A stretch of 64,000 bases of DNA. Source: Hydrogenophaga sp. Lineage in GTDB: Bacteria > Pseudomonadota > Gammaproteobacteria > Burkholderiales > Burkholderiaceae_C. Every line of letters starts with the position of its first letter. Within the stretch, counting starts at the first letter, position 1. The stretch spans positions 372,001 to 436,000 of the forward strand of contig NZ_JAUCZF010000001.1 of NCBI RefSeq assembly GCF_030373245.1, in the 5' to 3' direction. Positions 1 to 64,000 of this stretch are shown here, one piece after another. The notes beneath the pieces were generated by a model that made no database searches, had not been told where the DNA came from, and saw only the letters and a program-made list of their open reading frames with translations. Position numbers and translations under genes: made by a program.

Positions 1-1364
1 GCGACCGCCACCGCCCGCTCACCGGACCAGCCGACCTGTTCCGCGGCTCCACACCGGGCTCGCGCAACGGCCCGTGGCTGTCGCAGTTCCTGCTGGTGGG
101 CAACCGCGGGCCCGGCGGCGCCGACACCTCGGCGCCGCTGCCGGTGCGTGCCCTGCCCGAGGTGGACGACGGCTACGTCTACTACGGCACGCAGATGGTC
201 GACCAACGCAGCGCCGTGGCCGTGGCCGGCAACGACTGGATGCAGACCTGGGCCGCCTGGCTCGACGCACAAAACGGCGCCGACTTCGGCGGGCTGGACC
301 AGTTCGAAAGCAAGCGCCAGTTCATGACCACGCCGCGGGATATCGCCACCTACGTGCACTTCGATGCGCTGTACCAGGCCTACCAGGTCGCCAGCCTGCT
401 CATGCTGGCCGGCGGCGCGCCCTTTGGCAAGGACCGTGGCATGCCGGAGTCGAACAGTCGCACCCGCTCTGCCTTTGCCAGCTACGGCGGCCCGCACATC
501 CTGGCCCTGGTCACCGAGGTCTCCACCCGCGCGCTCAAGGCGGTGTGGCGCCAGAAATGGCTGCACCACCGCCGCCTGCGGCCCGAGGTGGTGGCAGGCC
601 TGCTCACGCTGCACGCCAACGATCCGGCCGCCATTCCCGACCCCGCCCTGCAGACCGCGCTGGCCGAGCTGCAGGCCAAGATCCCGGCGTCCATCCTGGC
701 AGCCATCGCCGCCAAGAACACGGCGGACACCTCGGGCTCGCCGACCGCGTCGGCCGGCATCGTGGCGCCCAACGGCAACACCGCCGGTCTGCCGACCATC
801 GCTGCCGGCAAGAACTACCTGCTGCCGATGGCCTTCCCCGAGGGCTCGCCCACACACCCGGCCTACGGCGCTGGCCACGCCACGGTGGCAGGCGCCTGCG
901 TCACGGCGCTGAAGGCGTTTTTCGAGATGTACCAGGCCGACGGGGAAACCGAACTGGAGTGGCCGCTGGCCGCTGGCCAGGGCCCTGGCGGCAGCGGTGC
1001 CTATGGATTCGGCAAGGTCTACGTCGGCAACAAGGCCACGCTGAAAAAGGCCGCGGGATCGCCCAAACTCACGGTGCAGGGCGAACTCGACAAGCTGGCC
1101 GCCAACATCGCGATCGCGCGCAACGTGGCGGGCGTGCACTACTACACCGACTACTTCGCGTCGCTGCGCATGGGCGAACGCATCACCGTATCCATCCTGG
1201 AAGAGCAGGCCAGTCTGTACGGAGAGCGCATGTCCATGAGCTTCACCAGTTTTGATGGCGACCGCGTGCGCGTATCGGGGCAGGACGGGCATGCCACCGT
1301 CTCGGTGGTGGACCGCACGGGTCATGCGCTGTCGGCAGCCGACTGGTACCAGCGCTATCGGTGA
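1..1364 (+). CDS. Vanadium-dependent haloperoxidase (5' end outside window)
   Basis: The reading frame is open from base 3, so the start lies upstream of the window. The protein resembles the algal and bacterial vanadium bromoperoxidase family, which oxidises halides with H2O2 using bound vanadate. Visible signatures are FRGSTPGSRNGPW near the left edge, a K-x7-R-P vanadate-binding stretch (KWLHHRRLRP), MAFPEGSPTHPAYGAGHAT, and R-x5-H-x3-D (RNVAGVHYYTD) near the C-terminus, which supplies the Arg and the axial His. The position that is Ser in the classical PSGH motif is Ala here (GAGH); I believe this also occurs in some other members of the family. It is transcribed toward a PACE pump on the opposite strand. 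The halide preference cannot be read from the sequence. Confidence 0.85.
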   Translation, partial: DRHRPLTGPADLFRGSTPGSRNGPWLSQFLLVGNRGPGGADTSAPLPVRALPEVDDGYVYYGTQMVDQRSAVAVAGNDWMQTWAAWLDAQNGADFGGLDQFESKRQFMTTPRDIATYVHFDALYQAYQVASLLMLAGGAPFGKDRGMPESNSRTRSAFASYGGPHILALVTEVSTRALKAVWRQKWLHHRRLRPEVVAGLLTLHANDPAAIPDPALQTALAELQAKIPASILAAIAAKNTADTSGSPTASAGIVAPNGNTAGLPTIAAGKNYLLPMAFPEGSPTHPAYGAGHATVAGACVTALKAFFEMYQADGETELEWPLAAGQGPGGSGAYGFGKVYVGNKATLKKAAGSPKLTVQGELDKLAANIAIARNVAGVHYYTDYFASLRMGERITVSILEEQASLYGERMSMSFTSFDGDRVRVSGQDGHATVSVVDRTGHALSAADWYQRYR

Positions 1365-1385
1365 TGCACCAACCTGCGGCCGGCT

Positions 1386-1835
1386 TCAACCAGCGGGCCG
1401 CAGGGTCGACTGGGGCAAGCCGAACACGCGGTCAAAGCACCAGGTGAACACGACCGTGTAGACGAGGAAAAAGAGCAGGATGCCCAGGTCGGCCACCAGC
1501 GCCTGCCACAGCGTGATGTCCAGCCAGAGCGCCATCACCGGCACCAGAATGAGCGCCAGACCGCCTTCGAACCCCAGGCCATGGGCGGCGCGCCGCTTCC
1601 ACGAACGCCCCGATAGGGCCTGAGTCGCCTCCCAGCGCTCAAAGGCTGCGTTGAACACGTAGTTCCACCCCAGGGCAATGGTCGACATCAGCAGCGTGAG
1701 CGCGGCGGTGGACCAGGGGGAACGAGCGAAAAGCCACGACAGCATAGGCGCCACGAAGGCCAGCGCGAAGGCTTCGTACAAGACCGCCTGCACCACGCGG
1801 CGGGCTCTGGGGGAAAGGTTCAAGGTGAGTGGCAC
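1386..1835 (-). CDS. PACE-family multidrug efflux transporter
   Basis: A 149-residue inner-membrane protein with two repeated BTP (bacterial transmembrane pair) units, each of two helices, at about residues 10-65 and 80-140. The N-terminal repeat contains RRVVQAVLYEAF and GWNYVFNAAFERWE, and the second RRAAHGLGFEGGL followed by TWCFDRVFGLP. This is the layout of proteobacterial antimicrobial compound efflux (AceI-type) proteins, which export biocides and diamines. The start is a GTG preceded by GAGG. An upstream frame extension exists but carries no family sequence. The gene is convergent with the haloperoxidase and divergent from the methionine synthase. Confidence 0.85.
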   Translation of the reverse strand: MPLTLNLSPRARRVVQAVLYEAFALAFVAPMLSWLFARSPWSTAALTLLMSTIALGWNYVFNAAFERWEATQALSGRSWKRRAAHGLGFEGGLALILVPVMALWLDITLWQALVADLGILLFFLVYTVVFTWCFDRVFGLPQSTLRPAG

Positions 1836-1912
1836 CCCTCGATGGTAACGAGCCAGCGGCGCACGGGTGAGGGGCGGGGACACCCTCGCGTCACACTCGG
1901 CCATGCCAGGCT

Positions 1913-1933
1913 GGGTAACATCCTCGTTTACCC
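1913..1933. promoter_or_regulatory. Inverted repeat upstream of methionine synthase
   Basis: GGGTAA and TTACCC are separated by nine bases, 21 bases before the start codon of the methionine synthase. It could be an operator or a small 5'UTR hairpin. No MetR-type site (TGAA-N5-TTCA) or S-adenosylmethionine riboswitch was recognised here. Confidence 0.25.
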
Positions 1934-1953
1934 AAACAAGAGGAGACCTCACC

Positions 1954-2976
1954 ATGTTCAGCACCGCCATCGCAGGCAGCCTGCCCAAGCCATCGTGGCT
2001 GGCCGAGACCGAAAAACTCTGGCCACAGTGGAAAGCGCAAGGCCTTGAGCTGCAGCAGGCCAAGGCCGACGCCACGCTGCTCTGGATCAAGGCCCAGGAG
2101 GATGCCGGCCTGGATGTGATCGGCGACGGCGAACAGGCGCGCCAGCACTTCGTGCACGGCTTTGTTGAACAGGTCGAGGGCATCGACTTCGTCAACAAGG
2201 TCACGATGGGGATCCGCAACAACCGCTACGACGCCATGGTTCCCCAGGTGGTCGCTCCGCTCAAGCTCAAGGGCCGGGTGCATGCGTTCGAAGCGCAGCT
2301 GGCGCGCGCACACACCAAGCGCAAGCTCAAGTTCACGCTGCCCGGCCCCATGACCATCGTGGACACCGTGGCTGACCGCTACTACGGCGACAAGGTCAAG
2401 ATGGCCATGGCCTTTGCCGAGCTGCTGAACCAGGAAGCGCTGGCGCTGCAGGCCGATGGCGTGGACATCATCCAGTTCGACGAGCCCGCGTTCAACGTCT
2501 ACATGAGTGAGGCGGCCGACTGGGGCGTCAAGGCACTGGAGCGCGCCGCGCAGGGCCTCACCTGCACGACCGCGGTGCACATCTGTTACGGCTACGGCAT
2601 CGAGGCCAACGTAAAGTGGAAGGAAACCCTGGGCGACCAGTGGCGGCAATACGAACAGGTCTTTCCGGCGCTGGCCAAGAGCAGCATCCAGCAAGTCAGC
2701 CTGGAATGTTTCCACTCGCATGTGCCGCCCGAGCTGATGGCGCTGCTCGAAGGCAAGGACGTGATGGTGGGCGTGATCGACGTCGCCAACCCGGAGATCG
2801 AAACCCCCGAGCAGGTGGCTGACACGATCGGCCTGGCGCTCAAGTACGTGCCGCGCGAGCGCCTGATCGCCTGCACCAACTGCGGCCTGGCGCCGATGAG
2901 CCGCGAAGTGGCCATGGCCAAACTCGAGGCGCTGGGCAAAGGCGCTGCGCTGGCACGCCAGCGCTACGGCGGCTGA
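1954..2976 (+). CDS. Short core-MetE cobalamin-independent methionine synthase (MesD-like)
   Basis: At 340 residues this is only the C-terminal catalytic barrel of MetE (full-length MetE is about 750). Zinc and homocysteine ligands are in place: H209-x-C211 (HICYGYG), E251 and C310 (CTNCGLAP). It also has the TLPGPMT and IIQFDEPAF motifs. Short core-MetE proteins are folate-independent methionine synthases (the MesA-D families). The opening AGSLPKPSWLAE and the length look most like MesD, which in other bacteria works with a separate partner, MesX (DUF1852). No MesX is visible in this window. The ATG is preceded by AGGAG, so the longer upstream extension is unlikely. The next gene follows after 18 bases and could be cotranscribed. 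Confidence 0.82.
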   Translation: MFSTAIAGSLPKPSWLAETEKLWPQWKAQGLELQQAKADATLLWIKAQEDAGLDVIGDGEQARQHFVHGFVEQVEGIDFVNKVTMGIRNNRYDAMVPQVVAPLKLKGRVHAFEAQLARAHTKRKLKFTLPGPMTIVDTVADRYYGDKVKMAMAFAELLNQEALALQADGVDIIQFDEPAFNVYMSEAADWGVKALERAAQGLTCTTAVHICYGYGIEANVKWKETLGDQWRQYEQVFPALAKSSIQQVSLECFHSHVPPELMALLEGKDVMVGVIDVANPEIETPEQVADTIGLALKYVPRERLIACTNCGLAPMSREVAMAKLEALGKGAALARQRYGG

Positions 2977-2994
2977 GCCGGGGAGGGCGACCAC

Positions 2995-4185
2995 ATGAGT
3001 GCACGCCAACACCTCTCCCCTGCAGAGCCGGCCGATCTCGGCCTGTGCGCTGATCGCACGCAACGCCTGGTTGACGTGCTGCAAGCCGAGGTCGACCGCG
3101 GCTACATCCCGGGGGCCGTGGTGCTGCTCGCTCGCCACGGGCAGGTGGCGCTGCACCAGGCCATGGGTCAGCGCGATCCCGGCACCGGCAGCGCCATGAC
3201 CACCGACGCGATCTTCCGCATCTACTCCATGACCAAGCCAGTGGTCTCGGTTGCGGTCATGATGCTGGTGGAACAGGGTCGCCTGCTGCTCACCGATCCG
3301 GTGGCCCGGTTTCTGCCCGAGTTTGCGAACCAGCGCGTGGCGGTAGAGCGCGACGGGCAGGTGACACTGGAGCCCGTACACCAGCCCGCCACCGTGCAAG
3401 ACCTGTTGCGCCACACTGCGGGCCTCACCTACGAGTTCCTCGGCAGTGCCCACGTGCAGCGCCTCTACGCGCAGGCACAGATCGGCTCTCGCGAACGCAG
3501 CAATGCCGCGTTCTGCGAAACGCTGGCCAGCCTGCCGCTGTTTCACCAGCCCGGTAGCCAGTGGGCCTACAGCCGTGCCACCGACGTGCTCGGCCACTTG
3601 CTCGAAGTGATCACCGGCCAGACCCTGGGTGAGCTGCTGCAACACACCATCTTCGGTCCGCTGGGCATGCGCGACACCGCGTTCAGCGTGCCCGAGGCCG
3701 ACCACGCCCGCATCGCTGAGCCGTTCCCGCACGATCCCGATGGCGGCATCCCGATGCGGGTGCTGAACCCGCGCGAGGTGCCGGCGCTGGAAGCTGGCGG
3801 CGGAGGGCTGATGTCGACCACCCGCGACTACGCGCGCTTTCTGCAGTGCCTGCTCAACCGCGGCCAGCTCGATGGCGTGCGCCTGCTCGGTTCGCACACG
3901 GTGGACTTCATGACCGCCGACCATCTGGGATCCATCCCCAGCCACGACAACCTGCTGCCACCCGGGCACGGCTTTGGCCTGGGCTTTGCGGTGCGCACCC
4001 AGGCCGGGGTGTCGCCCATGCCCGGTTCGGTCGGCACCTACCACTGGGGCGGCATCGCCGGCACCACCTTTTTTGTCGACCCTGCCGAAAACTTCTTCGG
4101 CATTCTCATGACCCAGGCACCGAACCAGCGCGACCATGTGCGCAACCTGTTCCGTTGCCTGGCCTACGCCACGCTCGCCAACTGA
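2995..4185 (+). CDS. Beta-lactamase-fold serine hydrolase
   Basis: A 396-residue class C beta-lactamase/esterase (EstB-type) protein. The nucleophile motif S-x-x-K is S78-M-T-K81 and the Y-x-x motif is Y192-S-R. The third motif is HWGG near residue 345 (W-G-G in this esterase group rather than K-T-G). There is no signal peptide, which suggests a cytoplasmic esterase or amidase rather than a secreted beta-lactamase. The start is ATG with GGGAGGG upstream. The gene sits between the methionine synthase and a cupin with short gaps, so all three may be read together. The substrate cannot be told from the sequence. Confidence 0.8.
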   Translation: MSARQHLSPAEPADLGLCADRTQRLVDVLQAEVDRGYIPGAVVLLARHGQVALHQAMGQRDPGTGSAMTTDAIFRIYSMTKPVVSVAVMMLVEQGRLLLTDPVARFLPEFANQRVAVERDGQVTLEPVHQPATVQDLLRHTAGLTYEFLGSAHVQRLYAQAQIGSRERSNAAFCETLASLPLFHQPGSQWAYSRATDVLGHLLEVITGQTLGELLQHTIFGPLGMRDTAFSVPEADHARIAEPFPHDPDGGIPMRVLNPREVPALEAGGGGLMSTTRDYARFLQCLLNRGQLDGVRLLGSHTVDFMTADHLGSIPSHDNLLPPGHGFGLGFAVRTQAGVSPMPGSVGTYHWGGIAGTTFFVDPAENFFGILMTQAPNQRDHVRNLFRCLAYATLAN

Positions 4186-4196
4186 TCGAGGCCACC

Positions 4197-4694
4197 ATGT
4201 CACACGACCACGAACATGACCACCCGGCCCACGAGGCCGCGTGGAAACACGACGGCGTGCGCGTCGTTCCAGGCAACCAGCTCGATGGCAACGTGCCCAG
4301 CACACCGGGCATGGACCGCAAGGCCGCGATCAATTTCGCCCGTGTCGGTGCCCAGAAACTCTGGGCCGGCACCGTGACCATCCACCCCGATGCCAAGACC
4401 GGCGCCCACCACCATGGGCCGCTGGAAAGCGTGATCTACGTGGTAAAGGGGCGGGCCCGCATGCGCTGGGGCGAACACCTGGAGTTCACCGCCGAGGCTG
4501 GCCCGGGCGACTTCATCTACGTGCCGCCGTTTGTGCCGCACCAGGAAATCAACGCCAGCGCCACCGAGGTGCTGGAATGTGTGCTGTGCCGCAGCGACGG
4601 CCAGGCGGTGGCGGTGAACCTGGACATCGATCCGGTGGAAAAACCCGAGCAGGTGCTCTGGGTCGACCCCACCCACCCCACTGGCGGTTTGTAA
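4197..4694 (+). CDS. Cupin-domain protein
   Basis: A 165-residue single cupin. The first motif HHHGPLESVIYVVKG (about residues 67-81) supplies metal-binding His and Glu residues. The second, PGDFIYVPPFVPHQE, supplies the last His. The N-terminus MSHDHEHDHPAH is a His/Asp-rich run that could bind metal. The start codon is 11 bases after the stop of the serine hydrolase. This family is broad (dioxygenases, isomerases, regulators) and no specific reaction can be given. Confidence 0.75.
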   Translation: MSHDHEHDHPAHEAAWKHDGVRVVPGNQLDGNVPSTPGMDRKAAINFARVGAQKLWAGTVTIHPDAKTGAHHHGPLESVIYVVKGRARMRWGEHLEFTAEAGPGDFIYVPPFVPHQEINASATEVLECVLCRSDGQAVAVNLDIDPVEKPEQVLWVDPTHPTGGL

Positions 4695-4756
4695 CGGCGC
4701 GCCCGCCGCTGCACCCACGCAGCGACACCGCCCGGATGCCGCGGCCCATGATGCGC

Positions 4757-5863
4757 ATGAACCCGAGCACGAGCACCACCCATCACCCACTCATGCCACC
4801 TCAGATTCACGACCTTCACATCGCGCAGTCCGAAGCACTGCCCGAGCCGCGACAGCTGCTCAGCGAGCTCCCCGCCACCGAACAGGATGCGGCGCTGATC
4901 GCGGCTTCGCGCGCGGCCACCCGCGCCGTTTTGCGTGGCGAAGACGATCGTTTGCTGGTGATCGTGGGTCCTTGTTCGGTGCACGAACCGGCCTCAGCCA
5001 TCGAATACGCCGACCGCCTGCGGCAAGTCACGCCCGATTTCGAGCACGACCTGCTGCTGGTGATGCGCGTGTATTTCGAGAAACCACGCACCCGCATGGG
5101 GTGGAAGGGCCTGATCTACGACCCCAGCCTCGACGGCCAGGGTGACATTGGCGAAGGCCTGCGCCAGGCAAGGCGCCTGCTCATCGAGTGCACGCGCCGA
5201 GGTGTGCCAGCCGCCTCGGAGATTCTGGATCTGGTCACGCCGCAGTACTACGCCGAGCTGCTCACCTGGGGCGCCATCGGCGCACGCACGGTGGAGAGCC
5301 CGCTGCACCGCCAGATGGCCTCGGCCCTCTCCGCGCCGGTGGGCTTCAAGAACCCGACCCACGGCAGCCTGACCACGGCCATCGACGCCATCCACGTGGC
5401 CGCCCAGCCGCATCGCTTTCCCACCGTGTCGCTCGAAGGCCGCGCCACCGTCATCACCACCACCGGCAACCCCGACGGTCACCTGGTCTTGCGCGGCGAT
5501 GTCAACGGCCCCAACCACGGCGCGGACCAGGTGGCTCAGGCCAGCCAGGCACTGACAGCGGCCGAGCTCTCGACCCGGCTGGTGATCGACTGCAGCCACG
5601 GCAACAGCAGCAAAGACCCGGCACGCCAGCCCATCGTGGCTGCCGATGTGGCACGGCAGGTGGCCGGTGGCAACCGGGACATCTGCGGCGTGATGCTGGA
5701 AAGCCACCTGGTCGCAGGCCGGCAAGACATTGTTCAAGGCCGCACCGGCCTGACCTACGGTCAGAGCGTGACCGATGCCTGCATCGACTGGACCACGACC
5801 GTCGGGGTGCTGCGCGACCTGGCAGAGGCCGTTCGCACACGGCGCAGCGCCACAGCGGGTTGA
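4757..5863 (+). CDS. aroG: 3-deoxy-7-phosphoheptulonate (DAHP) synthase, class I
   Basis: Catalyses condensation of phosphoenolpyruvate with erythrose 4-phosphate, the first step of the shikimate pathway. AroG-type signatures are GPCSVHEP, KPRTRMGWKGLIYDP, GARTVESPLHRQMAS and VIDCSHGNSSK. The stretch that is KNGTDG in E. coli AroG is KNPTHG here, so two active-site-adjacent positions differ. Feedback specificity cannot be assigned. Several in-frame ATGs (4736, 4748, 4751, 4757, 4793) precede the conserved region and none has a clear ribosome binding site. I chose 4757 (about 368 residues) because it gives the usual short unstructured leader. An amidohydrolase gene follows after 68 bases. Confidence 0.88.
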   Translation: MNPSTSTTHHPLMPPQIHDLHIAQSEALPEPRQLLSELPATEQDAALIAASRAATRAVLRGEDDRLLVIVGPCSVHEPASAIEYADRLRQVTPDFEHDLLLVMRVYFEKPRTRMGWKGLIYDPSLDGQGDIGEGLRQARRLLIECTRRGVPAASEILDLVTPQYYAELLTWGAIGARTVESPLHRQMASALSAPVGFKNPTHGSLTTAIDAIHVAAQPHRFPTVSLEGRATVITTTGNPDGHLVLRGDVNGPNHGADQVAQASQALTAAELSTRLVIDCSHGNSSKDPARQPIVAADVARQVAGGNRDICGVMLESHLVAGRQDIVQGRTGLTYGQSVTDACIDWTTTVGVLRDLAEAVRTRRSATAG

Positions 5864-5931
5864 TTGAACCTAGCGATGCGATCGGCATCAACCCCCTGCT
5901 CACCCCGTCAATCTGCTCACCAGGAGTCTTC

Positions 5932-6795
5932 ATGCGCACCCAGACCCACACCGCCGCTCCGCCATTGAACCGCCGCCACTGGGTACTGGGCACCGCAGCC
6001 GGCCTGCTGGGCGCGGGCGCCGCGCAAGCCGCAGACCCGCCCATGCCGATCTTCGATGCGCACCTGCACTACAGCCACGACGCCTGGGAACGCCTCCCCC
6101 CCAAAGACGCAATCGCCTTGCTGCGCAAGGCCGGCCTCAAGCGCGCCATGGTCTCCAGCAGCAGCGACGACGGCACACAGATGCTGTACCGCGAGGCGCC
6201 CGATCTGATCCTGCCTTCGTTGCGGCCCTACCGCGTGCGCGGCGAGCTCGGTACCTGGATGCGTGACGCCAGCGTGGTCGGCATGCTGGAAGAGCGCCTC
6301 CAAAAGTACCGGTACGTGGCCATTGGCGAGTACCACATCTTCGGCCAGGACGCCGACCTTCCGGTGATACGCCGCGTGGTGCAGCTCGCCAGACAACACA
6401 AGCTGTTTCTGCACTCGCACTCCGATGCCGAAGCGATCGATCGCCAGTTTGCCCAGGACCCGGACGCACGCATTCTCTGGGCCCATTCGGGCTTTGACGC
6501 GCCAGAGAAAGTGCGCGCGATGCTGGGCAAGCACAAGAACCTGTGGTGCGACCTGGCCTATCGCAGCGACCACGCCACCATGGGCAAGGTGAGCAGCGAC
6601 TGGCGCGAAACCTTTCTCGCGTTCCCCGACCGCTTCGTGGTCGGCACCGACACCTTCACGCCCGAGCGCTGGTACTACGTGGGCGAACACGCCAACTGGA
6701 CGCGCGCCTGGCTGGCCGACCTGCCGCGCGAGGTGGCCGAGCGCATCGGCTACCGCAACGGCGAAGCCCTTTTTGCCTCGCTGCCGCTGAAGTGA
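5932..6795 (+). CDS. Exported amidohydrolase-family protein
   Basis: A 287-residue TIM-barrel amidohydrolase (amidohydro_2-like). It begins with a twin-arginine-like leader (NRRHWVLGTAAGLL, predicted cleavage after AQA about residue 33), so it is probably periplasmic. Metal-ligand candidates are the FDAHLHY motif, HSHSD, WAHSG and the late GTDTF Asp. CAGGAG precedes the ATG. Its stop overlaps the start of the next gene (TGATG), followed by a di-haem peroxidase, so the three probably form one periplasmic operon. The substrate is unknown. Confidence 0.78.
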   Translation: MRTQTHTAAPPLNRRHWVLGTAAGLLGAGAAQAADPPMPIFDAHLHYSHDAWERLPPKDAIALLRKAGLKRAMVSSSSDDGTQMLYREAPDLILPSLRPYRVRGELGTWMRDASVVGMLEERLQKYRYVAIGEYHIFGQDADLPVIRRVVQLARQHKLFLHSHSDAEAIDRQFAQDPDARILWAHSGFDAPEKVRAMLGKHKNLWCDLAYRSDHATMGKVSSDWRETFLAFPDRFVVGTDTFTPERWYYVGEHANWTRAWLADLPREVAERIGYRNGEALFASLPLK

Positions 6796-7205
6796 TGACG
6801 CAGACGCGCGCCTCCCTCAGGGCACTGGCCGTCGCGGGTCTGATCAGCGTGGCGGCTCTTGCGGCGCACGCCGCCTGCCCTTTCCCGGCCGATGCACCGG
6901 CCCACGCCACCACCGGGCCGGTGCAGGCGCGCTGGACCACCGAGCCCCAGCCGATGCAGGTCGGTGAGCCATTTGTGATGCGCGTGTCTCTGTGCCCGGC
7001 GAACGCACAGCTGCTGCGGGTGGACGCCACCATGCCCGAGCACCGCCACGGCATGAACTACCGGCCCAGCATCGAGGCGCTGGGGCCAGGCGAGTGGCGT
7101 GTGCAGGGGCTGGTCTGGCACATGGCCGGGCGCTGGGAACTGAAGCTGGACACCCGGCTCATCGACACCACCCACACCCTGACGCAATCCGTGAACTTGA
7201 AGTGA
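6795..7205 (+). CDS. Small exported FixH/YtkA-like domain protein
   Basis: A 136-residue protein with a signal peptide (hydrophobic core about residues 10-30, cleavage near AHA). A beta-rich domain follows with QVGEPFVMRVSLC, the pattern MPEHRHGMNYRP, and VQGLVWHMAGRWELKL. The M-P-x-H-x-H-G-M cluster is typical of YtkA/FixH-like periplasmic proteins and could bind copper. It shares one base with the upstream stop, and its TGA overlaps a possible GTG start of the downstream peroxidase, which indicates translational coupling. The metal-binding role is inference. Confidence 0.65.
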   Translation: MTQTRASLRALAVAGLISVAALAAHAACPFPADAPAHATTGPVQARWTTEPQPMQVGEPFVMRVSLCPANAQLLRVDATMPEHRHGMNYRPSIEALGPGEWRVQGLVWHMAGRWELKLDTRLIDTTHTLTQSVNLK

Positions 7206-7222
7206 ACCAGCGACCCGGCCGG

Positions 7223-8416
7223 ATGAACCGACTTGCGCAAGTGGTCCGAGCGGCTCGCGCCCGCTGGGCACTGTCGATCGGCGCCGCAGCGCTCAGCCTG
7301 CTGGCCCTGCCCTCGATGGCCGCAGGCACGACTGCGGAGCCACCCGCGCTGCTGGATTTCAGCGCCACCGAGCGCGCACAAATCGTGGCCCACGGTCCGT
7401 GGCCGCCCCAGCCTCGGACCGATGCCTCCAACCGCGCCATGGGGCAGGCCGCCGCTCAGGCCTGGGGCGCTTCGCTGTTTTTCGACACGCGCCTGTCGGC
7501 CAACCAGCAGCTCTCATGCGCCAGCTGCCACCAGCCCAATCGCGCGTTTCAGGACGGCTTGGCCACCGCCGTCGGCCGCACCGCAGGCCAGCGCAACACG
7601 CCCGGCCTGCTCGACGTGGCGCAGTGGCGCTGGCTGGGCTGGGACGGTGCACACGACTCGCTGTGGTCGGCCAGTCTCACGCCGCTGCTGTCCGATGGCG
7701 AAATGCAGCAGACCGTGCCTGGCCTGGCCGAGCGGGTGCGCCGCACGCCCGAACTCGCAGCGGGCTACCGCGAAGCCTTTGGTCAGTCACCGCCGGCCGA
7801 CAACACCACGCTGGTGGTCAACCTGGCCAAGGCGCTGGCGGCTTACCAGGCCACACTGGCCTCACCGCGCTCGGCCTTCGACGCTTTTCGCGATGCCCTG
7901 GCCAGCGGCAACTCCGCCCGCGCTGCGCGTTACCCAATGGCCGCGCAGCGCGGCCTGCGCATTTTTCTTGGTGAAGGCCGGTGCACCGTCTGCCACGCCG
8001 GGCCGCTGTTCAGCAATGGCGAATTTGGCGACATCGGCGTGCCATTTTTTGTGCCAGGCGGTGTGGACCCGGGCCGTTATCGCGGGTTGCAGCAGCTGCT
8101 GGCCAGCCCCTACAACCGCCTGGGTACGTTCAACGACGCCGGCGCCACCGACGCGGGCGCGGTGGGCACGCGCCACGTGATCCTGGAGCCGCGCCACTTC
8201 GGCGAATTCCGCGTGCCCAGCCTGCGCCAGCTGGCGCACACCGCGCCTTTCATGCACAACGGCAGCCTGCCCAGCATCGAAGCCGTGGTGCAGCACTACT
8301 CGCAGCTCAACGAAGACCGACTGCACGCCGATGGCGAGCGCATCTTGCGCCGCTTGAACCTCAGCGACGAGCAGGCCGCCGACCTCGCCGCTTTCTTGCG
8401 CAGCCTGAGCGAGTAA
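7223..8416 (+). CDS. Di-haem cytochrome c peroxidase / MauG-family protein
   Basis: A 397-residue exported protein with two c-type haem motifs, C99-A-S-C-H103 and C254-T-V-C-H258, the spacing of bacterial di-haem peroxidases and MauG. The signal peptide covers about residues 1-34. The late LRQLAHTAPFMHNGS carries the conserved Met/His region. An alternative GTG at 7202 overlaps the preceding stop and would add seven residues. Close linkage to an exported amidohydrolase and a FixH-like protein suggests a shared periplasmic task. A MauG-type protein-modifying role and H2O2 detoxification are both possible. Confidence 0.85.
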   Translation: MNRLAQVVRAARARWALSIGAAALSLLALPSMAAGTTAEPPALLDFSATERAQIVAHGPWPPQPRTDASNRAMGQAAAQAWGASLFFDTRLSANQQLSCASCHQPNRAFQDGLATAVGRTAGQRNTPGLLDVAQWRWLGWDGAHDSLWSASLTPLLSDGEMQQTVPGLAERVRRTPELAAGYREAFGQSPPADNTTLVVNLAKALAAYQATLASPRSAFDAFRDALASGNSARAARYPMAAQRGLRIFLGEGRCTVCHAGPLFSNGEFGDIGVPFFVPGGVDPGRYRGLQQLLASPYNRLGTFNDAGATDAGAVGTRHVILEPRHFGEFRVPSLRQLAHTAPFMHNGSLPSIEAVVQHYSQLNEDRLHADGERILRRLNLSDEQAADLAAFLRSLSE

Positions 8417-8423
8417 GGTCTGT

Positions 8424-9629
8424 TCAGGTCCGGCGGCCACGCAAGCGGTGCAGCCACACCTGGGCAACGACACCGCACAAGGCCAGCACCAGCATCAACA
8501 CCCCGAGGTTGACCGCATCCTCGTGGCTGAACAGGCCCACCGCAAACCCACCCACCGCGCCCATGAGCTGCTGCATCAGCCCGGCCACTGCGGCGGCGGC
8601 TCCAGCCAGGGCTGGCAGCAGGCCGACCGTGCCGGCCAGCGCTGGCGGCACCAGCAAACCATTGCCCAGCCCCATAAAAATCAAGGGCAGGGCAAATGCC
8701 AGCGGGTTGTTCAGGCCGGCCAAGGCCAGCACCACCATGAGAGCGATTCCGCCCACGGTGAGCGACTGGCCCAACCGCATGATGGTGCGCTCATGCAGCC
8801 GGTGCACCAGGTGGGTGGTGATGAAGTTGCCGACGATGTAGGACAGCGGACCGACCATGATGTAGAAGCCCACGCCACCCGGCCCCACGCCATAGCTGCC
8901 CAGCACCACGGGCGCCCCTGCCAGAAAGGCGTAGAAGGTGGCGGTGGTCGCCGACAGGATGACCACATAGCAGATGAAGACCGGCTCGCGCGCCAGCCGC
9001 GCATAGGCCGACAGCATGGCGCGCAGCCAGTGCGGCTGCACCGTGGTGGACTTCTGGTGATCGGGCAGGCCGCGCCAGGCGGCCACGAACAGCGCCACCG
9101 CCAGGATGGCGATCAACACGAAGTTGGCCTGCCAGCCCAGCTGCACATGCAGCTGACCGCCGACCACCGTGGCCAGCGGCGGGCACAGGCCCATGGCCAT
9201 GCCCACGTAGGCCATCACCCGGGTGCGCTGCGGCCCTTCAAACAGGTCCTGCACCAGCGCACGGCCCACCACCATGCCGGCGGCTCCGCCAGCGCCCTGC
9301 AAGATCCGCGCGGCGATCAGCGTGTTGAGGTCCGTCGCCAGGGCGGCCATGACCGAGGCGATGAACGTCAACCCAAGGCCAAACAGCAGCACCCGCTTGC
9401 GCCCCATCCGGTCCGACACCGGGCCGTACACCAGTTGCAGCAGGCCCATCGCCACCACGTAGCCGCTGAAGGTCAGCTGCACCGCCGCCTGGCTGCTGTC
9501 GAACAGGGCTCCCCACTCCTGCATGGACGGCAGGCAGATGGTCATGGTCAGCAGGCCGAAGGCCAGCTGCGCGAGCAGGTTGGCGATCAGCCGGCCGCTG
9601 GCGGCTGGAGGGGACTGGGGTGGTGGCAT
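8424..9629 (-). CDS. MFS multidrug transporter, Bcr/CflA type
   Basis: A 401-residue protein with 12 predicted transmembrane helices. Motif A is GPVSDRMGRKRVL between helices 2 and 3. The motif GGAAGMVVGRALVQDLF, with the helix 4-5 pattern and overall length, fits the drug:H+ antiporter-1 Bcr/CflA group. It is convergent with the peroxidase gene with only seven bases between stops. The exported compound is unknown. Confidence 0.82.
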   Translation of the reverse strand: MPPPQSPPAASGRLIANLLAQLAFGLLTMTICLPSMQEWGALFDSSQAAVQLTFSGYVVAMGLLQLVYGPVSDRMGRKRVLLFGLGLTFIASVMAALATDLNTLIAARILQGAGGAAGMVVGRALVQDLFEGPQRTRVMAYVGMAMGLCPPLATVVGGQLHVQLGWQANFVLIAILAVALFVAAWRGLPDHQKSTTVQPHWLRAMLSAYARLAREPVFICYVVILSATTATFYAFLAGAPVVLGSYGVGPGGVGFYIMVGPLSYIVGNFITTHLVHRLHERTIMRLGQSLTVGGIALMVVLALAGLNNPLAFALPLIFMGLGNGLLVPPALAGTVGLLPALAGAAAAVAGLMQQLMGAVGGFAVGLFSHEDAVNLGVLMLVLALCGVVAQVWLHRLRGRRT

Positions 9630-9891
9630 CAGGAAGCGGTGGTCGTGCGGCTGGTGTGCGCGCTGAGGACTCCACCGTCGAGGCTAACCGCAATCGCAGG
9701 CCGGAGTGTGGCTTGTGGCCGGGGTGCCGCCTGACCTGCCCAGGGCGATCCGATGGCAAACGGATCCGCAGGCCAGCAGCATCAGGCCAGAAATGGTGGG
9801 CAAGCAGGATGCTTTTGTCGTCTTTGCTGGCGCGCTCGGCACCCAACAATGGGAGGCCGTCAGACCTCTCACTTCCCCGCAAGGCCTTCGA

Positions 9892-10707
9892 TTGAACCCG
9901 TCCACCCTCATCGGCATGATCGCCAGCGCGCTGTTCATGGGCGTGATCCTGCTGTTTGCGGCCGACGACCCGGGCAAGTTCGTCGACCTGCCAAGCCTGG
10001 CCATCGTGTTCGGCGGCACCCTGGCAGCCACTTTCCTGAGCTACCCGCTGCGCGAAATCAAGCGGGTGTTGCCCCTGGTGGTGCAGGTCATGCGCCAGGA
10101 GCGGCTGGACAGCGTGCGCGAGATCGAGGAGCTGGTGCGCATGTCGCGCCTGTGGATCGCGGGCGACCTCAGGGCGGTGGAGCGCGCGCTGCCGTCGGTG
10201 AGCAACCCGTTTCTTCGCACTGGTGTGCAGCTCATCATCGACCGCACACCCGAAGATGAAATCGTCGACCTGCTGCAGTGGCGCATCGCCCATCTGCGCT
10301 CGCGCGAAATGGCCGAAGCGGCGATCTTCCGCACCATGGCCAGCTACGCGCCGGCTTTCGGCATGGTGGGCACATTGCTCGGTCTCATCAACCTGATGGA
10401 CCTGGTGGGCGCGGGCGATCTGGGCGCCATCGGGCGCCAGCTGGCGGTGGCGCTGATGACCACCTTCTACGGCGTGCTGCTGGCCAACCTGGTGTTCAAG
10501 CCGGTCGCCGTCAAGCTGGAGCGGCGCACCGAGGAGCGACTGGTCACCATGAACATGGTGCTCGAAGGCATTTCCATGATGTGTGCCGGGCGCAGCCCGT
10601 CGATGATGCGCGAGACCCTGAAAGCCTTTGTCGCCCAGTTCGACGACGAGATGTTCGACGGCGGCATCCACGGCAAACCCGGCGCCAAGATCCGCAAGGC
10701 AGCCTGA
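9892..10707 (+). CDS. MotA-like stator/proton-channel subunit
   Basis: A 271-residue protein of the MotA/PomA/TolQ/ExbB family. It has two N-terminal helices, a cytoplasmic loop with charged residues (about 75-150), then two helices containing YAPAFGMVGTLLGLINLM and FYGVLLANLVFKPVA, the PomA-like signature. I chose the TTG at 9892 because it gives the family's usual N-terminus (NPSTLIGMIASALF). The frame stays open upstream to 9706 without family sequence. The MotB-like gene starts one base after its stop codon. There are no flagellar genes in the window, so this is an orphan stator pair. Confidence 0.78.
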   Translation: MNPSTLIGMIASALFMGVILLFAADDPGKFVDLPSLAIVFGGTLAATFLSYPLREIKRVLPLVVQVMRQERLDSVREIEELVRMSRLWIAGDLRAVERALPSVSNPFLRTGVQLIIDRTPEDEIVDLLQWRIAHLRSREMAEAAIFRTMASYAPAFGMVGTLLGLINLMDLVGAGDLGAIGRQLAVALMTTFYGVLLANLVFKPVAVKLERRTEERLVTMNMVLEGISMMCAGRSPSMMRETLKAFVAQFDDEMFDGGIHGKPGAKIRKAA

Positions 10708-10708
10708 C

Positions 10709-11515
10709 ATGTCGGCCACGCTGAGTGCCGACGGCACCCCAACGCCCGCCGCACCCATGGCCCCCGCGCTCGCGCAGCCCCGCGCCAAGGCTGCAGGCCG
10801 GCGCTTTCGCCGCTGGCACCTGGACACGCCCGCCCCAGCCGAAGAAGAGGGCTGGTTGCTGACCTACCTGGACGTGATCACGCTGATGCTGGTGATGATG
10901 GTGGTCATGCTGTCGCTCGCAGGCCCACCCGACCAGCAGCCAACGCCAGCGACCACGGCACCGGTCGCTATGGCAGCGCCGACAACCGCTGCGGCCAGCG
11001 CCGCCCCCGATGTGCCCGGCATGATCCCCTTGCCCGTGCTCAAGTCCGACGCCGCACCGCGGCAGGAGAGCCCAGCGCAAGGCCTGCCACAACACAGTCT
11101 GGGTAAGGAAGTGCAGGTGACCGAAGACGCGAACGCCGTGCGCTTTCGGCTCAGCAGCGAGTTTCTGTTTGGCCCGGGTGGGGCCGAGCTCACGCAGGCT
11201 GGTTACCCGGTGCTCGACGAGCTGATTCCGGTGCTCAATGCCGACCCCACGCTGCGCTTGGTGATCGAGGGCCACACCGACAACACGCCGATCCAGAACG
11301 CGCGCTTCCCGTCCAACTGGGAACTCTCCACCAGCCGCGCCGCCGCCGTGGCCCGCTACCTGGCCGAACACGGCGTGGCGCCCCAGCGCATCCAGGCCAC
11401 TGGCTTTGCCGACACCCGGCCCCTTGGCGGCAAAGACAACCCGGTGGACCGCCAGGCCAACCGCCGGGTCGATCTGGTGATGGAAAAATCGCAGGTGGCA
11501 CCAGCGCAGCGCTGA
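10709..11515 (+). CDS. MotB-like OmpA-domain stator subunit
   Basis: A 268-residue partner of the preceding MotA-like gene. One transmembrane helix with the channel motif WLLTYLDVITLMLVMMVVML (about residues 48-67) carries the proton-binding Asp. A low-complexity Pro/Ala/Thr linker (about 70-105) follows. The C-terminal OmpA-like peptidoglycan-binding domain has IEGHTDNTPI and the NRRVDL motif. The pair could power flagellar rotation, gliding or another energised envelope process. Context does not decide. Confidence 0.8.
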   Translation: MSATLSADGTPTPAAPMAPALAQPRAKAAGRRFRRWHLDTPAPAEEEGWLLTYLDVITLMLVMMVVMLSLAGPPDQQPTPATTAPVAMAAPTTAAASAAPDVPGMIPLPVLKSDAAPRQESPAQGLPQHSLGKEVQVTEDANAVRFRLSSEFLFGPGGAELTQAGYPVLDELIPVLNADPTLRLVIEGHTDNTPIQNARFPSNWELSTSRAAAVARYLAEHGVAPQRIQATGFADTRPLGGKDNPVDRQANRRVDLVMEKSQVAPAQR

Positions 11516-11573
11516 GGTTCACAAGCCCGCATCACGCGGCCGCGCGCCACCGCTGGCCCGATAAACTGCCGCC

Positions 11574-12047
11574 ATGAGCCGCGCGAAGTACTGGTTGATG
11601 AAATCCGAGCCCGACGAGTGTTCGATCGACGACGCGCTGGCCGCGCCGGGCGCCACCGTGCCCTGGACCGGCGTGCGCAACTACCAGGCCCGCAACTTCA
11701 TGCGCGATGCGATGCAGGTGGGCGACGGCGTGTTGTTCTACCACTCCAGCTGCCCAGAGCCGGGCATCGCTGGCATCGCCGAAGTGGCCTCGGCCACGCG
11801 CCCCGACCCGACCCAGTTCGACCCGGCCTCACCCTACTTCGACCCCAAGTCCCCACCCGACCAGCCACGCTGGCTGCTGCTCGATGTGAAGGCCTTGCGC
11901 AAAACCCGCCTGCTCGGCCTGCCCGAGCTGCGCGCCACGCCCGAGCTGACCGAGATGCTGCTGCTCAAGCGCGGCAACCGGCTCTCGATCACGCCGGTGA
12001 GCGAGGCGCACTGGGATCACATCACCCAGCGGCTGCTGAGCGGCTGA
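11574..12047 (+). CDS. EVE-domain protein
   Basis: A 157-residue single EVE domain (thymocyte nuclear protein 1 / YTH-related fold that binds modified nucleobases). Signatures are YWLMKSEPDE at the N-terminus, WTGVRNYQARNFMRDAM, VGDGVLFYHSSCPEPGIAGIAEV and ITPVSEAHWDHI near the end. It is intact and complete. A degenerate second copy of its central part lies at 18939-19195 fused to a dnaE2 relic. The cellular role is not established; EVE proteins are often linked with modified DNA or RNA. Confidence 0.88.
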   Translation: MSRAKYWLMKSEPDECSIDDALAAPGATVPWTGVRNYQARNFMRDAMQVGDGVLFYHSSCPEPGIAGIAEVASATRPDPTQFDPASPYFDPKSPPDQPRWLLLDVKALRKTRLLGLPELRATPELTEMLLLKRGNRLSITPVSEAHWDHITQRLLSG

Positions 12048-12438
12048 AGCGGGTTCGACGCTCCAGCAGGATCGCAGGGCAGCTAGGGCATGCAGCCGAA
12101 CGGCGGTGGCGAATGCCCAGGCGCGGAGGGCACTCAATCAGGAGGGTCTGCCTGGACTTTGAACGGCTCTTGGCGACCCTGAGCGGGCATCTGGCCAAGT
12201 GCCGCAAAGCCGTCCTTCCGATTGCAGTGTGCAGCCACGAAGAAGATCGGAATCCTTGTTGAACGTCGACACGGCTACTCCCCAGCAAAGCGAAGAGGCA
12301 AACTCAAGAAGACCTATTGGCGTCCAGAGCTGACTGGGCATCGTGAAGGGCGATTTAGGGCAAGTCTTCTGAGACCCAGCGCCCGAGCCTGTCCTGAATT
12401 TTGTGTTTGAGGCATAAACATGACCGACAGGACCAATT
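12048..12438. other. Non-coding spacer with possible IS-end remnant
   Basis: 391 bases without a convincing gene. Base composition is lower in GC than in the neighbours. A stretch at about 12150-12170 (GACTTTGAACGGCTCTTGGC) resembles one at 18676-18695 (GACTTCGACCGCTCCTGGCC), so both relic regions carry the same kind of debris. Just before the chimeric relic, 12385-12415 could be a decayed terminal repeat of an IS256-type element. This is a weak inference. Confidence 0.35.
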
Positions 12439-12684
12439 GTGCCAAGCAAGACGAAGTTGAAGAACGCGGCCAGCGCCGCCAGAAGTGCGGCGCTGCCGAA
12501 GAACTCGAACGAGCTGATTGACCAGTTTGTGACCGGGCCAATGACGGGCAAGGGCGTGGTCAACCGCATCGTGATCGATCTGGCGGTGATGGACGTCACC
12601 ACCGAAGGCCTGAAGCTGGTGGAACTGGCGCCCAAGGTCACGCGCAAATTCGTGCAGTCCAAGACTGGCGTGCCGCCAATCTGA
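12439..12684 (+). pseudogene. Chimeric relic: IS256-type transposase start joined to scoB 3' end
   Basis: An 81-codon frame from a GTG. Residues 1-36 (including ALPKNSNELIDQFVTGPMT) look like the N-terminus of IS256-family transposases. From about residue 36 (GKGVVNRIVIDLAVMDVT, then GLKLVELAP) it matches the C-terminus of 3-oxoacid/acetate CoA-transferase subunit B. The join falls at a shared MTGKG-like sequence, which suggests deletion through short homology. The catalytic parts of both parent proteins are missing, so I treat it as a relic, although the frame is open and could be translated. Confidence 0.6.
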
Positions 12685-12702
12685 CGCACTGGACCGCCCA
12701 AC

Positions 12703-12732
12703 AAAAAAACGGCCCTCAGGGGCAGTCTTTTT
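12703..12732. terminator. Possible bidirectional terminator
   Basis: An A-tract (AAAAAAAC), a short stem GCCC-TCAG-GGGC and then CTTTTT, 18 bases after the chimeric relic. The stem is short, so efficiency is uncertain. Confidence 0.45.
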
Positions 12733-13048
12733 CGTCTGGAGCGGGTGAGGGGAATTGATGAAACCCTGCAGGTCCCACTCTTCTTGGTGCTTCACCGCCG
12801 GGCCCGTCCCATGCCTGGAATAACAGCGACATTGCCGCTGCCGCCGTGGCTGTTGGGCCCAGTGGGCGGCTCAAGGCCCTCAACGAGGGCGTTGCGGCCA
12901 GGGCGAGAGCGGATTCCCTGCATTGCCTGGGGGTGACGAAGGGCGGGGCTACCCGCTGCCCCGGGCGCCAGAGCCAGTGCATGGCCTGGCTTGGAAAGGC
13001 CCAGCTTGGCGTTGCCTGCCGCAGCGACGGGGTCCAACACCTTCGGCG
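12733..13048. other. Long untranslated/intergenic region before the GT2 gene
   Basis: About 316 bases with no recognisable gene on either strand. Open frames across it have no family sequence and no ribosome binding sites. It ends at the ECF-type promoter at 13049-13078. Confidence 0.5.
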
Positions 13049-13078
13049 GGAATAAATGGCATTCCCACGCGTTGTCGT
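13049..13078 (+). promoter_or_regulatory. ECF-sigma-type promoter of the exopolysaccharide GT2 gene
   Basis: GGAAT, 16 bases, then CGTTGTCGT. This 30-base block is identical at 24 positions to 16567-16596, which lies before the second unit of the same locus. A GGAA(T/C)-N16/17-CGTT layout is what many extracytoplasmic-function sigma factors use. The start codon of the GT2 gene is about 110 bases downstream. The sigma factor itself is not in the window. Confidence 0.6.
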
Positions 13079-13189
13079 CGTACAGCACAGCCGGACACAC
13101 CGGCCGCGTCGCTGCCACGCCAGCCAAAGGATGCCCCATGCGATTGCCCTGCCACCCGACCGCGATCTCGGTCACGAGCCTTGTCCACC

Positions 13190-14998
13190 ATGGCTGAGCG
13201 GAACCACGACGACGTCAGCACCGTCACGCTGGACATCTCGCCCGGGCCCATGCTGCGGACACCGCAGCGCAGCGTGGGCAGCACCGCTGCCGCAGCGCCC
13301 AGGTCGCGCCTGAGGTGGTGGTGGCCGGCGGGTGCTGCGGCCATGTGCTATGGGGGTCTTTTTGTTCATCAGATGGCGATCGGAACGACCGGCCAGGCGC
13401 TCGATTCGCCAGGTTCTTGGGGCTTGGCCCTGCTGCTGCACCTGCCCTATCTGCTGATCCTGGTGATGCTGGCCTTCGGTCTGCTGGAGCGGATCGGGTT
13501 TTACTGGCGGGGAAGAACCCCTCACCCTTCTGGCCGGCTGCCGATGCACCTGCCCAAGGTGTGCATCCAGTTGCCGATGTTCAATGAGCATGCAGTCGCC
13601 AGCCGCATCATCGAGGCCGCAGCAGCCATCCGATGGCCCCGGGAACTGCTGGTCATCCAGGTTCTGGACGACTCGACCGACGAGGCAACCCGCAAAATGG
13701 TGCTGGGTGTCTGCGCCCGTGTGCGAGAGCGCACCGGTATCAGCTGCACCTGGATCCACCGGCCCATCCGCACCGGCTACAAGGCTGGCGCACTGGAGCA
13801 CGGGCGCCAGGAGACCGATGCCGAGTTCATCGCCATCTTCGACGCCGACTTCGTGCCGCCGCCGGACTACCTGGAGCGTGCGCTGCCGCACTTCTACGAC
13901 GCCGCAGGCCGCGGCATTCCCAGCCTGGCGCTGGTGCAGGCCCAATGGGGCCATCTCAACGACGACGAGTCGCTGCTCACCGGTGCGCAGGCGCTCTGGG
14001 TCGACGACCACCACTCGCTGCAGCAGTCCTGGCGTTCCGCCAACATTGACTGGGTCAACTTCACCGGCACCGCAGGCGTCTGGCGCGCCTCGGCGATCGA
14101 AGCGGTGGGCGGCTGGCGCTCAGCCAGTCTGGTCGAAGACTGCGAACTCAGCGTGCGCGCCCTGCTGCACGGCTACCGCAGCCGCTTCATCCGGCAGCTG
14201 GCGGTACCAGCGGAGCTGCCGCAGACCCTGGCCGCGTACCGCCTGCAGCAGAAGCGATGGACGCAGGGCTGGGCGCAGCTGCAGCGATTGCATCTTCGCG
14301 GCCTGGTCTTCGACTACCGGACCCACTGGGCACGCAAGGCCTTTCTGGTCTATCTGGCCTGCATCTCCTGGCAATGGCCTTTGTGGACCGCCTGGATCGC
14401 AGTGCTGCCCTTCCTGATGGCCAAGGGTCTGTGGTTGGGCTCCTACGGCACCGAGGCCGCGCTGCTGGCCTATCTGGTGCCACCACTGCTGTTCGCCTTG
14501 CTGGCGGGCGTGTTGGCCACGGCAGAGACACGCCATGGCCAAGGTTCCAATCGTGGCAGCTTTGCGCGCCGCTGCGCCAGACTGGTTCCCTATCTGATCA
14601 TCAACACCGGCATGGTGCCGCACCACTTCTGCGCGTTTCTGGAAGGCCTGTTCGGCCCGATGCACGCCGAGTTTGAGCGAACGCCCAAGACCGCGAGCGC
14701 CACGGCCGCCGACGGAACGACTGGCCCCACCGCGAAACCGAAAGAGGCGGGCCCGGCAAGCGCGCCAGCACCAGCCGCTTCGCGCTCGAAATCGACACGG
14801 ATGGCCTACCTGACGACCGAGGTCACCCTGTGCGCCGCGCAGGGCGGCTGGATCGTCTACTTCATCAGCCAGGGCATGAACCTGGCAGTGATGGGCGCTG
14901 CCTGGGTGCTGGCCTGCGTCGTGGGCCTGCGCTTGGCACCCGCCGCGTCCGCCTTGCTCCAGCGCCGCCAGCGCACCACGACGGAGCTGCAGTCATGA
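13190..14998 (+). CDS. Processive family-2 glycosyltransferase (cellulose/mannan-synthase-like)
   Basis: A 602-residue integral membrane polymerising GT2. Helices at about residues 43-60 and 77-104 precede the catalytic domain. D,D,D,QxxRW motifs are DDSTD (160-164), DAD (218-220), VED (315-317) and QQKRW (353-357). At least four more helices follow (about 370-440, 540-590). A low-complexity Thr/Ala/Pro/Lys segment lies at about 495-525. Overall it resembles CslA/mannan-synthase and cellulose-synthase-like proteins that make and extrude a beta-linked polymer from a nucleotide sugar. The next gene overlaps by ATGA, and a GDP-mannose pyrophosphorylase gene lies 1.8 kb downstream, which favours GDP-mannose as donor (inference). 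The ATG at 13190 has no strong ribosome binding site. Confidence 0.82.
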   Translation: MAERNHDDVSTVTLDISPGPMLRTPQRSVGSTAAAAPRSRLRWWWPAGAAAMCYGGLFVHQMAIGTTGQALDSPGSWGLALLLHLPYLLILVMLAFGLLERIGFYWRGRTPHPSGRLPMHLPKVCIQLPMFNEHAVASRIIEAAAAIRWPRELLVIQVLDDSTDEATRKMVLGVCARVRERTGISCTWIHRPIRTGYKAGALEHGRQETDAEFIAIFDADFVPPPDYLERALPHFYDAAGRGIPSLALVQAQWGHLNDDESLLTGAQALWVDDHHSLQQSWRSANIDWVNFTGTAGVWRASAIEAVGGWRSASLVEDCELSVRALLHGYRSRFIRQLAVPAELPQTLAAYRLQQKRWTQGWAQLQRLHLRGLVFDYRTHWARKAFLVYLACISWQWPLWTAWIAVLPFLMAKGLWLGSYGTEAALLAYLVPPLLFALLAGVLATAETRHGQGSNRGSFARRCARLVPYLIINTGMVPHHFCAFLEGLFGPMHAEFERTPKTASATAADGTTGPTAKPKEAGPASAPAPAASRSKSTRMAYLTTEVTLCAAQGGWIVYFISQGMNLAVMGAAWVLACVVGLRLAPAASALLQRRQRTTTELQS

Positions 14999-16518
14999 AG
15001 CGCCTGTTTCGACACCTTTGTGCACTGTGCTGCGGCGCGTTGCTGGGAGCGTGGGCACCCGCACAGGCTGCCGATGCGGCCGACCGGGCGGCACAACAAG
15101 CGCGTGAGGCTGCGCGCGCCGACCGCCATGCCGACGCCATCGCGGCCTTCGGGCGCGCCGTGCAAGCGGCGCCGCACCGCCGACCAGAGTGGTTGCAGGA
15201 ATGGGCAGACCAGCACACCTGGGCCGGCCAACTCGATGAGGCCATCGCGCTGTACCGCGAAGCCGGGGCCACGCAGGACCCGGTGGCGCAGTACCGTGCG
15301 CGGCTGGGAATGGCGCGCGCGCTGTCGTGGGCTGGCCGGCAATCGCTGGCCCTGGCGCAGTACGAGGCTCTGCTTCGTGACTTGCCGCTCGACGCAGAGG
15401 CGCGCCGTGGCGTGGGCCGCGTCCAGAGTTGGCGCGGCCGCCACCGCGAAGCGGCGGCCCTGATGCAGGAGTACCTCCAGGATCACCCGCACGACCGCGA
15501 GGCGACTGTGATCTTGGCCGAGTCGCTTTCCTGGATGGGCCGGGCCGACCGCGCCCAGAGCGTGCTGCGCGCGCAACTGGCGGCCGATGCCGACGACGCA
15601 CGCGCAGCCAAGCTTCTGAAGCAGCTGGAAAACGACTCGCGGCAACAAACCACGTTCGACTGGCGCGAGTTCGACCAGTCCGACCGCCTGCGCATCCGAG
15701 ACCTCTCGCTGGCCACACAACACCCGGTGGCACTGGGGCGCGGCCACGTCGGTTTGCACCTGCGCACCACCCGCTTCGTTCCGACCGCCGGAACGGTGAG
15801 CCGCATCGATGTGGTCCGCCCCAGTGCCCAAGCCCGCTGGCGGTTGAACGATGACCTGGAATGGAACGGCCGCGCAGGACTCGACCTGATCGACACCACC
15901 GGCAGCACCGGCGACCACAGCCGCCTGGTGCACGACACCTACCTGACCTGGTGGCCCAGCGATCTCCTGCGCCTGGACCTGGGCTCCTCGCGCTGGACCT
16001 TCGACAGCGAGGAGACGCTGAGAAAGGGGCTCACTGCCACGCAGATCAAGCTGTCGGCCGACCTGTTGCCAGACGAACTGACGCGCTGGACCGTGCGCGT
16101 GCACAGCTCACGCCTGTCAGACAGCAATCGCGGTGACGGCTGGCAGTTCGAGGCAGAGCGCCGTGTGCGGGACGTGCCGCGCGTTCATGTCGGCTACCGC
16201 CACAACCGCTATGGCTTCAGCCTGCCCGGCCAGAGCGGCTACTTCAACCCGGCAGACTACCGGTCTGACGAGCTCACGCTGCAAGCGTCGGGCCGGCTAC
16301 CCACAGGCCTGCGGTGGCAGCTGGGCTGGGCCACGGGGCTGGAAAAGTCCCGGCCTGGCGACGAGAGGCCGATACGCAGCGCCAACGCCAGACTGACCTG
16401 GGAAGTCAGCACGCAGCTGGCCATCGAAGCGGCGTATGACCACTCCACCTCCCGAACCCTGTCCGACGGGGGCTTCAGTCGGGGGATCGCCCGCCTCACG
16501 CTGCAATACAGGCACTAG
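14995..16518 (+). CDS. TPR plus outer-membrane beta-barrel protein (YaiO-like)
   Basis: A 507-residue exported protein. A signal peptide (cleavage near AQA, residue 25) is followed by about four to five TPR-like helical repeats (30-215), then a beta-strand-rich region (230-507) ending in an aromatic outer-membrane terminus (LTLQYRH). This layout (TPR scaffold plus YaiO-type barrel) is common in loci secreting exopolysaccharides, where the protein forms the periplasmic scaffold and outer-membrane channel. It overlaps the GT2 gene by four bases (ATGA), so synthesis and export are coupled. Confidence 0.75.
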   Translation: MKRLFRHLCALCCGALLGAWAPAQAADAADRAAQQAREAARADRHADAIAAFGRAVQAAPHRRPEWLQEWADQHTWAGQLDEAIALYREAGATQDPVAQYRARLGMARALSWAGRQSLALAQYEALLRDLPLDAEARRGVGRVQSWRGRHREAAALMQEYLQDHPHDREATVILAESLSWMGRADRAQSVLRAQLAADADDARAAKLLKQLENDSRQQTTFDWREFDQSDRLRIRDLSLATQHPVALGRGHVGLHLRTTRFVPTAGTVSRIDVVRPSAQARWRLNDDLEWNGRAGLDLIDTTGSTGDHSRLVHDTYLTWWPSDLLRLDLGSSRWTFDSEETLRKGLTATQIKLSADLLPDELTRWTVRVHSSRLSDSNRGDGWQFEAERRVRDVPRVHVGYRHNRYGFSLPGQSGYFNPADYRSDELTLQASGRLPTGLRWQLGWATGLEKSRPGDERPIRSANARLTWEVSTQLAIEAAYDHSTSRTLSDGGFSRGIARLTLQYRH

Positions 16519-16566
16519 CAGGCCAAAGGCACGCGGGTCGATGCGACAGGTGGTCACACATCGCGT

Positions 16567-16596
16567 GGAATACATGCCCTCTCCAGGCGTTGTCGT
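16567..16596 (+). promoter_or_regulatory. Second ECF-sigma-type promoter, upstream of the leader ORF and manC-like gene
   Basis: GGAAT-N16-CGTTGTCGT, matching the element at 13049-13078 at 24 of 30 positions, including an exact GGAATA and an exact GCGTTGTCGT. It starts 48 bases after the beta-barrel gene and lies about 60 bases before the leader ORF start. Confidence 0.6.
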
Positions 16597-16655
16597 TACA
16601 GAGCGAAGCCAGTCCCCTCTGCCAGCTCACTGCGTCGCCACCTTCAGGAGGACCC

Positions 16656-16820
16656 ATGTCATTGACCCCAAGCGAGACAGCCCAGACCAGCGCGGCGTCC
16701 CACACCGCCATATCGGCCCGCAACACGCCTTCAACAGCAGAGCGCAAGGAACCCGCTGCGCCACCAGACGCGCCGACCGAGCGCTGGCAATCGTTCAACC
16801 CCAACGGATACTCGACATGA
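16656..16820 (+). CDS. 54-residue leader ORF coupled to the manC-like gene
   Basis: A short ORF with one of the better ribosome binding sites of the window (AGGAGGACCC then ATG). Its stop overlaps the start of the manC-like gene (ATGA). The peptide is Ser/Thr/Ala/Pro-rich, has no transmembrane helix and no recognised domain. It ends WQSFNPNGYST. It may be a real small protein or a translational-coupling leader that delivers ribosomes to manC, whose own start has no separate binding site. Confidence 0.5.
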   Translation: MSLTPSETAQTSAASHTAISARNTPSTAERKEPAAPPDAPTERWQSFNPNGYST

Positions 16821-18277
16821 ACCTTCTCGTACAACCGGTGGTCATGGTCGGCGGTTCGGACACGCGCCTGTGGCCGCTGTCGCGGGCCGCCCATCCCAAG
16901 CCATTTTTGGTGCTGTCTGGCCACACCAGCTCGTTCCAGCAGGCCGTGGCACGGATTCACGGACTGGCGACGTCTGGTCAGACGCTGCTGGCGCCATTGA
17001 TCGTCGGCAACGAAGATCACGGCTTCCTGGTGCTGGACCAGATGCGCGAGGCACGCACCGAGCCGGCTGCCGTGTTGCTGGAACCGATGAGCCGCAACAC
17101 CGCGCCGGCGCTGATGCTGGCAGCCCTGCAAGCGCTCGATGCGGCGCGTGCCACCCACGGGGACAACGCAGACCCGGTGCTGGTCGTCACTGCCGCTGAC
17201 CAGACCATCACCGACCAGACCGCCTTCACCGCTGCCGTTCAACGCGCCGTGGTGCAAGCGGCCGACGGCGCTGTCGTGATCCTGGGTATCAGGCCCGACC
17301 GTCCCGAAACTGGCTACGGCTACATCCGGGCTCAAGGAGCGGCGCCGAGCCAGACGGTGGCGCAGTTTGTCGAGAAGCCCGACCTCGCCACTGCTCAGCG
17401 GTATCTCGCGGCCGGCAGCTACTACTGGAACGCCAGCATATTCGTCTTGCGCGCTTCGGTGTGGATCGCAGCGCTCGAACGCTTTCGTCCGGACATGGTC
17501 GCCGCTTGCCAGAGGGCCTGGGCCGCAAAGACCAGCGACGCCCAGTTCGTGCGTCCAGGCAAGCACGAGTTTGCGGCCGTGCCCGCTGAGTCCATCGACT
17601 GCGCGGTGATGGAGAAGTGCCCGGGGGTGCTTGACATCCGCATGCAGGAGCTCGACGCTGGCTGGAACGACCTCGGCGCGTGGGAAGCGGTCTGGCAAGT
17701 CGCCCCCAAAGACGCCGCTGGCAACGTGGCCGTTGGTGACGCCATCGTCAACGACAGCTACAACACCCTGGTGCACGCCACCAGTCGCCTGGTCACCGTG
17801 GTCGGCATGGACGACGTGGTGGTGGTAGAGACCGCCGACGCGGTGCTGGTCGCTAGCCGCAAGAAAAGTCAGGACGTGAAGCAGATCGTCAGTCAGATCG
17901 GTGCTGAGCGACGAGGCGAGCAAGCCTTGCACCGCAAGGTGCAGCGTCCATGGGGCTGGTACGACGGCATCGACCAAGGTCCGCGCCACCAGGTCAAACG
18001 AATCATGGTCAAGCCGGGTGCGTCCTTGAGTCTGCAGATGCACCACCACCGTGCGGAACACTGGATCGTCGTCAGCGGCACGGCCGAGGTCACCAACGGC
18101 GACAAGGTGATCATGCTCACGGAAAACCAGAGCACCTACATCCCGTTGGGACAGACACACCGCTTGCACAATCCCGGTCGGGTGCCGTTGGAGATCATCG
18201 AAGTGCAAAGTGGTGGCTACCTCGGCGAGGACGACATCGTGCGCTTCGAAGACACCTACGGACGCGTCACGACATGA
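16817..18277 (+). CDS. Mannose-1-phosphate guanylyltransferase / mannose-6-phosphate isomerase, unusual active site
   Basis: A 486-residue two-domain protein of the ManC/AlgA/XanB type, which makes GDP-mannose. In the nucleotidyltransferase half the signature normally GGSGTRLWPLSR is GGSDTRLWPLSR (residues 12-23), PKQF is PKPF (27-30), PADH is AADQ (126-129) and WNSG is WNAS (204-207). SRNTAPA and FVEKP (184-188) are intact. The C-terminal cupin isomerase half looks complete (SLQMHHHRAEHW near 405-416, and the final GEDDIVRFEDTYGR). So the isomerase should work, while pyrophosphorylase activity or sugar choice may be altered. It is cotranscribed with the leader ORF from an ECF-type promoter and supplies the adjacent polysaccharide synthase by inference. 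Confidence 0.8.
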   Translation: MNLLVQPVVMVGGSDTRLWPLSRAAHPKPFLVLSGHTSSFQQAVARIHGLATSGQTLLAPLIVGNEDHGFLVLDQMREARTEPAAVLLEPMSRNTAPALMLAALQALDAARATHGDNADPVLVVTAADQTITDQTAFTAAVQRAVVQAADGAVVILGIRPDRPETGYGYIRAQGAAPSQTVAQFVEKPDLATAQRYLAAGSYYWNASIFVLRASVWIAALERFRPDMVAACQRAWAAKTSDAQFVRPGKHEFAAVPAESIDCAVMEKCPGVLDIRMQELDAGWNDLGAWEAVWQVAPKDAAGNVAVGDAIVNDSYNTLVHATSRLVTVVGMDDVVVVETADAVLVASRKKSQDVKQIVSQIGAERRGEQALHRKVQRPWGWYDGIDQGPRHQVKRIMVKPGASLSLQMHHHRAEHWIVVSGTAEVTNGDKVIMLTENQSTYIPLGQTHRLHNPGRVPLEIIEVQSGGYLGEDDIVRFEDTYGRVTT

Positions 18278-18298
18278 TGCGGTCTGGCAAGGTAAGAA

Positions 18299-18313
18299 CC
18301 GCCTTGGAGGCGG
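18299..18313 (+). terminator. Hairpin after the manC-like gene
   Basis: CCGCCT-TGG-AGGCGG, a perfect 6-bp stem 21 bases after the stop codon, followed by CTCCTTGTC. The T-run is weak, so it may need Rho or act as an mRNA-stabilising end. Confidence 0.4.
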
Positions 18314-18700
18314 CTCCTTGTCAGCAACAGCTTTCCTTCTATCAGCTTCGGCATCCGCTGAAGGGCGCCGCCAAGAAACGAACGATTTGCGTCGACCCGG
18401 GTGAGTAGTCCGGGCGGGTTGGCTGATCCGATGCCTGGCGCGAATCGCTGTGGATCAGACACACGCATCGGCAGACTATCCCGGCCCGTTTAAGCATTGG
18501 GCTTTGCTTTGCCTAGATCACATCGCAAAAGTTGTGTCCATGAATGAACCCAAAATCAAGGTCACACATGCGGTTTAACACGTCGGCCCAAGCAGACACA
18601 CAACAACAGGTTGCCGCTTCGCGGCGCGTGTTGTGCGCCGTTGGCCATGGACGCTGAGCGACTGCATCCCCTTTTGGACTTCGACCGCTCCTGGCCGCCT
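18314..18700. other. Non-coding spacer with a large imperfect hairpin
   Basis: 387 bases, locally AT-richer than the surroundings, without a credible gene. A nested hairpin lies at 18603-18634 (outer ACAACA/TGTTGT, inner GCCGC-TTC-GCGGC). The right end carries debris (GACTTCGACCGCTCCTGGCC, 18676-18695) similar to that at about 12150, leading directly into the dnaE2 relic. Confidence 0.45.
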
Positions 18701-18915
18701 TCCGACATTCACCCCCCTCAATGAAAATCCCGGCTGCGTCCTGCCGCCAGCCGGCCGAGCAGCGGCGTCGGATCTTCCAGGTGGCCGGCGATCAGGTTGC
18801 GCACCTCGCCGTCGCGTTGCCAGGTGCCGTAGACCGCAAGCAGGCGTGAGCGGGTGAGTGCGGCGCGCTGGCGTTCGCGCAGCGCTTTCCAAACGATGAC
18901 CTGCACCACGCCGCT
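18701..18915 (-). pseudogene. Relic of the dnaE2 3' end
   Basis: Encodes the last about 65 residues of DnaE2 (GVVQVIVWKALRERQRAALT through GRLAAGRSRDFH and the stop), nearly identical to the intact gene's end at 33910-34110. Similarity continues about 20 bases beyond the stop codon (CCGACATTCAC then CTCAATG). It stops abruptly after GACCTGCACCACGCCG. The fragment lacks all catalytic regions. It shows that a piece of the dnaE2 terminus was copied or left behind here, next to an EVE-gene fragment. Confidence 0.8.
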
Positions 18916-18938
18916 TGCTGGCCGCGCCAGGCTCAACC

Positions 18939-19195
<257 letters not shown>

Positions 19196-19332
19196 GGGTC
19201 AGAAAGAAAGCAACTCGCGGCTTAGACAGGTGCTGTCCGGTGGGACTCTTCCCGGGTGGCCGGCCCTGCGGCCTGGGCACACACGACTTGGTCCGTTAGG
19301 AGCAACGAGCCAGCCTGCCCAACACGCCGCCG

Positions 19333-20526
19333 CTACCGCGCCACCGGGCCGCTGCGCTGCAACCACACCAGTGCGGTCAGGCCGACCAGGCCAACCCCGG
19401 TGGACACCCAGAGGGCATCCCCCCCGAGCCGGTCAATCGCCAGGCCAAAGGCCAAGGGCGCAACGGCCTGTGCCACTCGCGCTGGCACCATCAGCAAGCC
19501 CTGCCGCGCGCCATACCCTTGCGGCCCGAAGATCACCAGGGGCAAGGTTCCCTTGGCGATGGTGAGGATGCCGTTGCCCGCACCGTGCAGCAGCGTGAAC
19601 AGCATCGCCGCCGGGCCGCCGATCGCCATCAGGAGCAGCGCCCCCACCGGGTGCGCCGCTGTCGCGAGCTGGGCCGAAACCAAGGGGTGTACCTTGCGCA
19701 GAAAGCCGAATTCCAGCAGGCGGGCCGCTACCTGGGCTGGCCCCACCAAGGCCGCCAGGGCCAGCGCGGCGGCCAGCGTCAGCCCGTGGGCCTGCAGCAG
19801 GCGCGGCAGGTGGGCCGCCATCGCGGTGCTGGTGAACCAGGTGACGGCGAAGACCAGCGACAGCAGGACCGTTGGCCAGAACGTGGCACCTGGCGCCACC
19901 GCCGGTGCTGCTGCGGCGATGGGTGACACAGCCACTGGCACCGGGTTTACACCGGGCGCTGCTCCGCTGCGCGGCAAGGACGCGTTGAGCGGCAGTCCGA
20001 GCAGCAGGTGCAGGCCCGCCCAGCACAGGCAGGCCCCGCGCCAGCCGAATTCGAGTTCCAGCCAGGCCGTGAGCGGCCAGCCGACCGTGCTGGCGAAACC
20101 GGCGACCAGGGTGATGCCGGTGATGCTGCTGCGCGCGTCGTGGCCATACAGACGCACCAGGGTCGCAAACGCAGCGTCGTACAAGCCCGCAGCCATGGCC
20201 ACCCCTATCACGCCCCAGGCCAGGAACAGCAGCACCGGGCCCTGCGCCATCGCCAGCGCCGCCAGCCCGGCCGCGAACAACCAGTTGGTGCCGATCAGCA
20301 CCGGACGGCCACCATGGTGGTCGATCAACTGCCCTGCCCAGCGGCCAAACACCGCCGAGACAACAAGGCCAAAAGAAAACGCACCAAAGACCATGGGCAC
20401 GGACACACCCAGGTCCGCGGCCATCGCAGTGGCCAGCATGGCCGGCAGGTAGTAAGACGAGGCCCAGGCCAGCGTCTGCGCGGTGCCCAGGCGAGCGACC
20501 ACCGAAGTGCGATGCGAGATCAGCAT
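19333..20526 (-). CDS. MFS transporter at the end of the phnCDE unit
   Basis: A 397-residue protein with 12 predicted helices. Its loop 2-3 reads GRWAGQLIDHHGGRPVL, a motif A variant. Its start codon is 28 bases downstream of the phnE stop on the same strand, so it is probably read with phnCDE. A link to phosphonate or organophosphorus transport or efflux is plausible but rests on position only. Confidence 0.75.
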   Translation of the reverse strand: MLISHRTSVVARLGTAQTLAWASSYYLPAMLATAMAADLGVSVPMVFGAFSFGLVVSAVFGRWAGQLIDHHGGRPVLIGTNWLFAAGLAALAMAQGPVLLFLAWGVIGVAMAAGLYDAAFATLVRLYGHDARSSITGITLVAGFASTVGWPLTAWLELEFGWRGACLCWAGLHLLLGLPLNASLPRSGAAPGVNPVPVAVSPIAAAAPAVAPGATFWPTVLLSLVFAVTWFTSTAMAAHLPRLLQAHGLTLAAALALAALVGPAQVAARLLEFGFLRKVHPLVSAQLATAAHPVGALLLMAIGGPAAMLFTLLHGAGNGILTIAKGTLPLVIFGPQGYGARQGLLMVPARVAQAVAPLAFGLAIDRLGGDALWVSTGVGLVGLTALVWLQRSGPVAR

Positions 20527-20554
20527 GGTGCCGACTCTACGTCGGGCACAGCAC

Positions 20555-21361
20555 TCAGACGAGCACTTTTCGAATGCGAGAGGAGATGAGGTCGATCACG
20601 CTCACCGTGACAATGATCATCAGCATCACCGCGCAGGTTTCGGCGTACTGGAAGCCGCGGATGATTTCCCACAGCACCACACCGATGCCGCCGGCGCCCA
20701 CCATGCCCACCACCGAAGCCGAGCGCACATTGGACTCAAATCGGTAGAGCATGTAGGAAATCCACAGTGGCATGACCTGCGGGATCACGCCGTAGACGAT
20801 CTCGTGCAGCGCACTCGCACCGGTCGATCGGATGCCCTCCACCGGCTGCGGGTCGATGGCCTCCACCGCCTCAGAGAACAGCTTGGCCAGAACGCCCGCG
20901 GTGTGGATCCACAGCGCCAGAACGCCGGCAAAAGGCCCGAGGCCAACTGCGACCACGAACAACATGGCGAACACCATTTCGTTGATGGCACGAAACGCGT
21001 CCATCAGGCGGCGCACCGGCTGGTGCACCCACCAGGGCGTGATGTTGCTGGAGGCCAGCAGGCCCAGCGGGATGGCGGTGATCACGGCCAGCGCCGTTCC
21101 CCAGAGCGCGATCTGCAGCGTGATGATGATCTCGCTCAGGTACAGCTTCCACTGGGAAAAATCGGGTGGAAAAAAATCGGCCGCGTAGGTGGCCATGTTG
21201 CCCGAGTCGCGGATCAGGTCGAGCGGGCGCATGTCGGCGCCGTTCCACGAGCCCGCCAGCAGCAGCAGGAGGGCAGCCCACGAGAGGTACCAGATCAGGC
21301 TGCGTTTCGGGGCAGGAACCACGGCCGGTGTCAGGCGGTGGACGTTGAGCGTGGTGGACAT
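20555..21361 (-). CDS. phnE: Phosphonate ABC transporter permease
   Basis: A 268-residue inner-membrane permease of the PhnE family, with the [10 protein letters not shown] segment and the cytoplasmic EAA-type loop ([20 protein letters not shown]). It pairs with PhnC (ATPase) and PhnD (binding protein) encoded upstream. The ATG at 21361 (MSTTLNV) was preferred over longer frames because the family begins there. Confidence 0.92.
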
Positions 21362-21479
21362 GGTCGTGGGCCGGGTAAGAGAAATCGAGGGCAAACTTCT
21401 GCCGCAGACCGCGCGCAGCAGGGTGCCGCGAGCGGTCCGGGTGAACAACGCCAGGGAAGGCGTGCTGAAGGAGGAAGGA

Positions 21480-22424
21480 TCAGTTCAGCGCGGCCAGCAG
21501 CTTGTCGATTTCGGCCAGCTTGGCCATCTTGTCGGCTTCGCTCAGCGCGGTGTCGGACTCGATCTTGGTGCGCTTGCCGAACAGGTCCAGCTGGCGGATC
21601 GGCAGCAGCTGGGCGTTGGTGGACGGCTTAAAGCCCGTGATCTTCGAAAGCTTCATGAGGATCGCCTTTTGATTGGGATCGGTCTTGCCGTAGGTGAAGA
21701 GGAAGTTCTTGATCTTGGTCTTGGTGGCTTCCGGCAGGTCCTTGCGCATCACCAGCGGATCCGAAGCAATCAGCGGAGATGTCCAGATCACGCGGATGTC
21801 CTTGCGCTTCTCAGGGAACCTTTGCTCGATCTTGGCCAGGTTCTCGCTGTTGTTGGTGGCGATGTCGACCTGCTGGTTGGCCACGGCCAGGGCGTTGGTT
21901 TCGTGGTTGGCGGAACGCACGACCTTGAAATGCGTGCGCGGGTCGACCTTGTTCTTGGCGAACACGTAGAAGCTCGGCACGACAAAGCCGGAGGTGGAGT
22001 TCGGGTCGCCGTTGCCGAAGCTGTAGCTCTTGCCGTTCTTGAGTACGTCGTCGAGCGACTTGATCGGACTGTCCTTGTGCACGATCAGGTGCGAGTAATA
22101 ACCATCGGTGCCGTCGGCGTTGACCATCTGGGCAAACACTTCGCCGCTGGCGCGGTCCACGGCCTCGATGGCCGACTTGTTGCCGTACCAAGCCACGTGC
22201 ACTTTGTTGAACCGCATGGCTTCGATCACGCCGGCGTAGTCGGGCGCGAAGAAGGCCGTGACCTTGAAGCCGGTCTGCTTGGCCATGTCGTCGAGCAGGG
22301 GTTGCCAGTCTGCCTTGAGGTTCTGCGTCGACTCGGTCGAGATGATGCCGAAGTTGATGTCCTGCGCCAGGGCGCCGGTGAGGGTGAGACCGAGCGCGAG
22401 GCCGGCCAGGGTTTTCTTGAACAT
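21480..22424 (-). CDS. phnD: Phosphonate ABC transporter substrate-binding protein
   Basis: A 314-residue periplasmic binding protein with a signal peptide ([20 protein letters not shown], cleaved near residue 20). Typical PhnD elements are [31 protein letters not shown] and [11 protein letters not shown]. It delivers alkylphosphonates such as 2-aminoethylphosphonate to PhnCE. It is the middle gene of the minus-strand phnCDE unit. Confidence 0.93.
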
Positions 22425-22513
22425 GGGAAAGACTCCGTGAGAAGGGGTTGAAAACGGAAAACGGATGACAGCGGGAAACGGGGGAAACAAAGGCGGGAAA
22501 CTGGGTGCGGCTC

Positions 22514-23374
22514 TCAGGCCACCTGGGCCAGCGGTGCGGGCCACTGGCGCCCGGGCAAGTTGGACGCGTGGGCCGGTGGGCCAACAGGTGCCTCGCCCAT
22601 CAGCATTTCGTCAGCCTGCATGCCATAGAGCTCGCGCAACAGGGACGGGGTGAGCGACGCCGCAGCGCCGTCGAACACCACCTGGCCCTGGCGCAACGCA
22701 ATCACGCGCGGGCAGTACTTCAAGGCCATGTCCACCTGATGCAGCGACACCACGACGGTGGAGCCGTCTTCGCGGTTGATGCGCGTGAGGATCTCCATGA
22801 CATTGCGCGAGGATTCGGGGTCGAGCGAGGCGATCGGCTCGTCGGCCAGCACCACCTTGGCGCCCTGCACCAGCGTGCGGGCGATGGCGGCGCGCTGCTG
22901 CTGGCCACCCGACAGCGTGGAGGCGCGCTGCGCGTGGCATTCGGCGATGCCAACGCGGGCGAGCGCTTCAATGGCCAGCGCCCGCTCCTGGGCGTTGAAC
23001 CATCGGGTCAGGCCGCGCCACAGCGGCATCTGGTGCAGACGACCGACCAGCACATTGGCCATCACCGGCAGTCTGTCCACCAGGTTGAACTGCTGGAACA
23101 CGAAGCCAATCTGCGAGCGCACCTTGCGGATGTCCCGGTGCACTCGGCCGCCTTGCTGCACGCACTGGCCGTCGATCTCGATCAGCGAGCCTTCGCCCGC
23201 GTCGGCCACCACCAGGCCCGCCACATGGCGCAGCAACGTGGACTTGCCGGAGCCGGAGGCACCGATCAGGGCCACCATCTCACCCTGGCAAATCTCCAGG
23301 TTGATGTCGCACAGGGCGTGTTTGCCGTTGGCGAAATGCTTGTTCAGTTTGTGAATTCGCAGGGCATTGGTCAT
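22514..23374 (-). CDS. phnC: Phosphonate ABC transporter ATP-binding protein
   Basis: A 286-residue ABC ATPase with Walker [12 protein letters not shown], signature [13 protein letters not shown] and Walker [13 protein letters not shown]. Order and neighbours (phnD, phnE) identify it as PhnC. It is the first gene of its unit; its start lies 17 bases from the TGTCTAGACA palindrome, and phnM ends 190 bases upstream. Confidence 0.93.
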
Positions 23375-23389
23375 GGGTGGGCTCCAAAG

Positions 23390-23401
23390 TTGTCTAGACA
23401 C
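23390..23401. promoter_or_regulatory. Probable PhnF operator before phnCDE
   Basis: TTGTCTAGACAC, containing the perfect palindrome TGTCTAGACA. The core GTCTAGAC occurs again at 30039-30046 between phnG and phnF. GT-N-TA-N-AC cores are typical of HutC-type GntR regulators, the subfamily of PhnF. Confidence 0.65.
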
Positions 23402-23498
23402 GCTGAGTTTGGTTTCGCGTTGTGACAGTCGTTTGACGGTTCACGGAAGATTGGAAGACACCCCCTCCGGCGCGAAGTGACTTCACCCAGGATGCGGT

Positions 23499-23565
23499 GG
23501 AACCGGCTTTGCCGGGCCACTCGCATCGCCCCCTGAGGGGTGACGCCGCAGGCGGCGCGAGGGGT
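23499..23565. repeat. Dispersed palindromic repeat, family 1, copy A
   Basis: GGAACCGGCTTTGCCGGGCC, a variable spacer, GCCCCCTGAGGGG, then a GC-rich stem. Related copies lie at 26277-26341, inside dnaE2 at 34533-34606 (opposite strand) and at 63941-64000. Here it abuts the phnM stop codon and may act as a 3' end structure. Confidence 0.75.
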
Positions 23566-24722
23566 CATAAAACCCGCATGCCTTCTCTCCAGACCGCACG
23601 CACGACGCCGTGGCGCACGCCGTTGGGCATGTCCACCACGCGCACCTGGACCAGGTCGGCGCGCAGACCGGACTCGATAGCGCCTCGGTCGTGCAGACCG
23701 GTGGCGCGGGCCGGGTTGCGACTGACGATGGCTACGGCCTCGGGCAGGCTCAGGATCTCATCGGCCACCAACCGCAACACGGCGCTGAGCAGGCTGCCCG
23801 GCACATAGTCGCTGGAGAGGATGTCGAGCAGGCCGTGGCGCGCCAGATCGGCTGCGGCCACGTTGCCCGAATGAGAGCCGCCGCGCACCACGTTGGGTCC
23901 ACCCATCACCGTCAGCAGGCCACGCTCGCGCGCGGCCTGTGCGGCGGCCAGGGTGGTCGGGAATTCGGACATGCTGGCACCTTCGGCATGTGCCTGTTCC
24001 ACATGCGCGACGGTGGTGTCGTCGTGGCTGGCCAGCGCGATGCCGTGCTCGCGGCAGTAGTGCACGAAGTAGTCGCGGTGCGGCTCGGCGTATTGCGCCT
24101 GCAGGCGCTCGGCGTGCGCCACCTGGTGCTCGAACTTTTGCTGGCTCCACCCCTTCTTGCCGGTGTAGTAGATGCGCGCATGTTCGATGTTTTCCCACTG
24201 GCGCTGACCGGGCGTGTGGTCCATTAGCGAGATCAGCGACAGGCGCTCATGCCCGTGGAAGGGCTGGAACAGGTCAATGGTGTTGTGCGCCGGCAGCTCG
24301 CAACGCACGTGCAGGTGGTGGTCGGCGCGCAGCACGTTTTCAGCCGCGCAGGCGTCCAGCGTCTGCAGCACTGCGTCCCAGGCGGTGCCGCGCAGGCTCT
24401 CGTGGTCGGCATCGCCCACCCCCAGCGCATCAAACACGGTGGTGATGCCGGCGGCGGCGATCTCTGCGTCGTGCGCCAGCAGCGCGGGCATCTCGGCCCA
24501 CTGCACCTTGGGACGCGGCATCAGGTGGCGTTCGAAATTGTCGGTATGCACCTCGATGAAGCCGGGCATGAGGAAGTCGCCCTCCAGGTCGATGGCCTGC
24601 GGCAGTGAACTGTTGCTGGCACCGAACCCGGCGATGCGACCGGCCTCCACCGAAAGGCTGCCGGTCTGCACCTCGTCGGGAAGGACCAAACGGGCGTTCT
24701 TGAACACGATGGGCGGGTTCAT
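23565..24722 (-). CDS. phnM: Alpha-D-ribose 1-methylphosphonate 5-triphosphate diphosphatase
   Basis: A 385-residue amidohydrolase-superfamily enzyme that removes pyrophosphate from the PhnI product to give alpha-D-ribose 1-methylphosphonate 5-phosphate. The metal site is GFIEVHTDNFERHLMPRP (H-x-D variant), with SHDDTT and the late SSDYVPGS Asp. It overlaps phnL by four bases and is the last gene of the phnGHIJ-GNAT-KLM unit. Confidence 0.93.
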   Translation of the reverse strand: MNPPIVFKNARLVLPDEVQTGSLSVEAGRIAGFGASNSSLPQAIDLEGDFLMPGFIEVHTDNFERHLMPRPKVQWAEMPALLAHDAEIAAAGITTVFDALGVGDADHESLRGTAWDAVLQTLDACAAENVLRADHHLHVRCELPAHNTIDLFQPFHGHERLSLISLMDHTPGQRQWENIEHARIYYTGKKGWSQQKFEHQVAHAERLQAQYAEPHRDYFVHYCREHGIALASHDDTTVAHVEQAHAEGASMSEFPTTLAAAQAARERGLLTVMGGPNVVRGGSHSGNVAAADLARHGLLDILSSDYVPGSLLSAVLRLVADEILSLPEAVAIVSRNPARATGLHDRGAIESGLRADLVQVRVVDMPNGVRHGVVRAVWREGMRVL

Positions 24723-25435
24723 GCTGCACTCCTGAAATCAGCGACGTTGACGCGGCGCGTGGCCACGGCGTCGCCGACATGGGCGTCATGAAAAATGCCG
24801 ACCAGTGCGGCGCCGCGCGCGGCGGCCTCCTGGATCAGCTCGATCACGGTGCGGGTGTTGGCCGCGTCGAGCGAGGCCGTGGGCTCGTCGAGCAGCATCA
24901 GCGGGCGTGGCTTGATCATGTTGCGAGCGATGTTCACGCGCTGCTGTTCGCCGCCGGAGAATGTGGCCGGCGGCAAAGCCCACAGGTGCTCAGGGATGCG
25001 CAATCGGGTGAGCCAGGCGCGTGCCTGCTCGCGGGCGGACTCCAGCGCCGCCGGGTCGTCGCCGCTGTCTTCCATCAACGGCTCAGCCACCACGTCGAGC
25101 GCCGACACGCGGGGAATCACGCGCAGGAACTGGCTCACGTAGCCGATGCTTTCGCGACGCAGCCGCACCAGCTCGCGCGGCGTGGCCTCGGTCACCTCCA
25201 CCGGCGCGCTGCCCGGAGGCGCCACCGTGATGCGGCCTTCGGTGGCGCGGTAGTTGGCGTAGATGAGCTTGAGCAGCGTGCTCTTGCCCATGCCAGAAGG
25301 GCCGTCGAGCACCACGCATTCTCCGGGCCGGACATCCAGATCGACGTTGTTCAGCACCGAGAGTTCGGCGCCGCTCTGGTGGTGCAGGGTGAAGCGTTTG
25401 GCCACCCCTTTCATCTGAAGCAGGGGTGGGTTCAT
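24719..25435 (-). CDS. phnL: C-P lyase ABC-type protein
   Basis: A 238-residue ABC-ATPase-like protein with Walker A DGPSGMGKSTLL, signature FSGGEQQRVNIARNM and Walker B LMLLDEPTASLD. PhnL is part of the C-P lyase machinery rather than a transporter and associates with PhnK and the PhnGHIJ core. It overlaps phnK and phnM by four bases each. Confidence 0.92.
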   Translation of the reverse strand: MNPPLLQMKGVAKRFTLHHQSGAELSVLNNVDLDVRPGECVVLDGPSGMGKSTLLKLIYANYRATEGRITVAPPGSAPVEVTEATPRELVRLRRESIGYVSQFLRVIPRVSALDVVAEPLMEDSGDDPAALESAREQARAWLTRLRIPEHLWALPPATFSGGEQQRVNIARNMIKPRPLMLLDEPTASLDAANTRTVIELIQEAAARGAALVGIFHDAHVGDAVATRRVNVADFRSAA

Positions 25436-26220
25436 GGTTGCAGTACCGAAGAGACGAGGAGCTGGGTGTAGGGGTGTTGCGGGTCGTCGAGCACCTGGTC
25501 GGTGAGGCCCGCTTCGACCACGCGGCCGCGCTGCATCACCATCATGCGGTGGGCCAGCAGGCGGGCCACAGCCAGGTCGTGCGTGACGATGATCGCGGCC
25601 AGGTGCATCTGGCGCGTGAGCTGGCGCATCAGGTCAAGCAGGCGGGCCTGCACCGACACGTCGAGGCCCGACGTAGGCTCATCCATGAAGACCAGTCGTG
25701 GCTGGGTGACTAGGTTGCGCGCGATCTGCAGGCGCTGGCGCATGCCGCCGGAGAAGGTGCGCGGGGCGTCGTCGATGCGGATCGGGTCGATCTCGACACG
25801 CTGCAGCCACTCTTCGGCGGTACAACGCAGCCGCCCGTAATGGCGCTCGCCCAGGCCCATCAGGCGCTCGCCCACGTTGGCACCGGCTGACACGTCCATA
25901 CGCAGACCATCGGCTGCGTTCTGATGCACGAAGCCCCAGTCGGTGCGCGCCAGCAGGCGCTGCTGCGCCTGCGACATGGTGTGCACGTCCTGCAGCAGGC
26001 CATCGCGGCCCAGGAACTCGACGCTGCCGGCGTCGGGTGTGGTGCGCGCAGCGATGGCGTTGAGCAGGGTGGTCTTGCCCGAGCCGGACTCGCCCACCAC
26101 GGCCAGCACCTCGCCCGACCAGAGATCGAAAGACGCCTCGTGGAGCGCGACACGATCGCCGTAGCGCTTGGCCACGCCGCGCACACGCAGCAAGGGGGTT
26201 GAAGACAAAGAATTTTTCAC
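25432..26220 (-). CDS. phnK: C-P lyase ABC-type protein
   Basis: A 262-residue ABC-ATPase-like subunit that binds PhnJ in the C-P lyase complex. Walker A GESGSGKTTLLNA, signature FSGGMRQRLQIARNL, Walker B LVFMDEPTSGLD. The GTG at 26220 is preceded by AGAGGAAA, so it is preferred over the longer frame, whose extension is made of repeat sequence. A repeat copy (26277-26341) separates it from the upstream GNAT gene. Confidence 0.92.
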   Translation of the reverse strand: MKNSLSSTPLLRVRGVAKRYGDRVALHEASFDLWSGEVLAVVGESGSGKTTLLNAIAARTTPDAGSVEFLGRDGLLQDVHTMSQAQQRLLARTDWGFVHQNAADGLRMDVSAGANVGERLMGLGERHYGRLRCTAEEWLQRVEIDPIRIDDAPRTFSGGMRQRLQIARNLVTQPRLVFMDEPTSGLDVSVQARLLDLMRQLTRQMHLAAIIVTHDLAVARLLAHRMMVMQRGRVVEAGLTDQVLDDPQHPYTQLLVSSVLQP

Positions 26221-26276
26221 ATCAGTTTCCTCTTGGTGATCCGCAGCGCCTGCCCAGGCGCCATCCGGGAACGCCT

Positions 26277-26341
26277 TGAAACCGGCTTTTCCGGGCCAAT
26301 GGTGTTGCTCCCTGGAGGGGTTCACGCAAAGCGCGGCGGGG
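26277..26341. repeat. Dispersed palindromic repeat, family 1, copy B
   Basis: TGAAACCGGCTTTTCCGGGC, spacer, GCTCCCTGGAGGGG, then a GC-rich tail. It aligns with copies at 23499, 34533 and 63941 and lies just after the GNAT gene stop, inside the phn operon. Confidence 0.7.
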
Positions 26342-26346
26342 ATTTT

Positions 26347-26859
26347 TCATATCTCTACGACGAAGCTGAAGCCGTGGCGCTGGAAGCCGAGGGATTCGTA
26401 GAAGGCGTGTGCGGCCTGGCGTTTGGCGTTCGACGACAAGGCCAGCTTGTAGCAACCGGCATCGCGTGCTTGCTGCAAGGCATGGGCCATAAGCAGGCGG
26501 CCAATGCCCTGGCCCTGGCGCTCGGGTGCCACGACCACGTCCTCGGCGATGGCCGACGGCGTGCCGTTGTGAGCCAGGTTGTGCATCACCAGCAGCGCGT
26601 AGCTGCCGACCACGGCACCACCTTGGGCGTCGCAGGCAACAAACAGCCGGTAGCTGGGGTACTCGGCGAAGCGGCGGAACAGCGCACGCGCCTGCGCGGG
26701 CTCCAGCACCCGGCTGTCGAGGCCGGACTGGAGATAGAGCGTCAGCACATGGTCCAGATCGGCCTCAGTGGCCTGCCGGATCAGGGGGTGTATTGACGTA
26801 CCTCCGCCCTGCGGGCTGCGGTGCGAGCTTGCTTGGGAGCGGCCCTGCGCGGCGCTCAT
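26347..26859 (-). CDS. GNAT acetyltransferase of the phn operon (PhnO-like)
   Basis: A 170-residue N-acetyltransferase. The acetyl-CoA loop is APERQGQGIGRLL (R-x-x-G-x-G) and the C-terminal part LSSNAKRQAAHAFYESLGF matches the GNAT fold. Its place between phnJ and phnK suggests an aminoalkylphosphonate N-acetyltransferase (PhnO role), but it is not clearly closer to PhnO than to other GNATs. Its ATG overlaps the phnJ stop (ATGA). The first about 22 residues are encoded by a dispersed repeat (26800-26859), so the native start may once have been different. Confidence 0.75.
   Translation of the reverse strand: MSAAQGRSQASSHRSPQGGGTSIHPLIRQATEADLDHVLTLYLQSGLDSRVLEPAQARALFRRFAEYPSYRLFVACDAQGGAVVGSYALLVMHNLAHNGTPSAIAEDVVVAPERQGQGIGRLLMAHALQQARDAGCYKLALSSNAKRQAAHAFYESLGFQRHGFSFVVEI
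26800..26859. repeat. Dispersed repeat, family 2, forming the GNAT gene start
   Basis: On the minus strand it reads GGGCCGCTCCCAAG, later CCGCAGGGCGGAGGT. The first block recurs at 38078-38091 and, more loosely, in imuB. The second recurs at 31590-31604 just before phnN. It encodes the N-terminal leader of the GNAT protein. Confidence 0.6.
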
Positions 26860-27758
26860 GTCGGCGTCCCGCCAGTCGGCTGGCGCGACTGGCAATAGTC
26901 CGAGTCCGAGCACACATGCATGCGCGCACCAGCGTCATCGGTGATCACCTCGTCGAGGAAGGAATCCGTGGCGCCGCACAGGGCGCAGGCGGCGTCCCAG
27001 CGCTGCACCTCGAACGGATAGTCCTCGAAACCCAAGCTTTCGACCGACGTGTACGGCGGCACGGCGTAAATGCGCTTCTCGCGCCCGGCGCCAAACAGCT
27101 GCAGGGCGGGGTTCATGTGCATCTTGGGGTTGTCGAACTTCGGGATCGGCGACGGCGCCATCACGTAGCGGCCGTTGACCAGCACGGGGTAGTCGTAGGT
27201 GGTGGCGATGTGGCCATAGCGCGCGATGTCTTCGTAGAGCTTCACGTGCATCAACCCGTATTCGGCCAGGCCGTGCAGGGTGCGTGTCTCGGTCTCGCGC
27301 GGCTCCAGGCGCTGCATGGGCTCGGGCACCGGCACCTGATACACCAGCACCTGTCCTTCAACCAGAGGGATCTCGGGGATGCGGTGGCGCGTCTGGATCA
27401 GCGTGGCGTCCACAGTGCGCGTGGTGGTGGCCACACCGGTGGTGCGCTGGAAGAAGCGCCGGATGTTGACCGCGTTGACGGTGTCGTCCGAGCCCTGGTC
27501 GATGACCTTCAAGGTGTCGTCCGGCCCGATCACCGAGGCGGTCACCTGGATGCCGCCGGTGCCCCAGCCGTAGGGCAGCGGCATCTCGCGCGAACCGAAC
27601 GGCACCTGGTAGCCAGGAATGGCCACGGCCTTGAGGATGGCGCGGCGGATCATGCGCTTGGTGCGTTCATCGAGGTAGGCGAAGTTGACCTCGGCCGCGC
27701 GTTCGACGGAGGGCTCGGGCAGGCGCTCCAGCGCCACGGCTTCGTACGGTGCGTTCAT
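26856..27758 (-). CDS. phnJ: C-P lyase, radical SAM subunit
   Basis: The 300-residue PhnJ catalyses the radical cleavage of the carbon-phosphorus bond. The Cys ligands are present near the C-terminus: CALCGATDSF and, about 22 residues on, CSDSDYC (C-x5-C), corresponding to the 4Fe-4S and catalytic cysteines of the family. Motifs YGWGTGGIQ and DQGSDDTVNAVNIRRFF are typical. It overlaps phnI and the GNAT gene by four bases each. Confidence 0.95.
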   Translation of the reverse strand: MNAPYEAVALERLPEPSVERAAEVNFAYLDERTKRMIRRAILKAVAIPGYQVPFGSREMPLPYGWGTGGIQVTASVIGPDDTLKVIDQGSDDTVNAVNIRRFFQRTTGVATTTRTVDATLIQTRHRIPEIPLVEGQVLVYQVPVPEPMQRLEPRETETRTLHGLAEYGLMHVKLYEDIARYGHIATTYDYPVLVNGRYVMAPSPIPKFDNPKMHMNPALQLFGAGREKRIYAVPPYTSVESLGFEDYPFEVQRWDAACALCGATDSFLDEVITDDAGARMHVCSDSDYCQSRQPTGGTPT

Positions 27759-28864
27759 GCGGCATCCTCTTCTTCGGCGATGGGCTGTGTGACGGCCACG
27801 GCGCGCATCTTGCGCACCAGCTCCAGCTCGGACTGGAAGTCGACGTAGTGCGGCAGCTTCAAATGCTGCACAAAGCCCGAGGCCTCCAGGCTGTCGCTGT
27901 GCGAGAGCACGAACTCGGGCATCTGGGCCGGCGACGACACGGCCTCACCGAGTTCGTCGGCACGCAAGGCGCGGTCCACCAGGCTCATGGCCATGGCCTT
28001 GCGCTCGCTGTGGCCAAAGGCCAGGCCGTAGCCGCGCGTGAACTGCGGTGGCTCGGTCTTGCTGCCAGCGAACTGGTTGACCATCTCGCATTCGGTCAGC
28101 TCCATGTCACCGATGGAAATGGCAAAGCCCAGTTCCTCGGGCACGATCTCCACCGCCACCTGCCCGAGGCGGATTTCGCCGACGAAGGGGTGCGAGTTCG
28201 CATAACCGCGCTGCGTCGAATACGCCATCGCGAGCAGAAAACCTTCATCACCGCGCGCCAGGTTCTGCAGTCGCGTGGCGCGGTCGGCGGGAAAACGCAG
28301 CGGCTCACGCGTCAGATCCACCGGCGAAGGATCGCCTGGCGGCACCGGGCGAGTTTCGATCAGGCCTTCCTGGTTCAGCAGGTCCACCACGCGCGGCGAA
28401 GCCTCGGGCTGAGCGCCGCCCGCAGCGACCGCGTCACCCGATACCACCGGTGCGCCGCTGGCCAGCAGGGTGAAGTCGAGCAGTCGCTGGGTGTAGTCGT
28501 AGGTGGGGCCGAGCACCTGGCCACCAGGCAGGTCCTTGAAGGTGGCCGAGACGCGGCGCTCCAGCGCCATGCGAGCCGTGTCCAGCGCGCAGGTGGTGCC
28601 CAGGCGCGGTAGCGTAGCGCGGTAGGCGCGCAGCAGGAAGATGGCTTCAACCAGATCGCCCGAAGCCTGTTTGATGGCCAGGGCGGCGAGCTCGGGGTCG
28701 TACACCGAGCCTTCGGTCATGACGCGATCAACCGCCAGCTTGAGCTGCTCGCGGATCTGCGCCACACCGAGCTCGGGCTGGGCCGGGTCGCCACGGCGCT
28801 GGTCGGCCAGCAGGCGGTAGCTGTTGAGGATGGCGGTTTCTCCGCCCTTGACGGCAACGTACAT
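27755..28864 (-). CDS. phnI: C-P lyase core subunit (nucleosidase/transferase)
   Basis: The 369-residue PhnI displaces the base of ATP with a phosphonate, in complex with PhnG, PhnH and PhnL. It starts MYVAVKGGETAI, the canonical opening. Other hallmarks are SYRLLADQRRGD, YAYSTQRG-like AYSTQRGYANSHPF and LPHYVDFQSEL. The ATG at 28864 follows the phnH stop by two bases. Confidence 0.95.
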   Translation of the reverse strand: MYVAVKGGETAILNSYRLLADQRRGDPAQPELGVAQIREQLKLAVDRVMTEGSVYDPELAALAIKQASGDLVEAIFLLRAYRATLPRLGTTCALDTARMALERRVSATFKDLPGGQVLGPTYDYTQRLLDFTLLASGAPVVSGDAVAAGGAQPEASPRVVDLLNQEGLIETRPVPPGDPSPVDLTREPLRFPADRATRLQNLARGDEGFLLAMAYSTQRGYANSHPFVGEIRLGQVAVEIVPEELGFAISIGDMELTECEMVNQFAGSKTEPPQFTRGYGLAFGHSERKAMAMSLVDRALRADELGEAVSSPAQMPEFVLSHSDSLEASGFVQHLKLPHYVDFQSELELVRKMRAVAVTQPIAEEEDAA

Positions 28865-28866
28865 GG

Positions 28867-29502
28867 TCAGGCCTCGACAGGTGTGTGAATGCGCGTGGTG
28901 CGCGGCAGACCCACGAGCTGGTCGTGGGTGGCGAGGAACAGGTCGACGCCGCGCGGGAAGCCAGCGTTGTTGAGCGCCCATTGCGCGGCAAAGTCAGCGG
29001 GCAGGCCGGTGACGCCGAGCGTCGCCTGCTCGCGAATGCCGGGGCCGCTGAGCGTCCAGTGCTGCGCATCAGCGTCATCAACGGGCCCGGCGGACAGGCA
29101 ACTCACATCGACCACGCAGGTGGCCGACTGGTCGGGGCTTTCGTCGCTGCCCTGCTGCAGGCTCTGCAGTTCGGGTAGCAGATCGCCAGCGCCCACCCAG
29201 ACAAACTGGGCCATCTCGGCGTGCTCCAGCAGCTGGCAGCCAGTGTGAAAACGCAGCCACATGGCGGCATCGCTGTCGCGCAGCGAGGGGGACAGCCAGA
29301 GGCCACAGTCGGCGTCGAGCATGGCGAGCAGGAACACCGCAGCGGCGGCGTTGCCGCGTCGGGGCAACTCGGCATCGTGTTCCACCGGGATGCAGCGACC
29401 GGGGTGCGACAGGGCCATCAAGGCAGACCGGAACACCGCCTGGCTGCCAAAGGCCTCATGGGAAAAACCGGCCCCCACCGAAGACAGATCGTGAGCCATC
29501 AT
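28867..29502 (-). CDS. phnH: C-P lyase core subunit
   Basis: The 211-residue PhnH is a PLP-transferase-like fold protein without cofactor that completes the PhnGHIJ core. It shows FGSQAVFRSALMALSHPGR near the N-terminus and GPGIREQATLGVTGLP, then RGVDLFLATHDQLVGLPRTT at the end. It overlaps the phnG stop, in the order phnG-phnH-phnI. Confidence 0.93.
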   Translation of the reverse strand: MMAHDLSSVGAGFSHEAFGSQAVFRSALMALSHPGRCIPVEHDAELPRRGNAAAAVFLLAMLDADCGLWLSPSLRDSDAAMWLRFHTGCQLLEHAEMAQFVWVGAGDLLPELQSLQQGSDESPDQSATCVVDVSCLSAGPVDDADAQHWTLSGPGIREQATLGVTGLPADFAAQWALNNAGFPRGVDLFLATHDQLVGLPRTTRIHTPVEA

Positions 29503-30017
29503 TCGCCCTCCTCTTCGCCGTCGGCACCGCCCGACTCGCGTGCCACGGTGAAGAACTCGACCTTCGTGCTCTGAACGCGCAGCAGGCGCCGCGCCTGCTC
29601 CTGTGCCAGATGGTCGCGCACCGGCTGCAGCAGTTGCGCCTCCAGCGCCGGCTGTTGCAGCGGGTCCTGCAACATGGCATCGGCCAGCGCCGCAAGCTGA
29701 GCGTGGCGGTGCGAACGTCCCATCACATAGGCCACGCCCACTGGGTCCTGCTGGGTGGCGCCGGGTAGGCGCAGCGCGCAGCGGGTCACGGTGACTTCAC
29801 CGAGGTTGAAGCGCTCGCCGGTGCCGCCCGCGCGGCCCTGCACCATCATGAGCCCGGTCTCAGGAGCGCGCAGCCAGCGCGGCGGCGCCACGCTGTGGGG
29901 TGCCAGCGCGACCTCGAGCACCGGCATCGGTGCGCGCGCCAGCAGGGCCATCCAGTCGGGCCTGGTCAGCGGAGATTTCGGCCGGCTCGGCGCTGAACTG
30001 TCAAATGCGTGAAACAT
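29499..30017 (-). CDS. phnG: C-P lyase core subunit
   Basis: The 172-residue PhnG is the first gene of the minus-strand C-P lyase operon. It includes the TVTRCALRLPG segment with the conserved Cys and GVAYVMGRSHRHAQLAALAD. The ATG at 30017 (MFHAFDS) was chosen because the frame upstream runs into the phnF promoter region. The start is about 20 bases from the GTCTAGAC palindrome, so PhnF would repress it. Confidence 0.93.
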   Translation of the reverse strand: MFHAFDSSAPSRPKSPLTRPDWMALLARAPMPVLEVALAPHSVAPPRWLRAPETGLMMVQGRAGGTGERFNLGEVTVTRCALRLPGATQQDPVGVAYVMGRSHRHAQLAALADAMLQDPLQQPALEAQLLQPVRDHLAQEQARRLLRVQSTKVEFFTVARESGGADGEEEGE

Positions 30018-30036
30018 GTCCGTGGTACCTTGTAAG

Positions 30037-30048
30037 ACGTCTAGACAA
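30037..30048. promoter_or_regulatory. Probable PhnF operator in the phnG-phnF divergent promoter
   Basis: ACGTCTAGACAA, with the core palindrome GTCTAGAC (30039-30046) shared with the site before phnC. It lies between the divergent phnG (start 30017) and phnF (start 30093), so one site could control both directions, including autoregulation. Confidence 0.65.
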
Positions 30049-30092
30049 ATTGAATCCAGGCCTTGAGCGTAGAGCCGGCAAATGTCCCTTTC

Positions 30093-30854
30093 ATGACAAA
30101 ACTTCTGACCCTCACAAACACCCTTCCGGATGCCCCTCGCGCCAACCAGAGCTTCTGGTCGCGCATCGCCAATGAGATCTCCGAGGCCATTGCGCGCGGC
30201 GTGTACGAGCCCGGCCAGCGTCTGCCTTCGGAGCATGTGCTGGCCGAGCAGTACGGCGTCAACCGCCACACCGTGCGCCGCTCCCTCGCCAGCCTGTGCC
30301 AGAAGGGCCTGGTGCGCATCACGCAAGGCAGCGGCACCTATGTCGAGGACTTCGCGGTGGACCTGATCATTGGCAAGCGCACGCGCCACCGCCAGAACAT
30401 GGCGCAGGCCGGTCTGCAAGGGCGTTTCGAGGTGCAGGACGCCCAACGCACCCGCGCCTCCGCCGCGATGGCGCAGGCTCTGCAGGTGCCCGCGCGCAGC
30501 CCTGTGTTGCGCCTGCAGGTGCTGGGTGTGGGTGCGGGTCAGCCGCTGCACGTGAGCGACCGGGTGTTCCCCCTGCCTCGCTTCGACCGGTTCGAAGCGG
30601 TGTTGCGCGAGACCGGCTCGATCACCGATGCCTTCACCGCTCATGGTGTAACCGACTACACCCGCAAGGAAAGCCGCATCACCGCGCAGATGCCCAGCCC
30701 GGAGGTGGCGGCCTTGCTCAAGCAGCCGGTCAACCGGCCGGTGCTGTTCGTGACCAGCGTGAACGTCGACAGCGAGGGCGTGCCGATCGAGTTCGCCAGC
30801 ACCTGGTTCGCGGGCGACCGCGTCAAGCTCACGGTGACCCACGATGAACATTGA
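30093..30854 (+). CDS. phnF: GntR/HutC-family phosphonate regulator
   Basis: A 253-residue regulator with an N-terminal winged helix (LPSEHVLAEQYGVNRHTVRR, then GSGTYVED) and a UTRA ligand domain (about residues 95-250). Its position divergent from phnG and its family identify it as PhnF, the repressor of phn genes. It is the first gene of the plus-strand unit DUF1045-phnN-hexapeptide-EEP. The next gene starts 11 bases before its stop. Confidence 0.9.
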   Translation: MTKLLTLTNTLPDAPRANQSFWSRIANEISEAIARGVYEPGQRLPSEHVLAEQYGVNRHTVRRSLASLCQKGLVRITQGSGTYVEDFAVDLIIGKRTRHRQNMAQAGLQGRFEVQDAQRTRASAAMAQALQVPARSPVLRLQVLGVGAGQPLHVSDRVFPLPRFDRFEAVLRETGSITDAFTAHGVTDYTRKESRITAQMPSPEVAALLKQPVNRPVLFVTSVNVDSEGVPIEFASTWFAGDRVKLTVTHDEH

Positions 30855-31560
30855 TCTCGCCCAGGCCCACCGCTTCGCCGTCTACTTCGCGCCACCGCCT
30901 GGCTCGGCCTGGTGGGAGGCGGGCAGCCACTGGCTGGGCCGTGACGCGGCCAGCGAAACCCCACTCGAACAGCCCGCCTTCGACGGTCTCGGGCCCGAGC
31001 TGCAACGGCGGCTCACCGCAGAGCCTGCGCGCTACGGATGGCACGCCACACTCAAAGCGCCGTTCGTGCTGAGCGAGGGCGTGGGCCTGGAAGACCTGCG
31101 AGGGGCGCTGCAAGCGTTGGCAGCCTCGTTCACCGCCTTTGACATGTCGGCCCTTCAGGTGAGACAGCTGGGGGATTTCCTGGCCCTGTGCCCGGAAGGC
31201 GGCAAGGACGCCATCAACGCGGTGGCCAGCGCCTGCGTGACCCAGCTGGACCGGCTGGCCGCGCCCTTGTCGTCAGACGAACTCGAACGCCGGCGGCGCA
31301 AGAGCAGCCTTTCCACACAGGAAGACGCCTTGCTGGTGCGCTGGGGTTACCCCTATGTGCTGGAGCGCTACCGCTTCCACCTCTCGCTCACCGGCAACCT
31401 GCAAGGGGCCGATGCCCAAACGGTACAGGGCCTAGAGCATGCGGCAAAGGCCTGGTTCGGTGCGCTACCGCGCTGCCTTTTTGATGGACTCTCGCTGTTT
31501 GTCGAACCCACCAAGGGCGCCGACTTCGTTTTCGTCGAGCGCTGGGCGTTTTCTCAATGA
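30844..31560 (+). CDS. DUF1045 phosphonate-metabolism protein (2H phosphoesterase-like)
   Basis: A 238-residue DUF1045 protein, a family found beside C-P lyase genes. Two H-x-(T/S)-(L/hydrophobic) motifs, HATLKAP (about residue 68) and HLSLTG (about 180), make it a 2H phosphoesterase-fold candidate, that is, an enzyme acting on cyclic phosphates. Because phnP (cyclic ribose phosphate phosphodiesterase) is absent from this island, this is the best candidate for opening 5-phosphoribosyl 1,2-cyclic phosphate. It overlaps phnF by 11 bases. Confidence 0.85.
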   Translation: MNIDLAQAHRFAVYFAPPPGSAWWEAGSHWLGRDAASETPLEQPAFDGLGPELQRRLTAEPARYGWHATLKAPFVLSEGVGLEDLRGALQALAASFTAFDMSALQVRQLGDFLALCPEGGKDAINAVASACVTQLDRLAAPLSSDELERRRRKSSLSTQEDALLVRWGYPYVLERYRFHLSLTGNLQGADAQTVQGLEHAAKAWFGALPRCLFDGLSLFVEPTKGADFVFVERWAFSQ

Positions 31561-31609
31561 GCGCGGCAACGGGCACCGCCCATCCTGTCCGCAGGGCGGA
31601 GGTCAAGCG

Positions 31610-32164
31610 ATGAGCCGTCGCCTCGTGTACGTGGTCGGCCCGTCGGGCGCGGGCAAAGACAGCGTGCTCGGCTGGACGCGCCACCAGCTCGCGAACACGC
31701 CATCGATCCACTGGGCACGGCGCACCATCACCCGCGCGGCGCGTCCGGGTGACGAGGTGCATGAGGCGGTGGACGAGACGCAGTTTCTGGCACTGCGGGA
31801 ACGGGGTGCCTTCGCGCTCAACTGGCAAGCCAACGGGCTTCACTACGGCATTCGCCACTGTGAAACCGCGCCGCTGGACCATGGCCACTGGGTACTCGTC
31901 AACGGCTCCCGAGGCTACCTGGAACCCACCCGCAGCCGCTTTCCGGGGCTGACCGTGGTACACGTCTGTGCCAGCCCCGAGACCCTGCGCCAGCGACTGC
32001 TGGCGCGCGGCCGGGAAGGCCTCGCGGAGGTCGAGGCGCGCATCCGGCGCACGCAGTCGCTGCCGCCGGTACAGGCCATCGAGATCCTGAACGACGGCGC
32101 GCTGGAAGACGCAGGCCGCATGCTCCTCAACCACCTCCAGCATCTGCCCGGATGGCCCGAATGA
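31610..32164 (+). CDS. phnN: Ribose 1,5-bisphosphate phosphokinase
   Basis: A 184-residue guanylate-kinase-like enzyme that phosphorylates ribose 1,5-bisphosphate to PRPP, the last step of C-P lyase ribose salvage. The P-loop is GPSGAGKDSVL at about residues 10-20. The ribosome binding site (GGAGG at 31600-31604) lies within a repeat-like stretch also found before the GNAT gene. Its stop overlaps the next start (ATGA). Confidence 0.92.
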   Translation: MSRRLVYVVGPSGAGKDSVLGWTRHQLANTPSIHWARRTITRAARPGDEVHEAVDETQFLALRERGAFALNWQANGLHYGIRHCETAPLDHGHWVLVNGSRGYLEPTRSRFPGLTVVHVCASPETLRQRLLARGREGLAEVEARIRRTQSLPPVQAIEILNDGALEDAGRMLLNHLQHLPGWPE

Positions 32165-32808
32165 CCCACACCCACATTGCATCGTTCAACGTCGGCGAAG
32201 TACCGCGGCTTGGCGTGGCGCCGAGCATCGCCCCCACCGCCGTTGTCAAGGACTGCCGCTTCGGCCGCTACACCGAGGTGGGCGATCAGGCGCGCCTGAC
32301 CGACAGCGTGCTCGACGACTACTCCTATCTGGAGCGGGGCTGCGACATCATGTCGACCGACATCGGCAAGTTCAGCAACATCGCGGCCATGGTGCGCATC
32401 AACCCGGGCTTCCATCCCATGGAGCGCCCTACGCTGCACCACTTCACCTACCGCCGTGCCCGGTACGGCTTCGCTCCGGACGACGATGCGAGCTTCTTCG
32501 AGTGGCGCCTTCGCCAACGCGTCAGCATCGGCCACGACACCTGGATCGGACACGGCGTGGTCATCATGCCGGGCGTGAGCATCGGCAACGGGGCGGTAAT
32601 CGGCAGCAACTCGGTTGTCACCAAAGACGTGCCCGCCTACGCCATCGCGGCAGGTGCCCCGGCGAAGGTGCTGCGCCAGCGCTTCACCCCGTCGATTGCC
32701 CGTGCCATCGAGTCCACTGCCTGGTGGGACTGGGACCACGCCACACTGGCCGAACGCATAGACGATTTCAATGACCTGAGGCGCTTTCTGTCGAGTTACG
32801 CCCCATGA
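32161..32808 (+). CDS. Hexapeptide-repeat transferase of the phn island
   Basis: A 215-residue left-handed beta-helix protein of the phosphonate-associated hexapeptide acyltransferase type (xenobiotic/chloramphenicol acetyltransferase-like). Repeats are visible at VGDQARLTDSVLDDYSYLE and GHDTWIGHGVVIMPGVSIG. The conserved His in MRINPGFHPMERP-type segments fits an acyltransferase. It may modify aminophosphonates or a sugar intermediate. It is translationally coupled to phnN and the next gene by ATGA overlaps. Confidence 0.85.
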   Translation: MTHTHIASFNVGEVPRLGVAPSIAPTAVVKDCRFGRYTEVGDQARLTDSVLDDYSYLERGCDIMSTDIGKFSNIAAMVRINPGFHPMERPTLHHFTYRRARYGFAPDDDASFFEWRLRQRVSIGHDTWIGHGVVIMPGVSIGNGAVIGSNSVVTKDVPAYAIAAGAPAKVLRQRFTPSIARAIESTAWWDWDHATLAERIDDFNDLRRFLSSYAP

Positions 32809-33626
32809 CCGCAGAACAGACTGCCACCGACACAAGCCCCACCCGGTTGAAGGTGGTTACGTTCAACACCTGGAAGTGCGACGGTGAATACGCCATGCGC
32901 CTGGAGGCGATGTGCGAGCAGATGAAGGCTCTGGACGCCGATGTTTTCGCGCTGCAGGAATGTTTTGCCACGCTCGACGGCAGCACCGACACCGCTCGCT
33001 TCCTGGCACACCACCTGGGCATGCACCTGCACACCGCTCCTGCCCGCCGCAAACCGCGCTGGTTTCAAGGTGGGTGGGTGGACAGCTTCTCCTCGCTGGC
33101 CGTGTTGTCGCGCGAGCCGATACGGTCCGGCGAAGCGCTGGAACTGCCGTCTTCGGTGACCGATGGCGGCCGAGTGGCCAATTTCTGTTCAATGGAGGTT
33201 GCCGGGTGGTCGGTGTTACTGGTCAATGTCCATCTGTCGCACCTACCCCATCCAGATGGCGACCCGCTGCGCACCGAACAGCTGCGAACGCTGTTGAATC
33301 GACTGGGGCAGATGCCGCGGCACGACCTGAGCCTGGTTTGCGGCGACTTCAACGCATCGATGGACTCGCCTGAACTGGCCCCATTTATGACTCATCCCTG
33401 GGGCTTGTTGGATGCTTTTGCACAGTCTGGAGGCGCGGAGAAGTTCACCTTCTTTGCGCCCGGAGGGCAGGGCCTGAACCTGGACCACATACTTTGTGTG
33501 CCCTCTTGCTCACGAGTGTCCGTGAGCTATCGCGAGGCCGTGATGGTGCTGAATACGGCTACAACGCCGTGGGGCGCAATGCCCAGCGATCATTCAGGGG
33601 TCAGCGTGACCTTCGCCCTCGGCTAA
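32805..33626 (+). CDS. Endonuclease/exonuclease/phosphatase-family protein of the phn island
   Basis: A 273-residue EEP-fold phosphoesterase. Metal and catalytic motifs are FNTWKCDG (Asn), LQECF (Glu), GDFNAS (Asp/Asn), LNLDHIL and SDHSGV (Asp-His). There is no signal peptide, so it is cytoplasmic. Coupled by ATGA to the hexapeptide gene, it ends the plus-strand phn unit. It may hydrolyse a phosphodiester or phosphomonoester made during C-P lyase metabolism. No such activity is proven for it. Confidence 0.8.
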   Translation: MTAEQTATDTSPTRLKVVTFNTWKCDGEYAMRLEAMCEQMKALDADVFALQECFATLDGSTDTARFLAHHLGMHLHTAPARRKPRWFQGGWVDSFSSLAVLSREPIRSGEALELPSSVTDGGRVANFCSMEVAGWSVLLVNVHLSHLPHPDGDPLRTEQLRTLLNRLGQMPRHDLSLVCGDFNASMDSPELAPFMTHPWGLLDAFAQSGGAEKFTFFAPGGQGLNLDHILCVPSCSRVSVSYREAVMVLNTATTPWGAMPSDHSGVSVTFALG

Positions 33627-33909
33627 ATTGAGCTTGGCTTGGCAGGAGCAGTCAACCAAAGTTTCTGTCAAACGCTGCAAACACAATTCGCGCAGCAAGG
33701 CTGCTTTCATTGTTGTTCTTTTTCTCCGGTTGCAAGCCGCTCAAAGTGAGGCAACAGTTCAACCTGTTTTCGGGGATTGCCTCACCCCTCACTTCGAGAG
33801 AAGTCGGCGATCCTGGGTCGTTCGATGAGATTGATTTTTGTCACGATGACCTCGGCGACGGCGCATGAGTTTTTCAACACAACTGGCCTCCCTCCGACAT
33901 TCACCTTCC
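33627..33909. other. Spacer after the phn island
   Basis: 283 bases. A 66-codon frame from a TTG (33628-33828) has no family sequence and no ribosome binding site. The last part (CCGACATTCAC at 33895-33905, next to CTCAATG) is duplicated at the left relic (18701). I see no promoter or terminator that I can support. Confidence 0.45.
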
Positions 33910-36900
33910 TCAATGGAAATCCCGGCTGCGTCCCGCCGCCAGGCGGCCCAGCAACGGCGTGAGGTCTTCCAGATGGCCGGCGATCAGATTGCGCACTTCG
34001 CCTTCGCGTTGCCAGGTGCCGTAGACCGCAAGCAACCGTGAGCGGGTGAGCGCGGCGCGCTGGCGTTCGCGCAGCGCCTTCCAGACGATGACCTGCACCA
34101 CGCCGGTTTCGTCTTCCAGGCTGACGAAGACCACGCCGTGTGCGGTCTCGGGCTGCTGGCGCAGGGTGACGATGCCGCAGTGGCGCACCAGACGACCGTT
34201 GGGCGCTTCCTTGAGTTCTTCGGCGGTCTGCAGGCGGCGCCTGGCGAGCAGCGGGCGCAGCAGCGCCAGCGGGTGGCGGCGCAGGGTGAGGCCCAGGCTG
34301 GCGTAATCCCACACGATGGCTTCGCCTTCGGGCGCTTCGGGCAGGGTCAACACGTCTTCGTCCACCGGCGCGTGGCTGAGCAGCGCAGGTGCTGGCTTGA
34401 GCGCAGCGGCGTCCCACACCTGTTGCCGGCGGTGGCCGCTCAGAGACAACAGCGCGTCGGCTGCCGCGAGTTGGCGCATGTCTTGTTGGTTCAGTTCCGC
34501 GCGACGGGCCAGTTCGTCGGCGTCAACAAAGCCACCCCCTGCGCCGCTTCGCGTCACCCCCCTGGAAGGGGGGCCACACCAGCGGCCCGGCAAAGCCGGT
34601 TCCGCGGTATGCGCTGAACAAGACCCGGCACGCGCTGTGGCGATGCGATCGGCTGCCGCCTTCGACAGGCCACTGACCAGCCGCAGCCCCAGGCGCACGG
34701 CTGGTTGCTCGCCAGTGGTTTCCTCCAGCGTGCAGTCCCAATCGCTGGTCATCACGTCCACCGCTCTCACTTCCACGCCATGCCGTTTGGCGTCCTGCAC
34801 CAGCTGGCTGGGTGTGTAAAAGCCCAGCGGCTGGCTGTTGAGCATGGCGGCGAGGAATTCGGCCGGGTGGTGGTGCTTGATCCAGCAGCTGGCGTAGACC
34901 AGCAGGGCGAAGCTGGCGGCGTGGCTTTCGGGGAAGCCGTAGCTGGAAAAACCTTTGACCTGCTCGAACACGCTTTGCGCAAACTCGGGGGTATAGCCGC
35001 GCTCGGTCATGCCGTCGATCAGGCGGCGCTCGTATTTCCCCAGACCGCCCTTGCGTTTCCAGGCGGCCATGGCGCGGCGCAGGCCATCGGCCTCGCCGGG
35101 GGTGAAGCCGGCGGCCAGAATGGCGATCTGCATGCACTGCTCCTGGAACACGGGCACACCGAGCGTGCGGCCCAGCGCCTGCTCCAGCGCCGCGCTGGGG
35201 TAACTCACCGGCACCTTGCCTTGCCGCCGCTCCAGATAGGGGTGGACCGCGCCGCCCTGGATGGGCCCAGGGCGCACCAGCGCCACTTCGATCACCAGGT
35301 CGTAGAAACAGCGCGGGCGCAGGCGCGGCAGCATGCTCATCTGCGCGCGGCTTTCGATCTGGAACACGCCCACGGTGTCGGCGGCGCAGATCATGTCGTA
35401 GGTGCTGGCGTCTTCGGCCGGGATGTCCTGCATCTGGAACACCTGGCCCTGGCGCGCGCCGATGAAATCGAGCGACTTGCGGATGGCCGTCAACATGCCG
35501 AGCGCGAGCACGTCCACTTTCAAGAGGCCCATGGCGTCGAGGTCGTCCTTGTCCCACTCGATCACGGTGCGGTCGGCCATGCTCGCGTTTTCGATCGGCA
35601 CCAGGCGCGAGAGCGGCCCGCGCGTGAGCACAAAGCCGCCGGTGTGTTGCGACAAATGGCGCGGAAAGCCCATGAGCTGGGCGGTGAGGCGAACGAGCTG
35701 GCGCACCGCGAGGTCCTCAGGCTCCAGCCCGGCTTCTTTCAGGCGCTCGGGGTCAATGGCTTTGCCGTCCCACCAGTAATGGCCCTTGGCCACGGCCGAG
35801 AGCGTGGCTTCGTCAAAGCCGAGCGCCTTGCCCACGTCGCGGATGGCGCTGCGTGGCCGGTAGCTGATGACGGCAGCGGTGAGCGCGGCGCGCTCGCGCC
35901 CGTATTTGGCGTAGAGGTACTGGATGACTTCTTCGCGCCGCTCGTGTTCGAAGTCCACATCGATGTCGGGCGGCTCGTTGCGCTCTTTCGAGATGAAGCG
36001 CTCGAACAGCACCGCCGTGCGCGCCGGGTCCACCTCGGTCACGCCCAGGCAGTAACAGACCGCGCTGTTGGCCGCCGAGCCACGCCCCTGGCACAGGATG
36101 CCCTGGGCGCGCGCGAAGGCGACGATGTCGTACACCGTCAAAAAATAGTGCTCGTAGTGGAGCTCGCCGATCAGCGCGAGCTCGTGCTCGATCTGGTGGT
36201 GCACCGAGGCAGGCACGCCCTGCGGCCAGCGTCGCCCAGCGCCTTCCCAGGCCAGGCGCCGCAGATAGCTGGCCGGGGTTTCACCCGCGGGCACCACCTC
36301 ATCCGGGTACTGGTAGCGCAGCTCGTCGAGCGAAAACACGCAGCGCTCGGCCACGCTCAGGGTTTCCCGCATCAGGTCTTCTGGATACAGCTGCGCCAGC
36401 GCCAGGCGCGAGCGCAGGCGCTGCTCGGCGTTGGGCGCGAGCGCGTAACCGCATTGGGTGAGCGGTCGGCCCACGCGCGTGGCGGTGAGCACGTCGTGCA
36501 ACGGCTTGCGCGAACGCAGGTGCATCTGCACATCGCCCAGCGCCACCAGCGGCACCGCGGTGAGCGCGCCGCTCTGGCGCAAGCGGTGCAACAGCAGCTC
36601 GTCGTCCAGGCGGCGCAGTTGCTCCACACCCAGCCAGCAGCGTCCGAGAAAGTGCTGCAACAACCAGCGGGCGGTGTCGTCCATCTGCGCCTGGGTGTTG
36701 CCGCGATCGGGCACGGCAATGACCAGGTTGTCGGCCAGGTGCTGCGCGTGAATGTCGCTCAGGCCGAGGTGGTAGCTGCCCTTGGGCGATGCCCGGCGCA
36801 GCCGGGTGATGAACTCACACAGGTTGCCGTAACCGTTGCCGTTGCAGGCGATCACCACCAGCGTGAACGGGTGGCTGCAGTCGACCCGGAACTGGCTACC

Positions 36901-37119
36901 CACCAGCAGTTTCAGACCCTGCTCTTTCGCGGCCACATGCGCGCGCACGATGCCAGCCAGCGAACACTCGTCGGTCAGCGCCAGCGCGGCGTAATCGAGC
37001 ACCTTGGCGCGCTCGACCAGCTCTTCGGGGCGGCTCGCGCCGCGCAGAAAGCTGAAGTTGGAGAGGCAGCGCAGCTCGGCGTAAGGCGGGATGGCGTGGC
37101 CAGACTGGACGGACTTCAT
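33910..37119 (-). CDS. dnaE2: Error-prone DNA polymerase with an in-frame repeat insertion
   Basis: A 1069-residue DnaE2/ImuC translesion polymerase. A PHP domain covers about residues 1-80 and the catalytic PDIDVDF Asp pair is at 384-390. OHTGG-type fingers (LSQHTGGFVLTRG) and an OB-fold tail (GVVQVIVWKALRERQR) follow. Works with ImuA and ImuB in SOS mutagenesis. Residues about 831-863 (SCSAHTAEPALPGRWCGPPS and on) have no counterpart in the family and are encoded by a copy of the dispersed palindromic repeat (34533-34606), inserted without breaking the frame in the helix-hairpin-helix region. The start at 37119 (MKSVQSG) fits the family; a GTG five codons upstream is possible. A fragment of its 3' end is duplicated at 18701-18915. 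Confidence 0.92.
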   Translation of the reverse strand: MKSVQSGHAIPPYAELRCLSNFSFLRGASRPEELVERAKVLDYAALALTDECSLAGIVRAHVAAKEQGLKLLVGSQFRVDCSHPFTLVVIACNGNGYGNLCEFITRLRRASPKGSYHLGLSDIHAQHLADNLVIAVPDRGNTQAQMDDTARWLLQHFLGRCWLGVEQLRRLDDELLLHRLRQSGALTAVPLVALGDVQMHLRSRKPLHDVLTATRVGRPLTQCGYALAPNAEQRLRSRLALAQLYPEDLMRETLSVAERCVFSLDELRYQYPDEVVPAGETPASYLRRLAWEGAGRRWPQGVPASVHHQIEHELALIGELHYEHYFLTVYDIVAFARAQGILCQGRGSAANSAVCYCLGVTEVDPARTAVLFERFISKERNEPPDIDVDFEHERREEVIQYLYAKYGRERAALTAAVISYRPRSAIRDVGKALGFDEATLSAVAKGHYWWDGKAIDPERLKEAGLEPEDLAVRQLVRLTAQLMGFPRHLSQHTGGFVLTRGPLSRLVPIENASMADRTVIEWDKDDLDAMGLLKVDVLALGMLTAIRKSLDFIGARQGQVFQMQDIPAEDASTYDMICAADTVGVFQIESRAQMSMLPRLRPRCFYDLVIEVALVRPGPIQGGAVHPYLERRQGKVPVSYPSAALEQALGRTLGVPVFQEQCMQIAILAAGFTPGEADGLRRAMAAWKRKGGLGKYERRLIDGMTERGYTPEFAQSVFEQVKGFSSYGFPESHAASFALLVYASCWIKHHHPAEFLAAMLNSQPLGFYTPSQLVQDAKRHGVEVRAVDVMTSDWDCTLEETTGEQPAVRLGLRLVSGLSKAAADRIATARAGSCSAHTAEPALPGRWCGPPSRGVTRSGAGGGFVDADELARRAELNQQDMRQLAAADALLSLSGHRRQQVWDAAALKPAPALLSHAPVDEDVLTLPEAPEGEAIVWDYASLGLTLRRHPLALLRPLLARRRLQTAEELKEAPNGRLVRHCGIVTLRQQPETAHGVVFVSLEDETGVVQVIVWKALRERQRAALTRSRLLAVYGTWQREGEVRNLIAGHLEDLTPLLGRLAAGRSRDFH
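34533..34606 (-). repeat. Dispersed palindromic repeat, family 1, copy C, inside dnaE2
   Basis: On the minus strand: GGAACCGGCTTTGCCGGGCC, spacer, CCCCCTTCCAGGGGGG, then GACGCGAAGCGGCGCAGGGG. It aligns end to end with copies at 23499, 26277 and 63941. It is read through in frame as part of DnaE2. Confidence 0.82.
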
Positions 37120-37168
37120 GGCGCCGTCCCACACGAGTCGCCATGGCGCTTGAGCGGTGGCTCTTGGG

Positions 37169-37915
37169 CTAGGTCCTGGGTGGGATCACGGTCGCGATCC
37201 TGGGCCATTGCCGCAGCAGCCACAACAGCCCCGCGCTCACGCCACCCACCGCCAACAGCACCAGCGACAAGCCCCAGAAGCCTTGCAGCGAATAGGCCCA
37301 GGCCTCCAGCGAGACCAGTACCGCCGTGGCCAGCCACAGGCGGCGCGGCGTCACCGCGCTCGGCGCCACGGCACGGAGCTGCTGAAAGATCACGCCTGCT
37401 GCCACCGCAAACGCCAGCGCCACAGCGGCGGCGCCCAGCATCACTTCCTTGAGTGGCAGGCGCGCCTTGATGGCTTCGGTGTCGACCTCGGTGATATGGC
37501 CGTTTTGCGTGACGCTCACACCCGGCGGCGCCTGGCCTGTGGACTGAAACGCTTCGGCCGCTTCGATCACCTGCGTCTGGTAGTGGGTTTGCACACCGTC
37601 CAAAACGATTTGTGAAAACGACGACTGCACGACCTGGTTGAGCAGAAAAGCCGAGATCGGGCTTTCGGTCTTGATGACCAGCGCCGTCAGCAAGACCAGC
37701 ACTGCGGCCACCGCCACCGTGGCCGTGGCCATGAGGCCAATCAAACGAAAACGCTGCTGCGACACAAACACCAGCACAGGCTCCCAGTGCTGAGGCCAAG
37801 GCACCTCGGGCGCAGCGGGTGAGGCCGCGGTGGCAAAACCCGGCGATGGCGCGCTGGCCTGCGTGTGCTGACTCACCAGGCGAGCGAAGTCGCCGTCTTT
37901 GGGTTCTGGGTTCAT
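37169..37915 (-). CDS. Four-helix membrane protein of unknown function between imuB and dnaE2
   Basis: A 248-residue protein with a soluble Pro/Ala-rich N-terminus, a helix at about residues 55-82, a periplasmic segment of about 75 residues (SFSQIVLDGVQTHYQTQVIE), then three helices (about 160-185, 192-210, 213-235). I recognise no family. It sits between imuB and dnaE2 on the same strand, 49 bases before dnaE2, so it is likely to be read with the SOS cassette. The ATG at 37915 was chosen because the longer frame runs through repeat DNA. Confidence 0.65.
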   Translation of the reverse strand: MNPEPKDGDFARLVSQHTQASAPSPGFATAASPAAPEVPWPQHWEPVLVFVSQQRFRLIGLMATATVAVAAVLVLLTALVIKTESPISAFLLNQVVQSSFSQIVLDGVQTHYQTQVIEAAEAFQSTGQAPPGVSVTQNGHITEVDTEAIKARLPLKEVMLGAAAVALAFAVAAGVIFQQLRAVAPSAVTPRRLWLATAVLVSLEAWAYSLQGFWGLSLVLLAVGGVSAGLLWLLRQWPRIATVIPPRT

Positions 37916-37984
37916 GGTGTGTGGGCAGGTGTGCGCGATGGGCAAGATCGGTCGCGACGCAGGACCCAGATGGTAATGCGGGAT

Positions 37985-38222
37985 GACTACCAACAGGGGT
38001 GGGTATGGAGGGCGCAGCCCCTGCGCAGAAGAGCAAGGACGACGCAGCGCGGGAGCAACGGGCCAGCCGCCGGGCCGCTCCCAAGGCAGACCCAGCCCCC
38101 GCTGGGGGCTGAGGGCCGCGGCTCCGAACCTGCCTGCGCAGGCTCGGACAGCCCGAAGAGGTACGGCCTGCGGCCGTGACGCGCCCTGCAAGGGGCGACC
38201 TGCGCAGCAGCGGAGCGTGGGG
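37985..38222. repeat. Repeat-rich intergenic block, family 2
   Basis: Between imuB and the membrane-protein gene. It contains GGGCCGCTCCCAAG (38078-38091), the stem CAGCCCCCGCTGGGGGCTGA and other GC palindromes (CCTGCCTGCGCAGG, GGCCTGCGGCC). The first block also occurs at the GNAT gene start (26800-26859). It may form mRNA structure that separates imuB from the downstream genes. Confidence 0.55.
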
Positions 38223-38230
38223 GTTCTGTC

Positions 38231-39622
38231 TCATGCGAAATGCCCGTGCAGGTACCAGGCGGGTGCTTCGTCCAGCCGGGTTTGAAACACCCACAACACA
38301 CCCGCTTGTTCCGACAGCGCCACCCAGTAGTCGCGCGTCACGTTGCGCGTGTGGCCGGGCTCGGGGGCGACGGTGATCTCGACGCGATCCCACCAGCCGC
38401 CTTCGATGCGCTGCGGACCGGCGAGCATTTGCAGTTCGCCCTGGTACAGCGGCCGGTTGCCGTGCATGGCGAGCTTGAGCGGTTGTGGCAGCACAAAGGT
38501 GGGTTGGGGCCCATCCGGCGCGACCGCGGGCTTGCGAGGCAAGGTCTGCAGCGCAGGCTGCCAACGGCACATCCACTCGGGCCGGTGGTCTTCCAGCAGC
38601 ACCGGGCGCAACACGCGCTCGGGGCCCAGGCGTGCCGCCAGGCGCTCGAGCACCAGGTGCAAAGTTTCACCCTGGTGCACACTGTCAGGCAGCAGCGAGT
38701 GGCTGGTCGGCTGGAGCTGGTGGACCTCGTCGGCGGTGAGCCGCAAATCACCCACGGGTGCGGCCAGTTCAATCCGAGCGAGGTGCTCGGCCAGCAGGCG
38801 GCACAGGTGCTCCACATCGCGCATCGGCTGGGCGGTGCGCACGGTATGTGACCCCCACCCTGGCTGCGCCTGGCCCCCCAAGGGGGTGCAGCCGTTCTTG
38901 GGGCGGCCCGGCGGACGGCTGGCATCGCCCTCGCCCACCGACCGTGAACGCATCGCATCAAACGCCCAGTGCAGGGTGAAAGCCGTCACGCCACTGTGGC
39001 GCGCGCTCAGCCAGCCGCACAGCTGCAGCAGCAGACGCCGCGCGCCGAACAGCAGGGCGCTGGCGTCTTCCACGCGGTGCATCAGCTCCAGCCGCGCGTC
39101 AAACGTCTCGGGCAGCTGCACCCATTCGTGCACCTCGGGCATCAGGCCATAGGCCTGATCGAGCGCGTGCAGCAGCTGCTTGTCGAAGCGCCTGGCCACG
39201 CCGCCGCGCGGCAGCGCGCGCAGGTCGCCCAGGGTGCGGCAGCCGATGTGGGCCAGCGTCACCGCGTGCGGCCGCACCGCGCTCAAGACAGCGAGCGGCA
39301 GCGCGTCGAGCACGGTTGACAGGGGAGCGCGCCCGCCGTGCTGAATACCGGCGCGCGACAGCGCCAGCGCGGCCAGGCTGTTGGGTGCCCAGGCCAGGCG
39401 CTGCACGCCGAGTTCTTGCCCCTCGGCCCACACGCGCTCGGCGAGCGCACGCCGGCCACCGAACAGGCGCAGGCTGCCCGCCACCTCCATGACCACGGCT
39501 TCGTCGGCGACGGCGACCCGGGGCGTGAACTGCAGCGCCCAGACCGCCAGCGCCTGCAGCGCCGCGTCAATGGAAGGGCACGCGTCGTCGGGGCGGGGCA
39601 GCAGCAGCGCGGACCAGAGCAT
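38231..39622 (-). CDS. imuB: Y-family polymerase-like mutasome subunit with an in-frame repeat insertion
   Basis: The 463-residue ImuB is a Y-family-like protein without polymerase activity that links the beta clamp with DnaE2. Features are LWSALLLPRPD at the start, FTPRVAVADEAVVMEVAGSL and LRLFGGRRAL, and a little-finger-like region. Residues about 227-262 (including GDASRPPGRPKNGCTPLGGQ) interrupt the expected FDAMRS...VRTAQPMRD continuity and are encoded by a repeat copy (38850-38925). The ATG at 39622 lies inside the imuA 3' end, a 56-base overlap. Confidence 0.88.
   Translation of the reverse strand: MLWSALLLPRPDDACPSIDAALQALAVWALQFTPRVAVADEAVVMEVAGSLRLFGGRRALAERVWAEGQELGVQRLAWAPNSLAALALSRAGIQHGGRAPLSTVLDALPLAVLSAVRPHAVTLAHIGCRTLGDLRALPRGGVARRFDKQLLHALDQAYGLMPEVHEWVQLPETFDARLELMHRVEDASALLFGARRLLLQLCGWLSARHSGVTAFTLHWAFDAMRSRSVGEGDASRPPGRPKNGCTPLGGQAQPGWGSHTVRTAQPMRDVEHLCRLLAEHLARIELAAPVGDLRLTADEVHQLQPTSHSLLPDSVHQGETLHLVLERLAARLGPERVLRPVLLEDHRPEWMCRWQPALQTLPRKPAVAPDGPQPTFVLPQPLKLAMHGNRPLYQGELQMLAGPQRIEGGWWDRVEITVAPEPGHTRNVTRDYWVALSEQAGVLWVFQTRLDEAPAWYLHGHFA
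38850..38925 (-). repeat. Dispersed palindromic repeat, family 2-like, inside imuB
   Basis: Minus strand: GGGCCGCCCCAAG, then CACCCCCTTGGGGGGCCAG and a GGTGGGGGTC tail. It is a GC palindrome of the kind found between genes here, but is read through in frame as part of ImuB. Confidence 0.65.
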
Positions 39623-40472
39623 GGTCGGCTTGGGCAGAGGCGTTGGGGGACGCCACCGGCGCGGGTGCGCGGTTCGTGGTCTGAGCGACCGCTGGCGCAC
39701 CACCGCTCGCGGGCGGGCGCAGCCGCAAGGCGCTGGGCCGTTGCAACCGCGGCGTGAGGATGGCCTGCAGACCGGCGGGCACCGAGGGCAGATGCAGCGT
39801 GTTGACCAGCGGCGGCCCCTTGCGCTTGAGCAGGTCGACCTGCAGCGCCCAGTCAGCCCCCACGCGGGCGAGCAGGCGCAGCGGCGCGGCGGACGATTCC
39901 TGCGCCGCCGTGCTGGGACGGCACACAAACACCGGCCCGGCGTGGCCGGCGGCCAGCACCTGCAGGCGGCGAACCTGCTCGGGTCGCACCTGCGGCAGCC
40001 AGACCAGCAAGGCACCACCCGCGTTGGCCTTGACCAGCTGCTCGGCCGACCACAGGCGCTCGGCCGGTGTCTCGGCCTGCACCCAGACCAGGTGCCGCTC
40101 ATCCAGCCCCGCCAGCCGCAGACCCGGCAGATGCGGCGTGCGCGGCGGGCCGACCACCACCACCGTGCGCGCGGCGGCGCACACGCGCTGCAGCGCGGGA
40201 CCGAGCAGCCGCCACTCCAGCGTGCTGCTCTGCGGACTCAGGATCTCGGTGAGGCTGTGGCCCGGCCAGCCGCCGCCAGGCAGTTCGGCGTCAAGCGCAT
40301 GGAAACCGCTCGGGTGCACGGTGACCACCGGCGCACCGAGCTGGTCGCCGCGCCACAACGCCGCCGACACCGCAGCCGGCAAAGCGCCCGCCGCGAAGAC
40401 TGGGCGGCTGGCGCAGGGGACAGAAGGTCCGGCCGACGGCGTGTCGGCCAGCAAGGCGGTGGCGGGAGGCAT
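39567..40472 (-). CDS. imuA: SOS mutagenesis subunit
   Basis: The 301-residue ImuA has a RecA/SulA-like fold with FHALDAELPGGGWPGHSLTEI near residue 55 and WVQAETPAERLWSAEQLVK. It lacks a clear Walker A. It acts with ImuB and DnaE2 in damage-induced mutagenesis. The ATG at 40472 fits the family. The LexA box is 56 bases upstream, and the gene overlaps imuB, giving an imuA-imuB-(membrane protein)-dnaE2 cassette. Confidence 0.85.
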   Translation of the reverse strand: MPPATALLADTPSAGPSVPCASRPVFAAGALPAAVSAALWRGDQLGAPVVTVHPSGFHALDAELPGGGWPGHSLTEILSPQSSTLEWRLLGPALQRVCAAARTVVVVGPPRTPHLPGLRLAGLDERHLVWVQAETPAERLWSAEQLVKANAGGALLVWLPQVRPEQVRRLQVLAAGHAGPVFVCRPSTAAQESSAAPLRLLARVGADWALQVDLLKRKGPPLVNTLHLPSVPAGLQAILTPRLQRPSALRLRPPASGGAPAVAQTTNRAPAPVASPNASAQADHALVRAAAAPPRRRVPFH

Positions 40473-40527
40473 GTAGGGGCAGCAAGGGCAGAGAACGGCT
40501 GGAACAAGGAAAAGGAGAAGGCGATAG

Positions 40528-40549
40528 ATACTGTTTTTTCGTACAGTAT
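40528..40549 (-). promoter_or_regulatory. LexA (SOS) box of the imuAB-dnaE2 cassette
   Basis: ATACTGT-N8-ACAGTAT, a perfect 7-bp inverted repeat containing the CTGT-N8-ACAG consensus. It lies 56 bases upstream of imuA, which places the whole cassette under LexA control. Confidence 0.88.
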
Positions 40550-40600
40550 CAAAGATGCTTCTGCCTGTCCAGAAAAACTTGAAAACCCGACGGGCAAGGA

Positions 40601-40644
40601 CCTGTTCACACCATGTTTCTGAGTGCAATGAGGTGCAAAAGGCG
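40601..40644. repeat. Dispersed repeat, family 3, copy 1
   Basis: CCTGTTCACACCATGTTTCT, then GAGTGCAATGAGGTGCAAAA and GGCG. A second copy at 63833-63877 reads CCTGTTCACACTATTTTCCT, then GAGTGCGAACGAGGTGCAAA and AGGCC. It lies upstream of the LexA box, outside any gene. Confidence 0.65.
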
Positions 40645-40858
40645 CAAACCGCAGCCAGCGTGTCCCCCGGTCAGGCTTCGCAACGTCGCGTGGCCTTTTT
40701 TTTCCAAGCCCCACCCCAGTTCGCACCCAGAAAACGGTGTTGACAAGCTCTGGCGCGCTGAAGGCTTCTTGCATCGATGAACATCTGGTCACGCTTGCAC
40801 TCACCTGTCCGCCCCAATGTGGCTATGGTGGGACTCTTCAAGTCAAGGAGGCTCCCCG

Positions 40859-41344
40859 ATGACATGCCATGCGTTGCCCAATGCGGGTCTTGCCGAGCAC
40901 AGCGTTGCGCCGGCGGCATCTGAAGCGCGGGTCGCCACGCTGATCGGGCAGGTGTACGAAGTTGCGCCCGCCGCGGACCGGCGGCGCTTGCTGGAATACC
41001 TGTTGCCCCGGGTGGGCGTGTTATCGCTGGCCGTGGTGGCCGACGGCCTGTTTGCCCGCATTCTTTTTCGCAACGAATCGTCGCGCATCCGCGTGGGTCT
41101 GGAAGACGTCGGGCAGGTGCAAGGCAACGATGTGAGCGCCCTGGTTGAGCGCCTGCAGCAGGTGAGCACAGACGCCATCTACGGGCTGGCTCAGATCGTG
41201 GCGGCTTCGCCGGTGATGGCCTCGTCAGCGGCGGCGGCCCTGCTGGTGACCGTGCTGGTGCAGCGAGCGCGAGCCCAAGCTGCAGACGATGCCGACCCGG
41301 GCAATGCCCTGGCTCAGGCCGCCGCCCCCAGCGACGCGCCGTAG
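40859..41344 (+). CDS. Small protein of unknown function
   Basis: A 161-residue protein with a strong ribosome binding site (AAGGAGG). I recognise no family. The region [20 protein letters not shown] with [20 protein letters not shown] suggests helices packed around a hydrophobic core. Near residue 115-135 ([20 protein letters not shown]) there may be one membrane helix. The last 31 bases overlap the end of dadA on the other strand. Confidence 0.65.
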
Positions 41345-42588
41345 CGCGCGATGGTCAGGCCTTCGGTGTCGATCTCGGGCTGCCCTCCGCCCATCCAGTC
41401 GGCCAGCAGGCGGCCGGTGCCGGCGGCCATGGTCCAGCCCAGCGTGCCATGACCTGTGGCCAACCAAAGACCGGGCAGGCGGGTGGGACCGACGATGGGG
41501 GTGCCGTCCGGCGTCATGGGGCGCAGGCCGGTCCAGAACTCGGCGCGAGAGACATCGCCCCCGCGCGGAAACAGATCGGTGCACACATGCTCCAGTGTCC
41601 TGCGGCGACTGGCGTCCAGCTTCAGATCAAAACCCGAGAGCTGCGCCGTGCCGCCCACGCGGATGCGGTCACCCAGCCGGGTCACAGCCACCTTGTGCGT
41701 CTCATCCATGATGGTGGACTCGGGCGATTGGGTGGCGTCGGTGATCGGCACCGTGATTGAAAAGCCCTTGACGGGGTAGATCGGCACGTTCAAACCCACC
41801 GGTGCCAGCATCTGGGCAGAGTAGCTGCCCAGCGCCAGCAGGTAGCGGTCGGCCGTGACCAGCCCGGCGTCGGTCTCCACGCCGGTGATGTCGGCGCCGT
41901 TGGACCGCAGGCTGCGGATGTTGACCCCAAAACGAAACTGAACGCCCAACGCCTTGGCCATCTCGGCCAGGCGGTTGGTGAACAGAAAACAGTCACCGGT
42001 TTCGTCGCCGGGCAGGCGCAGCGCACCGACGAACTTTTCTTTCACGTCGGCCAGCGCCGGCTCGTACTGCAGGTACCCAGCGCGGTCCAGCAACTGATAG
42101 GGCACGCCGTACTGCTGCAAGATCTCTACATCCTTGGCTGTGCCGTCGAGCTGCTTCTGGGTGCGAAACAGTTGCAGCGTGCCTTGCATGCGCTCGTCGT
42201 AGGCGATGCCGGTGTCCGCGCGCAGCTGCATCAGGCAGTCGCGGCTGTATTCGGCCAGTCGCACCATGCGCGCCTTGTTCACCCGGTAGCGCGCCTCGGT
42301 GCAGTTGCGCAGCATGCCCAGGCCCCAACGCCACATGGCCCAGTCCAGCATGGGCTTGATGACCAGCGGGCTGTGGTGCATCAGCAGCCACTTCACCGCC
42401 TTGATCGGCACACCCGGTCCTGCCCAGGGCGCCGAATAGCCCGGCGAGACCTCGCCGGCGTTGGCAAAACTGGTCTCCAGTGCTGGCCCGGCCTGGCGCT
42501 CCAGCACCGTGACCTCATGCCCGGCCTTGGCCAGGTAATAAGCGGCTGTCGTACCGATGACGCCACTGCCCAGAATGGTGACTTTCAT
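41314..42588 (-). CDS. dadA: D-amino acid dehydrogenase, small subunit
   Basis: A 424-residue FAD-dependent oxidoreductase. The dinucleotide-binding motif [20 protein letters not shown] opens the protein, followed by [17 protein letters not shown] and, near the end, [16 protein letters not shown], all typical of DadA. It oxidises D-amino acids (D-alanine) to keto acids, feeding electrons into the membrane. The ATG at 42588 is the family start. No racemase gene is adjacent. Confidence 0.9.
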
Positions 42589-42815
42589 GAATGCACTATA
42601 GGCCTTGGGTGGCTGGCTGCTGAAATGAGCGGGCGTCTCGACGGCAAGCGTGGCCGTGCCTTGAGCTTTTTGACCAGACACCCGGTCTGATGACCGAGCA
42701 TCGATGATCAAAGCCTCATCAAGCTATTTTTTCAATTGAATCAAGCACTTAAGACACATCTCGACATCCAGACTTGAACCAGCCCACATTTGTCACATTC
42801 CGGGAACCAAAGCAC

Positions 42816-42842
42816 TTAGCACTCTCTCTCATAGAGTGCTAA
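42816..42842. promoter_or_regulatory. CIRCE element (HrcA operator) upstream of rpoH
   Basis: TTAGCACTC-N9-GAGTGCTAA, an exact match to the CIRCE consensus, 36 bases before the rpoH start. HrcA bound here would repress rpoH, tying the sigma-32 supply to the HrcA/GroE circuit. Confidence 0.93.
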
Positions 42843-42878
42843 CATTTCCAGAAGAGCACCCTTAGGAGGGAACACACC

Positions 42879-43838
42879 ATGTCTGCTGCAACTCTTGCTT
42901 TCAACGCCGCACCGTCCACCACCCTGGCGGTAGCCAGCCCGTGGGCGAGCCGCTCACTGAGCTTGCCTGCGCTCGGCAACCTGGACGCCTACATTTCCGC
43001 CGTCAATCGCATGCCGCTGCTGACGCTGGAAGAAGAGCAGAGCGCCGCGCGGCGCCTGCGCGACGACAACGACATCGAGGCCGCGGGTCAACTCGTCATG
43101 TCCCACCTGCGGCTGGTGGTGTCGATCGCCCGCCAGTACCTGGGCTACGGCCTGCCCCATGGCGACCTGATTCAGGAAGGCAATGTGGGTTTGATGAAGG
43201 CGGTGAAGCGCTTTGATCCTGACCAGGGCGTGCGCCTGGTGAGCTACGCCATGCACTGGATCAAGGCCGAGATCCATGAATATGTGCTGAAAAACTGGCG
43301 CATGGTGAAGGTAGCCACCACCAAGGCCCAGCGCAAGCTGTTTTTCAATCTGCGCTCGCGCAAGCAAAACTTCCGGGCCGAAGCGCTGGACGGCGACACC
43401 CACCGCGAGGTGCTCTCCGATGGCGAGGTCGAGGTGATGGCGCGGGAGCTGCGCGTCAAGCCGGAAGAAGTGCGCGAAATGGAGACCCGGCTGTCGGGCG
43501 GTGACGTGGTGCTGGACCCGTCGCCCGGCAACGACGGCGAAGAGAGCTACGGTCCGATCGCCTATTTGGCCGACGTGAATCACGAGCCCACCGCGGTGCT
43601 GGAGAGTGCCGAGCGCGACGCGCTGGCCACCGAAGGCGTCGCGCGTGCGATGAGCGAGCTGGACGACCGCTCGCGCCGCATCGTCACCGAGCGCTGGCTC
43701 AAAGTGAACGACGACGGGTCGGGTGGCATGACGCTGCACGAGCTGGCCGCCGAGTACGGTGTGAGTGCCGAGCGGGTGCGCCAGATCGAGGTGGCGGCGA
43801 TGAAGAAGATGCGCAAGGCGCTGATCGAATTCGCCTGA
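42879..43838 (+). CDS. rpoH: RNA polymerase heat-shock sigma factor (sigma-32)
   Basis: The 319-residue RpoH. Region 2 has the NLRLVVSIARQYLGYGLPHG-type segment (here SHLRLVVSIARQYLGYG) and DLIQEGNVGLMKAVKRFDP. The RpoH box AQRKLFFNLR lies at about 150. Region 4 helix-turn-helix near the end reads LHELAAEYGVSAERVRQIEV. It starts at ATG 42879 after TTAGGAGGG. Controlled by CIRCE and followed by a strong terminator, so monocistronic. Confidence 0.95.
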   Translation: MSAATLAFNAAPSTTLAVASPWASRSLSLPALGNLDAYISAVNRMPLLTLEEEQSAARRLRDDNDIEAAGQLVMSHLRLVVSIARQYLGYGLPHGDLIQEGNVGLMKAVKRFDPDQGVRLVSYAMHWIKAEIHEYVLKNWRMVKVATTKAQRKLFFNLRSRKQNFRAEALDGDTHREVLSDGEVEVMARELRVKPEEVREMETRLSGGDVVLDPSPGNDGEESYGPIAYLADVNHEPTAVLESAERDALATEGVARAMSELDDRSRRIVTERWLKVNDDGSGGMTLHELAAEYGVSAERVRQIEVAAMKKMRKALIEFA

Positions 43839-43855
43839 CACCGCGCCACCCAGCC

Positions 43856-43893
43856 AGCCCGGTCAGACCTTGGTCTGCCCGGGCTTTCTTTTT
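43856..43893 (+). terminator. Rho-independent terminator of rpoH
   Basis: AGCCCGG-T-CAGACC-TT-GGTCTG-CCCGGGCT stem with a short loop followed by TTCTTTTT, 18 bases after the stop codon. Confidence 0.88.
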
Positions 43894-44004
43894 GCGCCAG
43901 ATCAAGCCGTCGGCACATCGGCTTGACGCGCCAAGCTCCGCTCTGCACCATGAACTGGCAGGCTGGCTCATCCCGAGCCGGTCACATTCTCCGCAGGTCT
44001 GTTC

Positions 44005-45453
44005 ATGCTTCGCCCAAAAGCCTTCTGGGCCGCCCTCTATCTCTTGTTGATGCTGCTGCCGCTGCTGATCGGCGAGTGGGCGGCGCGCACCGCGGGGCTG
44101 GAGCGCAGGCCCTGGCTGGACGAATGGGCATCCGGGCTGGGCATGATCGGGTTTGCCTTGGTCTTGCTGTCGTTCTTCCTTCTGGGGCGGTTCAAGCCCT
44201 TGTCGGGCTGGCTGGGCAGCGACTTGCTGATGCAGACACACCAGTTGTTTGCGAGAACTGCTGTGCTGATGCTGTTGCTGCATCCGTTCTTCTACAGCCT
44301 GTGGCGTGCGCCACCCGGGCCGACAAGCACCTCCGCGGCGGAGGTGCTTCGCATCGGTGGCGGCTCCTGGGGCCTGGTCACCGGCGTACTCGCCCTGGGC
44401 TGTCTGCTCGTGCTGGTGGCCAGCGCGATCTGGCGGCAACGCAGCGACACGTCCTACGAACGCTGGCGGCTGATGCACAGCGCGCTGGCGCTGGCGGTAG
44501 TGGGTTTGGGCCTGCACCACACGCTGGTGTCGGGCCGCTTCGCGCAGTTCGGCGCGGTGGCTTCCGTCTGGTGGGCACTGGCAGGACTGGCACTGTTGTC
44601 GTGGCTGTGGGTCTACGGGGTGCGTCCGCTGTGGCAAGGCGCGCACCCCTACCGGATCGAAAAACTCGAGCGCTGCGCCGACCGCATCTGGCGGCTGGAG
44701 ATCGCACCGCGCTCGCCAAAAGGGGCGCGTTTTCGCGCCGGCCAGTTCGCCTGGCTCAAGCTGGGCCACCGGTGGCCGCACCGCGACAACCCCTTTTCCA
44801 TCAGCAACGCGCCGGGTGAAGGGGGACGGGTGCAATTCCTGATCAAGGAGGCGGGCGACATGACGCGCGGGCTCGCCCAGCACACGGTGGGCGATACTGC
44901 CTACCTGGACGGGCCGCACGGGCGCTTTGACCTACCGCCCGAGGCCACCGCCGTGGTGATGCACGCGGGCGGTATCGGCGTGGCGCCGTTTGTGAGCCTG
45001 CTGGCCGACGCAGTGGCGCGGCAGGATCCTCGACCGCTGCGCCTGATCTACGCCGACAAGCTCCGCGACCAGATGGTGGACGTGGTGGCGCTGTCAGGCG
45101 CCGATGCCCTGCCCGACTTCCAGCTGCTGCCCATGGTGGAGCAGCCGGATGCCGCATGGGAAGGTCTTGCAGGGCGACTCGATGCGATTGGCCTGGCGAA
45201 GGCACTGGCTCACCCAGCCGTGGCGCCGCTGGCCAACACCGCGTACCACCTGGTCTGCGGACCCGAGCCCATGATGGACGCGGTGGAGACCGCGCTGGTG
45301 ACGCGCGGCGTCCCACCGGAACGCGTCGTCTCCGAACATTTCAAATACGACTTCTCCGGCCTGTCGCCTTTGGCCAAACGCATGCGCCAGACGTGGTGGG
45401 GGTTGTCGGCCGCAAGCCTGCTGGGCTTGGTGCTGGCGCTGGTCTGGCGCTGA
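44005..45453 (+). CDS. Ferric-reductase-like transmembrane flavoprotein
   Basis: A 482-residue protein with six N-terminal membrane helices (about 8-215) including HQLFARTAVLMLLLHPFFY and the H-x-x-L pattern expected of a haem-binding ferric-reductase/NOX-type domain. An FAD domain (FRAGQFAWLKL, RDNPFSISNAPG) and a NAD-binding domain (HAGGIGVAPFVSLL, LVCGPEPMMDAV) follow. A short C-terminal helix (about 460-480) ends the protein. It could transfer electrons from NAD(P)H across the inner membrane. It stands alone, downstream of the rpoH terminator, convergent with lysS. Confidence 0.85.
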   Translation: MLRPKAFWAALYLLLMLLPLLIGEWAARTAGLERRPWLDEWASGLGMIGFALVLLSFFLLGRFKPLSGWLGSDLLMQTHQLFARTAVLMLLLHPFFYSLWRAPPGPTSTSAAEVLRIGGGSWGLVTGVLALGCLLVLVASAIWRQRSDTSYERWRLMHSALALAVVGLGLHHTLVSGRFAQFGAVASVWWALAGLALLSWLWVYGVRPLWQGAHPYRIEKLERCADRIWRLEIAPRSPKGARFRAGQFAWLKLGHRWPHRDNPFSISNAPGEGGRVQFLIKEAGDMTRGLAQHTVGDTAYLDGPHGRFDLPPEATAVVMHAGGIGVAPFVSLLADAVARQDPRPLRLIYADKLRDQMVDVVALSGADALPDFQLLPMVEQPDAAWEGLAGRLDAIGLAKALAHPAVAPLANTAYHLVCGPEPMMDAVETALVTRGVPPERVVSEHFKYDFSGLSPLAKRMRQTWWGLSAASLLGLVLALVWR

Positions 45454-45466
45454 GCAGGCGACGGGC

Positions 45467-47029
<1,563 letters not shown>

Positions 47030-47181
47030 GAAACAGACCGGTGAGAGCCAAAGCGGCGGGAGACCGTCGGCGCAAGCGGCCAACGCGGGTCGAACAAGCG
47101 CTGTCGCCGACCAACCACGCATTTTAGTTGGGCCGACCGGCCGATGCCGGCAACGCGCTGGTGGCCCGGATAATGCGGGCC

Positions 47182-48696
47182 ATGTTCCTGCGTGCTGGTC
47201 TGGTGTCACTCGCGTTGTTGCTGGCCAGCCGCTTGCTGGGGCTGCTGCGCGAGTCGGTTCAGGCCGCAGCCCTGGGCGCCACGGGCCTGGCCGACGTGGC
47301 TGTGCTCATGCTCACCCTGCCCGACCTGCTCACTGGCATCCTGGCTGCGGGCGCGCTGAGCTATGTGTTGCTTCCTCTGTGGGCACGCCAGCAAGCGGCT
47401 GAGCAGGCCGCGACCCAGATACGGCTGTTGCGCTGGCTGCTGGTGGCGGGTGTGGCGTCGGGCGTGGTGCTGGTGCTCGCGCCTGAGCTGGTGACGGCGG
47501 TGCTGGCGCCCGGCCTGAGCGACATCGGCCACGCCACCGCCCACGGCGCGTTGGTCTGGAGCGCGGCCGCCATGCCGCTGGCCCTGGTGGCCGCCCTGTG
47601 GACCACCCGCCTGCAACACGGGCGCGACTTTCTGGGCATGTACGGCGCCAACCTGGTCGTCAACGTCTGCATCGTGGGCGCCTTGCTGCTGGTGGCCCTG
47701 GGCGGCTCGGTGTCAGCGCCGATCGGTCTGGTGGGCGGCGGCTTGTTGCTGGGCATGGTTTTGCGGCTGGCCTGGCTGCGCTGGCGGCTGCACAGGACGG
47801 ATGGCCCGCCGACGCGCGTCGAGCGAGACATCGCGCAGCGCGGCGCCAGATCTGTGGGGTTTCCCGCTGCCTCGATCTGGCTCTGGGCCCTGGCCAGCGC
47901 AGGTTTGCCGCTGCTGCTGCCCCTGCTGGGCCGCAGCCTCGCCTCCACGTCTGGCGAGGGCGCGCTGACCACCTTCAACTACGCCTGGAAGCTGGTGGAA
48001 CTGCCTCTGGTGCTGGCGATTCAGCTCGTGGCGACGCTGGCTTTTCCCAGCATTGCAGCGGCGTTTGTCGCGGGTGACGCTGCGCTCAACCCTGCCCGGC
48101 GCGAGCAACAGGTACGCGCCCTGCGCGGCGCATTCGTCCTGGCCTGGGCGTTGGCCTGTGCCGCGGCGGCAGCCATTGCGGGCATGGCCCCGGCACTGGC
48201 GCAATTGCTGTTTGGCTGGGGTCGCATGACGCCAGAGGCCGTGGCCCAGGTGGCCGCCTGGGGCCGCATCGGCGCCTGGTCGCTGCTGCCGCAGGCACTG
48301 CTGGCGGTGTTGCTGACGCTGATGGCCAGCACCGGGCGTCTGCGCGGCGCGGTGGGGGCCTACCTGGGTGCGCTCGGTCTGTTGCTGCTGTTGGGCGCAC
48401 TGTCCTACGCCGGGGGCCGGCTCGACGGTGCGCAGGTGATGTGGGCCCTGAACGCAGCCTTCAGCGCGGCGGCTGTGGCGCTGCTGGTGCGCGAGCGTAA
48501 CTTTCTGCGCGGCGTGCTGGTCTTTCGGGATCTGTTGCCGGCGCTGCTGGCGGCGGTGATCCTGGCCGCACTCGCCACCAGTCTGCCCACGCCGCCACGC
48601 CTGCCCGGCCTGGGTATGGCGGTGGGCTTGGCGCTGTCGGTCTTGCTCGTGGCTTGGGCACTCTCCCCTGGGCTGCGTGAAGCCCTGCGCCGATAA
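47182..48696 (+). CDS. MurJ/MviN-family lipid flippase
   Basis: A 504-residue protein with about 14 membrane helices. Its N-terminus [20 protein letters not shown] continues into the LRE motif and [10 protein letters not shown], which belong to the MurJ/MviN group of the MOP exporter superfamily. It could be the essential lipid II flippase or, given the glycan locus that follows, a flippase for a lipid-linked oligosaccharide. The sequence does not decide. ATG 47182 was chosen over 47173; a GATAAT-type promoter element overlaps the latter. Confidence 0.8.
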
Positions 48697-48708
48697 TTCC
48701 GGACTGAC

Positions 48709-49527
48709 ATGATTGACCTGATCCAGATCACCAACGACCCCGAGATGGCCCGACGCTGCGATGCGCTGCCGGGCATGCGGCTGATGGTCGACCTGGAGCA
48801 GCAAGGCAAGGCCGAACGCCAGGCTGGGCGCAACACCTTCATCAGCACGCACACCATCGCTGATGTGGGCCGAGTCAAAGCGGTGCTGCAACAAGCGCCC
48901 TTGATGGTGCGGGTCAACCCTTTGCACGCTGGTACCGCGGCCGAAGTGGACGCGGTGCTGCGCGAGGGCGCAGACCTCCTGATGCTGCCCATGTTCAGCG
49001 ACGCGCATGAGCTGCGCAGCTTTTGTCACCTGGTCGATGGGCGCGCACCGGTGGTGGCCTTGCTGGAGACGGCGGGCGCGTTCGAGACGCTGCCGATGTG
49101 GATGGATGCACCCGGTCTGCACGAGGTCTTCGTGGGGCTCAACGACCTGCACCTGTCACTGGGTCTTCGCTTCATGTTCGAACCCTTGGCCCTGGGGCTG
49201 CTCGACAGTGCTGCGCGTCTGCTTCGGGCTCAAGGGTTGCGCCTGGGATTTGGCGGCATCGCCCGTCTGGACGAGGGCCTGTTGCCCGGGCGCGATGTGC
49301 TGGCCGAGCACCTGCGATTGGGCTCGCAGGCGGTGATTCTCTCGCGCACCTTTCACGGCAGCGCGGGTACAACCCGCTTTGAGGAGGAAGTGGCCGCGCT
49401 GCGCGAGGCCGAGCATTTGCTGAGCCAGCGCAAGCCTGACCTTGTCGAAGCCGACCGCCAGCGCATCGCTGAGATCATTGGCCGCATCGCGATGCAGGCG
49501 GCCGCGCGACCTGCAGCCGCGGCATGA
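48709..49527 (+). CDS. HpcH/HpaI-family aldolase of the glycan locus
   Basis: A 272-residue TIM-barrel aldolase/citrate-lyase-type protein (LPGMRLMVDLEQQGK, ALLETAGAFETLPMW, FVGLNDLHLSLGL). It starts 12 bases after murJ and overlaps the sugar transferase by ATGA. Such proteins appear in surface-polysaccharide loci, where they may make or cleave a keto-sugar or lipid-like substituent. The substrate is unknown. Confidence 0.75.
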   Translation: MIDLIQITNDPEMARRCDALPGMRLMVDLEQQGKAERQAGRNTFISTHTIADVGRVKAVLQQAPLMVRVNPLHAGTAAEVDAVLREGADLLMLPMFSDAHELRSFCHLVDGRAPVVALLETAGAFETLPMWMDAPGLHEVFVGLNDLHLSLGLRFMFEPLALGLLDSAARLLRAQGLRLGFGGIARLDEGLLPGRDVLAEHLRLGSQAVILSRTFHGSAGTTRFEEEVAALREAEHLLSQRKPDLVEADRQRIAEIIGRIAMQAAARPAAAA

Positions 49528-50078
49528 AGCGGCTGATGGATGTGCTGATCGCGCTGATTGCGCTGCTGGTGCTCTCGCCTCTGTTGCTGGTCGCTGCAGC
49601 GGTGATCGCGGTCGAATCGGGCGCGCCGGTGCTGTTTCGCCAGACCCGGATCGGATTGAGCGGCCGCGAATTTGGCATGTTCAAGTTCCGCAGCATGGTG
49701 AAGAACGCGGCCAGCCTCGGGCCCTACTTCACGGCAGAAAACGATCCGCGCATCACGCGCGTCGGCCGCTTCCTTCGCCGCACCAGCATCGACGAGTTGC
49801 CGCAGCTGATCAACGTGTTGCTGGGCGACATGAGCCTGGTCGGCCCGCGTCCCGACGTGCCGGCCCAACGCGGCCTTTACAGCGAAGCCGACTGGGCGCA
49901 GCGCTGCAGCGTGCGACCCGGCATCACCGGTCTGGCGCAGGCCCTGTACCGCTCCGAATCCACCGAGGCTCAGCGGCTGGAGGCCGACCTGCGTTACACA
50001 CGCGAGCACTCGCTGTGGCTGGACATCAAGATCTGCTGGTGGACGTTTCGCCGACTCTCGGGGAAAGGGGCGAACTGA
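49524..50078 (+). CDS. Initiating sugar phosphate transferase (polyprenol-phosphate GT)
   Basis: A 184-residue small monotopic phosphoglycosyltransferase of the WcaJ/PglC/WbaP C-terminal type. An N-terminal membrane helix ([20 protein letters not shown]) is followed by FRQTRIG, FKFRSM, the [11 protein letters not shown] motif and [13 protein letters not shown]. It transfers a sugar 1-phosphate to undecaprenyl phosphate and so starts a glycan repeat. Its stop shares one base with the next start. Confidence 0.88.
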
Positions 50079-51868
50079 TGTGTGGCATCTTTGGCTACTG
50101 GGATCGCGGTCATCGCTCGCTTAGCGACGACGCCCTGCGCGCCATGGCACACGCGCTGGTGCACCGAGGGCCGGACGACGAGGGTATCCACCACCAGCCA
50201 GCGCGGGGCGTGGCCATCGGCAACCGGCGCTTGTCCATCATCGACATCGGTCACGGCCACCAGCCGTTCGTGAGCGACGATGGGCAGATCGCGCTGGTGC
50301 AAAACGGCGAAATCTTCAACCATGTGGAGCTGGCCGCCGAGTTGCGCGCACAAGGCGTTCGACTCGACACGCACTCCGACACCGAAGTCATCCTGAGGCT
50401 GTACGAGCTTGAAGGCATCGCCTGCTTGAAGCGGCTCAATGGCATGTTTGCCATCGCCATTCACGATGCGCGCGAAGACGCGCTGTACCTTGCGCGCGAT
50501 CGCATCGGGGTCAAACCGCTCTACACGCTGGACGACGGGCAGCGCGTCCTGTTCGGGTCGGAACTCAAGGCGCTGTGGCCCGCTCGCGGTGGACAGCGGC
50601 GACCCATGGACCTCGAAGCCATCCACCACTATCTGAGCTTCAATTACATCCCGGCTCCGTGGACCGCTTACGAGGGTGTGCGCCATGTCATGCCGGGCAC
50701 CTGGCAGAAGTTCACGCGCGGCCAACACGTGCGGACCGAGCGCTGGTGGAGCCTGGCCAGCCGGCAAGAGCAGGACCACACCTTCGAGCACTGGTCGGAA
50801 GAGTTCATGGCATTGCTCGACGACGCCACCCGCATCCGTCTGCGCGCCGACGTGCCGTTTGGCGCCTTTCTGTCTGGCGGGGTGGACTCCAGCACCATCG
50901 TCGGCCTGATGGCACGCCACGTGAAAGAGCCGGTCAAAACCTTTTGCATTGGGTTCGAAGACCCGCGCTACGACGAGTCGGCGTTCGCCCAGGACGCTGC
51001 AGACCGGTTCGGCTGCCAGCACACCCGCGAAGTGGCTGAGCTCAACATGCTCGACCGCTGGCCACAGGTGCTGCACCACCTCGACCAGCCTCACGGCGAT
51101 GCTTCCTTCCTGCCCACGCTGAGGGTGAGCGAGCTGGCCTCGAAACATGTGAAAGTGGTGCTCACCGGCGATGGCGGAGACGAGCTGTTCGCAGGCTACG
51201 ACAAATACGCGCAGTTTTTCACTCGGAACGATGCCGCTGCGCTGTCGCAGGCCAGTTTTGAGCGCAGCTACTTCGACAGCATTTCCCTGTTCTCTCCTGA
51301 GTCCAAGGCCGCGCTGTACCGGCCCGAGATAGGTCGTCGGCTGGCTGGCGTCGACAGCTTTTGCGCAGCCGCGCAGCCGTGGTTGAAAGAAGCCGCTCAT
51401 TTCGACCGCATCAACCAGGCGCTCTACCTCGACATGCAATTGCTGCTGAGCGGCAACAACCTCGTAAAACCCGACCGCATGGGCATGGCGGTGAGCATCG
51501 AGGCCCGCACGCCGTTCCTGGACTGGCGCATGATGGAGTTCGCCTTTCGCTCCCGCGGCCACACCAAGCTCTCCCGAGAGGGCGACAAAAAACACTGGTT
51601 CAAGCGCGCTGCCGCACCCCTGATCGGAGAAGGTCTGGCCCACCGCAAGAAGCAGATGTTCACCGTGCCGGTGGGCGACTGGTTCAAAGGTGAGCTGCAC
51701 AGCTGGCTGCGCGGCACCCTGAGCGACAGCGAGGTGATCAGTGAGCTGTTCGAACCCAAGGCAGTACAAGCCATGCTCGACCAGCACCGCGACGGCCAGG
51801 CGAACTTCACGCGCGAGTTGCGCGCACTGGCGGCATTGGCCATCTGGCATCGGGAGGCCTTTGCATGA
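50078..51868 (+). CDS. Asparagine synthase-like glutamine amidotransferase
   Basis: A 596-residue class II amidotransferase. It starts MCGIFGYW (Cys2 nucleophile), with RGPDDEG and NGEIFNH in the glutaminase half. The ATP-pyrophosphatase half has SGGVDSS at about 266-272 and GDGGDELFAGY. In a polysaccharide locus such proteins amidate a sugar carboxyl group (WbpS-like) rather than make free asparagine. True AsnB activity cannot be excluded. Overlaps its neighbours by 1 and 4 bases. Confidence 0.88.
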   Translation: MCGIFGYWDRGHRSLSDDALRAMAHALVHRGPDDEGIHHQPARGVAIGNRRLSIIDIGHGHQPFVSDDGQIALVQNGEIFNHVELAAELRAQGVRLDTHSDTEVILRLYELEGIACLKRLNGMFAIAIHDAREDALYLARDRIGVKPLYTLDDGQRVLFGSELKALWPARGGQRRPMDLEAIHHYLSFNYIPAPWTAYEGVRHVMPGTWQKFTRGQHVRTERWWSLASRQEQDHTFEHWSEEFMALLDDATRIRLRADVPFGAFLSGGVDSSTIVGLMARHVKEPVKTFCIGFEDPRYDESAFAQDAADRFGCQHTREVAELNMLDRWPQVLHHLDQPHGDASFLPTLRVSELASKHVKVVLTGDGGDELFAGYDKYAQFFTRNDAAALSQASFERSYFDSISLFSPESKAALYRPEIGRRLAGVDSFCAAAQPWLKEAAHFDRINQALYLDMQLLLSGNNLVKPDRMGMAVSIEARTPFLDWRMMEFAFRSRGHTKLSREGDKKHWFKRAAAPLIGEGLAHRKKQMFTVPVGDWFKGELHSWLRGTLSDSEVISELFEPKAVQAMLDQHRDGQANFTRELRALAALAIWHREAFA

Positions 51869-53148
51869 GTCGCGCTCCTCTTGTGCTGTTCGTGACCTAC
51901 GGTGGTGGTCACGTGGGCATGGTGCTGCCAGTGATCCGCGAACTGGAAGCCCAGTGGCCCGGCGTGGACTGCCAGCTGATGGCGCTGACCACCGGCCACC
52001 TCAAGGCAAAAGCGCAGCGACCCACCCTGGGATACCTCGACTTTCTGCATCTGGTTGATGGCCGCGCCGCCCGCCAATGGGGCGAGCGCTTGAGCGAAGG
52101 CAACACCAGTCCCGACGTCCCCATCGAAGAGACCTTTGCCTACCTCGGCATCAACTACCTGGACCTGATCTCGCAACATGGCGAGGCGGGTGCGGCCGAC
52201 CACTACCGCCAGCATGGACGATACGGTTTTCTTCCCTTGCACTTCATGCGCCAGGTCATCGGAGCCTTGCAACCCGATGTGGTGGTCGCCACCAACTCGC
52301 CGCGCAGCGAACAGGCGGTACTGGAGACGGCGAAAACCCTGGGCGTCCCCAGCGTGGGCATGGTGGATCTGTTTGGCCTGGACAGCGACACCTATGTGAT
52401 GCGCAACATCAAGCCCGACTGGACCTGCGTGATTGCCGATCGCGTGCGCGAGCGGCTGGTGGAGCGCGGCTTTCCTTCAGAGGGCGTGGTGGTCACCGGC
52501 AACCCTGCGTTTGACGGCCTGTTCACCGAAGACAACCGACGCCGCGCCAAGGCCTTTGTGACCGAGCGTGGCTGGCAAGACCTGCGACCCGTGCTGTTCG
52601 CCGGCCACTGGGAGCCACAGGCCCACCCGGCCACGCCGGTGCCTGTCGGCCAGGCCCTGCCGCGGGAGATCGAGACGGTGCTGCGAGACCATGTGCGCCA
52701 GCGCCCCGATCTCGCGCTCATGGTCCGCTACCACCCCAGTGACTGGACCCAATACCCACGACTGGCCGACGAGCCTCGCATCCACTTCAGCGAACCGCCG
52801 AAGGAGCCCATTCACCCGTTGATCCTGGCCTCGGAGGCGGTGGTGGTCCAGACCTCCACCGTCGGGCTGGAGAGTGCGGTGGCGGGCAAGCCGGTGATCT
52901 CGGTCGAGAATTCGCCCGCCGCTCACATCTGGTTCAGCCTGGCGGCACAGGGCGTGTCCACCGGCTGCGCTGAGCCGAGGGACTTGCCCTCCACGCTTGC
53001 TCGCGTACTCGACGGCAGGATCACAAGCGCCAGCCCCGCGTTTCGCAGCGACGGTCGTGCCGCTTCGCGCGTGGCCCAGGTGGTGAGAAATGCGGCGGAA
53101 AAAGGCGCCCACAATCGCTTTTTGCCGACGGCGGATCGGACAGAATAG
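51865..53148 (+). CDS. GT-B fold glycosyltransferase (epimerase/glycosyltransferase-like)
   Basis: A 427-residue protein with a glycosyltransferase-B layout: an N-terminal VTYGGGHVGMVLPVIRELE loop, a middle VATNSPRSEQAVLETAKTLG and a C-terminal half with FAGHWEPQAHP, RYHPSDW and STVGLESAVAGKPVIS (nucleotide-sugar binding). It is a candidate for adding pseudaminic acid or another sugar of the locus. The donor is not evident. ATGA overlap upstream. Confidence 0.75.
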   Translation: MSRAPLVLFVTYGGGHVGMVLPVIRELEAQWPGVDCQLMALTTGHLKAKAQRPTLGYLDFLHLVDGRAARQWGERLSEGNTSPDVPIEETFAYLGINYLDLISQHGEAGAADHYRQHGRYGFLPLHFMRQVIGALQPDVVVATNSPRSEQAVLETAKTLGVPSVGMVDLFGLDSDTYVMRNIKPDWTCVIADRVRERLVERGFPSEGVVVTGNPAFDGLFTEDNRRRAKAFVTERGWQDLRPVLFAGHWEPQAHPATPVPVGQALPREIETVLRDHVRQRPDLALMVRYHPSDWTQYPRLADEPRIHFSEPPKEPIHPLILASEAVVVQTSTVGLESAVAGKPVISVENSPAAHIWFSLAAQGVSTGCAEPRDLPSTLARVLDGRITSASPAFRSDGRAASRVAQVVRNAAEKGAHNRFLPTADRTE

Positions 53149-53185
53149 TGCTTTGGTTACACCCGAGAGCGTCAGGCACCCCACC

Positions 53186-54184
53186 ATGCTGAAGAACTCC
53201 ACCATCCTCGTCACTGGCGGCACCGGCTCGTTTGGACACACCTTTGTGCCGATGACGCTGGCCCGCTACCAGCCGCGCAAGCTCATCGTCTACTCGCGCG
53301 ACGAGATGAAGCAATGGGAAATGGCCAAGCTGTTCCAGGGCGATGACCGTGTGCGCTTCTTCATAGGCGATGTGCGCGACCGCGAACGCATGTACCGCGC
53401 GCTCGATGGCGTGGACTACGTGGTGCACGCGGCGGCCACCAAGATCGTGCCCACGGCCGAATACAACCCGTTCGAATGCGTCAAGACCAACATCAACGGC
53501 GCCATGAATGTGATCGATGCTTGCATCGACACCCGGGTGAAAGGTGTGGTGGCGCTCTCGACCGACAAGGCCAGCAGCCCGGTCAACCTGTACGGTGCGA
53601 CCAAGCTCGCCTCCGACAAGCTGTTCGTGGCGGGGAACTCCTATGCGGGAGCCGATGGCTGCAAATTTTCGGTGGTGCGCTACGGCAACGTGATGGGATC
53701 GCGCGGCTCGGTCATTCCGTTTTTCCTCACGCAAAAGGGCAAGGGCTCGCTGCCCATCACCGACGACCGCATGACGCGATTCATGATCACCCTGGAACAG
53801 GGCGTGGAACTGGTCTGGCACGCGTTTGAAGACATGGAAGGTGGCGAGATCTACGTGAAGAAGATCCCGTCGATGAAGGTGACCGACATCGCGCACGCGG
53901 TGGACCCCGACGCCAGGCACGAGATTGTGGGCATCCGTCCGGGCGAGAAGCTGCACGAGCAGATGATCAGCCCCGAAGACGCCTACTACACCTACGAATA
54001 CCCCGAGCACTTCAAGATCCTGCCGGCCATCCACAGCTGGCACGAGGACTTCAAGCGCATCAAGGATGGCCAACGCGTACCCGAAGGCTTCACCTACGCC
54101 AGCGACAGCAACACCGAGTGGATGGACGCAGCCGCCCTGCAGACCTGGATCGCGCAGCACCAGGACAAGATCGGCCGCATCTGA
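53186..54184 (+). CDS. pseB: UDP-N-acetylglucosamine 4,6-dehydratase (inverting)
   Basis: A 332-residue short-chain dehydrogenase-type enzyme, step 1 of pseudaminic acid synthesis. The Rossmann motif is GGTGSFG, followed by STDKASSPVNLYGATK with the Y-x-x-x-K catalytic pair retained. FlaA1/PseB hallmarks include GDVRDRERMYRALDGVDYVV and IRPGEKLHEQMISPEDA. pseC follows after 11 bases. Confidence 0.94.
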   Translation: MLKNSTILVTGGTGSFGHTFVPMTLARYQPRKLIVYSRDEMKQWEMAKLFQGDDRVRFFIGDVRDRERMYRALDGVDYVVHAAATKIVPTAEYNPFECVKTNINGAMNVIDACIDTRVKGVVALSTDKASSPVNLYGATKLASDKLFVAGNSYAGADGCKFSVVRYGNVMGSRGSVIPFFLTQKGKGSLPITDDRMTRFMITLEQGVELVWHAFEDMEGGEIYVKKIPSMKVTDIAHAVDPDARHEIVGIRPGEKLHEQMISPEDAYYTYEYPEHFKILPAIHSWHEDFKRIKDGQRVPEGFTYASDSNTEWMDAAALQTWIAQHQDKIGRI

Positions 54185-54195
54185 GCCGGCTCACC

Positions 54196-55371
54196 ATGAA
54201 CGTCATACCCTACGCCACGCAGTCGATCAACGAAGACGACATCGCCGCTGTTCAGGAGGTGTTGAGTTCCGGGTGGCTCACACAGGGGCCTGCAGGGCCT
54301 CGCTTCGAAGAAGCCTTCGCTCAGGCACATGGCGTGGCACACGCGGTGGCCGTGTGCAATGCCACTGCCGGTCTGCACATAGCCTGCCTCGCGCTGGGTG
54401 CAGGTCCGGGCAAGACGGTCTGGACCAGCCCCAACAGCTTTGTGGCGTCGGCCAACTGCGCGCTGTACTGCGGCGCCGACGTCGATTTCGTGGACATCGA
54501 CCCGCTCACGCGCAACATGAGCGTCGCAGCACTTCAGGCCAAGCTGGAGCAAGCCGAGCGCCATGGCTCGCTGCCCACCGTGGTGATCCCGGTGCATTTT
54601 TCCGGCCTACCCTGCGACCTGTTGCCCATGCGCGCGCTGGCTGATCGCTACGGCTTCAAGCTGCTGGAAGACGCCTCGCACGGCGTGGGTGCCAGCTACG
54701 AGGGCCAGCCGATCGGCAGCCGCTACGCCGATGCCAGCGTGTTCAGCTTCCATCCGGTCAAGATCATCACCACCGGCGAGGGTGGCATGGTCACCACCCA
54801 AGACCCTGCGATCGCTCGTCGACTGCAGCTGCTGCGTTCGCATGGCATCACGCGTGAGACCAGCGAGATGCAGCAACCCGACACGGGCGCCTGGCACTAC
54901 GAACAGCACAGCCTGGGCTTCAACTACCGCCTGACCGACATCCAGTCGGCCCTGGGGTATTCGCAGCTGCAGCGTCTGGACAGCTTCCAGGCCGCGCGCG
55001 AACGCCTGGCCGACCGCTACGACCAGCTGCTGGCCGGTCTGCCGCTGAAGCTGCCCGCACGAGCGCCGTCGGCCAGCGCGACCGCCCAGTCGTCCTGGCA
55101 CCTGTATGTGGTGGAGGTGGTGCCCAGCCCCGGCGTGGCCGACCGCGCGACCGTGTTCGCCCGTCTGCGCGAGGCGGGCATCGGCGTCAACATGCACTAC
55201 GAACCGATCCCGCTGCAACCCTATTACCGAGGTCTGGGCTTCCGTCCCGGCCAGTTCCCGGTAGCCGAGGCTTACGCCGCGCAGGCCTTGTCGATCCCGC
55301 TGTATCCGTCGCTGACCGATGAGCAGCAGGACTACGTGGTGGCGGCGTTGAAGAAAGCCCTGCAAGCATGA
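54196..55371 (+). CDS. pseC: UDP-4-amino-4,6-dideoxy-N-acetyl-beta-L-altrosamine transaminase
   Basis: A 391-residue PLP enzyme of the DegT/DnrJ/EryC1 family, step 2 of pseudaminic acid synthesis. It contains the HPVKIITTGEGGMV motif with the PLP Lys, LEDASHGVGASYEG and NYRLTDIQSALG. Its order after pseB and overlap with the next gene support PseC. Confidence 0.93.
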   Translation: MNVIPYATQSINEDDIAAVQEVLSSGWLTQGPAGPRFEEAFAQAHGVAHAVAVCNATAGLHIACLALGAGPGKTVWTSPNSFVASANCALYCGADVDFVDIDPLTRNMSVAALQAKLEQAERHGSLPTVVIPVHFSGLPCDLLPMRALADRYGFKLLEDASHGVGASYEGQPIGSRYADASVFSFHPVKIITTGEGGMVTTQDPAIARRLQLLRSHGITRETSEMQQPDTGAWHYEQHSLGFNYRLTDIQSALGYSQLQRLDSFQAARERLADRYDQLLAGLPLKLPARAPSASATAQSSWHLYVVEVVPSPGVADRATVFARLREAGIGVNMHYEPIPLQPYYRGLGFRPGQFPVAEAYAAQALSIPLYPSLTDEQQDYVVAALKKALQA

Positions 55372-56126
55372 CAATGCTGATCATCGTGCAGGCCCGCATG
55401 ACCTCGACCCGCTTGCCGGGCAAGGTGCTGTTGCCGCTGGCCGGTAAGCCCATGTTGACGCAGCTGGTGGAGCGGCTGCGCCGGGTGCAGCGCGCCGATG
55501 CCATCGTCATCGCGACCACCACCAACACCACCGACGACGCCATCGCCGAGCTGTGCGCGAAACTGGGCGTGCCCTGCCACCGCGGCAGCGAACTCGACGT
55601 GCTCTCGCGCTACGCCGATGCGGCCGGCCTGCACAGGGCCGACGTGGTGGTGCGCATCACGTCCGACTGCCCGCTGATCGACCCGGCGCTGATCGACCAG
55701 GTGATCGCGGTTTACGAAGAAGGCGACAGCGACTGCGTCTCCAACATGCTGCCGCCCACTTGGCCTTACGGCATGGCGGTCGAGGTGTTCAGCGCCGCCG
55801 CGCTGCAGCAGGCGCACGCCGAAGCCAGGCAGCCCGCCGAGCGCGAACACGTCACGCCCTTCCTCTACGCGCACCCCGAGCGCTACCGGCTGCGCAACGT
55901 CACCAGCCCGGTGGATCTGAGCCACCACCGCTGGACGGTGGACACGGCGGAAGACTACGAACTGGTCCGTCGCCTGTTCGAAGCGCTGTATCCGGCACGG
56001 CCCCACTTCACGCAAAACGACATCCTCGCCGTGCTTGATGCCCATCCCGACTGGATCGCGATCAACCAGCACATCCGGCAGAAGCCGGCCACCGAATCAC
56101 AAACCCCACAGGAGACCCACCCATGA
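55368..56126 (+). CDS. SpsF-like cytidylyltransferase in the pse locus
   Basis: A 252-residue nucleotidyltransferase. The opening IIVQARMTSTRLPGKVLLPL is of the SpsF type (COG1861), not the PARGGSKRIPRKN form of usual PseF/NeuA. ITSDCPLIDP holds the metal Asp. By position it would activate pseudaminic acid with CMP, as no other cytidylyltransferase is in the window. It overlaps pseC and the methylase by four bases each. Confidence 0.82.
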   Translation: MTMLIIVQARMTSTRLPGKVLLPLAGKPMLTQLVERLRRVQRADAIVIATTTNTTDDAIAELCAKLGVPCHRGSELDVLSRYADAAGLHRADVVVRITSDCPLIDPALIDQVIAVYEEGDSDCVSNMLPPTWPYGMAVEVFSAAALQQAHAEARQPAEREHVTPFLYAHPERYRLRNVTSPVDLSHHRWTVDTAEDYELVRRLFEALYPARPHFTQNDILAVLDAHPDWIAINQHIRQKPATESQTPQETHP

Positions 56127-56743
56127 CGTTCAAGACCGAGCAGGAAGCCTTCTGGGCCGGCGACTTCGGCACCGAGTACATCCAGCGCAACCAGGGCGAT
56201 GCCTTGCTGGCCTCCAACCTCGATTTTTTCGGCAAGGCCCTGCGCCAGGCGCGCGGCATCAAAAGCTGCATCGAATTCGGCGCCAACATCGGCATGAACC
56301 TCAGGGCGCTCAAGCTGCTGCATCCCGGCATCGACGCGCACGCCATCGAGATCAACGCCGAAGCGGCCCGGCAGCTCGGCGAGGTGATCCCCGCAGCGAA
56401 CGTGCACCACAGCTCCATCCTGGACTTTGCGCCCTCACGCCAGTGGGATCTGACGCTCATCAAGGGCGTGCTCATCCACATCAACCCCGAGGTGCTGCCT
56501 CAGGTGTACGACAAGCTTGTGGCCAGCACCAGCCGCTACCTGATGGTGGCCGAGTACTACAACCCGGCGCCGGTGGCCATTCCCTACCGCGGCCACAGCG
56601 ACCGACTGTTCAAGCGCGACTTCGCTGGCGAGATCATGGAACGCCATCCGCAGCTGCAGCTGGTGGACTACGGCTTCGCCTACCGCCGCGACCCCAACTT
56701 TCCGCAGGACGACATCACCTGGTTCCTGATGGAAAAGCGCTGA
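56123..56743 (+). CDS. Pseudaminic acid biosynthesis-associated methylase
   Basis: A 206-residue SAM-dependent methyltransferase of the family that travels with pse genes. Its N-terminus EQEAFWAGDFGTEYIQRNQ and SAM loop IEFGANIGMNLRALK are typical, with LIKGVLIHINPE and MVAEYYNPAPVAIPYRGH. It probably O- or N-methylates a pseudaminic acid derivative. Start ATGA overlap. Confidence 0.88.
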   Translation: MTFKTEQEAFWAGDFGTEYIQRNQGDALLASNLDFFGKALRQARGIKSCIEFGANIGMNLRALKLLHPGIDAHAIEINAEAARQLGEVIPAANVHHSSILDFAPSRQWDLTLIKGVLIHINPEVLPQVYDKLVASTSRYLMVAEYYNPAPVAIPYRGHSDRLFKRDFAGEIMERHPQLQLVDYGFAYRRDPNFPQDDITWFLMEKR

Positions 56744-56763
56744 TTCCTTTCCAAGAGAAGAGC

Positions 56764-57915
56764 ATGCTGACCTACTGCAAACACTGCGTGATGCCGGACA
56801 CGAAGCCGGACCTGCACCTGGACGAACACGGCGTGTGCAACGCCTGCCGCAGCTACGAGAAACGCACCGAGGTCGACTGGGACGCGCGTTACCAGGACCT
56901 GCTCAAGGTGCTGGACAAGTACCGGCGCCCGGACGGCAGCCACTGGGACTGCATCGTGCCGGTGAGCGGTGGCAAGGACAGCACCTACCAGGTGGTGCGC
57001 ATGCTGCAGCTGGGCCTGAACCCGCTTTGCGTGACCTCGTCCACCTGCGATCTCTCGCCGCTGGGCCGCGCCAACATCGAGAACCTCAAACGCCTGGGCG
57101 TGGACCACATCGAGATATCCCCCAACCCGCTGGTGCGCGCCAAGCTCAACCGCGTGGGCCTCACCCAAGTGGGCGACATTTCGTGGCCCGAACACGTGGG
57201 CATCTTCACGATTCCCGTGCGCGCCGCCGTGCAGTTCAACGTGCCGCTGATCGTCTGGGGTGAGAACTCGCAGAACGAATACGGCGGCCCCGCCGCCGCG
57301 GCCGACAACAACGTGCTCAACCGCCGCTGGCTCGAAGAGTTCGGCGGCCTGCTCGGCATGCGCGTGTCCGATCTGATTGGTCAGGAAGGCATCGAAGCCA
57401 AGCACCTGATCCACTACACCTACCCGAGCGACGAAGAGCTGCAGCGGGTGGGCGTGACCGGTCTGTTTCTGGGCCATTACCTGCCCTGGGACGGCCTGTC
57501 CAACACGCTGATCGCGCAGGCCAACGGCTTCCACAGTTACCACAAGGTGGTCGAAGGCTCGATGGTCAACTACGAGAACCTGGACAACCACCAGACCGGC
57601 ATCCACGACTACTTCAAGTTCCTGAAGTTCGGCTTCGGCCGCGCCACCGACCTGGCCTGCCTGCACATCCGCCGCGGCCGCCTCACGCGGCAAGACGGCC
57701 TGGAAGCCGTCAAGCGGCTGGACGGGCTGTTCCCCTGGGAGTACCTGGGCAAGTCGCTCAAAGACATCCTGCGGCCGCTGGAACTGACCGAAGACGAATT
57801 CATCCGCATCTGCGACAAGTTCACCAACAAGAAGATCTTCAAGCGCGACGTGAGCGGTGCACTGATGAAAGACCGCGACGGCAACCTCACGAAGATCAAT
57901 GACGACAACATCTGA
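56764..57915 (+). CDS. N-acetyl sugar amidotransferase (PseA/WbpG-like)
   Basis: A 383-residue PP-loop ATPase. Zinc-type Cys pairs YCKHCVMPDTKP and GVCNACRSYEKR open it, then PVSGGKDSTYQ at about 66-76 is the P-loop. It converts a sugar N-acetyl group to an acetamidino group using ammonia from HisH2/HisF2 partners, encoded just downstream. By analogy with PseA it would give 7-acetamidino pseudaminic acid. The start has AAGAGAAGAGC upstream. Confidence 0.88.
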   Translation: MLTYCKHCVMPDTKPDLHLDEHGVCNACRSYEKRTEVDWDARYQDLLKVLDKYRRPDGSHWDCIVPVSGGKDSTYQVVRMLQLGLNPLCVTSSTCDLSPLGRANIENLKRLGVDHIEISPNPLVRAKLNRVGLTQVGDISWPEHVGIFTIPVRAAVQFNVPLIVWGENSQNEYGGPAAAADNNVLNRRWLEEFGGLLGMRVSDLIGQEGIEAKHLIHYTYPSDEELQRVGVTGLFLGHYLPWDGLSNTLIAQANGFHSYHKVVEGSMVNYENLDNHQTGIHDYFKFLKFGFGRATDLACLHIRRGRLTRQDGLEAVKRLDGLFPWEYLGKSLKDILRPLELTEDEFIRICDKFTNKKIFKRDVSGALMKDRDGNLTKINDDNI

Positions 57916-57918
57916 ACC

Positions 57919-58557
57919 ATGAAGGTCGGCGTCATAGACTACGGCGTGGGCAACCTGGGCTCGGTGCTGCGCGCAGTGGAAGCACTGCGCGTGACGCCGG
58001 TGCTGGTCAACCGCGCACAGGACATGCACGCCACCGACTGTCTGATCCTGCCCGGCGTCGGTCATTTCGCTGACTGCGTTCAACTGCTTCAGGGTGGTGG
58101 CTGGATGCAGGCGTTGCGCGACGAGGTGCTGGGCTACAACCGCCCGCTGCTCGGCGTGTGTCTGGGCATGCAGCTGCTGGCCGATGCCAGCATGGAAGGC
58201 GCGAGCGACTCGCAAGGTGTCCCTGGCCTGGGGCTGGTGCCCGGCCGCGTTGAGCACCTGCGCACGCTGGGATGCACCGCGCGCGTGCCGCATGTGGGCT
58301 GGAACGGGATCGCCCAGACACCCACCCGCGATCACCTGTTCAAAGGCATTCCCGACGGCACCGATTTCTACTTTGTGCACAGCTACGCCTTCGTACCCGC
58401 CGACGCACACGATGTACTGGCCACCACCGACTGCGGTATCCCGGTGACGGCCGCCGTCAGACGCGGCCACGTCTGGGGCACCCAGTTCCACCCCGAAAAA
58501 AGCTCCCGCGCCGGTTTTCAGCTGCTGCGCAACTTCATCGCGGGACCGGCATGCTGA
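57919..58557 (+). CDS. HisH-like glutaminase of the glycan locus
   Basis: A 212-residue class I glutamine amidotransferase. It has VIDYGVGNLGSV, the nucleophile C81 in GVCLGMQLL, and QFHPEKS with the His/Glu pair. It supplies ammonia from glutamine to the HisF-like protein downstream. With the flanking amidotransferase it is a HisH2, not the histidine-pathway enzyme: no other his genes are present. Confidence 0.9.
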   Translation: MKVGVIDYGVGNLGSVLRAVEALRVTPVLVNRAQDMHATDCLILPGVGHFADCVQLLQGGGWMQALRDEVLGYNRPLLGVCLGMQLLADASMEGASDSQGVPGLGLVPGRVEHLRTLGCTARVPHVGWNGIAQTPTRDHLFKGIPDGTDFYFVHSYAFVPADAHDVLATTDCGIPVTAAVRRGHVWGTQFHPEKSSRAGFQLLRNFIAGPAC

Positions 58558-59333
58558 AGGTGCGCGTCATCCCCACCCTGCTCTGGAAGCAGTTCGGCCT
58601 GGTCAAGGGCGTCGGCTTCGACAGCTGGCGCCGCGTCGGGCCGGTGCTGCCGGCGATCAAGGTCTACAACCAGCGCGAGGTGGACGAGCTGGTGCTGGTC
58701 GACATCGTCGCCCACCTGGGCGACGATGACCCGGATTTCGAATCCATCGACGAGTTTGGTCAGGACTGCTTTGTGCCGCTCACCGTGGGCGGCGGCATCA
58801 CGCGGATGGAACAGGTGCAGCGCCTTCTGCGCGCGGGAGCCGACAAGGTCAGCCTCAACACCGTTACCTACAGCCACCCCGAGCTGGTGTCCGAGATCGC
58901 AAAACGCCACGGCGTGCAGTGCGTCGTGGCCAGCATCGACGTGCGCGCGCAGATCGGCGGTGGCTGGACCTGCTTCAGCCACGCCGGTCAGCAAGCCACC
59001 CGCCGCGAGGTGGCGGCCTGGGCGCGAGAACTCGAAGACCGCGGTGCCGGCGAGATCCTCATCACCTCCATCGAGCGCGACGGCACCATGCAGGGCTACG
59101 ACCTCGCGCTGATCGAGACCGTGGTGCGGGCCGTCAACATCCCGGTGATCGCCTCTGGTGGCGCGGGTGCCTACCAGCACCTGGTGGAGGCCGTGACAAA
59201 AGCCGGCGCATCGGCGGTAGCCGCCGCCAGCATGTTCCATTTCACCGAGCAGACGCCAGCCGGCGCCAAGGCCGCGCTGGCCGCGGCCGGCGTACCGGTG
59301 CGCCAGGCGTTCCAGCCCGATACGGCAGCCTGA
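58551..59333 (+). CDS. HisF-like cyclase-homolog without the first catalytic Asp
   Basis: A 260-residue (beta/alpha)8 protein. The usual IIPCLDVKDG, whose Asp is essential in HisF, reads VIPTLLWKQFG here, so the first catalytic Asp is missing. The second Asp (ASIDVR) and GGGITRMEQV and ASGGAGAYQH are kept. This loss is expected of HisF2-type partners that only channel ammonia to the amidotransferase. It overlaps hisH2 by seven bases. Confidence 0.88.
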   Translation: MLKVRVIPTLLWKQFGLVKGVGFDSWRRVGPVLPAIKVYNQREVDELVLVDIVAHLGDDDPDFESIDEFGQDCFVPLTVGGGITRMEQVQRLLRAGADKVSLNTVTYSHPELVSEIAKRHGVQCVVASIDVRAQIGGGWTCFSHAGQQATRREVAAWARELEDRGAGEILITSIERDGTMQGYDLALIETVVRAVNIPVIASGGAGAYQHLVEAVTKAGASAVAAASMFHFTEQTPAGAKAALAAAGVPVRQAFQPDTAA

Positions 59334-59335
59334 GC

Positions 59336-60889
59336 ATGGCGAGCCGTGTGAGCATCCGGGTCGACGCGTCGGCCCACATCGGCACAGGGCACCTCAAGCG
59401 CTGCCTTTCGCTGGCCGAGGCCTTGCAAGCGGCAGGTGCGTCGGTGGACTTCCTGGTGAGGCCGATCGACGCGGTGGCGGCCCAGGTGCTGAGGGGGTTG
59501 GTATGGCCGGTGCACTGGTTGAGTCGGCCCGACGAGGACGTTGACAAAACGCCCCGAGCAGACGATCCGCCCCACGCGAGCTGGGCTGCGATCGACTGGC
59601 AGCAGGATGCGGACGAAACCGTCGCCGCGCTGCAAGCCAGCCCACCCAACTGGCTGGTGCTCGATCACTACGCCTTCGATGCGCGCTGGCACCGCCAGGT
59701 GAGCCAGGACCTGAATACCCGCCTGCTGGTGATCGACGATACGGCCGATCGAACCATCGACGCGGATGCGCTGCTCGATCACAACTGGTCCGCCGACCAC
59801 CGAGCCAAGTACGCGGGCCAACTCGGGCGCGAACCGCGCTGGCTGGCTGGCCCGCGCTTCGCGCTGCTGGGGAGGACTTATCGCGATGCGCCCAGGTACC
59901 GGCAGGCCCCCGAGGTGCGCAGCATCGGCATCTTCATGGGCGGCACCGATCCAGGTGGCATCAGCATGCGCGTATTGGCCGCGTGTCGGGAGGCCGGATT
60001 TGCCGGTGAGATCGAGATCGCCACCACCTCGGCCAACCCAAACTTGGCCGACTTGCGGACCGCATACGCAGACTCGCCACCGGCGCGTCTCACCATCGAC
60101 CTGCCTGATCTCGCAAATTTTTTTTCACGGCATGACCTGCAGGTCGGTGCTGGAGGGGGCGCCACCTGGGAGCGCTGCTGCATCGGCGCGCCCACCATCG
60201 TCCTGGCCTTGGCCGAAAACCAGACCGCGGTGGTCCCCGGCTTGACGCAACTCGGCGCTGTTCGCGCTGCGTCTTTGCCCGGTACAGCTCTGCCAGATGC
60301 TCCGCCGCTGACCAGGGTGCTGATCGACCTGCTGACCCATGCGCCCGCGCGCGCTCGGCTGGCCGAGCGCGCAGGCGCCCTCGTCGATGGACGTGGCGCG
60401 CAGCGCGTGGCGCTGCACCTGCTGGCGTCCACGCTGCAAGTCCGGCCAGCCAGCCAGGATGACGCCGGACAGCTTCATCGCTGGAGAAACCACCCGACGG
60501 TGCGGGCGGTGTCGACCCAGGGCGAAGAGATCGCCCTGAGCGACCATGAGGCCTGGCTCGACCGGGTGCTGGACGCACCTGACCGATGGCTTTTGATCGG
60601 CCAGATCGGCGAGTGCGCGGTGGGCAGCATTCGATGGGACCGCGTCGCCGACGACCAGCAGGAAGTCTCGCTCTACCTTGACCCCGATCTGCTGGGTCTG
60701 GGCCTCGGTCCACCCCTGCTGCTCGCAGGTGAGCAAGCCATGGCCAGGCGCCTGGGTCACCCCTTCTCCGTCCGCGCCACGGTGTTGCCTGGCAACACCG
60801 CATCGCAGCGGCTGTTTGAAAGCTGCGGCTACCATGGGGGCCCGCTGCAGTACGCCAAATCCGTTGAGGACAGCCATGAAGATTCTTGA
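59336..60889 (+). CDS. PseG-PseH fusion: nucleotide-sugar hydrolase plus acetyltransferase
   Basis: 517 residues. The first about 345 residues are PseG (UDP-sugar hydrolase, GT28-like): RVDASAHIGTGHLKRCLSLA carries the catalytic His and GAGGGATWERCCIGAPTIV the C-terminal nucleotide site. From about 360 a GNAT domain follows (RPASQDDAGQLHRWRNHPTV, LYLDPDLLGLGLGPPLLLAG, NTASQRLFESCGY), which matches PseH, the 4-amino acetyltransferase. The two steps are thus joined in one chain. The last 14 bases overlap pseI. Confidence 0.9.
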   Translation: MASRVSIRVDASAHIGTGHLKRCLSLAEALQAAGASVDFLVRPIDAVAAQVLRGLVWPVHWLSRPDEDVDKTPRADDPPHASWAAIDWQQDADETVAALQASPPNWLVLDHYAFDARWHRQVSQDLNTRLLVIDDTADRTIDADALLDHNWSADHRAKYAGQLGREPRWLAGPRFALLGRTYRDAPRYRQAPEVRSIGIFMGGTDPGGISMRVLAACREAGFAGEIEIATTSANPNLADLRTAYADSPPARLTIDLPDLANFFSRHDLQVGAGGGATWERCCIGAPTIVLALAENQTAVVPGLTQLGAVRAASLPGTALPDAPPLTRVLIDLLTHAPARARLAERAGALVDGRGAQRVALHLLASTLQVRPASQDDAGQLHRWRNHPTVRAVSTQGEEIALSDHEAWLDRVLDAPDRWLLIGQIGECAVGSIRWDRVADDQQEVSLYLDPDLLGLGLGPPLLLAGEQAMARRLGHPFSVRATVLPGNTASQRLFESCGYHGGPLQYAKSVEDSHEDS

Positions 60890-61928
60890 CCGCACCATCG
60901 GCCCCAGCGAGCGCCCTTACCTGATCGCCGAGATGTCGGGCAACCACAACCAGTCGCTGGAGCGCGCGTTGGAGATCGTGGACGCAGCGGCCGCGCATGG
61001 CGCCGATGCGATCAAGCTGCAGACCTACACCGCCGACACCATGACGCTCAACCTGCGCATGCCCGGCTTCGTGATCGACGACCCCAAGAGCCTGTGGGCC
61101 GGGCGCCAGCTCTATGAGCTGTACGAAGAGGCGCACACCCCCTGGGAGTGGCACGCGCCCATCATGGCGCGCGCGGCTTCGCACGGCGTGGCCTGCTTCA
61201 GCACACCCTTTGACGCCACGTCGATTGACTTCCTCGAATCGCTGAACGTCCCCGCTTACAAGATCGCCTCGTTCGAGAACACCGACCTGCCTCTGATCCG
61301 CCGTGTAGCCACCACCGGAAAACCGATGATCATGTCCACCGGCATGGCCACCGCGGGCGAGATCGACGAGGCCGTGCGCGCCGCGCGCGAAGCCGGCTGC
61401 CAGGACCTGGTGCTGCTCAAGTGCACCAGCACCTACCCTGCCACCGCGGACAACACGAATATCAGCACCATCCCCCACATGCGCGCACTCTATGGCTGCG
61501 AGGTCGGTCTGTCGGACCACACCATGGGCTGCGGTGTGTCGGTGGCTGCTACCGCCCTGGGCGCGACGGTGATCGAAAAACACTTCACCCTGCGCCGTGC
61601 CGACGGCGGTGTGGATTCGAGCTTTTCCATGGAACCGCTGGAGCTGCGCCAGCTTCGCGAAGAAACCGAACGCGCCTGGCAAGCCGTGGGACGCATCGCC
61701 TACGGCCCCACCGCCGCCGAAATGAAATCGCTCGGTTTTCGACGTTCGCTCTACATCGCACAGGACATGAAAGCTGGCGATGTACTCACTGTGGAAAACC
61801 TGCGCTGTGTTCGACCTGGCTTTGGCCTACCACCCAAGCACCTCGACAGCCTGCTCGGGCAGCGCATCGGACGCGACGCGGTGGCGGGCACGCCGATGGC
61901 CTGGGCGCTGCTTTCCCCCGCCGCATGA
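60876..61928 (+). CDS. pseI: Pseudaminic acid synthase
   Basis: A 350-residue NeuB-family enzyme that condenses the trideoxy sugar with phosphoenolpyruvate. Hallmarks: LIAEMSGNHNQSLERALEIV, KLQTYTADTM, AYKIASFENTDLPLI and SDHTMGCGVSVAA, plus a C-terminal SAF domain (about 285-350). The GNHNQ form and ENTDLPLI favour PseI over sialic acid synthase. It overlaps the next gene by ATGA. Confidence 0.93.
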   Translation: MKILDRTIGPSERPYLIAEMSGNHNQSLERALEIVDAAAAHGADAIKLQTYTADTMTLNLRMPGFVIDDPKSLWAGRQLYELYEEAHTPWEWHAPIMARAASHGVACFSTPFDATSIDFLESLNVPAYKIASFENTDLPLIRRVATTGKPMIMSTGMATAGEIDEAVRAAREAGCQDLVLLKCTSTYPATADNTNISTIPHMRALYGCEVGLSDHTMGCGVSVAATALGATVIEKHFTLRRADGGVDSSFSMEPLELRQLREETERAWQAVGRIAYGPTAAEMKSLGFRRSLYIAQDMKAGDVLTVENLRCVRPGFGLPPKHLDSLLGQRIGRDAVAGTPMAWALLSPAA

Positions 61929-63760
61929 GCACCAGCAACAAGGTCCACAGCCTGATCCGGCTTGACAGCCGCTGGCTGCAGCTGCCCATCGACCTCGCGC
62001 TGGTGGCTGCGGTCTGGTGGTTTGCGTTCTGGTTGCGCTTCAACCTGGACACACCCGACGAGTTCCAGTCCATGATGGTGCAGACCCTGGTCTGGCCGCT
62101 GCTGGCATTTGCCGCGAGCTTGCTGGGTTTCGGTGTCTACCGCCACATCTGGCGCTACACCAGCGTGGCCGAGCTCACCCGCCTGAGCTACGCGGTGGCG
62201 CTCGGCGGTCTGCTCACCGCGGCGGCGATCCTGATGTTGCGGGTTGAGTTTTTCCCCCGCTCGGTGCTGCTTCTGCATCCCTTGCTGGCCCTGGTGGCAC
62301 TGGGCGCAGCGCGCGCACTCGCACGCATCGCCCTATCTGGCGCCGAGCCCTCATTTCTATCGGGCAAGCCACTGTTGCTGGTGGGCTCGGTGCAGGACGC
62401 AGCCGCTGCCCTGCCGGCCTTGCGGGGCTTGCGTCAGTGGACGCCCGTGGGCATCGTGAGTCCCGTGGCCGCAGAACAGGGGCGCTCGCTGCAAGGCCTG
62501 AGCGTGGTCGGCGTTCTGGCGGATCTCCCGCGTCTGGCCCAACGGCTGGAGGCGGCGGCCGCCTTGGTCGTATCAGCACCAGGAACCGATGCCCGACGAG
62601 CCGCCCTGATGGGCGCGAGCGAGGTGGGTCTGCCTTTGCTCACCATGCCGCGACCCGACGAATGGCTGCGCAATGATCACAGCCAGCCGCGGCGAGTCGA
62701 ACTGGAAGACCTGCTGGGGCGGGCGCCGGTGGCGCTGGACGAACAAGGCCTGTCCGAACTGCTCACCGGTCAGACCGTGATGGTGACTGGCGCAGGTGGC
62801 TCCATCGGCTCGGAGCTTTGCCGCCAGATCGCACGCTTTGGGGTACGGCGGCTGGTGTGTGTGGACGTGTCGGAATACGCGATCTATCAGCTGGAACGAG
62901 AGCTCGCCGCCTCGCATCCGCAAATGCAGGGCCTGTACTACACAGGCAACGTTCGCGAGTTCGAACGACTGCTCGCCATCGCCGAGCAGCACCGGCCCGC
63001 CACCGTCTTCCATGCCGCGGCCTACAAGCATGTGCCCCTGATGGAGTCGCTGAACGAGATCGAGGCGCTGCGCACCAATGTGCTGGGCACGCTAAACGCT
63101 GCGCGCGTGGCTGGCCGCGTGGGTGCACAGCGCTTTGTTCTGATCTCCACCGACAAGGCGGTGAATCCGACCAATGTCATGGGAGCGAGCAAGCGCCTGG
63201 CCGAGCAGGTACTGCAATCGGTGGCGGTCGAGTTTGCGCAGACGCGTTATGTAGCGGTGCGTTTTGGCAATGTGCTGGGCTCCAGCGGCTCGGTGGTGCC
63301 GCTTTTCACCAGCCAGATTGGGCGCGGCGGTCCCGTCACGGTGACGCACCCCGACATCGTGCGCTACTTCATGACCATTCCCGAAGCCGCACAGTTGGTG
63401 CTGCAAGCCAGTCTCATGGGCCAGACGCGACAGATCTTTGTGCTGGACATGGGCGAGCCGGTGAAGATCGTGGACCTTGCGCGTTTGCTGATTCGGCTCT
63501 CAGGACAAACCGAGCAGAATATTCCCATCAGCTTCACCGGCTTGCGCCCGGGCGAAAAACTGTTTGAAGAATTGCTGGCCAACGACGAGACCACCGAACC
63601 CACGCCCCACGCCAAACTGCGGGTGGCCAAAGGCGCGGACACGCAGGTTGATACCGAAGCGGTGTTGCAATGGATCGCCAGCGCAGGCCCCGCACCCAGC
63701 GCGGCCGAGCTGCGGGTGTGGCTCCAGTCGCTGGTGCCGGAGTATCAGCCCGTCCAATAG
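61925..63760 (+). CDS. WbpM/CapD-type membrane NDP-sugar dehydratase
   Basis: A 611-residue protein with four N-terminal helices (about 18-130), a CoA-binding-like domain, then a C-terminal SDR dehydratase (about 285-570): GAGGSIGSELCRQ, HAAAYKHVPLMES and STDKAVNPTNVMGASKR. The catalytic Tyr position is Met (MGASK), as in the WbpM/FlaA1-long group of UDP-GlcNAc C4,C6-dehydratases. It provides a 6-deoxy-4-keto sugar for other residues of the same glycan, for example bacillosamine or QuiNAc/FucNAc. It ends the locus. Confidence 0.9.
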   Translation: MSTSNKVHSLIRLDSRWLQLPIDLALVAAVWWFAFWLRFNLDTPDEFQSMMVQTLVWPLLAFAASLLGFGVYRHIWRYTSVAELTRLSYAVALGGLLTAAAILMLRVEFFPRSVLLLHPLLALVALGAARALARIALSGAEPSFLSGKPLLLVGSVQDAAAALPALRGLRQWTPVGIVSPVAAEQGRSLQGLSVVGVLADLPRLAQRLEAAAALVVSAPGTDARRAALMGASEVGLPLLTMPRPDEWLRNDHSQPRRVELEDLLGRAPVALDEQGLSELLTGQTVMVTGAGGSIGSELCRQIARFGVRRLVCVDVSEYAIYQLERELAASHPQMQGLYYTGNVREFERLLAIAEQHRPATVFHAAAYKHVPLMESLNEIEALRTNVLGTLNAARVAGRVGAQRFVLISTDKAVNPTNVMGASKRLAEQVLQSVAVEFAQTRYVAVRFGNVLGSSGSVVPLFTSQIGRGGPVTVTHPDIVRYFMTIPEAAQLVLQASLMGQTRQIFVLDMGEPVKIVDLARLLIRLSGQTEQNIPISFTGLRPGEKLFEELLANDETTEPTPHAKLRVAKGADTQVDTEAVLQWIASAGPAPSAAELRVWLQSLVPEYQPVQ

Positions 63761-63832
63761 CAACAACGGGCCGCGACCCCAGGAGCGCGCAACACCAAAT
63801 GCAAGAACACCGTGGATCCGGCTTAGCTAGGG

Positions 63833-63877
63833 CCTGTTCACACTATTTTCCTGAGTGCGAACGAGGTGCAAAAGGCC
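63833..63877. repeat. Dispersed repeat, family 3, copy 2
   Basis: CCTGTTCACACTATTTTCCT, then GAGTGCGAACGAGGTGCAAA. It matches 40601-40644 closely. It follows the last glycan gene by 72 bases. Confidence 0.65.
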
Positions 63878-63940
63878 CTAATCTAATGGCGTTGGCCCTC
63901 GCGATGCCGAGCGCTCAAAGGGGCGTGGTCCAGGAGCACC

Positions 63941-64000
63941 GCGGAACTGGCTTTGTCCGGCCGCAGGTGTTGCCCCCTCTCAAGGGGTTCGCGCGCAGCG
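63941..64000. repeat. Dispersed palindromic repeat, family 1, copy E (truncated by window end)
   Basis: GCGGAACTGGCTTTGTCCGG, spacer GCAGGTGTT, then GCCCCCTCTCAAGGGG and GCGCGCAGCG. It aligns with copies at 23499, 26277 and 34533. Confidence 0.65.

Follow-up and report, generated by a model that had tools for sequence, protein, structure and literature searches.

The 64,000-nt stretch of Hydrogenophaga DNA analysed here (the window) carries imuA, imuB and dnaE2 in the same direction on its minus strand (Table 1). We identified the dnaE2 product as an error-prone DNA polymerase from its match to the curated family NF004225, above the family cut-off, and observed the Pfam domains PHP, NTPase, finger, HHH_6 and OB. 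The imuB product, read from an internal ATG, matched no Pfam or NCBIfam family at threshold; we provisionally take the gene to be imuB from its position beside imuA and dnaE2. It lies 1.1 kb upstream of dnaE2, and it had matches in 55 of 67 same-genus genomes, some of them short and confined to the repeat.

Table 1. Genes, repeat copies and insertion sites in the window
Feature	Position (nt)	Strand	Evidence or remark
R1 copy	23484..23571	plus	79.8 bits
R1 copy	26263..26350	plus	59.1 bits
dnaE2 (error-prone DNA polymerase, 1074 aa)	33910..37134	minus	frame intact; NF004225, 1470.6 bits vs cut-off 939
R1 copy inside dnaE2	34528..34618	minus	97.2 bits, rank 2 of 150 scored genome copies
Net in-frame insertion in dnaE2, site B	34531..34617	minus	codon comparison with empty and filled relatives
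Site A of dnaE2, beta-hairpin turn, residues 805-811	34702..34722	minus	empty in window genome; predicted model
imuB (SOS mutasome partner), from internal ATG	38234..39622	minus	matches in same-genus genomes (see text)
R2 copy within the reading frame of imuB; net gain 69 nt (23 codons)	38845..38928	minus	54.0 bits
imuA, first gene of mutasome cluster	39567..40628	minus	NF033429, 198.2 bits vs cut-off 150
R1 copy, clipped by window end	63928..64000	plus	51.9 bits; full copy G000:C1:435928-436017

The original prediction held that a dispersed palindromic repeat sits in frame in dnaE2 at 34533-34606. On the minus strand this segment has GGAACCGGCTTTGCCGGGCC together with a C-rich/G-rich hairpin, and it lies within an open frame of 1074 codons that runs on across the element. 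It aligned with three further copies in the window, and a covariance model of the family, R1, recovered all four (one in dnaE2 and three others). Comparison with relatives placed the net insertion at a position we call site B, between an R plus four codons and a conserved F of DnaE2. The insertion comprised 87 nt, or 29 codons (residues 840-868, peptide SAHTAEPALPGRWCGPPSRGVTRSGAGGG); an in-frame gain of residues had been correctly foreseen, at an extent of about 33 (831-863) that the relatives did not bear out. The predicted element length of 74 bp was too short, since the actual unit is ~89 bp and its variable left arm had been omitted. These data confirm that 34531-34617 is a copy of a dispersed palindromic repeat inserted in frame in dnaE2.

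Alignment of 30 copies gave an R1 unit of ~89 bp with three hairpins. Its first part consists of a variable arm, CCGYGGAACCGGCnnnGCCGGGCCRC and a partner arm; a C6/G6 hairpin follows, and then GACGC-GAA-GCGGCGC with a G-run. The R1 model has 89 model positions and was built from 28 copies of the window genome only. We observed that its 24 model pairs were 96.4% paired across the 28 copies, compared to 40-53% in slid controls. Changes on both sides were present in 13 of the 24 pairs, and none of 500 shuffles reached any of five measures, which is strong evidence for compensatory base changes in the R1 hairpins. The dnaE2 copy had a GC content of 0.71, and no non-standard pair was marked in its printed alignment to R1. 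In Rfam, no family reached its gathering score within the window, and a search of six loci gave two matches at chance level.

R1 is abundant in the window genome, as anticipated: at least 150 copies were found at E ≤ 0.01 (150 of 150 scored, from 4622 first-look candidates). With a 101-nt query, for which 40 of 145 candidates were scored, the genome search gave at least 47 matches. Among the scored candidates, the closest other genome copy was 86% identical to the dnaE2 element over query positions 4-86. With up to 65 candidates scored per genome, at least one R1 match was present in each of 67 genomes of the genus; across the order, matches were found in 6 of 160 genomes, in two families.

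We next compared 54 DnaE2 linkers, which represent 53 genomes out of the 67 of the genus. They derive from 55 loci in 54 genomes, G044 supplying two of the loci; the G010 locus, which lacks the C-terminal part, and 13 genomes, most without a clear DnaE2 match, were left out. The site B element occurred in four linkers (window genome, G021, G048 and G058), and the other 50 were empty, in agreement with the expectation that related DnaE2 proteins would lack the segment. Empty relatives typically had R, four codons and then the conserved F or a similar residue, and filled ones had 28 or 29 codons between the fourth codon and the F. All four fillings shared one codon boundary, one orientation and one frame. 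The R1 model, although built from the window genome's own copies, detected the element in dnaE2 of the three other genomes at 82.3, 87.0 and 77.6 bits. With 50 of 54 linkers lacking the segment and its match to the repeat model, we rejected the reading of it as an ordinary variable DnaE2 stretch. Assembly error as the sole cause was likewise rejected, because three other assemblies, including one that consists of a single contig of 5.43 Mb, have the same insertion.

The distribution of the insert was patchy. Site B was empty in the closest relative, G030 (93% identical over residues 8-838), which was the sister of the window genome in the gene tree; G058 fell among empty relatives, and G021 and G048 stood beside empty ones. 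With the insert columns removed, a 23-row DNA tree needed four changes, at least three of them forced by well-supported branches, and a single clade for the four insert-bearing genomes was rejected on it (p-AU = 6.4e-5). One ancient site B insertion followed by several losses, or one insertion spread by recombination between species, would account for the identical boundary, frame and orientation, and we judge the chances of such a single origin to be evenly balanced. Identity between the window genome and G030 fell to 53% and 67% beside the insert, compared to 89% over the gene, as it would for an imported tract, but the region adjoining the insert was variable in all relatives compared. G032 carries R-AGDN-PVHAE-DL in place of the F region, a stretch of the same length that resembles the left end of the element; going by its sequence, it may be a remnant of the element, as a single origin would allow. 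Against a single origin, inserts of separate branches resembled each other (identity 0.85-0.88) no more than they resembled other copies, where identity reached 0.90, in a comparison set of ~147 window-genome copies plus seven from relatives and not each genome's full set. Shared descent and independent insertions were not told apart by this nearest-copy comparison. The history of site B may have involved repeated insertion, loss or recombination.

To describe where R1 ordinarily resides, we compared its copies with nearby frames. The codon-usage model of the analysis was a rough one, based on 19 window ORFs. In 126 of 150 copies, a coding-like frame reading towards the G-run end had its stop codon at -2 to 28 nt from that end. 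The other R1 end passed the same test in 13 of 150 copies, as did 86 of 2945 random positions, drawn from the same fetched stretches and not from the whole genome. R1 is an oriented gene-end repeat with its ordinary home directly behind stop codons. For most copies tied to gene 3' ends in this one orientation, the distance to the stop codon was no more than 10 nt. It is possible that the copies behind genes have a 3'-end role, as RNA or DNA, not described before. Orthologous gene ends differed in carrying R1. A match abutted the dnaE1 end in 7 of 30 loci (G012 had almost no sequence past that end), and in 11 of 30 loci one followed the end of imuB at a distance of up to about 90 nt. By coordinate comparison, no R1 match was inside any of 30 DnaE1 or 30 ImuB genes; those that abut the imuB end reached no more than 5 nt into the gene.

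The hairpin might instead work at the DNA or RNA level within dnaE2, through pausing or transcript stability, with the peptide as a by-product. The tie of the family to gene 3' ends is consistent with this, as is the intact pairing of the coding copies (no broken pairs in the window copy and one in each of two others, for the three printed of four). However, R1 in dnaE2 is reversed relative to transcription compared to the 126 gene-end copies, and we consider such a role very unlikely.

Of 147 full R1 copies, 144 had one or more frames without a stop when read in the orientation of the dnaE2 copy. A frame was open through the element in 67 of 150 copies, and 20 of these, dnaE2 included, were examined by domain; they were hand-picked, and coding copies in short or Pfam-less genes may be missed. 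Among the 20, domain support on both sides of R1 was observed for dnaE2 only. The other 19 were rejected as coding copies for want of support: 17 had no Pfam family, and two (Pirin; NAD/Fer2 oxidoreductase) had domains only downstream of the element.

A second DnaE2 loop, site A, lies between WDCTLE and VRLGL. Dispersed repeats other than R1 occupied it in 21 of the 54 Hydrogenophaga linkers, GGGAGAGGGNNGGGGTGAGGG in 14 (≤2 mismatches) and CGTTCGGGCTGAGCCTGTCGAAG or its complement in 7 (≤4 mismatches; five of the seven at ≤1). The CGTTCGGGCTGAGCCTGTCGAAG repeat was dispersed, with matches in 56 of 67 genomes and a highest count of 100 in G061, and among the genomes listed none matched its reversed pattern. 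For the GGGAGAGGGNNGGGGTGAGGG repeat, an extended form was found in 36 of 67. Controls for the 21-nt motif were weak: it matched other parts of dnaE2 10 times, each time at 4 mismatches, and 30 DnaE1 genes 6 times at ≤4 mismatches. Three linkers (L056, L060 and L112) had repeat-like peptides at site A that failed the DNA motif test, and these were not counted. In L046, L047, L110 and L113, 64-116 residues with CGTTCGGGCTGAGCCTGTCGAAG-type repeats lay between the anchors; the genomes of these loci had 5, 100, 53 and 53 motif matches, respectively.

Taking the two sites together, 22 of 54 linkers carried a repeat at site A or B, three of them at both, and 32 carried none. DnaE1, the paralogue, was 3555-3579 nt long in 50 end-to-end rows (partial or absent rows of other genomes being excluded), within 5 codons of the window genome's gene. 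Inspection by eye of DnaE2 linkers from seven records of other genera (nine tried) revealed no such repeat insert. DnaE2 was hit at two loops by three distinct repeat families in one genus.

The in-frame insertion in imuB belongs to a second dispersed family, different from R1, for which a search gave at least 49 matches and for which an alignment and a model (R2) were made. The insertion was absent in 29 of 30 ImuB loci. R2 lay in frame in coding sequence at 7 of 29 loci (29 of the 30 from that search), in six genes: imuB, glnE, recQ, xdhA and two acyl-CoA dehydrogenase genes (imuB plus loci L062-L064, L070, L081 and L082). In glnE, R2 was present at two loci, with three tandem units in the translation. 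The family match broke or stretched at R2 in all of these genes except imuB, for which no family model matched; the lookup of empty relatives covered imuB alone. In recQ, 33 residues (472-504) split two stretches aligning to solved RecQ, just before CGNC, presumably zinc ligands. The L069, L086 and L088 frames and several opposite-strand frames also scored positive in the R2 coding test, and no family was found for L069 or L086. A weak second R2 match (38053-38115, plus strand, 41.6 bits) lay near the 3' side of imuB.

We modelled DnaE2 with AlphaFold2 on a 33-row alignment (mean pLDDT 80.6). Residues 838-866 had pLDDT < 50 and were placed between helices 825-836 and 872-879, and site A fell in the turn between strands 802-804 and 812-814. 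The model suggests that the insert is most likely a disordered surface loop in the helix-hairpin-helix region. A PDB search with the insert peptide gave nothing at E ≤ 1. Outside the inserts, dnaE2 is under purifying selection, with dN/dS of 0.113 between G021 and G048 (both insert-bearing) and 0.122 between the window genome and the empty G030. The insert itself showed no sign of purifying selection (dN/dS 0.749, 0.381, 0.677 and 1.45 in four pairs), with little power from 28 codons.

Inserts in DnaE2 and ImuB could tune damage-induced mutagenesis and be kept for that; such a role was proposed for other species by Di Nocera et al. 2013 (PMC3733652). Consistent with this, DnaE2 is hit at two sites by three families and its paralogue DnaE1 has no such inserts, ImuB, DnaE2 and RecQ all carry inserts in the window genome, and enrichment in replication and repair genes is reported in the same paper. 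On the other side, 32 of 54 linkers have no repeat at all, glnE, xdhA and the acyl-CoA dehydrogenases are hit as well, and no sign of purifying selection was seen within the insert, with little power from 28 codons. A conditionally needed gene would also be expected to gather inserts without benefit. We regard tuning of mutagenesis as improbable. A broader proposal, in which the two DnaE2 loops of Hydrogenophaga are preferred acceptors of repeat-coded peptides from distinct families at fixed positions, together with ImuB and RecQ, inserts modulate damage-induced mutagenesis, and selfish hairpins and mutator machinery co-evolve, is doubtful as well, though marginally less so. Altered polymerase function through the insert is possible but unsupported.

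We consider it likely that a dispersed hairpin repeat entered dnaE2 without disturbing the frame and is now translated into a tolerated disordered loop. A ~89-bp repeat normally found behind genes would occasionally land inside one. Such an insertion would persist because its length is a multiple of three, it has no stop in the frame used, and it lies in a loop tolerated by the fold. DnaE2 would receive inserts repeatedly since extra residues can be accommodated in two of its loops and since the cell requires this enzyme only when its DNA is damaged. We infer translation in the cell, tolerance as the reason and the conditional need. Two observations count against this explanation. The same boundary, frame and orientation in three separate branches are more regular than expected if random insertions were merely tolerated, and the sole Y1 transposase gene found is flanked by repeats other than R1.

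Repeats of this kind have precedents. The paper of Di Nocera et al. 2013 (PMC3733652) describes REPs inside genes, many of them in replication and repair, and names DnaE2. Like the repeats seen here, these GTAG/CGTC REPs are short palindromic repeats found in frame in genes, with error-prone DnaE2 and further replication and repair genes among the recipients, and like R1 they are otherwise placed mostly close behind genes. They differ from R1 in form: R1 has 89 model positions and three helices, whereas the REPs are stem-loops of 20-40 bp with a GTAG or CGTC end. R1 ends in the alignment with CAGC.. and ..GGGGG, its GACG/CGTC word is internal in most copies, and no flanking gene for RAYT, the transposase with which GTAG families are associated, was found for R1 in the window genome. 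Hydrogenophaga also differs in having three distinct families in two DnaE2 loops across one genus. ImuB, which has an insert here, is absent from the main text of PMC3733652.

A second precedent is BRE, a ~90-bp betaproteobacterial repeat with GC near 69% that is mainly intergenic and sometimes in coding sequences, according to the BRE section of Hot et al. 2011 (PMC3110155). R1 agrees with this description in length, GC content, host group, mainly intergenic placement and occasional presence in genes. The R1 family is probably BRE or close to it, going by the published description. That section does not mention dnaE2. A BRE locus beside lexA has been published for Bordetella, and no lexA-adjoining copy was among the R1 matches of two genomes of family f4.

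Repeat DNA becoming protein is a process known mainly from Rickettsia, where palindromic elements were reportedly described by Ogata et al. in 2000 and 2002. The likeness to these elements that had been proposed for the dnaE2 insert holds for the mode of working and fails for membership. As in the Rickettsia elements, going by PMC10969869, a palindromic repeat is translated in frame in unrelated genes and apparently tolerated. The palindrome here is in frame in coding genes and absent from orthologues, but the host is Hydrogenophaga, a betaproteobacterium with a GC-rich genome, the element is shorter and R1 lies mostly outside genes; the comparison with the Rickettsia elements was by description. 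Presence in several unrelated genes was seen for R2; for R1, domain support was found for dnaE2 only, among 20 of 150 copies examined. R2 is the better parallel to the protein-coding palindromes of Rickettsia.

Intragenic REPs, including in DnaE2 (PMC3733652), and a ~90-bp betaproteobacterial repeat sometimes found in genes (PMC3110155) are known already from those papers. In the literature searches made, no other published account of repeats in DnaE2 or Hydrogenophaga was found. As far as these searches show, two things are new: inserts recur in the same DnaE2 loops within a single genus, with the paralogue as a clean control, and the two mutasome genes dnaE2 and imuB are both hit. DnaE2 offers a natural series of filled and empty alleles of repeat DNA turning into protein, with DnaE1 as a built-in control of the same family. 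This makes it directly testable whether cells use the REPs in repair genes or only tolerate them.

We also observed other repeats in this genome. One Y1_Tnp gene was found, a Y1-family transposase gene (L116, G000:C2:131472-131798) between inverted GGGGTCAGATTCCAATT repeats; among the 150 scored R1 matches, the closest one on the same contig was ~13 kb off. The 3' end of dnaE2 is duplicated over 226 nt, at 18691-18916 and 33883-34108 (90% identical, 15 kb apart), which makes a partial gene copy. Beside the dnaE2 fragment copy lies one unit of a 220-nt direct repeat, 85% identical between 11672-11891 and 18955-19174.
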